From Candidatus Nomurabacteria bacterium GW2011_GWA1_36_15 (GTDB taxonomy: Bacteria > Patescibacteriota > Minisyncoccia > Phycocordibacterales > UBA9973): 41,474 bases of DNA. The notes below the pieces were generated by a model. The model did not search any database. It was given only the letters and a program-made list of their open reading frames with translations, and was not told the DNA's origin. A program made the translations under genes and the position numbers. The DNA is taken from NCBI GenBank assembly GCA_000991415.1, contig LBRM01000008.1, positions 1 to 41,474 on the forward strand, in the 5' to 3' direction. Of the stretch, positions 1 to 41,474 are shown piece by piece. The stretch's first letter is position 1. Every line of letters begins with the position of its first letter.

Positions 1-907
1 CGCGCTTCCACCGATGAACACCACCCCTGCCGGCAATAATTCATTTCTTTTTATTTTTTTTAAATGATTTTCTATCAATTCAAAAATATCAAAGAGACGC
101 GCTTCAACAATCTCATCTAATTTTTTCTTTGAAAAATCTTCTATAACATTTCCAAGTTTAAGATACTCTGCATTTTCAAGAGAAACCTTCATTCCCAAAG
201 CAATGTCATTTGTAATATCTGCTCCGCCGATAGAAAATGTATGCAAGGATACCAAGGTTCTGTTTTCGAAAACAGAAAGTGACACCGTTTCAGACCCAAT
301 ATTGACCAACGCTCCCCCTACTATTTTTTGTTTTTCAGACAAGACAATACGGCTTCCTGCCTCGGCGGAGGCGATAATATCTATCGGTTCTATCCCAGCC
401 AAAGTTATCACTTCCAATAAATCCTCAAAATGTGAAATGGCACATTTCAAGCTTAGTCCCTTTCATACCCTCCGGTCGGCCCAGAATTTCTTTACCGTCG
501 AGTTTAAAAGAAAGAGGAAATACTTTGATTACTTTTTTATTATTCAGATTTAAATTATCTTCGCAATCTTGTAGTGCTTTATTTATATCCAAGCCGGTTA
601 CCTCGCCATCAGCTTTAGAGATGATTCCTATGCCACTGCTCACATCTCCGCGTAAAGTTACGCCACCAATTGAAACAAAAGCGCGCCTGATCTTTATGCC
701 TGAATTTTTTTCAGCCATGGAGATTGCATTTTTAAGCGAAGATACAGCTTCTGAAATATTAACGATATATCCATGCCGGATGCCTTTTGTTTCGCTTTCT
801 CCCACACCAACAACCTTAGGATTTTTTTCTCCTTTTAGAAATTCTCCTACTACTACTCTGGTAGTGGTGGATCCCATGTCTACTCCTATAGAAATATTTC
901 TGATCAT
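1..907 (-). pseudogene. ftsA: Cell division protein FtsA, frameshifted and cut by the window edge
   Basis: Actin-like ATPase that anchors FtsZ to the membrane. The start MIRNISIGVDMGSTTTRVVV is the FtsA phosphate-1 region. The first frame runs through GRPEGMKGTKLEM and then stops at 425. On the same strand a shifted frame continues from about 440 down to position 1 with unmistakable FtsA sequence: HFEDLLEVITLAG, GGALVNIGSETVSL, FSIGGADITNDIALG. So one gene is broken by a frame change near 430-445. Compared with ordinary FtsA, several residues that normally follow KLE also seem to be missing. A 7-bp perfect hairpin (428-434/441-447) sits exactly at the break. The C-terminus lies outside the window. 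It follows ybeY, whose frame runs 92 nt into it. The break could be real, or an assembly error; FtsA is usually essential, so error is plausible. Confidence 0.85.
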
Positions 908-1217
908 ACTTATTCTCTGCTACCTCCATTCTACTACTATGTTCCATTCCTTTCAAATGAAGCATTCCGTGGATAACTAAAAAGCCCAGCAATTGTTCAA
1001 AAGTTCTATCGAATTTCTTTAATTCTTTTCTGATTACGCTTTTACATAGGATGATTTCTCCCGCATCTTTATGCAAAGCAAAAGAAAGCACGTTAGTGGC
1101 TTTATCTATTTTTCTGTATCTTTTATTTAGTTCCCTGGATTTTTTTTCGCTGACGTAGGCAATAGACAAAGAATATCTTTTTCCCAAAATGTCTTGCTTT
1201 ATTTTCTTAAATTCCAT
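816..1217 (-). CDS. ybeY: Endoribonuclease YbeY (rRNA maturation factor)
   Basis: Zinc-dependent RNase acting in 16S rRNA 3' processing and ribosome quality control. The signature is the metal-binding HGMLHLKGMEH (three His, HxxxHxxxxxH) around residues 83-95. The conserved block ATNVLSFALHKDAGEIILC lies upstream. The ORF is 133 aa. The part recognisable as YbeY ends near AENKY, about residue 104; the remaining residues are encoded in DNA that also encodes the FtsA N-terminus in another frame. The gene starts 2 nt after the rpsU stop, so the two are co-transcribed. A 92-nt CDS overlap is unusual; either the protein really has an extended basic tail or an upstream stop was lost through a frame error. 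Confidence 0.85.
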   Translation of the reverse strand: MEFKKIKQDILGKRYSLSIAYVSEKKSRELNKRYRKIDKATNVLSFALHKDAGEIILCKSVIRKELKKFDRTFEQLLGFLVIHGMLHLKGMEHSSRMEVAENKYDQKYFYRSRHGIHHYQSSSRRISKRRKKS

Positions 1218-1219
1218 TT

Positions 1220-1447
1220 TTATTTTATTTTACCAAGCTTACGGAGTTTTTCTATTTCCTTTCTTCGTTCTAAATGTTTTAGAGTGCCCTTTTTTACTTT
1301 AAGTTTAGATTCTTTTCTTTTATTATAACGGGATCCTTTTACTTTTTGAATTATATTTGATTCTTGAATGCGACGAGAAAAGCGACGCAATACGCTCGTA
1401 TTATTTTCGTTTGTATTTTTATTTACTTCAATTACTGTTTTTGCCAT
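1220..1447 (-). CDS. rpsU: 30S ribosomal protein bS21
   Basis: Small, very basic ribosomal protein of 75 aa (about 70 is typical). The segment VNKNTNENNTSVLRRFSRRI followed by RYNKRKESKLKVKKG matches the bS21 pattern of an acidic/Asn start, an RRF.RR helix and a Lys/Arg-rich tail. It is the first gene of the minus-strand rpsU-ybeY-ftsA unit. The start ATG (1445-1447) is followed by AKTVIEV. Upstream on the minus strand there is a possible -10 (TATGAT, 1460-1465), which would give a leader of only about 5-6 nt; no convincing -35 is visible. Confidence 0.88.
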   Translation of the reverse strand: MAKTVIEVNKNTNENNTSVLRRFSRRIQESNIIQKVKGSRYNKRKESKLKVKKGTLKHLERRKEIEKLRKLGKIK

Positions 1448-1504
1448 ACACCATAGGTTATCATATGGTTAATGTATAGGCAAGTTTGAGTTAAAAAAAT
1501 ACAG

Positions 1505-1586
1505 AAAAGTGCTTTCTTCGGCATACGCAATATTAAATTCATTTATCACATTCAGGTTGGAGTGCGAGCCGTGAGAAAGCACTTTT
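1505..1586 (+). ncRNA. Long hairpin upstream of greA (candidate leader sRNA or attenuator)
   Basis: A perfect 13-bp inverted repeat, AAAAGTGCTTTCT (1505-1517) and its complement (1574-1586), closes a 56-nt interior. The interior can extend the stem with CGGC/GCCG and CGC/GCG, leaving an apical loop of about 30 nt. On the plus strand the 3' arm runs into U-rich DNA, so it resembles an intrinsic terminator. It lies in the divergent rpsU/greA gap, just before the greA promoter. No family is recognised. It may terminate a short RNA that starts near 1480-1500, but no clear promoter for that RNA was found. Confidence 0.5.
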
Positions 1587-1597
1587 TGTGTTTTTTG

Positions 1598-1627
1598 TTG
1601 GACTTTTTTATAAAAAAAAGCTAATAT
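1598..1627 (+). promoter_or_regulatory. greA promoter, placed for a leaderless mRNA
   Basis: TTGGAC (1598-1603), an 18-nt spacer, then TAATAT (1622-1627). The greA ATG starts at 1635, only 7 nt after the -10, so transcription would begin at or next to the A of ATG. No Shine-Dalgarno sequence is present, which fits leaderless initiation. Confidence 0.65.
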
Positions 1628-1634
1628 TTAAACC

Positions 1635-2102
1635 ATGAAACAGACGGCTGATTATATCACAGAAGAGAAAAGAAAAGCTTTAGAGATTGAATTAAAAGAA
1701 TTAAAAGGTCCCAAAAGGAAAGAAATTTTGGAGAGTTTGGCCTATGCAAAATCTCTGGGTGATTTGTCTGAAAATGCAGAATATCACCAAACCCGCGAGG
1801 ATCAGGGTAAATTAGAAGAACGTATTCAAAAAATAGAACAAATTTTGCAATCTTCTCAAGTTGTATCTGGTGGCGGTGGGGAAGTGATTGAAATAGGTTC
1901 TAAAGTAGTGGTGGTAAAAGATAGAGAAAAAAGGGAAAAAAAATATCAAATTGTAGGCTCCGAAGAAGCTGATATGGCAGAAGGTAAAATTTCTAACAAA
2001 TCTCCGTTTGGTCAAGCACTTTTAGGCAGGAAAAAGGGCGATGATATTTTATTTAAAACTCCCAGTGGAGCGGTTAATTATAAAATCATAAATGTGTCTT
2101 AA
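1635..2102 (+). CDS. greA: Transcription elongation factor GreA
   Basis: Enters the secondary channel of RNA polymerase and stimulates transcript cleavage in backtracked complexes. The 155 aa are standard length. The N-terminal coiled coil carries the acidic tip motif GDLSENAEYHQTREDQ (about residues 42-57). The C-terminal FKBP-like domain shows YQIVGSEEAD and ISNKSPFGQALLGRKKGD. The ATG lies 7 nt after a -10 box, so the mRNA is probably leaderless. It is followed by lysS after 25 nt that include a TTCGCC-AC-GGCGAA palindrome. A possible second GreA C-domain protein is encoded at 9667-10110. Confidence 0.95.
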   Translation: MKQTADYITEEKRKALEIELKELKGPKRKEILESLAYAKSLGDLSENAEYHQTREDQGKLEERIQKIEQILQSSQVVSGGGGEVIEIGSKVVVVKDREKREKKYQIVGSEEADMAEGKISNKSPFGQALLGRKKGDDILFKTPSGAVNYKIINVS

Positions 2103-2104
2103 AT

Positions 2105-2118
2105 TTCGCCACGGCGAA
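2105..2118. repeat. 14-bp palindrome between greA and lysS
   Basis: TTCGCC-AC-GGCGAA, perfect 6-bp arms with a 2-nt centre, in the 25-nt greA-lysS gap. Its core (GCC-N2-GGC) resembles the palindrome inside lysS at 2276-2289. It has no T tract, so it is not a simple terminator. Confidence 0.6.
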
Positions 2119-2127
2119 TAAATTAAA

Positions 2128-3609
2128 ATGTCTTCAATTGATGAAATTAGGGACGCTAAAATAAAGAAACTGAAACTTTTTAAAAATAAAGGCATTAATC
2201 CTTATAAAGCGGAAAGCAAAAGAGAACTTTCTTTGAAAGAAGTAATTGATTCTTTTGACACCCTGGAAAAGCCTGCCCGCCGTGGCGGGAAAAAAGAAGA
2301 AAAATGGATTGCTGGCCGGATAATGTCTATCCGCGGGCAGGGCGCTATTGTCTTTATAACTTTGAATGATGGCACTGGACTTTTTCAAGCTTTGCTAAAA
2401 AAAGATATTTTGGGAAATGAAAAATTTAATTTTTTTAATGAGGCAGTTGATATTGGAGACTTTATAGAAGTTTTAGGCAGTTTTTTTACTACTAAAAGAG
2501 GAGAGAAAACCATAGAAGCTAAAGATTGGACTATGCTTTCTAAAAGTTTGCTTCCCTTGCCGGAAAAATGGCATGGTTTGCAGGATATTGAAGAAAGATT
2601 TCGAAAAAGATATTTGGATATTTTAATGAACCCCGAAATAAAAGAACTTCTCATAAAGAAAACAAAATTTTGGGATACAGCGCGCACCTTTATGAAAGAA
2701 CATGGATTTTTAGAAATTGAAACTCCGACTTTGGAAGTTACCACCGGTGGAGCTGAAGCCACCCCTTTTAAAACATATAATGAAGATTTTAAGTTGTCTC
2801 TGTTTTTACGTATTTCAGTCGGAGAACTTTGGCAAAAACGCTTGATGGCAGCAGGCTTCCCGAAAACTTTCGAAATCGGCAGAACTTTTAGAAATGAAGG
2901 CACTGACGCAAACCACTTGCAAGAGTTTACCAATTTGGAATTTTATTGGGCTTATGCAAATTATGAAGACGGAATGAAATTAGTGGAAGAACTTTATAAG
3001 AAAATAGCTATGGATGTTTTTGGCAAAACAAAATTTGAAACTCGCGGACATAAATTTGATTTAGGAGGTAAATGGAAACGCATTGATTATAGAGAAATTA
3101 TAAAAAAAGAAACAGGCATAGACGTGCTTCAGACCACTGAAAAAGAAATAAAAAATAAACTAGAAGAATTAAAAATTGTTTATGATGGCGATACCATGGA
3201 ACGCTTAGTGGATACTCTTTGGAAACATTGTAGAAAACAAATTTCTGGACCGGTATTTTTAACTGGGCATCCGAAACTTGTTTCTCCACTTTCTAAATCG
3301 ATGGAAAAAAATCCAGAACTAACGGAAAGATTTCAAATTATTATTGCCGGAGCAGAAGTGGGTAATGGTTTTTCGGAATTAAATGACCCAATTGATCAGG
3401 CGGAAAGATTTGAAATGCAACAGAAGCTTTTGAAAGCGGGGGACAAGGAAGCCATGATGCCGGATAAAGAGTTTGTGGAAATGTTGGAGTATGGGATGCC
3501 GCCGACTTGCGGTTTCGGCTTTGGCGAACTGCTTTTTGCTTTTCTAGCCGACAAGCCTCTCCGCGAGACCCAATTTTTCCCATTGATGAAACCTAAAAAT
3601 TTGGAGTAA
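2128..3609 (+). CDS. lysS: Lysyl-tRNA synthetase (class II)
   Basis: Charges tRNA-Lys. The 493 aa hold an N-terminal OB-fold anticodon-binding domain (about 55-140, with GRIMSIRGQGAIVFITL) and the class II catalytic core. Motif 1 is around FLEIETPTLEVTTGG. Motif 2 is FEIGRTFRNEGTDANHLQEF. The motif 3 region near the C-terminus reads GFGFGELLFAFLADKP. Oddity: where class II enzymes carry the ATP-contacting motif 3 Arg (GxDRL or GERLF), this protein has Leu468 (codon CTG). The OB-fold region also contains KPARRGGKK, encoded by a GC-rich palindrome (2276-2289) that looks inserted. It follows greA closely and ends before a clear terminator at 3668-3696. Confidence 0.93.
   Translation: MSSIDEIRDAKIKKLKLFKNKGINPYKAESKRELSLKEVIDSFDTLEKPARRGGKKEEKWIAGRIMSIRGQGAIVFITLNDGTGLFQALLKKDILGNEKFNFFNEAVDIGDFIEVLGSFFTTKRGEKTIEAKDWTMLSKSLLPLPEKWHGLQDIEERFRKRYLDILMNPEIKELLIKKTKFWDTARTFMKEHGFLEIETPTLEVTTGGAEATPFKTYNEDFKLSLFLRISVGELWQKRLMAAGFPKTFEIGRTFRNEGTDANHLQEFTNLEFYWAYANYEDGMKLVEELYKKIAMDVFGKTKFETRGHKFDLGGKWKRIDYREIIKKETGIDVLQTTEKEIKNKLEELKIVYDGDTMERLVDTLWKHCRKQISGPVFLTGHPKLVSPLSKSMEKNPELTERFQIIIAGAEVGNGFSELNDPIDQAERFEMQQKLLKAGDKEAMMPDKEFVEMLEYGMPPTCGFGFGELLFAFLADKPLRETQFFPLMKPKNLE
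2276..2289. repeat. GC-rich palindrome inside lysS
   Basis: CCCGCC-GT-GGCGGG, perfect 6-bp arms, preceded by GCCTG. It encodes PARRGG in frame in a variable loop of LysRS. The all-GC patch stands out from the AT-rich surroundings and shares the GGCGGG end with palindromes in rsmH (5491-5517), at the rmuC end (10224-10259) and in the arms of the 18456-18544 element. Confidence 0.6.
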
Positions 3610-3667
3610 AAAGTTAAATTTACGAAAGATTTACTTTCACAAAACTTCTGCATTTTTTAGGAATAAT

Positions 3668-3696
3668 AAAAACCCACCTGAATAGATGGGTTTTTT
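3668..3696 (+). terminator. Intrinsic terminator after lysS
   Basis: AAAAACCCA (3668-3676) pairs with TGGGTTTTT (3687-3695), with a 10-nt loop and a run of six T. It ends the greA-lysS unit. The minus-strand gene stops at 3719, so the hairpin could serve both directions. Confidence 0.85.
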
Positions 3697-3718
3697 GTTG
3701 AGAAGTTTTAAGGGAAAG

Positions 3719-4144
3719 CTAATTTAGTGATGAAATATAGTCTTTGGCATTCTTTCCTCCTAAAAAACACAATGCCGTTCCAAAGGCATTGTGGGAGTCG
3801 TTAATGGAAACCAGCGCAGACTCCGAATTACAAGTGAGCGCGGCGAAGCCTCCTGAAACCTCAAACTTTAATTTACCCTTAGGAAATGTGGGAAATTTCT
3901 TTTGAATTAGGGTTATTAGTTTCTCCAAAACTTCGGTGACCTTATCGGGGTAGGTGCTGAAGATCGGGTCGTTGAATACCCCGATGACTTGGAGTCTATT
4001 TTCTATAGAGAATTTAACAATTCTAAGTTTTTTGTCAATTGTTGGATCCTCTATAAAAAGTTTAAGATTGAGTTTTTGGGAAAGATCTTTTATTATCTTT
4101 TCCCTCGGTATTGGTTTTTCTAGTAATGTTTCCAACTCTTTCAC
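3719..4144 (-). CDS. Hypothetical protein (141 aa)
   Basis: No family is recognised. The protein is soluble, with no signal peptide or membrane segment. The N-terminal half is rich in Leu, Lys and Ile (LSQKLNLKLFIEDP). The C-terminal half has a Gly/Ala/Ser-rich stretch, SGGFAALTCNSESALVSIND, then FGTALCFLGGKNAKDYISSL. The longest reading starts at a GTG (4144), but that GTG is itself part of an AAGGTGA Shine-Dalgarno-like sequence. A TTG at 4133-4135 lies at the right distance behind it and would give a protein 3 residues shorter. The gene has its own promoter (4197-4225) and is divergent from mraZ. A function cannot be assigned. Confidence 0.7.
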   Translation of the reverse strand: MKELETLLEKPIPREKIIKDLSQKLNLKLFIEDPTIDKKLRIVKFSIENRLQVIGVFNDPIFSTYPDKVTEVLEKLITLIQKKFPTFPKGKLKFEVSGGFAALTCNSESALVSINDSHNAFGTALCFLGGKNAKDYISSLN

Positions 4145-4196
4145 CTTTTATATGTTGTTGAAAAAATTATTTTAAATAACATCTATTTCTATATAA

Positions 4197-4225
4197 AGAA
4201 TAGCAGATTTTACACAATTTGTCAA
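4197..4225 (-). promoter_or_regulatory. Promoter of the 3719-4144 gene
   Basis: On the minus strand, TTGACA (4220-4225), a 17-nt spacer, then TATTCT (4197-4202). It has a full consensus -35 and optimal spacing. The expected leader is about 45 nt and contains the AAGGTGA ribosome-binding sequence. Confidence 0.8.
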
Positions 4226-4252
4226 ATTTTTTATACTGCTTTCTTATAAAAG

Positions 4253-4261
4253 TTATCCACA
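4253..4261 (+). promoter_or_regulatory. DnaA box upstream of the mraZ promoter
   Basis: TTATCCACA, a perfect 9-mer DnaA box, ends 9 nt before the mraZ -35. A second, 8/9 copy on the opposite strand (TTATCCACT, 4329-4337) lies downstream of the promoter and overlaps the third MraZ repeat. One perfect box in 41 kb can arise by chance; the inverted pair around a promoter is more suggestive. It is not an origin: there is no box cluster and no dnaA or dnaN. Confidence 0.5.
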
Positions 4262-4270
4262 GGTGGCATT

Positions 4271-4299
4271 TTGCGTTGTAGGAAGTAGTGGTTTACAAT
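4271..4299 (+). promoter_or_regulatory. mraZ (dcw cluster) promoter
   Basis: TTGCGT (4271-4276), a 17-nt spacer, then TACAAT (4294-4299). Transcription is expected at about 4306, so the MraZ-type repeats at 4310-4335 lie in the initially transcribed region, ahead of the ATG at 4346. Confidence 0.75.
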
Positions 4300-4309
4300 A
4301 TATATCAAG

Positions 4310-4335
4310 TGGGAAAAGGTGGGAAACAAGTGGAT
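4310..4335 (+). promoter_or_regulatory. MraZ operator (TGGG repeats)
   Basis: TGGGA (4310), TGGGA (4320) and TGGAT (4331) are direct repeats spaced 10 and 11 bp apart. MraZ in other bacteria represses its own cluster by binding TGGGN repeats separated by 5 bp. The match in sequence, spacing and position (just after the start site, before mraZ) makes autoregulation likely here too. Confidence 0.8.
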
Positions 4336-4345
4336 AAATAATTTT

Positions 4346-4774
4346 ATGTTAATCGGCGAATACATACACACCATAGATGAGAAGAATAGAATTTCATTGC
4401 CGGTAAAATTCCGCAAGGAACTTGGCAAAAAAATTATTATTACACCGGGATTAGATCAGTGTTTATTTATTTTTACAGCAGGTGAGTGGAAAAAAGTTTC
4501 TAAACGGCTTTCTGATTCGGACTCCGACCTTTCTTTTTTAAAAGCTGATAAAAGAAGTTTTAATAGGTTTATGTTCGGACGGGCAGTGGAAGTGGAAGTA
4601 GATACTATCGGAAGAATTTTAATCCCTGATTTTCTAAAAGATAGAATCAAACTGGCAGGCAGAGCAGCTATCATCGGAGTAGAAGACAGAGTAGAAATTT
4701 GGAATGATAAAACATGGTTACAATACAGAGAGGTAGTAGAAAAACAAGCAGACCAATTGGCAGAAAAGTTATGA
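4346..4774 (+). CDS. mraZ: Transcriptional regulator MraZ
   Basis: DNA-binding regulator that heads division and cell-wall clusters. The 142 aa are typical. Two tandem SpoVT/AbrB-like half-domains carry the DxxxR signatures DEKNRISLP and DTIGRILIP. The ATG at 4346 (MLIGEYIHTIDEKNR) is chosen because family members begin just before GEY.HTID; the longer in-frame start at 4319 lies inside the operator repeats and adds residues not seen in the family. The gene overlaps rsmH by 4 nt (ATGA), so they are translated together. TGGG repeats lie upstream. Confidence 0.95.
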   Translation: MLIGEYIHTIDEKNRISLPVKFRKELGKKIIITPGLDQCLFIFTAGEWKKVSKRLSDSDSDLSFLKADKRSFNRFMFGRAVEVEVDTIGRILIPDFLKDRIKLAGRAAIIGVEDRVEIWNDKTWLQYREVVEKQADQLAEKL

Positions 4775-5610
4775 GAGAAAGCATACATAAGACAGTTCTT
4801 TTAAATGAAACAATAGAAGGTTTGAATTTACAAAATAAATCTGTTGTATTGGACGCAACATTCGGTGGCGGGGGACATTCAAAAGCAATTTTAGAAAAGT
4901 ATCCGAATGTAAAAATAATTGCCCTGGATCAAGATAAAAGTGTTTCAAAGAGTTTGATAGATCCTAGAATTTCTTTTCACAATTTAAACTTTAGAGATTT
5001 AGATAAAGTTTTAGAAAAAGGAGTTGATGGAATAATCTTTGATTTAGGTTTAAGTTCTGACCAATTGGAGAATTCCGGGCGAGGATTTTCTTTTATAAAA
5101 AATGAGCCCTTGCTCATGACCATGAAAGAAAAGGATATTATTTACGGTTATGGTGAGGAAAGATTTTCTAGAAGAATAGCCAAGGGGATAATAGAAGCCA
5201 GAAAAAAAAATAAAATAGAAACGACATGGGATTTAGTCAAAGTGATAGAAAACAACGTACCTGTAGCGTATAGAAAAGGAAGACTGCATTTTGCCACCAA
5301 AACCTTTCAAGCATTACGGATAGCGGTGAATGATGAATTAAGAACGCTTCAGACAGGACTTCAAAAAGGTTTCGAGATTTTAGAAAAAGGAGGAAGGATT
5401 TCTGTAATTTCTTTTCATAGTTTGGAAGATAGAATAGTTAAAAGATTTTATAAAGAAAAAGAAAAAAAAGGAGAAGCAAAATTAATATCTGCCCGAAATG
5501 AATTTCGTTCAGGCGGGAATAAAGAAGTAATACTAGCTTCGGCAGAAGAAATAAAAAATAATCCAAGGTCAAGAAGCGGTAAATTGCGAATTTTAGAAAA
5601 AAAGACATGA
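4771..5610 (+). CDS. rsmH: 16S rRNA (cytosine(1402)-N(4))-methyltransferase RsmH
   Basis: Methylates N4 of C1402 in the ribosomal P site; rsmI in this window supplies the 2'-O-methyl on the same base. The 279 aa start at MRESIHKTVLLNETIEGLN, using the ATG that overlaps the mraZ stop. The SAM-binding motif is DATFGGGGHSKAIL; the second conserved block is GIIFDLGLSSDQLE; the C-terminus reads SFHSLEDRIVKRF and NPRSRSGKLRILEK. Between the last two blocks the segment ISARNEFRSGGN is encoded by a GC-rich palindrome (5491-5517) and looks inserted. It overlaps the next gene by 4 nt. Confidence 0.95.
   Translation: MRESIHKTVLLNETIEGLNLQNKSVVLDATFGGGGHSKAILEKYPNVKIIALDQDKSVSKSLIDPRISFHNLNFRDLDKVLEKGVDGIIFDLGLSSDQLENSGRGFSFIKNEPLLMTMKEKDIIYGYGEERFSRRIAKGIIEARKKNKIETTWDLVKVIENNVPVAYRKGRLHFATKTFQALRIAVNDELRTLQTGLQKGFEILEKGGRISVISFHSLEDRIVKRFYKEKEKKGEAKLISARNEFRSGGNKEVILASAEEIKNNPRSRSGKLRILEKKT
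5491..5517. repeat. Palindromic insert in rsmH
   Basis: An inner stem CGAAAT-GA-ATTTCG (5494-5507) is flanked by GCC and TTCAGGCGGG. The 3' part (CGTTCAGGCGGG) closely matches CGTTCGGGCGGG at the rmuC end (10248-10259), and TTCAGGCGGG also occurs in the right arm of the 18456-18544 element. It is in frame and lies in a variable part of RsmH. Confidence 0.6.
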
Positions 5611-5960
5611 AACAAGTAAGTTTAAAACTAAAAAGTTACGCGAATAATGTAAATATCATTGATAATGGTAATTTACAAAGACGAGTTTTTAACATTATGC
5701 TTTGGACGCTCGGAATGCTTGCATTTTTTTATGTTTTTCTTCTAGGAAATATGGTTTTTAATATTGTAGAACGCAAAACGCTTGAGACATATGCTCTTAC
5801 CTTATCCAATGAAGTTGGAAGCTTAGAATTGGAATATCTTTCTATGTCTCAAAAGGTTGATCTTAATCTTGCATATTCTCTTGGTTTTGAAGAAACAAAA
5901 ACAAAATATACGACTCGCAAAGCCCTTGGCAGTATAAGCATTGCTAAAAATGAAATCTAG
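5607..5960 (+). CDS. FtsL-like small membrane protein
   Basis: The 117-aa protein has a short cytoplasmic N-terminus, one membrane helix at about residues 30-52 (MLWTLGMLAFFYVFLLGNMV) and an extracytoplasmic part with helical character. Its position between rsmH and ftsI is that of ftsL, whose product forms the FtsQLB complex controlling septal wall synthesis. FtsL proteins share little sequence, so the call rests on size, topology and context. The start overlaps the rsmH stop by 4 nt, and its 3' end overlaps ftsI by 11 nt. Confidence 0.65.
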   Translation: MKQVSLKLKSYANNVNIIDNGNLQRRVFNIMLWTLGMLAFFYVFLLGNMVFNIVERKTLETYALTLSNEVGSLELEYLSMSQKVDLNLAYSLGFEETKTKYTTRKALGSISIAKNEI

Positions 5961-7662
5961 TTTTCTTTTTAGAACCAGAATTATATTTTTTTGTATCTCG
6001 ATTTTTGCCTTAATTTTAATAACTAAACTTTTTTTAGTACAAGTAGTGCACAGCAGTTCTTATTCTGAAAGAGCAGACAGACAATATGCTACGCCTTCGT
6101 CCAATATCTTTGAACGCGGAACTATCTATTTTTCACGGAAAGATGGACAACTTGTCTCTGCCGCTATGCAGACTACTGGATTTAAGTTAACCATTAATCC
6201 TGTTAAGATTATTGATGAGGAGTTGGCTTTTGAAGAATTATCAAAAATTTTGAACCTTGGTCGAGACGAATTTTTAACAAAAGCGGGAAAGGAAAATGAT
6301 CCTTATGAAGAAATAGCCAACCATCTTTCCAAAGAAGAGGCTGATGCGATATCCCTTTTGAAAATTCCTGGCTTATTTATTTATAAAGAAAAATGGCGTT
6401 TTTATCCAGGCACTAATCTTGCTTCACAATCATTAGGTTTTGTGGCTTATAAGGGTGATGATCTTGGGGGACGTTATGGTCTTGAAAGACAATATGACGG
6501 AGAACTTTCCAGAAATAAAAACAATCCCTATATAAATTTCTTTGCTGAAGTTTTTTCTAATATTAATAAAACTTTATTTAACGATCAATCGAGAGAGGGC
6601 GATGTTGTAACAACTATTGAACCATCGGTGCAAAGTTTTTTGGAAAAGACTTTGCAGAATGTAAAAGAGAAATATAAAATTGATTCCATTGGCGGGATAA
6701 TCATGAATCCACAAGACGGTGCCATTTATGCCCTCAGTAACAAACCGGATTTTGATCTTAATAATTTTTCTAAAGTTAACAGCGCGTCTATTTTTGCTAA
6801 TCCCTTGGTAGAAAGTGTCTATGAATTTGGATCGGTTGTTAAACCGCTAATTATGGCGGGGGCTTTAGATACGGGTGTAGTTACCGCTAATACGACATAT
6901 GATGATAAGGGGTCTGTGATAGTTGAAAATAAAGAAATATTCAATTTTGATAAAAAAGCCCGTGGAATTGTGAATATGCAGGAAGTTTTAAATCAATCCC
7001 TAAACACCGGTATGGTTTTCGTTTATCATAAATTAGGTAAAGAAAAATTGCGTGATTATATGCTTTCTTATGGCATTAAGGAAAAAACTGGAATTGATTT
7101 GCCTAATGAAACAAGCGGTTTAGTTTCCAACCTGATAAATAGTCCTCGGGACATTGAATATGCCAATGCCGCTTTTGGTCAGGGTATAGCTTTGACTCCC
7201 ATAGAGCTTATAAGGGCATTAGCGTCACTTAGTAACGGAGGTAATTTAATTGTGCCTCATCTTGTGCAAAAAATAAAATATGACGATGGCACAGAAGAAG
7301 ATATGAAATATAATATGCAACCTACAAAAATATCTAAGGCAACCAGCGAAGAAATTACTCGTATGCTGGTGAATGTTATGGATGCATATATGAAAAATAA
7401 AAGTACTAATTTGGAACATTATTCGATTGCGGCTAAAACCGGTACTGCCCAAGTTGCCAATAATGAAGCAGGGGGCTATTATGAAGACAGGCATACCCAT
7501 TCTTTTTTTGGATATTTTCCAGCTTATAACCCGAGATTTATAATTTTTCTTTTTGCTATAAATCCCAAAGGAGTGCCTTATGCAGCCCAAACCTGGTCGG
7601 ATTCTTTTCTAAGTATTACAAAATTTTTGATTAATTATTATGAAATTTCACCTGATAGATAA
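5950..7662 (+). CDS. ftsI: Penicillin-binding protein, transpeptidase (FtsI/PBP2-like)
   Basis: Cross-links peptidoglycan at the septum. The 570 aa start with a membrane anchor (residues about 8-28), then a PBP dimerisation domain (RADRQYATPSSNIFERGTIY). The transpeptidase domain has all three active-site motifs: SVVK (GSVVKPL, nucleophile Ser), SLN (QSLNTGM) and KTG (AAKTGTAQVA). No PASTA repeats are seen. The ATG at 5950 gives MKSSFLFRTR; a TTG at 5941 would add 3 residues. Position after the ftsL-like gene and before murF supports the FtsI role rather than the elongation PBP2, though mreB is also present in this genome. Confidence 0.9.
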   Translation: MKSSFLFRTRIIFFCISIFALILITKLFLVQVVHSSSYSERADRQYATPSSNIFERGTIYFSRKDGQLVSAAMQTTGFKLTINPVKIIDEELAFEELSKILNLGRDEFLTKAGKENDPYEEIANHLSKEEADAISLLKIPGLFIYKEKWRFYPGTNLASQSLGFVAYKGDDLGGRYGLERQYDGELSRNKNNPYINFFAEVFSNINKTLFNDQSREGDVVTTIEPSVQSFLEKTLQNVKEKYKIDSIGGIIMNPQDGAIYALSNKPDFDLNNFSKVNSASIFANPLVESVYEFGSVVKPLIMAGALDTGVVTANTTYDDKGSVIVENKEIFNFDKKARGIVNMQEVLNQSLNTGMVFVYHKLGKEKLRDYMLSYGIKEKTGIDLPNETSGLVSNLINSPRDIEYANAAFGQGIALTPIELIRALASLSNGGNLIVPHLVQKIKYDDGTEEDMKYNMQPTKISKATSEEITRMLVNVMDAYMKNKSTNLEHYSIAAKTGTAQVANNEAGGYYEDRHTHSFFGYFPAYNPRFIIFLFAINPKGVPYAAQTWSDSFLSITKFLINYYEISPDR

Positions 7663-7668
7663 AAATTA

Positions 7669-8967
7669 ATGACCCACTCGATTTTTAAAAAAATAGTAAC
7701 GTATGTATTGCAAACAGAATCACGGCTTGTGCTTTGGAAATATAAACCTAAAGTTATCACTATTACAGGATCAGTCGGCAAGACTTCCACCAAGGATGCG
7801 ATTTATGCCGTGATTTCCGGCGTTTCTTATGTTCGTAAAAGTGAAAAAAGCTATAACAGTGAAATAGGATTGCCTCTTACCATCTTGGGGTGTGCGAATG
7901 CGTGGAATAATCCTTATAAATGGTTTTTGAATATTTTAAAAGGAATTTGGCTTTTTATTTGGCCCCATCAATATCCCCAATGGCTTGTGCTGGAAGTGGG
8001 TGTTGGAAAACCAGGTGATATGTATCGTACTGCTTTTTGGCTTAAAAGTGATGTAGTGATTATCACCAGTATAGGAGACACCCCTTCTCATATTGAATTT
8101 TTTGATTCGCATAAGCATCTTGTGGAAGAAAAAAGCGGACTTATAAAAACTTTAAAAAAAGACGGGCTTCTAATATTAAATAATGACGACGAAATAGTTT
8201 CTGAAATGAAAACGAGAATAAAAAATCGCGTTATAACTTTCGGTTTTAAAGAAGATTCTGATATAAAAGGTTCGGGTGACAGTATTTTTTATACTGATGA
8301 AGGAGAGCCCGGGGGGTTGATTTTTAGAATAGATGAAACAGGAAACAGTTTTCCGGTTGTTATTGAAGGAGTATTTGGTAAAAACTATGTTTATGCTTCA
8401 CTTGGAGCCCTGGCATTTTCTTCCGGTTTAAAATTTAATATGCTTCAGAGTATAAACAAACTTAAAAACTACAACATTCCACCTGGGCGCATGCGTCTCT
8501 TGAAGGGGATAAATAATTCTTTTATTATAGATGACACTTATAATTCTTCTCCTTTTGCTTGTGAGTCTGCTCTTAAAACCCTAGGAGAAATAAAGTCCAA
8601 TGGTAGAAAAATTGCCGTTCTGGGTGATATGTTGGAACTCGGTCATCATACGGAAGAAGCTCATAAAAATATCGGCAAAATTGCAAAAGAAAATGTTGAC
8701 GTACTTATGACAGTGGGTCCTAGAGCGGAGAAAATAAAAGAAGGAACGATTGAAGCGGGAATGAATATAGAGAATATTTTTGAATTTTTAAATTCTCAAG
8801 AAGCAGGAGAATTTTTGAAAACTTTTGTACAAAAGAATGATTTTGTACTTATTAAAGGTTCACAAGGTATGCGAATGGAACGCGCAGTGGAAGCTATTTT
8901 AGAAGATAAAAAAAACAAATCTCAACTTCTTGTTCGTCAAGACGAAGAGTGGTTGAAGAAGAAATAA
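7669..8967 (+). CDS. murF: UDP-N-acetylmuramoyl-tripeptide--D-Ala-D-Ala ligase (MurF), N-terminally short
   Basis: ATP-dependent ligase that adds D-Ala-D-Ala to the UDP-MurNAc-peptide; the ddl at 37027 would supply the dipeptide. The 432 aa show the Mur ligase P-loop GSVGKTSTK at residues about 34-42, NSEIGLPLTIL, the central LVLEVGVGKPGDM, and a C-terminal domain with DDTYNSSPFACESAL and AVLGDMLELG. In typical MurF the P-loop comes after an N-terminal domain of about 100 residues that binds UDP; here that domain is missing. It is the last gene of the cluster and is followed by a terminator. Confidence 0.9.
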   Translation: MTHSIFKKIVTYVLQTESRLVLWKYKPKVITITGSVGKTSTKDAIYAVISGVSYVRKSEKSYNSEIGLPLTILGCANAWNNPYKWFLNILKGIWLFIWPHQYPQWLVLEVGVGKPGDMYRTAFWLKSDVVIITSIGDTPSHIEFFDSHKHLVEEKSGLIKTLKKDGLLILNNDDEIVSEMKTRIKNRVITFGFKEDSDIKGSGDSIFYTDEGEPGGLIFRIDETGNSFPVVIEGVFGKNYVYASLGALAFSSGLKFNMLQSINKLKNYNIPPGRMRLLKGINNSFIIDDTYNSSPFACESALKTLGEIKSNGRKIAVLGDMLELGHHTEEAHKNIGKIAKENVDVLMTVGPRAEKIKEGTIEAGMNIENIFEFLNSQEAGEFLKTFVQKNDFVLIKGSQGMRMERAVEAILEDKKNKSQLLVRQDEEWLKKK

Positions 8968-9005
8968 AAAAAGCGCAGAGGTATTTTAAAAATACATGCG
9001 CTTTT
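8968..9005. terminator. Bidirectional terminator between murF and a minus-strand gene
   Basis: AAAAAGCGCA (8968-8977) pairs with TGCGCTTTT (8997-9005), and a second inner stem GTATT/AATAC lies between. A-rich on one side and T-rich on the other, it fits termination in both directions for the convergent genes ending at 8967 and 9009. Confidence 0.8.
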
Positions 9006-9008
9006 AGT

Positions 9009-9143
9009 TTATACTCTATCCCACCAAAGTAATATTTTTTTTCCTATTCCTGTTTTAAACAGAAATTTTTCAGCTATCCATGCTGAAGAAAAGAAAACAA
9101 ACATTACGAATAACAGGGTTACTGCGAAGGGAAGGTCTTCCAT
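9009..9143 (-). CDS. Small membrane protein (44 aa), function unknown
   Basis: MEDLPFAVTLLFVMFVFFSS starts a peptide with one membrane helix (about residues 6-28), then EKFLFKTGIGKKILLWWDRV, an amphipathic, positively charged tail. The start at 9143 is preferred because AAAGGA lies about 10 nt upstream; a longer reading from 9215 would begin inside the -35 box. It has a strong promoter of its own. No family is recognised. It is divergent from another tiny membrane protein gene at 9299. Confidence 0.6.
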   Translation of the reverse strand: MEDLPFAVTLLFVMFVFFSSAWIAEKFLFKTGIGKKILLWWDRV

Positions 9144-9186
9144 TATCTTTTTCCTTTTTTGAATAACTAATTTATTATTTGTATAT

Positions 9187-9215
9187 ATGGTAGCATAAAG
9201 CAACTTGTTTGTCAA
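9187..9215 (-). promoter_or_regulatory. Promoter of the 44-aa membrane protein gene
   Basis: On the minus strand, TTGACA (9210-9215), a 17-nt spacer, then TACCAT (9187-9192). Start is expected near 9180, giving a leader of about 37 nt that carries AAAGGA. Confidence 0.75.
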
Positions 9216-9226
9216 GTATTTAAAGA

Positions 9227-9255
9227 TTGCAAAAAATCGTTTATTATGTTATAAT
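9227..9255 (+). promoter_or_regulatory. Promoter of the 64-aa membrane protein gene
   Basis: TTGCAA (9227-9232), a 17-nt spacer, then a consensus TATAAT (9250-9255). Start is expected near 9262, with a leader of about 37 nt. Its -35 lies only 12 bp from the -35 of the divergent minus promoter. Confidence 0.8.
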
Positions 9256-9298
9256 TGCAAAAGAAAAAAATATGTAAATTAAGTATAAGAGGTATGAA

Positions 9299-9493
9299 AT
9301 GCCTGAATTGTGGAATTTTATTTTTTTTATGTTTTGTTCTTGTTTTTCAATTTTTTTTCTGGTTATAATTTATTTGAAAGTAAAATATAATCCAGAAAGT
9401 TATTTTTTCGTCAAGCCCCTTGTTTGGGGTTTGATAAAAATCTTTTTATTTTTTAGTATATTTGCCGCCTTTCATAAAGTAGCATGCGCATAA
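9299..9493 (+). CDS. Small membrane protein (64 aa), function unknown
   Basis: Two hydrophobic helices (about residues 6-27 and 41-60), separated by KVKYNPESYFFVKPL, give a small hairpin membrane protein. AAGAGGT lies 6 nt before the ATG, one of the few clear Shine-Dalgarno sites in the window. It has a consensus promoter and a terminator that overlaps the stop codon, so it is a self-contained single-gene unit that is probably well expressed. No family is recognised. Confidence 0.65.
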   Translation: MPELWNFIFFMFCSCFSIFFLVIIYLKVKYNPESYFFVKPLVWGLIKIFLFFSIFAAFHKVACA

Positions 9494-9515
9494 ATGTATG
9501 CTACTTTTTATTTTG
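9476..9515 (+). terminator. Terminator overlapping the end of the 64-aa gene
   Basis: AAAGTAGCAT (9476-9485) and ATGCTACTTT (9498-9507) form a perfect 10-bp stem followed by a T-rich tract. The stop codon (9491-9493) lies in the loop. Confidence 0.85.
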
Positions 9516-9587
9516 TGACCCTACAGAGAATCGGACTCTGATTTTATCCTTGAGAAGGATACGTCCTAGCCGTTAGACGATAGGGCC
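9516..9587 (-). tRNA. tRNA-Glu (anticodon CTC)
   Basis: 72 nt read on the minus strand. Acceptor GGCCCTA pairs with TAGGGTC (one G-T). The anticodon stem TATCC/GGATA holds loop TTCTCAA, anticodon CTC. The T stem CAGAG/CTCTG closes the loop TCCGATT. The D region ATCGTCTAACGGCTAGGAC is typical of tRNA-Glu. CCA is not encoded. The T loop has C, not T, at the position corresponding to 55. Confidence 0.92.
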
Positions 9588-9628
9588 ATACAAAAAATAT
9601 AACATTTTTAAAGAAAAGATAAAAATTT

Positions 9629-9653
9629 TAGCGCATCCTTTTGAGATGCGCTA
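9629..9653 (-). terminator. Terminator of the GreA-C-like gene
   Basis: TAGCGCATC (9629-9637) pairs with GATGCGCTA (9645-9653), 9 bp, with a T-rich tract on its minus-strand 3' side (toward 9615). It lies 14 nt beyond the stop of the gene at 9667 and before the tRNA-Glu gene. Confidence 0.75.
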
Positions 9654-9666
9654 TTTTAGAGTTTTT

Positions 9667-10110
9667 TTACTCTACGTTTAGGTATGGAAGCCTAAACACC
9701 CATTTTGATTTTTTAGGAGTCAAAATTGTTTGTATTGTAAAATTTTTACCTTCTTCTGTTTTACCTCCCTCTCCTACCTTTTTACCCAATAATTTTTTTC
9801 CCAAGGAAGAGGAAGCTAAAATTATCTCTGATTTTTCGGGAAGGATGTGTTTTTTGACGACATGAGTTCCATCTATAACACAAAATAAAGTTTCGTTATT
9901 TTCAAAATGAAGTTTTACTCCATTTCCTACAAGAACCGAAAAATCTTGCTCTGCAGTTTTTATTACAGGAAGTTTTAAGAGATTATTAATCTCTTTTCTT
10001 CTTTTGCAATTATGTGGTAAAAAACCTAATTCTTTTTCTAGCGATTTTCTACCATTGGACGTTATAAACTTTTCTGGATAATCTGGGAGGACAGAAATTT
10101 TTCCGCACAT
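9667..10110 (-). CDS. GreA/GreB C-terminal-domain-like protein (147 aa)
   Basis: The C-terminal half reads SEIILASSSLGKKLLGKKVGEGG, which matches the GreA FKBP-like domain pattern (compare ISNKSPFGQALLGRKKGD in this window's GreA). The N-terminal half (KSLEKELGFLPHNCKRRKEI) is short and lacks the long coiled coil and the acidic cleavage-stimulating tip. So it may bind RNA polymerase like GreA/Rnk-type proteins without promoting cleavage; that is inference. It has a full-consensus promoter, GAGG upstream of the ATG and its own terminator, so it is a well-expressed monocistron. Confidence 0.6.
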   Translation of the reverse strand: MCGKISVLPDYPEKFITSNGRKSLEKELGFLPHNCKRRKEINNLLKLPVIKTAEQDFSVLVGNGVKLHFENNETLFCVIDGTHVVKKHILPEKSEIILASSSLGKKLLGKKVGEGGKTEEGKNFTIQTILTPKKSKWVFRLPYLNVE

Positions 10111-10157
10111 AATACAACCTCATGTTAGATAATTTTTAAAGAAGTTAATTCGTTTAC

Positions 10158-10186
10158 ATTATATGTGTTTGTTATTTAATTGTCAA
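10158..10186 (-). promoter_or_regulatory. Full-consensus promoter of the GreA-C-like gene
   Basis: On the minus strand, TTGACA (10181-10186), a 17-nt spacer, then TATAAT (10158-10163): a perfect sigma-70 promoter. The leader is about 40 nt. Confidence 0.9.
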
Positions 10187-10223
10187 GTAAAAACTATGGA
10201 AGAACCTTTATTCTTTGAGTTTT

Positions 10224-10259
10224 GCCTACCTGACTGAACAATCAGTCGTTCGGGCGGGG
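10224..10259. repeat. Palindromic element at the rmuC 3' end
   Basis: The inner stem GACTGA-ACAA-TCAGTC (10232-10247) is followed by CGTTCGGGCGGG and preceded by GCCTACC. The rmuC stop codon (TGA) lies inside the stem, and the last residues PRPND are encoded by it, so the element supplies the protein's end. It shares the CGTTCRGGCGGG end with the rsmH palindrome. Confidence 0.6.
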
Positions 10260-11276
10260 TTTTTCTAGGGAGAGAGTAGAAAGCTCGGGCGAAGTGCCGG
10301 CGATGCGAAGCACATCTTTGTCTATCTTTTTTAATTCTTTATTTGAAGCATTATAATGATTTACAACTGTGCCAAGCGCGTTACCAAGTTTGTCATGATA
10401 TTCATCGAAGGATTTTAAATGTTTTCCCAGATCTTCCACTTTTTTTATTATTTCTTTGGCAGATTCCTCTATTTTAAGAGCTTTTAATCCTTGAAGGACA
10501 GTTTGTAAATATGCCAAAAAAGATGTAGGGGAAGTAATAATCACTTTATATTTTCCAGCAGCGCGTTGAATTAAATTTTCATTTTCTTCCGAGGCTCCAA
10601 CTTTGTTAGTCAAAAGGTCATAATAAATAGCTTCATGTGGAATAAACATAAAAGCGAAATCAGTGGTGCCTTTGGAGGGCTGTATATATTTTGCAGTTTC
10701 AGTAATGCGATTTTTTAAATCATTTACAAAAATTGTTTCCAGCTTTTTCTTTTCGGCCTCATTGTTTTCTTCTGCCATCTTATTGTAATTTTCCAGCGAA
10801 AATTTTGAATCTATGGGTATGATTTTATCTTTTACAAACACTACAGCATCCACTATAGTACCGTCGGGAAAAGGATATTGCATTTGATAGCTCCCAGGAG
10901 GAAGAACATTCTTCAAAACCGTTTCTAGGTAATACTCACCCAATATTCCGCGTTGTTTCGGATTTTTTAAAATATTTTCCAAACTTTGCAGTTGATCAGC
11001 AAAAGAAATGACTTGTTTATTGGTTTCGTCTAATTTTGTCAGTTTTTCTGTCACATCTCTGATTATCTTATTGGATTCAGAAGAATGGAATTTCAAACTT
11101 TCATTTACTTGTTTATTTGATTCACCAAGTTTATTATCAACATTTTTTATCAGCTCACTTACTTGTGTTAATAATTGTATCCCGGTGTTGTCATTTTCTT
11201 TCTTTTTGCCAAATAGAAAATAAGCAATAATACCCCCAATTAGAACCGTGATTATAATTATTAAAATATTTTCCAT
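10242..11276 (-). CDS. rmuC: DNA recombination protein RmuC
   Basis: Putative nuclease-fold protein that limits inversions at short inverted repeats in E. coli; mechanism not settled. The 344 aa have one N-terminal membrane helix (residues about 3-23), a coiled coil (about 35-100) and the RmuC core: KNPKQRGILGEYYLETVL, PDGTIVDAVVF, IPIDSKFSLENY, FMFIPHEAIYYDLL and SPTSFLAYLQTVLQGL. The C-terminus ends in a palindromic element. It follows the dnaQ-like gene by 4 nt. Its link to inverted-repeat stability is notable in a genome with so many palindromes. Confidence 0.92.
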   Translation of the reverse strand: MENILIIIITVLIGGIIAYFLFGKKKENDNTGIQLLTQVSELIKNVDNKLGESNKQVNESLKFHSSESNKIIRDVTEKLTKLDETNKQVISFADQLQSLENILKNPKQRGILGEYYLETVLKNVLPPGSYQMQYPFPDGTIVDAVVFVKDKIIPIDSKFSLENYNKMAEENNEAEKKKLETIFVNDLKNRITETAKYIQPSKGTTDFAFMFIPHEAIYYDLLTNKVGASEENENLIQRAAGKYKVIITSPTSFLAYLQTVLQGLKALKIEESAKEIIKKVEDLGKHLKSFDEYHDKLGNALGTVVNHYNASNKELKKIDKDVLRIAGTSPELSTLSLEKPRPND

Positions 11277-11280
11277 ATAT

Positions 11281-11997
11281 TTATTTTCCCAAATAATGTT
11301 TCAATGTATAAATCCAATCTTCATCTATCTGATCGCTATCTATTTTTTGAGCCAGCAACCACTCCAAATATCCACGATCCACCTTCTTTATTTCTTCTAT
11401 CTTTTTACCGCTATATTTGCCGAATTTGATAGAAGTAAAAAGAGAAGGATGAGAAGAAATTTCTATCATTTTTTGTATTGCTTCTTCCTCGCTTATTTTT
11501 TCCTGTTCAATCAATTTTTTCTTTAATCTTTCGTATAATTTTTCCAACACCAAAACATCACCAAGGGCATCATGAGCGGTAGCGTCTATTTCAATATCTA
11601 AAAGGTATCGCAAATATTGCAAATTATATTTTTCTATTTTTTCGTCGGGATCTAAATATCTAGCCAGTCTTAGGGTACAAATAAAATTAGCAGGAATAAT
11701 GTCTTCCTTTTTTATAATCATTAAGTCAAAAGGCGCATTGTGCGCGACGACGATAGCATTTTTGTTTTCAAGAAGTTCTTTTATTCTCGAAAAATCTTCG
11801 CTTTGCCTGAAAGCAGGTTTGTTTTCTAACATCTTGTTTGTGATATGATGCACAGCTGAGGCTTCTGGAGGAACCTTGATTGGCGGTTTGTAAAAACCGA
11901 CAAAACTATCATTACCGCTCTTATAGGCGATTTGACAGAGAAAATCTTTTTCAGTATTGCCGGTAGTTTCTGTATCAAAAAATATTACATCATTCAT
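11281..11997 (-). CDS. DnaQ-like 3'-5' exonuclease with DUF3820-like C-terminus
   Basis: DEDD-family exonuclease, 238 aa. Motif I is FFDTETTGN (Asp, Glu). Motif II is VVAHNAPFDLMII. Motif III is ATAHDALGDVLVLEKLY (His and Asp, DEDDh type). The C-terminal part, IKFGKYSGKKIEEI and RGYLEWLL, matches the short DUF3820-type domain often fused to such exonucleases. It may proofread or degrade DNA/RNA ends; whether it works with the replicative polymerase cannot be told. A TGA-TAAAAT extended -10 lies 6 nt before the ATG. It precedes rmuC. Confidence 0.85.
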   Translation of the reverse strand: MNDVIFFDTETTGNTEKDFLCQIAYKSGNDSFVGFYKPPIKVPPEASAVHHITNKMLENKPAFRQSEDFSRIKELLENKNAIVVAHNAPFDLMIIKKEDIIPANFICTLRLARYLDPDEKIEKYNLQYLRYLLDIEIDATAHDALGDVLVLEKLYERLKKKLIEQEKISEEEAIQKMIEISSHPSLFTSIKFGKYSGKKIEEIKKVDRGYLEWLLAQKIDSDQIDEDWIYTLKHYLGK

Positions 11998-12003
11998 AGT
12001 GTT

Positions 12004-12009
12004 ATTTTA
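12004..12009 (-). promoter_or_regulatory. Extended -10 of the dnaQ-like gene
   Basis: On the minus strand, TGA-TAAAAT lies 6 nt before the ATG (11995-11997), predicting a leaderless transcript. No -35 is convincing. The region is AT-rich, so chance is possible. Confidence 0.4.
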
Positions 12010-12021
12010 TCATATTTTTGA

Positions 12022-12027
12022 TATAAT
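12022..12027 (+). promoter_or_regulatory. -10 box of yqeY
   Basis: A consensus TATAAT. The start is expected at about 12034, directly before the palindromic element at 12035, so the element would form the whole 5' leader. No clear -35. Confidence 0.5.
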
Positions 12028-12034
12028 AGGGTGG

Positions 12035-12128
12035 GAATTTATGAAAATCAAAAATTTTTGAGCCTTCGCCCTCGGAACCATAAGGACAGAGGACCCACGA
12101 CTCTTAAAATTTTTATTTTCATAAATTC
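12035..12128 (+). repeat. Palindromic core element, copy 1 (5' leader of yqeY)
   Basis: Arms 12035-12058 and 12106-12128 pair over 23 bp with one bulged C (12049). The 47-nt interior contains GCCTTCGCCCTC and GACAGAGGACCCACGAC. It is identical at 36 of 47 positions to the interior of copy 2 (18477-18523), while the arms of the two copies are unrelated. The right arm ends 6 nt before the yqeY ATG. An ATG in the left arm (12041) opens only a 6-codon frame. Confidence 0.85.
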
Positions 12129-12134
12129 TTATTC

Positions 12135-12584
12135 ATGTTGCACGAACAAATAAAAAATAATATAAAAGAAGCTATGTTAGCAAAAAATACCGTGTTGCTT
12201 GAGACCTTAAGGTCTATGGTAGCTAGTTTTACCAACGAACTTGTTGCTAAAAACAGAAAGCCCAATGAAATACTTTCAGACCCAGATGCGCTGACTGTAA
12301 TTAATCGTCTTGCTAAACAGAGGAAAGATTCAATAGAACAATACAAAAAAGGCAATCGGCAAGATTTAGTAGACGAAGAAGAAGCGCAATTGGCTATTTT
12401 AGAAACTTATCTGCCGAAATTAATGGAAAAGAGTGAAATTGAGAAAATTGCCAAAAATAAAAAAGAAGAATTAGGTATTACAGATTCGACAAAAAAGGGT
12501 ATGTTGATGCAAGCCCTAATGAAAGAATTAAAAGGTAAAGCAGATGGCGGGATAGTAAAAGAGGCAGTTGATAGTCTTTTTTAA
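12135..12584 (+). CDS. yqeY: YqeY/GatB-C-domain-like protein
   Basis: The 149-aa helical protein has the YqeY pattern: MLHEQIKNNIKEAMLAKN, LETLRSMVASFTNE, AKQRKDSIEQYKKGNRQDL, EEAQLAILETYLPKLM and a C-terminal GKADGGIVKEAV. The family resembles the tRNA-binding tail of GatB; its cellular role is not firmly known. The ATG has no Shine-Dalgarno sequence and sits 6 nt after a long palindromic hairpin, so the hairpin may affect translation or stability. The dedA gene follows 11 nt later. Confidence 0.9.
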   Translation: MLHEQIKNNIKEAMLAKNTVLLETLRSMVASFTNELVAKNRKPNEILSDPDALTVINRLAKQRKDSIEQYKKGNRQDLVDEEEAQLAILETYLPKLMEKSEIEKIAKNKKEELGITDSTKKGMLMQALMKELKGKADGGIVKEAVDSLF

Positions 12585-12595
12585 AATTTTAGCAT

Positions 12596-13225
12596 ATGCA
12601 TACAGTTCAAGTTTTAAATCATTTAATACAAGACAATCAAGTATTAGCTTATATATTAATTTTTTTGGGGCTAATTTTTGAAGGAGAAATAGTAGTTATT
12701 ACTACCGGTGTTTTGTCGTATCTGGGGGTTCTTAATTTTTGGATATCGCTTTCTTTTATTTTAGCCGGAGGAATGGCAAAAACATTTGGCGGATATTATT
12801 TAGGTGGATTTTTGTATAAAAAATACAGCCATCATAGTTTTTTTAGATACCTTGAAAAAAGAGTGCTTTTTTTTATGCCCAGGTTTGAAAAAAAACCTTT
12901 TTGGTCTATTTTTATTTCAAAATTTATAATAGGGGTAAATTATTTGATTATTCTTTTTGCCGGATATCGTAAGATTAATTTTAAAACTTATTTTAAAGCA
13001 GAAATATTTTCTACTGTCATCTGGGCACCGTTACTTTTGTATCTGGGGTTTTACTTTAGTCAGACAGCTCTTTCTTATAGTAAAGAAATAAGCAGATTTT
13101 CTTTAGCCATATTTATTCTTTTGGTAATTTTTCTGCTTTTTGACAAATTGGCCGCTTCTTTTTATAGAATTTTTGAATATCTTAAAAATGGTGGCATAGA
13201 AAATAATGGAAATGGACACAAATAA
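12596..13225 (+). CDS. DedA-family membrane protein
   Basis: The 209-aa multi-pass protein has several hydrophobic helices (about residues 15-40, 47-70, 100-125, 138-160, 170-190). The early acidic motif FLGLIFEGEIVVI, the central GGMAKTFGGYYLGGFLY and FAGYRKINFKTYF match the DedA/SNARE-associated family (polyprenyl-phosphate or lipid translocation in characterised members). The usual F.PG.R segment reads SKFIIGVNYLI, so the family Arg is missing there. It overlaps the next gene by 20 nt. Confidence 0.8.
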   Translation: MHTVQVLNHLIQDNQVLAYILIFLGLIFEGEIVVITTGVLSYLGVLNFWISLSFILAGGMAKTFGGYYLGGFLYKKYSHHSFFRYLEKRVLFFMPRFEKKPFWSIFISKFIIGVNYLIILFAGYRKINFKTYFKAEIFSTVIWAPLLLYLGFYFSQTALSYSKEISRFSLAIFILLVIFLLFDKLAASFYRIFEYLKNGGIENNGNGHK

Positions 13226-14162
13226 AAAAAAATTAATTACTCACAACGGGTCTTTTCACGCAGACGATATTTTTGCGGCGGCCACTCTTTCTTTGATGTT
13301 AGAAAAAAGAGGCGAAAGTTTTGAAATAATTCGCACTCGTGACCCTGAAACAATAAATAGTGGAGATTATGTTTTTGACGTAGGTGGAATGTATGATGAA
13401 AAAACAAACAGATTTGACCATCATCAAAAAGAGGGAGCGGGTGGCAGGGAAAACGGAATTCCTTATTCTTCTTTTGGACTTATCTGGAAACATTTTGGAA
13501 TAGATTTATGTGACAAGAATATTGATGTATGGAGTATGATAGATTTTAAAATTGTTATACCCATAGATGCTGTAGATAATGGTGTAGATATCGTTATACC
13601 AAAATTTAAAAACGTCACGCCGTACGGTGGAGAACAACCCTTTCTTATTTTTTCTCCAACATGGCAGGAAAATGAAAAAAATCTAGATAGTATATTTAAA
13701 GAAAAAGTTGAGGATGTTAAAAAAATTTTAAAACGTGAAATTGAAGTTGCAAAAGCCGACAACTTAGGGGGAAAATTAATTGAGGAAGCTTATTATAAGG
13801 CTAAAGATAAACGTGTTATAGAATTACCCAATTCATTTCCAAGATATTTATACCAAGATACCCTTTCTAAATTTCCAGAACCAATTTATCTTATATATAA
13901 AAGCGATCACAGTGAAACTTGGAAAGTAGAAGCAGTACAAAAATCTCCAGAAACAATGGAGAGTCGCAAACCATTTCCCAAAAGCTGGAGGGGTTTTTTA
14001 GATAATGATAAAAAATTAAAAGAAATAACCGGAATATCTGATGCAATATTTTGTCATAGGAATGGTTTTCTTATCACAGTTGTCTCCAAAAGAGGAGCTA
14101 TGTCTCTCACACAAAAAGCATTACTAGAACCTAGTCAGATAGAGCCCCAAGACTCTATCTGA
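13206..14162 (+). CDS. MYG1-family metal-dependent hydrolase/nuclease
   Basis: The 318 aa match the MYG1 (UPF0160) family: THNGSFHADDIFAAATL at the N-terminus, RTRDPETI, YVFDVGGMYDEKTNRFDHHQ (a DHH-like metal site) and IDAVDNGVD. The family is related to DHH phosphoesterases, and eukaryotic MYG1 is a 3'-5' RNA exonuclease. The ATG at 13206 lies inside the end of dedA; an ATG two codons later is equally possible. The last codons form half of a perfect hairpin (14135-14162). Confidence 0.85.
   Translation: MEMDTNKKKLITHNGSFHADDIFAAATLSLMLEKRGESFEIIRTRDPETINSGDYVFDVGGMYDEKTNRFDHHQKEGAGGRENGIPYSSFGLIWKHFGIDLCDKNIDVWSMIDFKIVIPIDAVDNGVDIVIPKFKNVTPYGGEQPFLIFSPTWQENEKNLDSIFKEKVEDVKKILKREIEVAKADNLGGKLIEEAYYKAKDKRVIELPNSFPRYLYQDTLSKFPEPIYLIYKSDHSETWKVEAVQKSPETMESRKPFPKSWRGFLDNDKKLKEITGISDAIFCHRNGFLITVVSKRGAMSLTQKALLEPSQIEPQDSI
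14135..14162 (+). promoter_or_regulatory. Hairpin covering the MYG1 stop codon, upstream of obgE
   Basis: TCAGATAGAG (14135-14144) pairs perfectly with CTCTATCTGA (14153-14162), with an 8-nt loop. The stop TGA is in the 3' arm. There is no T tract, so it is not an ordinary terminator. It lies 15 nt before the obgE ATG, which has no Shine-Dalgarno sequence. Confidence 0.5.
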
Positions 14163-14177
14163 AAGAACCCAATTCTT

Positions 14178-15191
14178 ATGGCCTTTATAGACGAAATAAA
14201 AATATATGCAGAAGCAGGACGCGGAGGAGATGGCGTAGTTAGATGGCGGCAAGAAAAGTTTATACCGAAGGGCGGACCGGCGGGAGGGGATGGCGGGCGT
14301 GGGGGAGATTTTTACGCTGTGGCCATCCGCGATGTGCATATACTTTCAAAATATAAGGCAAAAAAAAGTTTTAAGGCACAGAAAGGCGAAAATGGAGGAA
14401 ATAAAAGTTTGCATGGGAAAAAAGGGAATGATTTTGTTTTAGAATTGCCGATAGGATCTATCATCACCAACTTGGAGACGGAAGAGAAATGGCAACTATT
14501 GGAAGAGAGAGAGAAAATTTTACTTTTGAAGGGAGGTCATGGCGGATTTGGCAATGAACATTTCAAAAGTTCTACCAATACCACTCCGAAAGAATGGCGA
14601 CCGGGAGAAGAAGGTGAACGCGGTAATTTTCATATAGAGCTGGAGCTTTTTGCTGATGCCGGATTAGTGGGGCTTCCAAATGCCGGTAAAACATCATTAT
14701 TGAATGCAATAACGAATACGAATGCCAAAGTCGGGGATTATGAATTTACCACTTTAGACCCCAATCTGGGTGATTTTTACGGACATACCATTGCCGACAT
14801 TCCGGGATTAATAGAAGGGGCAAACCTAGGAAAAGGATTGGGCGTAAAATTTTTACGGCACATAAAACGCACTAAAATGATTGCGCATCTTATTTCCTTC
14901 GAGAATCTTTTTAAGAATACAACGGGAATGATGAAAGCTTATAAAGAAATTCGTAAAGAGTTGGAAAAATATGATAAAAACTTAAATTTAGGAGAAGAAG
15001 GTTTATCAAAAAAAGAAGAAATTATTATTCTTACTAAATCAGATACTACGGATAATTCTAAGATAATAGAAAAAAAGAAAAAAGAATTTGAAAAAATTTC
15101 TAAAAAAGTTTTTGTTCTTTCTTTATATGACGATAAATCTATAAAAACTTTCCGAGACGAATTAGTGAAAATTTTGAAGAAAAAGGTATAA
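14178..15191 (+). CDS. obgE: GTPase Obg/CgtA
   Basis: Ribosome-assembly and stress GTPase acting on the 50S subunit. The 337 aa start with the glycine-rich Obg fold (AEAGRGGDGVVRWRQEKFIP, GGPAGGDGGRGGD; residues 1-155). The G domain follows: G1 GLPNAGKTSLLN, G2 around YEFTTLDPNLG, G3 DIPGLIEGA, G4 LTKSD. There is no long C-terminal extension. It lies between the MYG1 gene and gatB (7 nt). Confidence 0.95.
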   Translation: MAFIDEIKIYAEAGRGGDGVVRWRQEKFIPKGGPAGGDGGRGGDFYAVAIRDVHILSKYKAKKSFKAQKGENGGNKSLHGKKGNDFVLELPIGSIITNLETEEKWQLLEEREKILLLKGGHGGFGNEHFKSSTNTTPKEWRPGEEGERGNFHIELELFADAGLVGLPNAGKTSLLNAITNTNAKVGDYEFTTLDPNLGDFYGHTIADIPGLIEGANLGKGLGVKFLRHIKRTKMIAHLISFENLFKNTTGMMKAYKEIRKELEKYDKNLNLGEEGLSKKEEIIILTKSDTTDNSKIIEKKKKEFEKISKKVFVLSLYDDKSIKTFRDELVKILKKKV

Positions 15192-15192
15192 T
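15187..15192 (+). promoter_or_regulatory. Possible -10 for gatB
   Basis: TATAAT overlaps the obgE stop codon and lies 6 nt before the gatB ATG (15199). The spacing would give a leaderless gatB transcript. No good -35 is seen, and gatB can also be read from upstream. Confidence 0.35.
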
Positions 15193-15198
15193 AAAAAC

Positions 15199-16629
15199 AT
15201 GGGGAAAAAATATTACCCGACAATTGGGCTTGAGATACACGCGGAATTGAAAACACAAACAAAAATGTTTTGTGGTTGTAAGAATGATCCTGATGAAAAA
15301 AATCCAAATGTAAATATTTGTCCTATTTGTATGGCCCATCCTGGAGCTTTGCCAGTAATCAATAAAAAAGCAGTAGAGAATGTGATAAAAGTTGGACTTG
15401 CTATAGATGGTAAAATTGCTGATTTTACCGAATTTGACCGTAAGAATTATTTTTATCCAGATATTCCGAAAGGTTTTCAGATTTCCCAATATAAATATCC
15501 AATAGTTTCCGGTGGGCATTTGGCTGATTTTGATGTCACTCGAGTGCATCTGGAAGAAGATACGGCTAATAATAAACACGATAGAGGAAATTTTTCCTTA
15601 ATTGATTTTAATCGCGCAGGCGTGCCATTGATGGAATTGGTAACCGAACCGAAAACATTTGAAGACGCGGAAATTGCTGCCAAGGGCGCTTCTATTTTTG
15701 CCAAAGAATTTCAGCTCGTATTGTGGTATTTGGGAGTATCGGAAGCGAATATGGAAAAGGGTGAAATGCGAGTGGAAGCAAATATTTCTGTTTCGGAAGA
15801 TAAGAATAAATTAGGCACAAAGGTGGAGGTGAAAAATTTAAATTCTTTCAAGAGTGTCGAGAAGGCTATTAAGTTTGAATTAGATAGAATGATAGAACTT
15901 TTAGAAAATGGAAAGAAAATAGAAATAATACAAGAAACTCGCGGATGGGATGAAGAAAAACAAAAGACGTTTTCTCAAAGGAAAAAAGAATCTAGTCAGG
16001 ATTACAGATATTTTCCAGAACCGGATTTGCCTAAAATGAGGCTGCATGAAGCTTTTGATTTGGAAAAAATGAAAAAAGAACTGCCAGAATTACCGCAAGC
16101 TAAACGCCTAAGATACAAAAATGATTTTGGTATTAAAGATGAAGATATAGAAAGTTACATTAATGATAAAGAGCTAGGAAGTTGGTTTGAAGAAATTGCA
16201 AAAATATTGAATGATAAAGATAAAGTAAAAATAGCTTCAAATTATATAACTTCAGATTATTTAGGACTTAAGAAAAATAATCCAAATACAAAAATCACAA
16301 AAACTCAAAATTTTGCTGAGCTAATAAATCTATTAGCAAATAATAAAATATCCTCTCGTGCTGCTAAAAATATTTTGGCGATGATTATTGTGAAAGATGA
16401 ATCCCCGCTTAAAATTGCGACAGAAAAAGGATTGTTGCAGAAAAATGACGAAGGGGAAATTAAGAGTCTAGTAGAAAAAATAATAGCGAAAAATCCTGAG
16501 GTGGTTGCTACTTATAAGACCGGTAAGGAAAATGCCATTATGTCTTTAGTTGGGAAAATTATAAAAGAAAGTAAAGGAAGTGCAAATCCTCAAATAGTTG
16601 TTAATCTTCTAAAAGATTTATTAAAATGA
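15199..16629 (+). CDS. gatB: Asp-tRNA(Asn)/Glu-tRNA(Gln) amidotransferase subunit B
   Basis: Kinase/transamidation subunit of GatCAB, which converts Glu-tRNA-Gln to Gln-tRNA-Gln (and Asp to Asn). The 476 aa show TIGLEIHAEL, the zinc site CGCKNDP and CPICMAHPGALP, DIPKGFQISQY, FNRAGVPLMELVTEP and VEVKNLNSF. The C-terminal helical and YqeY-like tail ends in SKGSANPQIVVNLL. It overlaps the next gene by 4 nt (ATGA). gatA and gatC are not in the window. Confidence 0.95.
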   Translation: MGKKYYPTIGLEIHAELKTQTKMFCGCKNDPDEKNPNVNICPICMAHPGALPVINKKAVENVIKVGLAIDGKIADFTEFDRKNYFYPDIPKGFQISQYKYPIVSGGHLADFDVTRVHLEEDTANNKHDRGNFSLIDFNRAGVPLMELVTEPKTFEDAEIAAKGASIFAKEFQLVLWYLGVSEANMEKGEMRVEANISVSEDKNKLGTKVEVKNLNSFKSVEKAIKFELDRMIELLENGKKIEIIQETRGWDEEKQKTFSQRKKESSQDYRYFPEPDLPKMRLHEAFDLEKMKKELPELPQAKRLRYKNDFGIKDEDIESYINDKELGSWFEEIAKILNDKDKVKIASNYITSDYLGLKKNNPNTKITKTQNFAELINLLANNKISSRAAKNILAMIIVKDESPLKIATEKGLLQKNDEGEIKSLVEKIIAKNPEVVATYKTGKENAIMSLVGKIIKESKGSANPQIVVNLLKDLLK

Positions 16630-17630
16630 ATAAAGATATTCTAACAAAAACTGTTTCTCACTTGCTTCTTCCATCCAAGGGTATCCTGGCTATAGATGAA
16701 AATTTGAATACATGCAATAAACGTTTTGAAAAGCTTGACATACCTGCTACCGTAGAAAAACGCAGAGAATATCGAGAACTTTTAATAACCGCTCCAGAAA
16801 TTGAGAAATATATTTCAGGTTATATTCTTTTTGACGAAACCATTAGACAAAATACTAAAGATAACAAAAGTTTTATTTCTGTTTTGCAATCAAAAGGTAT
16901 AGAAATTGGCATAAAGGTTGATAAGGGCGTAGAAGAATTTTCTCCGGATTCTTCAGAGAAAATTACAGAAGGACTTGATGGATTAAGTGACAGATTAAGA
17001 GAATATAAAAATATGGGCGCAACTTTTGCTAAATGGCGCGCCATTTATAATATTGGAGAAAATATTCCAAGTCCGAAATGTATAAAAGCTAATGCGAATA
17101 TTTTTGCCCAATACGCTCATATTTGTCAGAGGCAAGATATAGTGCCGATAATTGAACCAGAAATTTTAATAGACGGAGATTATACTGTGGAAAAATGTTA
17201 TGAGATAACTGCTAAAAATCTAGATATTATTTTTTCTGAGTTGCAAAATGCGGACATTTTTATTCCGGGAATAATTTTGAAGACAAATATGATAATTTCT
17301 GGAAAAGAAGCAACAGTGCAGGCTTCAGCAGAAAAAGTTGCTGAAATGACAATCAAATGTCTAAAAGAACATGTACCGAATAATATTGGTGGAATAGTTT
17401 TTTTATCAGGTGGGCAAAGTGACGAAAAGGCAACCTTGAATTTGAATGCCATGCATCAAATAGCAAATTTACCTTGGCCGCTTACTTTTTCTTATGGTCG
17501 AGCGATTCAAAATAAAGCTCTTCGAAGTTGGGCGCAAAATTCAAAAGATACAGTAATTATACAGAAACTTCTTTTAGAATCAGCCAAGATAAACAGCTTA
17601 GCTAGCGTAGGGAAATATCAATCAAAATAA
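16626..17630 (+). CDS. Class I fructose-bisphosphate aldolase
   Basis: Glycolytic aldolase using a lysine Schiff base. The 334 aa resemble the eukaryote-type class I family: KGILAIDENLNTCNKRF near the N-terminus, LDGLSDRLREYKNMGATFAK, IIEPEILIDGDY, the Schiff-base strand GIILKTNMI (Lys about residue 221), GIVFLSGGQSDEKAT and PWPLTFSYGRAIQ. The start overlaps the gatB stop by 4 nt. No metal-dependent class II features are seen. Physical coupling to gatB suggests constitutive expression. Confidence 0.93.
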   Translation: MNKDILTKTVSHLLLPSKGILAIDENLNTCNKRFEKLDIPATVEKRREYRELLITAPEIEKYISGYILFDETIRQNTKDNKSFISVLQSKGIEIGIKVDKGVEEFSPDSSEKITEGLDGLSDRLREYKNMGATFAKWRAIYNIGENIPSPKCIKANANIFAQYAHICQRQDIVPIIEPEILIDGDYTVEKCYEITAKNLDIIFSELQNADIFIPGIILKTNMIISGKEATVQASAEKVAEMTIKCLKEHVPNNIGGIVFLSGGQSDEKATLNLNAMHQIANLPWPLTFSYGRAIQNKALRSWAQNSKDTVIIQKLLLESAKINSLASVGKYQSK

Positions 17631-17711
17631 TATGTTTTTACAAATATTTAATATGATAAAAAATTTATTACGCACCATCTTTGTCTTCTTTGAATGATTT
17701 TTAAAAATTAG

Positions 17712-19514
17712 ATGAAAGAGGAAATCCAAAAATTTTTTAAGGGGGAAGTGGAAGATGATGAAAAAACTCTTGCAAAATATTCGCGAGATGCGAGTATTTT
17801 TGAAGTAAAACCTAAACTTGTACTCTTTCCCAGAGATTCTGAAGACGTGAAAAATCTGGTGAAATGGGTTTCTGAAAATAAAGATAAGTATGCGGATCCG
17901 GAATTAAATAAAGATTGGAAAAATCTTTCTATTACTGCCAGGTGCGCAGGTACCGATATGTCAGGTGGAGCAATAGGGGAATCTTTGATATTGGATTTTA
18001 CTAGGCATATGAATAAATTAATAGGTTGGAATCAAATTCTAAAAAATTCTTCAGAATTTGATTCCATTACAGTGCAACCGGGCATGTTTTACCGAGATTT
18101 TGAAAAAATGACGCTGGAGAAAGGATCGGTTTTACCTTGTTATACCGCCTCGAAAAGTTTGAATGCCATGGGAGGGATGTTTGGTAATAATTCTGCTGGA
18201 GAGCGAACTCTTAAATATGGGAAAACCGAAGATTATATTTTAGAAACCAAAATGGTTTTTTCGGATGGCAACGAATACGTAATTAGACCGCTAAGCCAGA
18301 ATGAATTAACAAAAAAAATTACACAAACAAATCTTGAAGGTATAATCTATAAAGATATTTATGATTTAATAAATAAAAATAAAGAAGAAATAAAAGATGC
18401 AAAACCAAAAGTTCATAAAAATTCTGCTGGTTATTATATTTGGAATGTTATAAGTAGCCCGCCTGAAAAAGATTTTGGCGCCTTCGCCCTCAGAGATATT
18501 AAGACAGGGGACCCACGACGCATAAAATCTTTTTCAGGCGGGCTTTTCTTTGATCTAAATAAATTGCTTGTCGGTTCACAGGGGACTTTAGGTATTGCTA
18601 CGGAAATTACTTTCAAACTTGTTCCCAATCCAAAATATTCCAAACTGGTAGTTGTTTTTATGAATGATTTAGCTTCCCTGGGTCATCTGGTAGATGAAAT
18701 TTTACGATTTGACCCAGAAACCCTAGAAACGTATGATGACAAAACTATAAAACTAGCAGTCAGATTTTTCCCAGATTTTTTTAAAAACAAAGGTTTTATC
18801 GGCATTATTAAATTTATGTGGAATTTTTTACCGGAGTTAAAAATGATGATTACTGGGGGTTTCCCAAAATTGATCCTTCTAGCGGAATTCGCCGGAGAAG
18901 ATGAAACTCTAATAAATAAGCGATGCATTCTTCTTAAAGAAAAAATTGAGGGTTTTAAACTGGAAGTTCACATTACTAAGTCAAAAGAAGAAGCGGAAAA
19001 GTATTGGGATATCAGAAGAAAAAGTTTTTCTCTTTTACGGAAACATATTTCAGGTCTTCATACCGCTCCCTTTATAGATGATATTATAGTTCGCCCAGAA
19101 TTTTTACCAAAATTTTTTCCAGAGTTAAATGGAATTTTAAAACAATATAATTTGACCTACACCATAGCAGGACATGCGGGGGACGGCAATTTTCACATTA
19201 TTCCTCTCATGGATTTTTCACGTTCCGATACTGCAAAAATAATAGTAGAACTTTCAGAAAAAGTTTATAATCTTGTCATAAAATATCACGGTTCGATTAC
19301 AGCTGAACATAATGACGGCCTTATTCGCACCCCTTATCTGCAAAAAATGTATGGAGAAAAAATAATTAATCTTTTTGAACAAATTAAAAAAATTTTCGAT
19401 CCGAAGAATATTTTCAATTTGGGTAAAAAAGTTGTTTCACCTGATGGAGTGGGCACCAAAGAATACGTAGTATCACACATTGCCTTAGAACACAATGTTC
19501 ATCATGAAATTTAA
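17712..19514 (+). CDS. FAD-linked oxidase (GlcD/D-lactate dehydrogenase-like) with palindromic insert
   Basis: Flavoenzyme of the FAD-binding type 4 (PCMH) family, oxidising a 2-hydroxy acid or similar. The 600 aa include the FAD-binding segment ARCAGTDMSGGAIGESLILD, GMFGNNSAGERTLKYG, LLVGSQGTLGIATEITF, and the C-terminal AGHAGDGNFHIIPLMD with ITAEHNDGLIRTPYLQKMYG. No C-terminal Fe-S domain is present. Residues about 249-278 (SPPEKDFGAFALRDIKTG and beyond) interrupt the usual NSAGYYIWNV ... FDLNKLLVGSQGTLGI sequence and are encoded by a palindromic element (18456-18544); the frame stays open through it. The substrate is unknown. The 81-nt gap upstream shows no clear promoter. Confidence 0.85.
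   Translation: MKEEIQKFFKGEVEDDEKTLAKYSRDASIFEVKPKLVLFPRDSEDVKNLVKWVSENKDKYADPELNKDWKNLSITARCAGTDMSGGAIGESLILDFTRHMNKLIGWNQILKNSSEFDSITVQPGMFYRDFEKMTLEKGSVLPCYTASKSLNAMGGMFGNNSAGERTLKYGKTEDYILETKMVFSDGNEYVIRPLSQNELTKKITQTNLEGIIYKDIYDLINKNKEEIKDAKPKVHKNSAGYYIWNVISSPPEKDFGAFALRDIKTGDPRRIKSFSGGLFFDLNKLLVGSQGTLGIATEITFKLVPNPKYSKLVVVFMNDLASLGHLVDEILRFDPETLETYDDKTIKLAVRFFPDFFKNKGFIGIIKFMWNFLPELKMMITGGFPKLILLAEFAGEDETLINKRCILLKEKIEGFKLEVHITKSKEEAEKYWDIRRKSFSLLRKHISGLHTAPFIDDIIVRPEFLPKFFPELNGILKQYNLTYTIAGHAGDGNFHIIPLMDFSRSDTAKIIVELSEKVYNLVIKYHGSITAEHNDGLIRTPYLQKMYGEKIINLFEQIKKIFDPKNIFNLGKKVVSPDGVGTKEYVVSHIALEHNVHHEI
18456..18544 (+). repeat. Palindromic core element, copy 2 (in frame in the FAD oxidase)
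   Basis: A perfect 21-bp inverted repeat (18456-18476 and 18524-18544; arm begins AGCCCGCCTG) encloses a 47-nt core with GCCTTCGCCCTC and GACAGGGGACCCACGAC. The core is identical at 36 of 47 positions to copy 1, but the arms differ completely. It is translated in frame as an extra peptide of about 30 residues. The GC-rich ends contrast with the host gene. Confidence 0.9.
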
Positions 19515-19571
19515 ATTTTAGAATTAAATTCTCAGACTTAGTATTATGTTTGCTTTTTGATTTTTTTTATA

Positions 19572-19577
19572 TATAAT
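19572..19577 (+). promoter_or_regulatory. -10 box of rplY
   Basis: A consensus TATAAT 6 nt before the rplY ATG (19584). Transcription should start at the ATG, giving a leaderless mRNA. A weak TTGCTT (19551-19556) has a short 15-nt spacer. Confidence 0.6.
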
Positions 19578-19583
19578 GCCTTT

Positions 19584-20261
19584 ATGTTTGTAATTAAAGC
19601 TAAAAAGAGAAATGAGGGTGTTAATTTAAATACTTTGAGAAAAACAGGAGAAATGCCGGCAGTTTTTTATGGTGCGGGTAAAACCCCTACTTCTATTTCC
19701 TTATCAATCGTTGAATTTAAAAAAATCTGGAGAGAGGCTGGAGAATCTTCTACTGTTAAAATTTCACTAGATGATAATAATATTGATGCACTTATACACG
19801 AAGTGCAAGTTCATCCAGTGACAGAAGAGCCAATACACGTGGATTTTTTGGTTGTAGATATGAATAAGAAAATACGGGTCAAAGTACCGCTTGAATTTAT
19901 CGGAATATCCAATGCGGTGAAAAATGGACTGGGAAATCTTGTTAAAGTACTTTATGAAGTGGAGGTTGAAGCATTACCTAAAGATCTTCCACACAATCTT
20001 GAAGTTGATATATCCAAACTTGAAACAGTAGAAAACCAGATCTTTGTTTCTGATATAAAATTGCCAACTGGAGTTGCTATTATTGTAAATGAACGTGAGA
20101 TTGTAGCTTCTATCGTTCTTCAAGTAGAGGAAAAAGAGGAGGTTGCTCCGCCAATTGATTTATCTGCAATTGAAGTTGAAAAGAAAGGTAAAAAAGAAGA
20201 AGAAGGAGAAGTTACAGATGCTGTAGTTCCTGAAAAAGAGGAAAAAATAGAGAAAAAATAA
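19584..20261 (+). CDS. rplY: 50S ribosomal protein bL25 (TL5/Ctc type)
   Basis: Binds 5S rRNA. The 225 aa comprise the L25 domain (VIKAKKRNEGVNLNTLRKTG, MPAVFYGAGKTPTSIS) and the C-terminal TL5 domain (VPLEFIGISNAVKNGLGNLV, EVEALPKDLPHNLEVDIS). The tail is a low-complexity stretch rich in Lys and Glu, longer than needed for the fold. The ATG at 19584 is chosen because the family starts near FVIKA; a TTG at 19557 would place the promoter inside the gene. The mRNA is probably leaderless. Confidence 0.92.
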   Translation: MFVIKAKKRNEGVNLNTLRKTGEMPAVFYGAGKTPTSISLSIVEFKKIWREAGESSTVKISLDDNNIDALIHEVQVHPVTEEPIHVDFLVVDMNKKIRVKVPLEFIGISNAVKNGLGNLVKVLYEVEVEALPKDLPHNLEVDISKLETVENQIFVSDIKLPTGVAIIVNEREIVASIVLQVEEKEEVAPPIDLSAIEVEKKGKKEEEGEVTDAVVPEKEEKIEKK

Positions 20262-20272
20262 TTCCCGAGAAG

Positions 20273-20301
20273 CAGACAAGTTTTTTATAAAATGTTATAA
20301 T
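20273..20301 (+). promoter_or_regulatory. Promoter of the lytic transglycosylase gene
   Basis: CAGACA (20273-20278), a 17-nt spacer, then TATAAT (20296-20301) with an extended TGT directly before it. The ATG is 7 nt further on (20309), so the mRNA should be leaderless. Confidence 0.65.
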
Positions 20302-20308
20302 AGAAATT

Positions 20309-21676
20309 ATGGTTAAAAAATTCGCCATAATTTTTGTTTCTATATTTTCAATATTAATTTTTACGGCATATAAATTACATGCCTCTTTTGATTGTCTCAC
20401 TTTGAATAATTCTTCTTCTCAAGCTGATAAAGATTTTTGCAGAAGGGAGCTTAGTCAAATAGAAGCCCAACTGGCTGATTTATTAAATAAACAAAAAGAA
20501 CAACAAAAACAAACCGGAACCCTGCAAGGTGATATAAACTATTTAACTAGCCAAATTAATGCTTTGAAAATTAAGGTTAAAGCGAGGAGTTTAAAAATTG
20601 CAGAACTAAAGGTTGATATAAAAGACAAAGTCTCAAAAATTGAAACCCTTTCTGAAAAAATAGATCGTGAACATGAATCTTTAGCTCAATTATTGCGCAA
20701 TACAAATGATTTCGATAATAAGGATTTTATTTATTTAATATTTTCTGATGAAGATTTGTCTACCTTTTATAGCGATCTGGAATCTTATGCTTCAATTAAA
20801 CAAGCAGTAAAAACATCAGTAGATCAAATTAAAGGGATAAAAACTGAAACTGAAACAGAAAAAAAAGATCTTGAAAAAAAACAAGACGCAGAAACTAATG
20901 CCAAAGCTGAACTTGAGTCTGCTCAAAAGAAGGTGGTACAATCTGAAACAGAAAAGAAACAGCTTTTATCTATTAGTAAATTGAAAGAAGCGGAATATTT
21001 GAAACTTGCTAATGAAAAAAAAGCTAGAGCAGATAAAATACGTTTGGCATTGTTTCCTCTCCGTGATGCACAAGCAATTCCTTTTGGTGTGGCTCTAGAT
21101 TATGCGGAAAAAGCTGAAAAGAAAACAGGAGTTCGTCCAGCTTTTGTGCTTGCTGTTTTGAAGCAAGAAACCAATCTTGGAGCGAATGTTGGTTCATGTG
21201 TTATAACCAATCTTTCAACTGGCGAAACAAAAAATACAAAATCAGGACAAGTTTTTAGTAAAGGCATTCATCCTACGCGCGATTTACCTCTTTTACAGGA
21301 GATAGTAAAAGAACTTGGCAGAAATCCGCTTAGCACTATAGTTTCCTGTCCGCAATCAGTAGGTTTCGGGGGAGCCATGGGACCAGCGCAATTTATTCCA
21401 TCGACCTGGAATCTTATTAAATCAAAAGTAAAAAATGCATTAGATAAATCAATTCCCGATCCGTGGAATCCTGCTGACGCAATTATGGCGTCTTCTATAT
21501 TGTTGCAGGATAACGGGGCAAGCGCTCGGACCTATACTGCCGAAAGAAATGCTGCCTGTAAATATTATTCTGGTCGAATATGCTCTGATCCAACTGTAAA
21601 AAATGTTTTTTACGGAAACGCCGTTATGGCTTTGGCTGAAAAAATACAAGCTGATATAGATTTGCTTTCAAATTAA
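20309..21676 (+). CDS. Secreted coiled-coil protein with C-terminal lytic transglycosylase domain
   Basis: The 455 aa start with a signal peptide or anchor ([19 protein letters not shown], then Ala-Ser). A long coiled coil (about 40-245) follows, rich in Lys, Glu and Gln, of the EnvC/PcsB type. The C-terminal domain (about 255-455) resembles MltB/SLT transglycosylases: the catalytic Glu is in [12 protein letters not shown], with [13 protein letters not shown] and [15 protein letters not shown]. In EnvC-like proteins the coiled coil docks to FtsX or regulates amidases; here it is fused to an enzyme that cleaves peptidoglycan. It is probably extracytoplasmic, for wall remodelling at division. 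Confidence 0.85.
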
Positions 21677-21713
21677 AATTGTGATAGTGTCTAAAAGAAA
21701 ATTCAAAAGATTT

Positions 21714-21932
21714 ATGAAAAAAAATATACATCCTAAATATGATATTAAAACCAAAGCCACTTGCGCCTGTGGGGCTGTTTTTGAAGTGGGCTCAACCATG
21801 CCTGAAATTAAAGTAGAAGTTTGTAGTCAATGCCATCCTTTTTACACTGGCAATGAAAAAATTATGGATACGGCCGGACGAGTAGAACGTTTCAATAAAC
21901 GCCGAGCAGCTTCTGTTAAAGTTAAAAAATAA
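21714..21932 (+). CDS. rpmE: 50S ribosomal protein bL31
   Basis: 72 aa: MKKNIHPKY, then [40 protein letters not shown]. The Cys pairs (CAC and CSQC) mark the zinc-binding form. The ATG at 21714 is preferred over the GTG at 21681, since bL31 starts with MK.NIHP. Its stop overlaps the prfA ATG by 1 nt (TAATG), a common coupling of rpmE and prfA. Confidence 0.95.
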
Positions 21933-22723
21933 TGGACTGGCAAGAGTGGAAAAAAAGTCAAAAAAATGTGGAAACAGAAGAATTTCCGAATGAGATAGTT
22001 TTAGAAGTGCGGGCTGGGGCAGGAGGCGACGAAGCTTCACTTTTTGCTTGGGAACTTGCGCATATGTATGAATTATTTTCCACTATTCAAGGTTGGCAAT
22101 GGAAAACCAATTATGAATCAAAAAGTGAATTGGGGGGATATAAAGAAGCCAGTTTTGAGATAAAAGGCAGAGATATTTATAAAATGATGCGTTATGAAAC
22201 AGGAGTGCATAGAGTGCAAAGAATTCCAGCCACAGAAAAAAATGGCAGAGTACATACCTCTACGGCATCTGTGGCTGTACTCCCTATAAAAAAGAGAATT
22301 TTATTTGAAATAAATCCTGCTGATTTAGAGATGGAATATTCGCGTTCTGGTGGAAAAGGTGGACAGAATGTGAATAAAGTTGAAACAGCCGTACGGCTTA
22401 TTCATAAACCGACAGGTATTGATGTGCGATCTACAAATGAACGAAGCCAATTGGCAAACCGGGAAAAAGCAATGGTCATTTTGACTGCCAAACTTCAACA
22501 ATTAGAGGAAGAAAAAGAAGCGAAGAAATATGCCGGGGTCCGCAAAGATCAAATAGGTACAGGAGATCGTTCTGAAAAAATCCGCACTTATAATTTTTCA
22601 CAAGATCGTGTGACGGATCATCGTATTAAAAAATCATGGCATAATTTGCCTAGAATAATGGAAGGGGAGATTGGAGAAATTATTAAAGCTTTAGAATCTG
22701 GTGAAACGGGAGATGAGGAATAA
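21932..22723 (+). CDS. prfA: Peptide chain release factor RF1-like, lacking domain 1
   Basis: Recognises UAA/UAG and releases the peptide. The 263 aa carry the stop-codon-reading tripeptide PAT ([18 protein letters not shown]), which is the RF1 type, and the catalytic GGQ loop ([16 protein letters not shown]). [16 protein letters not shown] comes at residue about 24, whereas in ordinary RF1 (about 360 aa) it follows an N-terminal domain of about 100 residues. Domain 1, which contacts L11 and RF3, is therefore absent. rpmE lies directly upstream, so no hidden N-terminus exists there. The core is otherwise intact. Confidence 0.92.
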
Positions 22724-22801
22724 AGATTGTATTTTTTTATATTTAGTAGTAATATTAAAAAGAAGTCGTTATTATTAGTTTTTAATTATTTTAATAAAAT
22801 T

Positions 22802-23086
22802 ATGAATAAATCTGAAAATCGAGAACAAATTTTATCAAGAAATGAAAGTATAAGTGAATATGGGAAACAAGAATCTGAGGAAAAAGAGACCTTAAAATAT
22901 TTGGGCGAGGAGTATTGGATAGAAATTAAGGGGACAACTAAACGTATGAAAAAGAAAGAAAATGGTAATATTTTCACTTCTACGAAAGATTATCACAACT
23001 TTTTTATTAAGGATGGAATCTTGTATGGTAAAATGATGGGAAACAAAGAGCCGGAAGCCGTAGAATTTGTGCAAATTGATTCATAA
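22802..23086 (+). CDS. Hypothetical protein (94 aa)
   Basis: Soluble, charged protein with a Glu/Lys/Ser-rich N-terminus (NREQILSRNESISEYGKQES) and a C-terminal part with several predicted strands (EYWIEIKGTTKRM, NFFIKDGILYGKMMG). No family is recognised. The start at 22802 (MNKSENREQ) is chosen over an earlier start at 22727, whose extra residues look like AT-rich non-coding DNA. No Shine-Dalgarno sequence; a weak TTTAAT lies 6 nt before the ATG. It sits between prfA and the RRM gene's promoter. Confidence 0.5.
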   Translation: MNKSENREQILSRNESISEYGKQESEEKETLKYLGEEYWIEIKGTTKRMKKKENGNIFTSTKDYHNFFIKDGILYGKMMGNKEPEAVEFVQIDS

Positions 23087-23094
23087 AAATTTCT

Positions 23095-23124
23095 TTGCTT
23101 TTTAAAAAGGATGTGTGCTATATT
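23095..23124 (+). promoter_or_regulatory. Promoter of the RRM protein gene
   Basis: TTGCTT (23095-23100), an 18-nt spacer, then TATATT (23119-23124). The predicted start is near 23131, which leaves a leader of about 158 nt before the ATG at 23289. Confidence 0.6.
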
Positions 23125-23130
23125 CTCTAT

Positions 23131-23288
23131 GTAGTTTCTCCATTAGCTTTTTTGTTTAAATTGTGAGGTTTGGTTTTATTTTGCATCAAAGAGATCATTG
23201 AGCGACAAGAGTATCTACGTCCGCCTTTCCGGTGGATATTATAATTAGTTTTTACTCGTTTTTTAAAAAACGGGGGAAGTAAAATAAT
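23131..23288 (+). promoter_or_regulatory. Long structured 5' leader of the RRM protein gene
   Basis: About 158 nt without an ORF. It includes a GC-containing segment (23205-23240) that can pair TATC with GATA and CCG with CGG around CCTTTC, and a final hairpin CGTTTTTT/AAAACG just ahead of a strong Shine-Dalgarno sequence GGGGGAAG. This is the only long leader in a window where most genes have little or none. It may be a temperature or autoregulatory element; no known family is recognised. Confidence 0.5.
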
Positions 23289-23627
23289 ATGGCTACAAAG
23301 CTATATGTAGGGGGACTCCCTTACAGCGTTCAAGAGGATGCTCTTAAAGAGCTCTTCGCACAAGCTGGTAATGTAACATCAGCTGTGATTATTATGGATA
23401 AGATGTCAGGTCGCTCAAAAGGTTTTGGATTTGTAGAAATGGCTACGGCTGAAGAAGCACAAGCCGCTATATCTATGTTTAATGACCAAGAATTCGAAGG
23501 ACGTAAGCTCACAGTGAATGAGGCTCGTCCCATGGAAGCTCGACCACCTCGAACAGGAGGTAGTGGCGGATATGGCGGAGGTAACGGTGGTTACAGTGGT
23601 GGAAATCGTGGACGTCGAGAATACTAA
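23289..23627 (+). CDS. RNA-binding protein (single RRM, Gly-rich tail)
   Basis: The 112 aa contain one RNA recognition motif: RNP2 KLYVGGLPY near the N-terminus and RNP1 KGFGFVEMA about residue 46, then a glycine/tyrosine/arginine-rich tail (GGSGGYGGGNGGYSGGNRG). This is the layout of cyanobacterial Rbp and plant GRP cold-inducible proteins, which act as RNA chaperones. A strong Shine-Dalgarno sequence (GGGGGAAG) and a long structured leader suggest post-transcriptional, perhaps temperature-dependent, control. It is monocistronic, followed by tRNA-Ile. Confidence 0.92.
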   Translation: MATKLYVGGLPYSVQEDALKELFAQAGNVTSAVIIMDKMSGRSKGFGFVEMATAEEAQAAISMFNDQEFEGRKLTVNEARPMEARPPRTGGSGGYGGGNGGYSGGNRGRREY

Positions 23628-23676
23628 TTGATTTTTTAGTTAGTGTTTTATATTTTTATTGGGTTGTATAGATTTC

Positions 23677-23748
23677 GGGCGTGTAGTTCAGTGGTAGAAC
23701 GCTGTCCTGATAAGACAGAGGCCGTAGGTCCGATTCCTACCACGCCCA
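23677..23748 (+). tRNA. tRNA-Ile (anticodon GAT)
   Basis: 72 nt. Acceptor GGGCGTG/CACGCCC; anticodon stem CTGTC/GACAG with loop CTGATAA (GAT); T stem GTAGG/CCTAC with loop TCCGATT. The discriminator is A (23748), and CCA is not encoded. Position 55 is C instead of the near-universal T. The ATG of the next gene begins 2 nt later (23750), so the tRNA 3' end is the 5' boundary of the ATP synthase mRNA. Confidence 0.95.
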
Positions 23749-23749
23749 C

Positions 23750-24010
23750 ATGCAAGAAAATAAAAATAAAAATAGTATTTGGTGGAAACCAGCGGTTGAA
23801 ATATTTAGTGAAATTTCTACTTGGATTGCAGTGCCGATAGTATTAGCTCTTATTGCAGGCAAAGCCCTTGATAACCGTTACGGCACAAAACCATGGATGC
23901 TTTTAATACTGGCCGGCGTAGGTTTCTTGATTTCGTCTTTTGGCATTGTGCGTACTGTAAAAAAATATATGAAAAAAATAACTGAGGAAATTGAAAAAAA
24001 TAAAAATTAA
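23750..24010 (+). CDS. AtpZ/AtpI-like F0F1 ATP synthase accessory protein
   Basis: The 86-aa protein has two membrane helices (about residues 22-40 and 50-70). Between them, GKALDNRYGTKPWMLLILAG matches the AtpZ/AtpI pattern of a Gly-x-x-Leu-Asp turn followed by a Gly-rich helix. Such proteins sit at the head of atp operons and are thought to help c-ring assembly or Mg2+ entry. The ATG starts 1 nt after tRNA-Ile (C23749 between), and there is no other Met before the first helix; the mRNA cut by tRNA processing would have a 1-nt leader. Confidence 0.8.
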   Translation: MQENKNKNSIWWKPAVEIFSEISTWIAVPIVLALIAGKALDNRYGTKPWMLLILAGVGFLISSFGIVRTVKKYMKKITEEIEKNKN

Positions 24011-24019
24011 TTTACTTGT

Positions 24020-24085
24020 CCCGTACTAAATTTTTGATTACGGGGCATAAAGATAAAGATTATTAATTAAAATTTTAGTACTGGG
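24020..24085 (+). repeat. Inverted repeat abutting the atpB start codon
   Basis: A left arm (24020-24039, starting CCCGTACTAAATTTTTG) pairs with a right arm (24065-24085, ending TTTTAGTACTGGG) with few mismatches and one bulge; the right arm ends at the nucleotide before the atpB ATG. GTCCCGT (24018-24024) could instead pair with ACGGGGC (24040-24046). The two pairings exclude each other, like a switch. It may equally be one of the palindromic repeats. Confidence 0.6.
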
Positions 24086-24982
24086 ATGATAGAACAGGAA
24101 AACACAATACAGATAGAACAAGAACAAATAAGTCATGAAATTACTCTTTTTGCCGAACCTGTATATCATTATAAAAATTTTCCTATCACCAATGCTTTAC
24201 TGACTAGCTGGGTTGTAGTAATAATTATTATTATTTTGTCTTTTATTCTTCGCTCTAAACTTCGAGAAATTCCTAGTAAAATTCAAAATCTTTTTGAAAT
24301 TATTGTAGAAGGTGCGCTTTCTTTGTGTGATCAAGTGACAAACAACAGAACTCTTTCCATGAAAATTTTTCCAATCGCTATTTCTGTTTTCTTTTTTATT
24401 CTTATTAACAATTGGTTCGGAATACTTCCGTTAGGTGGATTTGGATTCATAGAAAAAGGAGAAACTAGTACCATATTCGTGCCTTTCCTTAGAGGAGGGA
24501 CGGCTGATATAAATACGACAATTGCTCTTGCTATTATGGCAGTGTTAGGTGCAAATATATTTGGTGTTTTTTCAATAGGTATATGGAAAACTTTTAATAA
24601 ATATGTTAATCTGAATGTAATTGGACAGATAGGGAAAAAAATACGTAAAGACCCAACAATCATCATCGTGGCTCCGATTACGTTCTTTGTTGGATTAATT
24701 GAAATTATTGGTGAGTTTGCAAAAATAGCATCACTGTCGTTTCGTCTTTTTGGTAATGTATTTGCTGGAGAAGTTTTGCTTGTTTCTATGGCAGCATTAG
24801 TTGGATATATAGTACCAATACCTTTTCTTTTTCTTGAAATATTGGTAGGACTTATTCAAGCACTTATTTTTTCAATTTTACTTGTTGTTTATTTTACCAT
24901 TGGAGCAACCGATCATGATGAACACGAGGAGAAATCTTCCTCGCCGAGTCAAGATGGGCATGAGGTCGTTATTATTAATTAA
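24086..24982 (+). CDS. atpB: ATP synthase F0 subunit a
   Basis: Membrane stator subunit that forms the proton half-channels facing the c ring. The 298 aa have about six hydrophobic helices. The essential Arg lies in SLSFRLFGNVFAGEVLLVS, and the C-terminal helix VGLIQALIFSILLVVYFTIG is typical. A charged C-terminal extension rich in His, Glu and Asp follows. The start lies directly at the end of an inverted repeat and has no real Shine-Dalgarno sequence apart from GGG. Second gene of the atp operon. Confidence 0.94.
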   Translation: MIEQENTIQIEQEQISHEITLFAEPVYHYKNFPITNALLTSWVVVIIIIILSFILRSKLREIPSKIQNLFEIIVEGALSLCDQVTNNRTLSMKIFPIAISVFFFILINNWFGILPLGGFGFIEKGETSTIFVPFLRGGTADINTTIALAIMAVLGANIFGVFSIGIWKTFNKYVNLNVIGQIGKKIRKDPTIIIVAPITFFVGLIEIIGEFAKIASLSFRLFGNVFAGEVLLVSMAALVGYIVPIPFLFLEILVGLIQALIFSILLVVYFTIGATDHDEHEEKSSSPSQDGHEVVIIN

Positions 24983-25216
<234 letters not shown>

Positions 25217-25271
25217 TGCCTCTACTCGCTATGTGCGTGTAGTTTTATGTTGTTTTTTAATTTAATTTTCT

Positions 25272-25763
25272 ATGGAATCAATCATTAACACATTTCATAT
25301 TGACCTTAAAATTATTATTGCTCAAATTTTTAATTTTGGGATTGTTTTTGTGGTTTTATATTTATATGCGCTAAAACCATTGAATAAACTGATGAAAGAA
25401 CGTTCAGAAAAAATAGAAAAGGGAATCAACGATGCTAAATCAAATGCTGAAATTTTAAATAATACAAAAGTTGAATACCAAGAGCTTATAACCAAAGCCC
25501 GCAAAGAAGCAGATAAAATATTTCAGGAGGGTAAAAAAGAAGCTGAAACTAAGAAAACTTTAATGTTGGAAAAAGCAAAAGAGGAAGTAGCTGTTATGAT
25601 TGCAAATGGTAAAAAAAATTTTGAAAATGAAAAAATAAAAATGGTTGCACAAGCAACAGAAGAGATTGTATCTCTTTCTGTCAAAATAGCAGAAAAAATA
25701 CTTGGTAATAAAATTGATGAATCTTTTGAAGAAAAAACAATGAAAGAATTAAATAAAATATAA
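25272..25763 (+). CDS. atpF: ATP synthase F0 subunit b
   Basis: Peripheral stalk subunit. The 163 aa have one N-terminal membrane helix (about residues 12-34, IIAQIFNFGIVFVVLYLYAL) followed by a long charged helix with RKEADKIFQEGKKEAETKK, which dimerises, and a C-terminal ATEEIVSLSVKIAEKIL that binds the delta subunit. The start lies 85 nt after the atpE stop, across the palindrome. atpH begins 1 nt after its stop. Confidence 0.93.
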   Translation: MESIINTFHIDLKIIIAQIFNFGIVFVVLYLYALKPLNKLMKERSEKIEKGINDAKSNAEILNNTKVEYQELITKARKEADKIFQEGKKEAETKKTLMLEKAKEEVAVMIANGKKNFENEKIKMVAQATEEIVSLSVKIAEKILGNKIDESFEEKTMKELNKI

Positions 25764-25764
25764 A

Positions 25765-26175
25765 ATGACCACTTTATCAAACAATGACATAGCGCGCGCC
25801 ATTTATCTGGTTTCAAAAGACAAGACACATGCAGAACTTCATAATGTAATCAATAAAATAGTAAGTTTTCTTGTTCGTAGACGATTGTTGTCAAAAACTG
25901 AAGATATATTGGAACGATTAAATAAAATAATTAATCATGAAAATCAGAAAATTATAGCAAAACTGTTAAGTGCTAAAAAATTGAAAGAAAAAACAAAGAA
26001 AGAACTTACTTCTTTTTTGAGAGAACGTTATAAAGCAAAAGAGATTGTTTTTACGGAAACAATAAATGAAAAATTATTAGGAGGAATAAGAGTGGAAATA
26101 AATGATGAAATAATTGATTTAACAGTAAAAAACAAAATAAAAAAATTACAAGAATATTTAATAAGAAAAACATGA
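25765..26175 (+). CDS. atpH: ATP synthase F1 subunit delta
   Basis: Joins the F1 head to the b-subunit stalk. The 136 aa are short (about 175 in E. coli); the N-terminal helical bundle is reduced, while the C-terminal part [35 protein letters not shown] is the conserved OSCP/delta ending. Start 1 nt after atpF; its TGA overlaps the atpA ATG by 4 nt. Confidence 0.88.
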
Positions 26176-27668
26176 GCACCAATTATATTGTAGAAAATTT
26201 AAAAAAAGAAATAGATAATTTTTCATCACAAATAAAAGCCGAAAAAATTGGTCATGTTTTGGAAGTTTTTGATGGCATTGCGAAGGTGTCTGGACTTTCT
26301 GATATAAAATCATCTGAAATGGTGACTTTTCCTAATGGTGAAACGGGAGTAGCTCTTAATTTAGAAGAAGATACAGTAGGCGTCATTATTCTTGATGATT
26401 TTTCAAAGATAAAAGAAGGTGATGAAGTTAAAACTACCGGTAAAATCCTTGAAATACCTGTTTCCGATAATATTGTAGGACGAGTGGTAAATGCTCTTGG
26501 AGTGGAAATTGATGGTAAGGGAGTGATTAAAGCGGATAAAACTTATCCAATTGAAAAAGTTGCTCCCGGGGTTATTACCCGTCTTAGTGTAGATAAGCCA
26601 GTAGCTACTGGAATCAAAGTGATAGATGCCATTATTCCCATAGGACGCGGACAGCGCGAACTTATTATTGGTGATCGTCAGACTGGCAAAACAGCTATAG
26701 CTATTGATACTATTCTTAATCAAAAAGGTCAAAATATGATATGCATCTATGTATCAATTAGCCAAAAAGATTCCAAACTTCGTAAAATTCAGACTCGTCT
26801 AGAAGAGGGTGGCGCTATGGCATATACAGTTATTGTGTCTGCAGGATCTTCAGAACCCGCGCCACTATCATATATCGCTCCTTATACGGGAGTATCCATA
26901 GCCGAATATTTTATGGACCAAGGAAAAGATGTTTTAATAATTTATGACGATCTTTCCAAACACGCCGTAGCCTATCGTGAAATATCTCTTCTTCTAAGAC
27001 GTCCACCAGGTCGCGAAGCATATCCGGGAGATGTTTTTTATTTACATTCTCGCTTGCTTGAACGCGCTTGCCGAAGAAATCAAGAATATGGAGGCGGATC
27101 TATTACTGCTTTGCCGATAGTTGAAACGCAGGCTGGTGATGTGACTGCTTATATTCCAACCAATGTTATTTCCATTACTGACGGACAAATTTTTCTAGAG
27201 ACGGATCTTTTTTATAAAGGTATTCGTCCAGCAGTGAATGTCGGTCTTTCTGTTTCTCGAGTAGGATCCAAAGCGCAAATTAAAGCGATGAAAAAAGTAG
27301 CAGGTACTCTTAAACTAGACTTAGCGCAATATCGTGAGTTGGAGGCATTTGCCCAGTTTGGTTCTGATCTTGATAATGCTACTAAACAACAACTTGAACG
27401 CGGAAAGCGGGCAGTGGAAGTTTTAAAACAGCCCCAATATGCCCCCATAGCCATAGAACGTCAGGTGGCAGTGCTTTATGCTCTAACTAAAGGTTATATG
27501 GATGATATACCGGTAGATAAAATTAAAGAATTTGAAGAGGGTCTTATAAATTACACGGAAAATAATACTAAAAAATTTTACAAAGAAATTATGGAAACAA
27601 ACATCTGGACTGACACTGGCGAAGCAGAATTAAAAAAAGCAATAGAAGAATTCAAAGCTAACTTTTAA
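26172..27668 (+). CDS. atpA: ATP synthase F1 subunit alpha
   Basis: Non-catalytic nucleotide-binding subunit. The 498 aa are full length. Walker A is [13 protein letters not shown], Walker [13 protein letters not shown], and the signature [20 protein letters not shown] is present, as is [18 protein letters not shown] (Arg that reaches into the beta site). Starts within the end of atpH. No truncation. Confidence 0.97.
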
Positions 27669-27690
27669 CTTTATGAACTTTATGAACTAA
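27666..27690 (+). repeat. Short tandem repeat between atpA and atpG
   Basis: Two copies of an ACTTTATGA unit in tandem (AACTTTATGAACTTTATGAA). The same word recurs before atpC (about 30080) and, as TTTATAA variants, before atpD (28616-28640) and at 30031-30076. These repeats fill most of the gaps in the second half of the atp operon. Confidence 0.55.
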
Positions 27691-27695
27691 TTTAT

Positions 27696-30007
<2,312 letters not shown>

Positions 30008-30030
30008 TAGTAGAAAGTAGAAAGTTCTTA

Positions 30031-30076
30031 AAGTTTATAAAGTAAAATGCAGGAAACTTGATAACTTTATAAACTT
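30031..30076. repeat. Inverted repeat between atpD and atpC
   Basis: AAGTTTATAAAGT (30031-30043) and its exact complement (30064-30076), loop 20 nt. It lies in the 90-nt gap before atpC and is built from the same TTTATAA/ACTTTATG words as the gaps before atpG and atpD. It lacks a T tract, so it is more likely an mRNA processing or stability element than a terminator. Confidence 0.65.
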
Positions 30077-30097
30077 GATGACTTTATGAACTAATTC

Positions 30098-30541
30098 ATG
30101 AAACAACTTAAATTAAAAATAATAACGCCGGAACGATTGGTTTTGGAAGAAATGGTAAATCAGGTTAGTTTGCCGACCACTCTTGGTGAAATAACGGTTT
30201 TACCAGACCATGTTCCTTTGATTACTGGATTAATTTCCGGAGATATTGTAGCTTTAGCAAATGGCGAACATATACCGATGGCAGTAGTAGGTGGATTTTT
30301 GGAAGTGAAACAAGATGAAGAAGGAATCACTAATGTAGCAGTCTTAGCTGATTTTGCGGAGCATCTTTCAGAACTCGGAGACGAGGCAATCAAAAAAGCC
30401 AAAGCTCGAGCGGAAGAACTAAGAAAACAAATGGAAAATAAAGAAGTGGTGGATTATGAACATTTTGCCGCAGAACTCGAACGCTCACTTACTCGCGTAA
30501 AAATTGCTGATAAATGGAGAACAAAAAAGTATAGGAAATAA
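30098..30541 (+). CDS. atpC: ATP synthase F1 subunit epsilon
   Basis: Regulatory and central-stalk subunit. The 147 aa have the N-terminal beta sandwich (KLKIITPERLVLEEM, GEITVLPDHVPLITGLISGD) and the C-terminal helices (DEAIKKAKARAEELRKQM, ERSLTRVKIADKWR). Last gene of the atp set; rsmI follows 1 nt after the stop. Confidence 0.95.
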   Translation: MKQLKLKIITPERLVLEEMVNQVSLPTTLGEITVLPDHVPLITGLISGDIVALANGEHIPMAVVGGFLEVKQDEEGITNVAVLADFAEHLSELGDEAIKKAKARAEELRKQMENKEVVDYEHFAAELERSLTRVKIADKWRTKKYRK

Positions 30542-30542
30542 G

Positions 30543-31214
30543 ATGAGTAAATTTTATGTAGTAGCGACGCCAATAGGGAATATGAGAGATATTACTCTTC
30601 GGGCTATTGATATTCTAAAAGAAGTGGATTTGGTATTGTGTGAGGATACCCGAGAAACTAAAAAAATTCTACAAAAATATAATATCAATACGCCTACTCT
30701 GAGTTATCATATCCAAAGCAAACTTGCGAAAATTGATAGAATTTTTGAATTACTAAAAGAAGGAAAAAATCTAGCCTTAGTTTCTGACGCTGGCACGCCG
30801 ACTATTTCTGATCCAGGAACAATGCTTATTTCTAAAATTAAAGAAAATTTAAAGGATATAGAAATAATTCCAATACCGGGAGCTTCAGCCGTAATAGCTG
30901 CGCTTTCCGCTTCTGGGCTACCTACGCACGGATTTACTTTTCTTGGTTTTCTTCCTCATAAAAAGGGAAGAGAAACTTTATTCAAAGAAATTGCAGAATC
31001 AAAACGCGCTATGGTTTTTTATGAATCTCCACATCGCATTTTAAAAACATTAGAATCTTTGCAAAAATTTTGTCCAAATAAAAAAATTTGTATTGCTCGT
31101 GAAATTACCAAAATTTATGAAGAATTTAAAACTGGATCTCCAGCTGAACTTTTAAAATATCTAACAAAAAATCCCATCAAACAAAAAGGAGAATTTACGG
31201 TAATAGTGGCATAA
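30543..31214 (+). CDS. rsmI: 16S rRNA (cytidine(1402)-2'-O)-methyltransferase RsmI
   Basis: Tetrapyrrole-methylase-fold enzyme that 2'-O-methylates C1402, the base also modified by RsmH. The 223 aa show FYVVATPIGNMRDITLRAID at the start, CEDTRETKKILQKY, LVSDAGTPTISDPG, IPGASAVIAALSASGLP and the final KGEFTVIV. The ATG at 30543 (MSKFYVVATPIGN) is the family start; a longer reading from 30504 lies inside atpC. Confidence 0.95.
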   Translation: MSKFYVVATPIGNMRDITLRAIDILKEVDLVLCEDTRETKKILQKYNINTPTLSYHIQSKLAKIDRIFELLKEGKNLALVSDAGTPTISDPGTMLISKIKENLKDIEIIPIPGASAVIAALSASGLPTHGFTFLGFLPHKKGRETLFKEIAESKRAMVFYESPHRILKTLESLQKFCPNKKICIAREITKIYEEFKTGSPAELLKYLTKNPIKQKGEFTVIVA

Positions 31215-31224
31215 AAATAATAAA

Positions 31225-31262
31225 AGGGTGATTCTGTTGTAACAAAATCACCCTCTTTGGGG
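31225..31262. terminator. Bidirectional terminator with two competing hairpins
   Basis: AGGGTGATT (31225-31233) pairs with AATCACCCT (31246-31254). CACCC (31249-31253) could instead pair with GGGGTG (about 31259-31264), ahead of a TTATTTTTT run. The first hairpin has T-rich flanks in the minus direction. It separates convergent rsmI and the gene at 31268. Confidence 0.75.
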
Positions 31263-31267
31263 GTGAG

Positions 31268-31468
31268 TTATTTTTTGAATAACTCGTTTTTCTTTTTTTT
31301 CTCGAGTGTTTTTATTTCTCGAGAAATTTTTTTGAAAAGCTCGCCAGGACCCATCTTTTCTATTTGTTTTCTCGCTTCTTCATCAGAAAAAGCATAAATT
31401 GTAGTCGGTAGTCTTTCGACTACTGGTACTTCACCAACATGATTTCGCAGAAAAATATAAACATCCAT
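31268..31468 (-). CDS. Hypothetical protein (66 aa)
   Basis: MDVYIFLRNHVGEVPVVERL starts a small soluble protein whose second half is very basic (KTLEKKKKNELFKK) after an acidic helix (FSDEEARKQIEKMGPGELF). No family is recognised. It has a near-perfect promoter and a textbook AAGGAG site, making it one of the best-equipped genes in the window, so expression should be high. The basic tail would allow nucleic-acid or ribosome contact; that is a guess. Confidence 0.65.
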   Translation of the reverse strand: MDVYIFLRNHVGEVPVVERLPTTIYAFSDEEARKQIEKMGPGELFKKISREIKTLEKKKKNELFKK

Positions 31469-31488
31469 AAAAAACTCCTTTTTCTTAA

Positions 31489-31516
31489 ATTATAAACAAT
31501 ATAAAAAATATGTCAA
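31489..31516 (-). promoter_or_regulatory. Promoter of the 66-aa gene
   Basis: On the minus strand, TTGACA (31511-31516), a 16-nt spacer, then TATAAT (31489-31494): both hexamers are consensus. The -35 begins at the nucleotide after the priA-like stop codon (31517). Confidence 0.88.
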
Positions 31517-33505
31517 CTACAATAGATTCTCTGGATCCACGGACACTTCAAAAGAAGGAGGGAGAGAAGAAAGTAAATTTTTTAAATTTTGATCCACTGA
31601 AGAACCAACAGAGAGCTCTGGTAAAGACCATTTTTTTGTTTCTATTTTTATCAGGGCATTTGTCACATACTGATTTTTATTTTTAGGAACGAATCCACTA
31701 AAAATTTCAGGATTATATTCTTTTAGGAGTTCTTTTAACGTTTGTCTGGCCTTGATTGATTCTGTTTTATCGCCCAGAAAAGTAATTTTAATAAAACGTT
31801 TAAAAGGTGGATAATTTAAATTTTTTCTGTCTTCTAGCTCTTCCCGTATAAAATGGAGTAAATTTTCTGATTTAACAGCCAGAAGGGCAGGGTCGTTTTT
31901 ATTTTTTGTTTGGATGATAAGTTTTTTTTCTGTTTTAGAAAGTATAGAAAGCAAAAGTTGAATTATTTTTTCACTCATTTTGAAATTTGGTATACTCCAG
32001 AGAGAATCAAAAGAAGCAACTATTGATAAATCAACTTTTGCTTTTAGATAAAAAAAGGCCATTTCTGTGCCCACTAGTATTGAACCGGAATTTTTCTCAA
32101 ACTCTTTTGTAATTTTTTCTGCCTCTTTATCTGTTTTTACTGATTCTCTATTTAATTTAAAAATCTTAATTTTGGGGAATTTATTTTTTATTTCTGCTAA
32201 AACTGTATCTGTGCCAATACCCAAAGGCATTAAATTCCAACCTCCGCAGTTCGCACATTTAATCTCCGGCTCTTTTTCTGTATTACATTTATTGCAAACG
32301 AACATTCTTTTTTTGTTATCACGAGAAAGATACAATACTACCGGAGCCAAACATTTTTCACAATTTATCGTTTCATTACAGTCTTTACATATGGTGTGTG
32401 TGGCCAGACCTTTTCTTAATGAAAAGATAAAAATATTTTTTTTGTTTTTTAAACTATGTTGTATTTCCTCGATGCTTTTCTCAGAGAATATTTTAAAAGA
32501 ATTTTTAGATGAGTTCTGCGCCTCTTCTTCCTTATGGGGATTGGGATTTACTATATTTATCATCGCTTCATCAAAATTAGTCCTGAAAGACAAAGGATAT
32601 ACTTCACTTAAACCGTCTATTTCTTTTCTAGCTATAGTTTCATAACGCAATAAAGTGTCAGCCAATATGAATTTTACATTAATTTTTGAGGCATAAACTT
32701 CCGCAAAAATTCTCAAATCAAAATGAGGTCTCGGAAACATCTTGTAAACGTCTGAATTTTCATGTTCTACTATTATTGCTCCTAAATCTGTGCGGGGGAT
32801 AGACAAATATTGGGCGGTTCCCAATATTAATACCCCATGTGCAGAATTAACTATTTGTTCATATTTTTCAATGATTTTTTTAGGTTTTAATCCTCCGTGC
32901 ATAGAAAAAGTGAAGTTTTCTATACCTTTTGATAATGCTTGCTGAAAAATTTCTATGTCATATTCTGTTGGCAATACTATAAAAACAGATTTTTTTAAAG
33001 CGAAATATCCGCGAATTAAAGTTTTATAAAAAGAAATACGATCTTCCAGTTGAGCCTGTAGAAGCAATTTTTCAGTTTTGATGTTTTCAGAAGCATTAGT
33101 TAATTCCTTTTTATCTTTTTTTTCACTGAAAGTATTTTTATTCTTCTCGGAAAATTTCACTATTTCATCGTATTTTTCTCGGAAGATGGCAGGAATGAAA
33201 GATGCGACTCCGATATTTTTTGGGGAAACAAAATAAGAACTCAATTCTAAGGCAGATTCTAAAAATTCATTTCTAAAAATAGAGTGTTCTTTTATTTCAA
33301 CTATTTTTTTTAATTGGAAGGGCATATTTTTTATACCCGATTTAGTATTCGTTACATCTTGGCAAGAAATGACCAAGCCTAGAATTTTTTTATTACGTAA
33401 GAAAATGCTTACGATACTTCCATTTTTTACATCTTTGGCAGTGAAATAGGTCAATTCCGTTCTGAAGGATCCTTTATCTAACGGTATTACAGTTACAATT
33501 TTCAT
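31517..33505 (-). CDS. priA: PriA-like primosomal protein N', helicase motifs lost
   Basis: PriA restarts stalled replication forks. The 662 aa keep the PriA plan: an N-terminal DNA-binding domain, a helicase-like region, paired zinc-binding CxxC motifs (CKDCNETINCEKC; CNKCNTEKEPEIKCANCGG) and the C-terminal domain (YPPFKRFIKITFLGD). But the P-loop, normally GxTGSGKT, reads LLLQAQLEDRISFYKTL (about 147-163). The DEEH box reads IIVEHENSDVYK. Motif III (GSATPS) is ILADTLLRYE, and the AGRAGR Arg motif is LLSILSKTEK. So ATP binding and hydrolysis are unlikely; a scaffold role is inferred. The start ATG lies 6 nt after an extended -10, divergent from mreB. Confidence 0.85.
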   Translation of the reverse strand: MKIVTVIPLDKGSFRTELTYFTAKDVKNGSIVSIFLRNKKILGLVISCQDVTNTKSGIKNMPFQLKKIVEIKEHSIFRNEFLESALELSSYFVSPKNIGVASFIPAIFREKYDEIVKFSEKNKNTFSEKKDKKELTNASENIKTEKLLLQAQLEDRISFYKTLIRGYFALKKSVFIVLPTEYDIEIFQQALSKGIENFTFSMHGGLKPKKIIEKYEQIVNSAHGVLILGTAQYLSIPRTDLGAIIVEHENSDVYKMFPRPHFDLRIFAEVYASKINVKFILADTLLRYETIARKEIDGLSEVYPLSFRTNFDEAMINIVNPNPHKEEEAQNSSKNSFKIFSEKSIEEIQHSLKNKKNIFIFSLRKGLATHTICKDCNETINCEKCLAPVVLYLSRDNKKRMFVCNKCNTEKEPEIKCANCGGWNLMPLGIGTDTVLAEIKNKFPKIKIFKLNRESVKTDKEAEKITKEFEKNSGSILVGTEMAFFYLKAKVDLSIVASFDSLWSIPNFKMSEKIIQLLLSILSKTEKKLIIQTKNKNDPALLAVKSENLLHFIREELEDRKNLNYPPFKRFIKITFLGDKTESIKARQTLKELLKEYNPEIFSGFVPKNKNQYVTNALIKIETKKWSLPELSVGSSVDQNLKNLLSSLPPSFEVSVDPENLL

Positions 33506-33511
33506 GTTTCT

Positions 33512-33517
33512 ATTCTA
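33512..33517 (-). promoter_or_regulatory. Extended -10 of priA (leaderless)
   Basis: On the minus strand, TGT-TAGAAT ends 6 nt before the priA ATG (33503-33505). It is back to back with the mreB -10, with only 13 bp between the two hexamers. Confidence 0.6.
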
Positions 33518-33530
33518 ACATAACTTGTGA

Positions 33531-33536
33531 TATATT
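33531..33536 (+). promoter_or_regulatory. Extended -10 of mreB (leaderless)
   Basis: TGA-TATATT ends 6 nt before the mreB ATG (33543). The whole mreB-priA gap is 37 bp, so any -35 element would lie in the neighbouring gene's start. Confidence 0.6.
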
Positions 33537-33542
33537 TACTTT

Positions 33543-34556
33543 ATGGGATTTTTTTCAAGAAAATTGGGCATAGATTTGGGAACGGCCAACACCTTGGTAT
33601 TTCTGCCCGGCAGAGGAATAGTTCTAAACGAGCCTTCAGTAGTGGCGGTTTCCGAGCAAGATAGTAAAATTTTGGCCATAGGTTTTGAGGCGAAAGATAT
33701 GATTGGAAAAACACCGGATTCTATCATCACTTATTGTCCGATGAAAGACGGAGTGATCGCGGATTATCGCGTGACCGAAGCTATGCTTCGTTATTTTATT
33801 AATAAAGCGTTGGGAAGATTTAATCTCTTCAAACCTGATGTTATGGTTTCCGTGCCAGCAGGCGTTACTTCTACAGAACGCAGAGCTGTGGTAGAAGCGG
33901 CTATACGCGCAGGCGCTAAAAATGCTTATGTGGTAAAAGAGCCAATCTTGGCTGCCATAGGCGCTGGTATTCCAATTTATGAATCAAAAGGATATATGAT
34001 AGTTGATATCGGCGGAGGCACAACAGATGTGGCTGTTATCTCATTAGGTGGTATTGTTTCTTCCACTTCAGTAAAATGTGCCGGCAATAAAATCGATCAA
34101 GCTATTGCAGATTATATTAAAAAAACTTTTAATTTGGCGATCGGAGACAAAACAGCAGAAGAAGTAAAAATAAAGATTGGTGCGGCTGTTCCTCTGGAAG
34201 AAGAACTCAGAGTTACTATTAAAGGGCGGGATTTTATTCAAGGATTGCCCCGATCTGCTCAAGTTGGAACCAATGAAATAGTGAAAGCCATAGATGGAGA
34301 ATTAAAACAAATAATCAAAGCCATCAAAGATGTTTTGCAGGAAACTCCGCCGGAACTTGCTTCTGACATAATGGATTATGGCATTATTATGACAGGCGGT
34401 TCATCCCAATTGCGTAATTTTACAGATCTGGTTTACAGAAAAACTGGGGTAAAAGCAACCTTAGCCGAGGATTCTATTTTTTGTGTGGTAAAAGGCACCG
34501 GTATCGCTCTTGAACACCTGGATGTCTATAAAAAAACAGTTCTAAGCAAAAAATAA
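33543..34556 (+). CDS. mreB: Rod shape-determining protein MreB
   Basis: Actin-like filament protein guiding lateral wall synthesis. The 337 aa show GIDLGTANTLVFLPGRGIVL (phosphate 1), VSVPAGVTSTERRAVVEA, the phosphate-2 DIGGGTTDVAVISLGG, and the adenosine motif GIIMTGGSSQLRNF. Full length. Its stop overlaps the holB ATG by 1 nt. No mreC or mreD follows, which is unusual for rod-shaped bacteria but cannot be judged from one window. Confidence 0.97.
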   Translation: MGFFSRKLGIDLGTANTLVFLPGRGIVLNEPSVVAVSEQDSKILAIGFEAKDMIGKTPDSIITYCPMKDGVIADYRVTEAMLRYFINKALGRFNLFKPDVMVSVPAGVTSTERRAVVEAAIRAGAKNAYVVKEPILAAIGAGIPIYESKGYMIVDIGGGTTDVAVISLGGIVSSTSVKCAGNKIDQAIADYIKKTFNLAIGDKTAEEVKIKIGAAVPLEEELRVTIKGRDFIQGLPRSAQVGTNEIVKAIDGELKQIIKAIKDVLQETPPELASDIMDYGIIMTGGSSQLRNFTDLVYRKTGVKATLAEDSIFCVVKGTGIALEHLDVYKKTVLSKK

Positions 34557-35314
34557 TGGAAATTTTAGATAATCTGGATAAAAATAATTTGCATCACGCA
34601 TATTTGATAGAAGGAACTGAAGAGGAAATTGTGCCTGAAATTTTTAAGTTCATGGAAATTTTAGGAATAGAAACTTCTGCTAATCCGGACTTTTATCATA
34701 TATCTGTAGATTCCTTTAAAATTGAAGATGCTCGCAATTTAAAATCCGTGGAACACGAGAAAAGTTTTTCAACTGGCAAAAAGATATTCCTAATTTCTGC
34801 CAATAATTTTTTACTTGAAGCGCAAAATACCTTGCTTAAAATATTTGAAGAACCGATAGAAAATACGCATTTTTTTATAATAATACCTAATACAGATACT
34901 CTTTTGAAAACTCTTGTTTCTAGATTTTATTTAATCAAAACAAAAACAAAATTGGGGGATGAATTAAAAGAAGCAGAAAAATTTATGGCTCTGCCTCTAA
35001 AAAATAGAATTGATTTTATTAAAGAATTATTGGTTGAACCGGAAAAAGATGCTGGAATTGTCTTATTAGATTCTACTAGATCTAAAGCTTTAAAATTTTT
35101 AAATGCACTCGAAACTATTTCACAAAGTAAATTTCTAAAAAATTCTTCTGGCTTGACCCTTCCCGGAGTACCGGGCGGGACCCACACCATTCAGAATTCT
35201 TTAGAAATTTACTTTAAACATATTTTTAAAGTTCGGGAATTTTTGAATCAACCTGGTTCATCAGTGAAAAACTTAATGGAATCCTTAGCTTTAATTACAC
35301 CTAATTTAAAATAG
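34556..35314 (+). CDS. holB: DNA polymerase III delta' subunit-like (HolB)
   Basis: Clamp-loader subunit. The 252 aa show HHAYLIEGTEEEIVPE at the start (no intact P-loop, as in other delta' subunits), KIFLISANNFLLEAQNTLLK, IFEEPIENTHFFIIIPN, and LLKTLVSRFYLIK (the SRC-like Arg). The zinc module is absent. A diverged copy of the palindromic core element (35129-35210) encodes SSGLTLPGVPGGTHTIQNSL in the C-terminal part. It starts at the mreB stop. Confidence 0.85.
   Translation: MEILDNLDKNNLHHAYLIEGTEEEIVPEIFKFMEILGIETSANPDFYHISVDSFKIEDARNLKSVEHEKSFSTGKKIFLISANNFLLEAQNTLLKIFEEPIENTHFFIIIPNTDTLLKTLVSRFYLIKTKTKLGDELKEAEKFMALPLKNRIDFIKELLVEPEKDAGIVLLDSTRSKALKFLNALETISQSKFLKNSSGLTLPGVPGGTHTIQNSLEIYFKHIFKVREFLNQPGSSVKNLMESLALITPNLK
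35129..35210 (+). repeat. Palindromic core element, diverged copy 3 (in holB)
   Basis: Arms of 18 nt (35129-35146 and 35193-35210; left arm AAATTTCTAAAAAATTCT) match at 17 of 18 positions. The 46-nt interior has CCCTTCCCGGAG and CGGGCGGGACCCACACC; CCTTC and GGGACCCAC occupy the same places as in copies 1 and 2, and the loop length is the same within 1 nt. The remaining core differs, so membership is likely but not certain. Confidence 0.65.
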
Positions 35315-35315
35315 A

Positions 35316-35324
35316 TGTTATAAT
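35316..35324 (+). promoter_or_regulatory. Extended -10 of frr (leaderless)
   Basis: TGT-TATAAT (TATAAT 35319-35324), 7 nt before the frr ATG (35332). Consensus -10 with extended TGN; the -35 is weak. Confidence 0.65.
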
Positions 35325-35331
35325 TCAATAT

Positions 35332-35883
35332 ATGCAATACAATTTTTCAAATTTTAAATTGGGAAATAATAAGATAGTAGAATATCTGATTAGAGAATAT
35401 AGCCAACTTAATATCGGCCGGGCTTCACCTGTGATATTAGATGGAGTTTCTGTAGAATCATATGGTTCTTATGTTCCATTAAAGAATGTAGCCTCAGTTT
35501 CTATTGAAGACCCCAAAACCTTACGCATTACTCCTTGGGATAAAAATCAAATTAAGGAAATCGAAAAAGCCATAGTATCTTCGAATCTGGGATTATCAGT
35601 GGCTGCGGACGCTTCTGGTATTCGAGTTATTTTTCCACAATTAACGACAGAAACAAGACAGACTCTGGTGAAAGTGTTAAAAGAAAAATTGGAAGAAAGT
35701 AGAATAACGGTACGCAAAGAACGTGAACGGGTTTGGGATGAAATTCAGAAATTAGAAAAAGAAGGAAAAATAACTGAGGATGATAAATTTAAAGCAAAAG
35801 AGGATTTACAAAAAATTATAGATGAAACAAATAAAAATTTAGAGAATATTTTTGAAAAGAAAGAAAAAGAAGTGCTGGGGTAA
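35332..35883 (+). CDS. frr: Ribosome recycling factor
   Basis: Splits post-termination ribosomes together with EF-G. The 183 aa show the family pattern: REYSQLNIGRASPVILDGVS, YVPLKNVASVSIEDPKTLRI, PWDKNQIKEIEKAIVSSNLG and the C-terminal RKERERVWDEIQKLEKEGKI helix with TEDDKFKAKEDLQKIID. Normal length. It has its own extended -10 and no Shine-Dalgarno sequence. rseP follows after 43 nt that contain a short tandem repeat. Confidence 0.96.
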   Translation: MQYNFSNFKLGNNKIVEYLIREYSQLNIGRASPVILDGVSVESYGSYVPLKNVASVSIEDPKTLRITPWDKNQIKEIEKAIVSSNLGLSVAADASGIRVIFPQLTTETRQTLVKVLKEKLEESRITVRKERERVWDEIQKLEKEGKITEDDKFKAKEDLQKIIDETNKNLENIFEKKEKEVLG

Positions 35884-35886
35884 ATT

Positions 35887-35909
35887 AGGTGCTAGTTTCT
35901 AGGTGCTAG
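35887..35909 (+). repeat. Tandem AGGTGCTAG repeat before rseP
   Basis: AGGTGCTAG occurs at 35887-35895 and 35901-35909, period 14. It fills most of the frr-rseP gap. No function is evident. Confidence 0.6.
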
Positions 35910-35926
35910 CTTAAAGAAAGAAACAT

Positions 35927-37015
35927 ATGAATATATTAATTTTTATTATAATTTTATTGGTATTGGTTTTGGTCCATGAATTTGGGCATTTTTTTGCCGC
36001 TAAAAAATTTGGCATCAGAGTGGATGAATTTGGTTTTGGTTTTCCCCCTAGATTATTTAGTTTTAAAAAAGGAGAAATTGAATATAGTTTTAATCTTTTG
36101 CCAATTGGAGGATTTGTAAAAATTTTTGGTGAAAATCCTGATGAAGAAAATACTTTTGGCCCTGATGCCTCCAGAAGTTTTATAAATAAACCAAAATATA
36201 AGCAGGCTGTAGTGCTTTTTGCCGGAGTGTTTGCGAATTTTTTACTTGCTTGGTTTTTGTTTTCTTTGGGTTTTATGTCAGGACTTCCGACTTCAGTGGG
36301 AAATGAGCCTAGAGGATATTCAATGGCAGACACCCATTTGGTAGTAGTTTCTGTTTTGGCTGATTCGCCGGCTGAAAAAGCGGGATTAAAATCCGGAGAT
36401 AAAATAGTTTATATAAAAAGCAATAATCTCGACACGAATTATATTAGTCCTGAAACTGTAAGGTCTTTTGTTGCTTCGGGTAATAAAATAGAAATTGGAT
36501 ATTTACGTGGAAAAGACACAATATATAATACAGTAGAAATTACCCCTCAAAATGACAATGGCAGTTTTTTTATAGGTATTTCTATGGATCAGATAGGAAT
36601 CGTTAAATTGCCTGTTTTAACGGCTTTTTGGGAAGGGTTAAAATTAGACTGGTTTGTAACAAAAGGCACGGTTGTGGGGCTTTATACGCTTATAAAAGAG
36701 GGTATAGAAGGGAGGGGAAGCCTTGCTTCTGTTACAGGTCCTGTTGGCATGGTAGGAATAGTGGGTAATGCTTATCAATTTGGCTTTGTGTACCTGCTTT
36801 CCTTTTCTGCCTTGATTTCAGTAAATTTGGCTATTATCAATCTCATTCCTTTTCCCGCCTTAGATGGTGGACGTTTGTTTTTCCTTTTGATTGAAAAAAT
36901 AAAAGGCTCTCGTTTAAATCCTAAATTCGCTAACACCGTCAACATGGTCGGTTTTGCCGTTTTAATTATTTTAATGCTTCTTGTTACTTACCACGATGTA
37001 GTTAAATTATTCTAA
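35927..37015 (+). CDS. rseP: Site-2 protease RseP-like
   Basis: Membrane zinc metalloprotease that cuts within or next to membrane helices. The 362 aa begin with a helix carrying the HExxH motif (LVLVHEFGHFFAAKKFG), then GFGFPPRLFS, NLLPIGGFVKIFGE, one PDZ domain (about 130-210; DSPAEKAGLKSGDKIVYI), and the C-terminal NLIPFPALDGGRLFFLLIE with the third metal ligand Asp. Complete. Substrates (anti-sigma factors or signal-peptide remnants) cannot be inferred. Confidence 0.95.
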   Translation: MNILIFIIILLVLVLVHEFGHFFAAKKFGIRVDEFGFGFPPRLFSFKKGEIEYSFNLLPIGGFVKIFGENPDEENTFGPDASRSFINKPKYKQAVVLFAGVFANFLLAWFLFSLGFMSGLPTSVGNEPRGYSMADTHLVVVSVLADSPAEKAGLKSGDKIVYIKSNNLDTNYISPETVRSFVASGNKIEIGYLRGKDTIYNTVEITPQNDNGSFFIGISMDQIGIVKLPVLTAFWEGLKLDWFVTKGTVVGLYTLIKEGIEGRGSLASVTGPVGMVGIVGNAYQFGFVYLLSFSALISVNLAIINLIPFPALDGGRLFFLLIEKIKGSRLNPKFANTVNMVGFAVLIILMLLVTYHDVVKLF

Positions 37016-37026
37016 AATTAATTAAT

Positions 37027-37998
37027 ATGAAAAAAAAGAAATTGAAGATAGGCGTACTCTTTGGGGGTAAATCAGCGGAGCATGAAGTTTCTATAATGTC
37101 AGCTAAAAACATTATTAGAGCTTTGGATAAAGAAAAATATCAAATATTTCCCATAAAAATAAACAGAAATGGAAAATTTAATTTTAATATTATTAAAAAA
37201 ATGGACGTTATCTTTCCTGTATTGCATGGTCCTTTTGGGGAAGATGGAAGCATGCAAGGATTGCTGAAGGTTCTTAATCTTCCTTTTGTCGGATCCAGTG
37301 TTTTGGGATCGGTTGTCAGTATGGATAAAGATGTGATGAAGAAACTTCTAAAAGAAGCTGGGATTCCCATCGGTAAATTTATTGTTCTTTGCGTCACAGA
37401 AAAAATAACGTTTGAAAAAGTTATAAAAATTTTGGGTTCCTCTTTGTTTATAAAACCTGCCAATATGGGTTCTTCGGTTGGCATTAAAAAAGCTGAAAAT
37501 AAAAAAGAATTCGTCGCTGGTATTAAAAATGCTTTTCGATATGATTCTAAAATTATTATTGAGGAAACAATAAACGGAAGAGAAATCGAATGTTCCGTAT
37601 TGGGAAATGAAAAGCCCTTGGCTTCAATTCCTGGAGAAATTGTCCCAATCAATGATTTTTATTCCTACAAAGCAAAATATATAAAAAAGAATGGAGCAGA
37701 TCTTTTAATTCCAGCCAAACTTACCAAAGCAACAATTAAAAAAGTTCAAAATTTAGCAATTAAAGTATTTCAAACTCTTAATTGTGAAGGAATGGGGCGA
37801 GTAGATTTTTTTGTGAAGAAAAATGGGGAAGTATTAGTGAATGAAATTAATACCATTCCAGGATTTACAGCTATAAGTATGTATCCCAAATTATGGGAAG
37901 CAAGTGGTTTGCCCTTACCAAAACTTTTAGATAAATTGATCAATCTTGCCATAGAGAGATTTAAACGAGAGTCAAAATTAAAAACTACAGTTTCTTAA
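37027..37998 (+). CDS. ddl: D-alanine--D-alanine ligase
   Basis: ATP-grasp enzyme making the D-Ala-D-Ala used by MurF. The 323 aa show GVLFGGKSAEHEVSIMSAKN, VLHGPFGEDGSMQGLL, FVGSSVLGSVVSMDKDVMK, the ATP-grasp strand FIKPANMGSSVGIKKA, MGRVDFFVKKNGEVLVNEIN and TIPGFTAISMYPKLWEASG. Complete. It starts 11 nt after rseP. Confidence 0.96.
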   Translation: MKKKKLKIGVLFGGKSAEHEVSIMSAKNIIRALDKEKYQIFPIKINRNGKFNFNIIKKMDVIFPVLHGPFGEDGSMQGLLKVLNLPFVGSSVLGSVVSMDKDVMKKLLKEAGIPIGKFIVLCVTEKITFEKVIKILGSSLFIKPANMGSSVGIKKAENKKEFVAGIKNAFRYDSKIIIEETINGREIECSVLGNEKPLASIPGEIVPINDFYSYKAKYIKKNGADLLIPAKLTKATIKKVQNLAIKVFQTLNCEGMGRVDFFVKKNGEVLVNEINTIPGFTAISMYPKLWEASGLPLPKLLDKLINLAIERFKRESKLKTTVS

Positions 37999-38004
37999 AT
38001 AAGC

Positions 38005-38033
38005 TTGCATTTTAAAGGAAATTATATTAATCT
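38005..38033 (+). promoter_or_regulatory. rpmG promoter, placed for a leaderless mRNA
   Basis: TTGCAT (38005-38010), a 17-nt spacer, then TAATCT (38028-38033). The rpmG ATG is 6 nt further on (38040). Confidence 0.6.
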
Positions 38034-38039
38034 ATATAT

Positions 38040-38198
38040 ATGTCACAAGAAAGACTTATAAAACTTGCCTGTTCTGCTTGTAAGCGTATAAATTACTGGT
38101 CTGGCAAAAACAAGAAATTGGTAACTGAAAAAATCGAGCTGAAAAAATATTGTAAATGGTGTAAAAAACAGACCAAGCATAAAGAAACCAAGAAATAA
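38040..38198 (+). CDS. rpmG: 50S ribosomal protein bL33
   Basis: 52-aa ribosomal protein: MSQERLIKLACSACKRINYW, then SGKNKKLVTEKIELKKYC and KWCKKQTKHKETKK. The two CxxC pairs make the zinc-binding form. The length and the LKKYCKWCKK block are diagnostic. The promoter places the start of transcription on the ATG. tRNA-Trp follows after a separate promoter, a neighbourhood (rpmG next to tRNA-Trp) common in bacteria. Confidence 0.95.
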   Translation: MSQERLIKLACSACKRINYWSGKNKKLVTEKIELKKYCKWCKKQTKHKETKK

Positions 38199-38232
38199 TT
38201 TCTATTTTACGCCTATTCTGATATACTTAAGT

Positions 38233-38260
38233 TTAACAATAATTTTATTTATTGTATTCT
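38233..38260 (+). promoter_or_regulatory. Promoter of tRNA-Trp and purF
   Basis: TTAACA (38233-38238), a 16-nt spacer, then TATTCT (38255-38260). Start is expected near 38267, three nt before the tRNA. No other promoter is seen before purF, so tRNA and purine genes probably share a transcript. Confidence 0.6.
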
Positions 38261-38269
38261 TTTTGTTTT

Positions 38270-38340
38270 GGGCGATTAGTTAAGTGGTATAACTTCGGTC
38301 TCCAAAACCGATGTCGGGAGTTCGATTCTCTCATCGCCTG
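38270..38340 (+). tRNA. tRNA-Trp (anticodon CCA)
   Basis: 71 nt. Acceptor GGGCGAT/ATCGCCT (one G-T pair); anticodon stem TCGGT/ACCGA with loop CTCCAAA (CCA); T stem GGGAG/CTCTC with loop TTCGATT. Discriminator G is the Trp identity base. CCA is not encoded. The GTG start of purF lies 4 nt after the last tRNA base. Confidence 0.96.
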
Positions 38341-38343
38341 CAG

Positions 38344-39744
38344 GTGAAAAAAAATGATAATAAAAATTTGAATGAAAAATGCGGGGTTTTTGGAATCTGG
38401 GACGAAAATGAAGCATCTCGTTATGTTTATTTTGGACTTTTTGCTCTTCAACATAGAGGACAAGAACAAACAGGCATTGCTTCAACTAACGAAAAGAAAA
38501 TTTTTTTCTATAAAAATCGAGGATTAGTAAGCCAAGTTTATACTGAAAAAATAATAAAAAAACTTTCTGGTCTCGCTGCTATTGGTCATAATCGCTATTC
38601 AACTTCGCGCGGCACGAGCACAAAGCATACTCAGCCAGTTATTATTAACAATACTGTTGCTTTTGCTCATAACGGTAATTTACCAAGTACCAAAGCATTA
38701 ACAGATTTTCTTAAAAAAAATAAAATACCCACTAGAAATAATTCCGATTCGGAACTGATGACAAAAGCCATCGGTTTTTATATGAAAAAGGGGATGTCCT
38801 TGCCGAAAGCCATAATAAAATCATATCCTCTTTTTACTGGAGCATTTTCTTGTATAGCGCTTTCCAAAAAAGAATTAGTGGCCTTCCGCGATCCCAGAGG
38901 AATTCGACCTTTTGTCCTAGGCAGAAAAGGGAAAAAAATCATCGTTGCCTCGGAAACATGTGCTCTCAGAGCATGTGGCGCAGAATTTGTGAGAGAAATA
39001 CTTCCTGGAGAAATGACAGTTATATCAAAAAAGGGGATCAAAAGTAAAATTCTTGCGAAAGAAGAACCGAAACTTGATATTTTTGAATTTGTTTATTTTT
39101 CTCGCCATGATTCTTTAATGTTAGGAAAATCCGTTTATCAAGTCCGTAAAAATTTCGGAAAGATGTTGTTTAAAGAACACCCTAATGTCAAATTTGATGT
39201 TGTAATACCGATACCGGAAACTTCTATTCCAGCGGCTATCGGTTATTCCCAAGCATCTGGTATTCCTTTTGAAATGGCTTTAAATAAAAATCGTTATATC
39301 CACCGTACATTTATTGAGCCTTTGCAAGTAAGCCGTGACCAAAAAGTTAAAATGAAATTGTCTGTGCTTCGAAAGATTATAAAAAATAAACGCATCGGAG
39401 TAATAGATGATTCAATTGTTCGTGGAACAACAAGCAAACAAATTGTCAGAATGCTTTTTGAGGCCGGGGCCCGCGAAGTACATTTTCTAGTCGGTTCAGC
39501 TCCAGTTAAATTTCCAGATTTTTATGGAATCGACACTCCTAAACAAGAAAATCTTATTTCCTCACAAAAAACGATAGAAGAGACTCGTCGACATCTAGGT
39601 GCAACATCTTTATCATTTCTTTCTATCGATGGGATGGTAAAAGCCACGGGTTTGCCTAAAAAAAGATTTTCTCTTTCCGCTTTTAATGGAGAGTATCCAC
39701 TGCCTATTTTTGAACACGAAAAAGAAATAAAATATAAAAAATAA
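38344..39744 (+). CDS. purF: Amidophosphoribosyltransferase PurF
   Basis: First step of purine synthesis: PRPP plus glutamine to phosphoribosylamine. From the GTG at 38344 a 12-residue propeptide precedes the catalytic Cys (NLNEK-CGVFGIWDENEAS), as in the B. subtilis type. The glutaminase has GHNRYSTSRG and NNTVAFAHNGNL; the PRPP loop is GVIDDSIVRGTTSKQ. The Fe-S cysteines of the Bacillus form are absent (RFSLSAFNGEYP). No in-frame ATG lies between the tRNA and the Cys; a TTG at 38368 is the only nearby alternative. The ORF extends upstream into the tRNA gene (ATG 38311), which is not a real start. Confidence 0.93.
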   Translation: MKKNDNKNLNEKCGVFGIWDENEASRYVYFGLFALQHRGQEQTGIASTNEKKIFFYKNRGLVSQVYTEKIIKKLSGLAAIGHNRYSTSRGTSTKHTQPVIINNTVAFAHNGNLPSTKALTDFLKKNKIPTRNNSDSELMTKAIGFYMKKGMSLPKAIIKSYPLFTGAFSCIALSKKELVAFRDPRGIRPFVLGRKGKKIIVASETCALRACGAEFVREILPGEMTVISKKGIKSKILAKEEPKLDIFEFVYFSRHDSLMLGKSVYQVRKNFGKMLFKEHPNVKFDVVIPIPETSIPAAIGYSQASGIPFEMALNKNRYIHRTFIEPLQVSRDQKVKMKLSVLRKIIKNKRIGVIDDSIVRGTTSKQIVRMLFEAGAREVHFLVGSAPVKFPDFYGIDTPKQENLISSQKTIEETRRHLGATSLSFLSIDGMVKATGLPKKRFSLSAFNGEYPLPIFEHEKEIKYKK

Positions 39745-39745
39745 T

Positions 39746-40465
39746 ATGAGAATTGCATTACTTATTTCCGGAGAGGGAACAACAATGGAAACAATCATAA
39801 AAGCTACGCAAAATGATACACTAAAAAACGTAAATCCTGTTTTAGTTATTGCAAGTAAAGAAAACGCTAGTGGTCTGATAAAGGCCAAAAATCTTGGTAT
39901 TTCTGAAAAAAATATTTTAGTTATAAATCCGAAAAATTTTAAAACCGGAGAAGAATTTGGTGAAAAAATAATAAAAGAATGTAAAGAAAGAAACGTTGAT
40001 TTTATTGGTCAATATGGTTGGCTGGTAAAGACACCTGAAAATGTGTGTGAAACGTTTAAAGAAAGAATCATTAACCAGCATCCAGGACCATTGGATAATG
40101 GGAGACCTGATTTTGGCGGAGCTGGTATGTATGGTAAGCGAGTGCATGAAGCGCGGCTTGAATTTGTTCGTCGAACCAACCACGATTTTTGGACAGAAGC
40201 CACAAGTCATCGTGTCACTTCTAAATTTGACGAGGGAACAATCTTAAAAATAAAACGAGTTCCTATATTTCCTGGCGACACAGCAGAAATTTTACAAGCC
40301 CGAATGCTTCCTATAGAACACGAAATTCAGATAGAAATATTAAAAGATTTTTCAGAAGGAAAAGAAAAAGAGTTTTATCGTGATTTATCGCTTATTCGTA
40401 AAGAAGAGGAAAATATTTTAGAGGAATCTAAAGAATTAGCAAAGAAAATGTATCCCAATGGTTAA
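39746..40465 (+). CDS. purN: Phosphoribosylglycinamide formyltransferase (PurN-like)
   Basis: Formylates GAR in the third purine step. The 239 aa show the nucleotide-fold start ALLISGEGTTMETIIKA, then the active-site block INQHPGPLDNG (Asn and His) and KFDEGTILKIKRVPI (catalytic Asp). The central stretch FGGAGMYGKRVHEARLEF differs from the textbook G.hAh.qal pattern, so it is a divergent member. Starts 1 nt after the purF stop; purD starts inside its last codons. Confidence 0.88.
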   Translation: MRIALLISGEGTTMETIIKATQNDTLKNVNPVLVIASKENASGLIKAKNLGISEKNILVINPKNFKTGEEFGEKIIKECKERNVDFIGQYGWLVKTPENVCETFKERIINQHPGPLDNGRPDFGGAGMYGKRVHEARLEFVRRTNHDFWTEATSHRVTSKFDEGTILKIKRVPIFPGDTAEILQARMLPIEHEIQIEILKDFSEGKEKEFYRDLSLIRKEEENILEESKELAKKMYPNG

Positions 40466-41474
40466 TAAACAAAAAATTTTAATAATAGGAAGCGGGGGGC
40501 GAGAGCATGCTATCGGATGGAAAATAGCGCAATCACCAATCTGTGGTAAACTTTATTTTGCCCCCGGTAATGGAGGTACTCTTAATATTGGTGTAAACAT
40601 AGGTATAAAAGCGACAGATATAAAATCTCTCATTACATTTGTGAGAAAAGAAAAAATTGATTTGACTCTGGCTATACCCGATGATCCGCTGGCTCTTGGT
40701 ATTGTAAATGAATTTCAAAAAGAAGGTCTTAGAATTTTTGGACCGACAAAAGAAGCTGCTCAATTAGAGTCTTCTAAATCATTTGCCAAAAATTTTATGC
40801 ACAGACACAATTTACCGACGGCGAAGTTTAAAACTTTTATTGTTTTTAGCGAAGCTTTAAAATATGTAAATACACTGAACTTGCCGATTGTGATTAAAGC
40901 GAGTGGACTTGCTTTTGGTAAAGGAGTAATTATTGCTCAAACTGAAAGAGAGGCTCATGAAGCGTTAGAAAATATTCTAATTAAAAAAATTTTTGCTGAA
41001 GCGGGGAAGGAAGTGGTGATTGAAGAATTTTTAACGGGTCCTGAAATTTCTATTCATGCATTTTCGGACGGTAAAAATTATTCTATTTTCCCAGCTTCCC
41101 AAGATCATAAACGTATAGGGGAAGGAGATACAGGTCCCAATACCGGAGGGATGGGCACTATAGCGCCCCTGCCTTTTGTTGCAGAAGAATTAAAGAAAAA
41201 TATAGAAGAAAATATAATAAAAACTACTTTGGCTGGAATGCTAGAAGAAAAAAATATATTTTCCGGAGTTTTATATCCCGGTCTTATGTTGACTAAAGAT
41301 GGTCCCAAAATCCTTGAATATAATGCGCGTTTTGGGGATCCTGAAACGGAAACTTATATGAGATTGCTTCACACAGATCTATTAGAAATTATAAATGCAT
41401 GTATTGATCAAAATCTTGATAAAATAAAAATAGAATGGAAAAAAGAATCTGCTTGTACTATTATGCTTGCTTCA
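40458..41474 (+). CDS. purD: Phosphoribosylamine--glycine ligase PurD, cut by the window end
   Basis: ATP-grasp enzyme joining glycine to phosphoribosylamine, the step between PurF and PurN. 339 codons are visible and open to the last base. MVNKQKILIIGSGGREHAIG is the typical start, followed by FAPGNGGT, LAIPDDPLALGIVNEF, IFGPTKEAAQLESSKSFAK, PIVIKASGLAFGKGV, DTGPNTGGMGTIAP and LEYNARFGDPETE. The ATG overlaps the purN stop by 8 nt. Together the three genes cover purine steps 1-3. Confidence 0.95.
   Translation, partial: MVNKQKILIIGSGGREHAIGWKIAQSPICGKLYFAPGNGGTLNIGVNIGIKATDIKSLITFVRKEKIDLTLAIPDDPLALGIVNEFQKEGLRIFGPTKEAAQLESSKSFAKNFMHRHNLPTAKFKTFIVFSEALKYVNTLNLPIVIKASGLAFGKGVIIAQTEREAHEALENILIKKIFAEAGKEVVIEEFLTGPEISIHAFSDGKNYSIFPASQDHKRIGEGDTGPNTGGMGTIAPLPFVAEELKKNIEENIIKTTLAGMLEEKNIFSGVLYPGLMLTKDGPKILEYNARFGDPETETYMRLLHTDLLEIINACIDQNLDKIKIEWKKESACTIMLAS

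Follow-up and report, generated by a model that had tools for sequence, protein, structure and literature searches.

A palindromic repeat in protein-coding and intergenic DNA of one Nomurabacteria genus: likeness to Rickettsia palindromic elements and a probable role for template switching in arm pairing

To our knowledge, palindromic elements inserted in frame in protein genes are known chiefly from Rickettsia. The Rickettsia palindromic elements (RPEs; Ogata et al. 2000, 2002) are described in a review (PMC10969869) as repeats of about 150 bp in several families that occur in non-coding DNA as well as in frame in protein genes unrelated to one another, encode a conserved peptide and are confined to one bacterial lineage. 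The element described here shares these traits, but it comes from an unrelated phylum, its conserved unit is only about 66 nt long, its outer arms are unique to each copy yet self-complementary, and its core is reversed at two sites. A second body of work concerns template switching, which is reported both to generate hairpins and to preserve them and has been proposed for RNA stems (PMC8794818), and which in yeast coding genes homogenises the arms of imperfect inverted repeats and inverts the spacers between them (PMC8604942). Multi-base paired changes that match the arms to each other, in coding DNA as well, and inversion of the spacer are common to those cases and ours; there, however, the repeats are scattered chance ones, whereas here they are tied to an element repeated across a genus. 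Perfect inverted repeats also occur in translated genes of Nematomorpha mitochondria (PMC6649704), but both arms of those encode conserved protein regions, whereas ours belong to an element that has been added to the gene and whose core is conserved.

The window (the whole 41,474-nt stretch analysed) contains a 600-residue FAD-linked oxidase gene (17712-19514, plus strand) with FAD_binding_4 and FAD-oxidase_C domains. The original prediction held that this gene reads without a stop through a perfect 21-bp hairpin at 18456-18544, and both points are correct: 17712-19514 is a single open frame throughout, and the left arm (18456-18476, plus strand) and the right arm (18524-18544, plus strand) are complementary at 21 of 21 positions around a 47-nt loop (18477-18523). 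Folded as RNA, the region has an energy of -43.9 kcal/mol, against -23.1 +/- 3.2 for shuffled sequences (z -6.45). Eight hairpins with a stem score of at least 13 are found in the 41-kb window; three shuffles gave 1, 0 and 0. Only the inner part of the left arm matches other copies of the element, the outer part being specific to this one. The conserved unit of element A (18468-18532, plus strand; defined from 18 copies in the own genome and from alignment A2) consists of an inner stem, AAAGATTTT/AAAATCTTT, and a core, GCGCCTTCGCCCTC...GACAGGGGACCCACGACG (18478-18520, plus strand), read as GAFALRDIKTGDPRR.

Is the hairpin an insertion in the oxidase? The interval between the YIWNV and FDLNK blocks is 33 residues long in the window oxidase and 28-34 in orthologues with core A or B, versus 5-15 where orthologues lack an element of this kind. 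The predicted "about 30 extra residues" is thus a fair figure (18-28 extra relative to element-free orthologues), and since orthologues have a far shorter loop, whether they come from the same genus or from another, this is an in-frame insertion. The peptide is lacking from orthologues in other genera and from solved homologues, so that the outcome named beforehand as contrary to an insertion, the same peptide at this position in distant bacteria, was not seen. A second site in the oxidase, after MNKL, shows the same length behaviour, and the two sites hold A, B, other hairpins or nothing, varying by genome. In the window the second site is occupied by a coreless hairpin (18027-18066, plus strand; 14-bp arms, 12-nt loop aaaaaattcttc), where the L024 and L031 orthologues have core B in similar arms; L037 has a bare palindrome where L031 and L024 have core B. 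Unrelated hairpin-coding inserts (e.g. SPSPLQGEGRGEV, CCTCCCCTGCGAAGGGGAGG) lie at sites 1 and 2 in L050, L028, L027 and L035, from which it appears that the turns at these sites tolerate many elements. A structure model of the oxidase (8 sequences) had a mean pLDDT of 54.9, too poor for placing the loop. In aspartyl-tRNA synthetase (AspRS), comparison with solved structures puts the insertion between aligned blocks in the OB-fold region, with 37 residues versus about 8 at that place in the Thermus thermophilus enzyme.

A search with the hairpin region located 18 copies of core A in the window's own genome (E < 1e-7; 617,508 bases in 22 contigs), and a model covering both core A and a related core B located 21. 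The collected loci comprise 134 A and 19 B unique copies; these come from metagenome assemblies with ORF-based gene calls, and many are orthologous and hence not independent. Within the window there are four related hairpins: the A copy at 18456, a second A copy at 12035-12128 (plus strand) between divergent genes for an RNase_T/ExoX-like exonuclease and YqeY, a B copy at 35124-35215 (plus strand) that lies in frame (LKNSSGLTLPGVPGGTHTIQNSL) in the DNA polymerase III delta' gene (34556-35314), and the coreless hairpin at 18027. Other strong hairpins in the window, at 25178-25216, 30031-30076, 1505-1586 and 31948-32044, have neither core; one of this set lies in the coding region 31517-33505. 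The original prediction stands in part: the in-frame palindromic insertion and RPE-like behaviour are borne out, but the number of copies, the second core family, the intergenic copies and the dissimilarity of the arms from copy to copy formed no part of it.

How widely is the element distributed? Within the window's genus, 22 of 47 other genomes contain core A and 7 of 24 contain core B; in other genera of the order, A is absent from all 32 genomes examined and B from all 16. When named genomes were scanned for the exact pattern, 62 stretches had the core, nearly all labelled Candidatus Nomurabacteria, and from this distribution we take the window's host to be a Nomurabacteria-like bacterium. 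It is also found in records titled Burkholderiales and Methylococcaceae (L068, L104 and L113, JAMPXW; L106, CAJAHC), probably through mislabelling or contamination. An A+B sequence model, run on a broad sample of the order that included one other member of the genus, had no match outside the own genome. RNAalifold found no pairs when A and B copies were aligned together, and model R1 therefore scores sequence alone. IMG/VR had no exact match to the core, and a viral origin was rejected on that ground. Ordinary length variation was likewise rejected because unrelated genes contain the same core. A literature search, incomplete in its coverage, found no paper that ties such elements to the Nomurabacteria group.

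All 53 of the 53 sense-strand coding copies use one reading frame; coding status was set by long open frames, which makes their openness partly circular, but the use of one frame out of six is not. The core is usually read as KNSPAFALGDIGQGTHGSLNSL, with the conserved peptide AFALGD.GQGTH. The window copy and those in the CCA gene have one base more in mid-core, after which they read RTGDPRR or similar with the frame still open. Coding copies have GGCGCC or CCCGCC at the place where TGAGCC puts a stop in that frame in the intergenic type. At least ten unrelated genes have in-frame insertions; judged by our reading of the sequences, except for the window genes (Pfam) and AspRS (Pfam domains and solved structures), they would encode the FAD oxidase, MnmA, UvrC, LigA, RsmH, a CCA/HD nucleotidyltransferase, PheT, LeuRS, DNA polymerase III delta' and AspRS. 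The many host genes, the single frame and the stop-free coding copies with their conserved peptide support the analogy with RPEs, in that the element appears to work like one; the likeness is of behaviour, and no kinship is claimed. Translational bypass of the byp type was set aside, the open frame being kept by coding copies. The L080 LeuRS and the N-terminus of the L053 MnmA contain other in-frame repeats (DPVRERSPQGDRSTASGRAFSN in tandem and QSSFDYAQDRNTPLKPHTSSLRGKR). In two cases the orientation of the core differs at about the same site: at oxidase site 2 the L032 core is reversed relative to its sense-core orthologues, and in RsmH the cores of L059 and L111 are opposite.

What the copies have in common is the core and an inner stem of about 8 bp, the outer arms being copy-specific. 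MITEs would have constant terminal inverted repeats, and none were found among the copies. The arms nonetheless pair within each copy: the median stem score is 15 with a copy's own right arm versus 7 with that of another copy, and a score of at least 14 is reached by 64% of own-arm pairings versus 1.2% of swapped ones. In an alignment of 85 copies, 21 of the 24 outer-helix pairs show changes on both sides, and the cells with such changes number 462, versus 182 +/- 10 after shuffling and no more than 304 after sliding. For instance, orthologous copies in the CCA gene differ yet pair (GCCTGCTCTGAC/GTCAGAGCAGGC and ACCTTCCCCGAC/GTCGGGGAAGGT). Many orthologous copies also carry uncompensated single changes. 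The flanking DNA of the orthologues compared is only about 75-80% identical. The core (identity about 0.81-1.0) is for the most part better conserved than the flanks (about 0.6-0.87), which implies either constraint at the sequence level or renewal, and for which arm copying alone is insufficient.

What keeps the arms paired? If the stem were under selection in the sense transcript, G.U mismatches should be tolerated and A.C ones should not. Among 2243 outer-stem pairs the mismatches were G.T 35, A.C 55 and other 113 (position-wise pair counts mix registers and were used for mismatch types only), so that G.U is not preferred over A.C and a process at the DNA level is favoured. Nor does this wobble test support the original suggestion that the hairpin stalls ribosomes or is cut as RNA. 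We consider that the element, which is not known to code for a product of its own, is probably an RPE-like palindromic repeat of one Nomurabacteria genus whose arms are kept paired by template switching. The conserved unit (about 66 nt), made up of the short inner stem and the core, would have come to occupy many places. Within housekeeping proteins it would sit in tolerant turns, presumably without harm, and be translated, always in one frame, to add about 22 residues; 3' of genes it resembles a terminator hairpin. The outer arms are no fixed part of the element: they differ between copies and change in concert within a copy. The cause, on this account, would be that the inner inverted repeat triggers template switching in DNA replication, copying one arm onto the other and occasionally flipping the core. 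Since both signatures of template switching are present, homogenised arms and reversed cores, we judge it the likeliest cause of the pairing, even though independent insertion in the opposite direction may have produced the reversed cores. Against this account, the spacer, at about 45-60 nt, is long for classical quasipalindrome correction, and many orthologous copies have the uncompensated changes noted above. The conservation of the core needs another cause, whether renewal (by gene conversion or new insertion) or some function. No enzyme was found that would mobilise the element.

A different possibility is that the stem is selected on the transcript, as a terminator or structured 3'-end RNA, and that the coding copies are a by-product. 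Most copies outside coding genes are intergenic, often directly 3' of a stop codon (59 of 90 non-coding A copies in the collected loci begin at most 110 nt after a same-strand ORF stop), and a T-run follows the right arm in 44 of 93 non-coding copies. In these respects they resemble intrinsic terminators, and the strong conservation of the core nucleotides is also what a functional RNA might show. Coding copies, however, cannot serve as terminators and are also well paired, where termination would be harmful; the copy at 12035 has divergent genes on either side and must therefore have some role besides termination, if it terminates at all; and G.U mismatches are not in excess of A.C. Searched against Rfam, the element gave nothing at gathering thresholds and no more than weak hits to microRNA, snoRNA and tp2 families at relaxed ones, which also led us to reject a known RNA family. 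Taken together, we regard an RNA function as the origin of the stem as unlikely.

Alternatively, the core could be a small mobile DNA that inserts at the centre of existing palindromes such as terminator hairpins, the arms then belonging to the host site. The bare palindromes at 18027-18066 and in L037, at places where L031 and L024 have core B, would be empty sites of this kind, and intergenic copies do resemble terminators with an insert in the loop. But these bare palindromes retain the inner arm of the element (AAAAAATTCTTC or AAGAATTCTT), which is what a loss of the core would leave behind, and most element-free orthologues have no comparable palindrome at oxidase site 2. Core B is flanked by a direct repeat, AATTCTTC, which might be a target-site duplication, but this belongs to the inner arm and there is no close empty site. 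Long palindromes would moreover have to pre-exist at many coding sites, and we think this explanation quite improbable. Movement of a REP-like element as a single-stranded hairpin by RAYT (Y1) transposases is very hard to credit. The element is, like REPs, a small palindrome with many intergenic copies, RAYT-like Y1 genes occur in 38 of 50 genomes of the genus (five in the own genome), and the excess of A.C over G.T equals wobble on the other DNA strand. However, the RAYT genes here carry other palindromes, with none common to A or B: three of the five own-genome genes lie amid short palindromes of their own, and none of the five has an A or B copy nearby. In genome G022, moreover, there are 10 A copies but nothing that matches Y1. 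The five genes (L214-L218) are on contigs C3, C15, C11, C2 and C5. Their palindromes include AATGTCAAAG-gcggg-CTTTGACATT, present on both sides, and ACTTGGGAGC-cga-GCTCCCAAGT, present three times; another RAYT gene adjoins a 25-bp palindrome with a 1-nt loop.

The element is an independent case of in-frame palindromic insertion, in a phylum of minimal genomes and in genes for translation and DNA repair. Its copy-specific yet paired arms offer a natural data set on whether compensatory changes arise through selection on RNA or through a DNA mutation mechanism, and they carry a warning: coding DNA, too, can give rise to covariation, which by itself is often treated as proving an RNA structure. 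It is conceivable, if somewhat doubtful, that the element seeds a mutational engine in which the short inner stem makes replication switch strands. Such an engine would repeatedly rewrite 8-15 bp of flank on both sides in concert, and dozens of loops in essential proteins across the genus would have been diversified by template switching and not by point mutation.

Two further observations concern palindromes beyond the A and B families. Around position 713 of L192 a nested hairpin (cctgcctaccgacaggcagg) splits core A, apparently another palindromic element within it. A further hairpin family, with a common loop of about 45 nt (tcaggtcctcggttctc...ggccagaccattc), is represented at 3196-3276 of L054 and 2821-2912 of L110.
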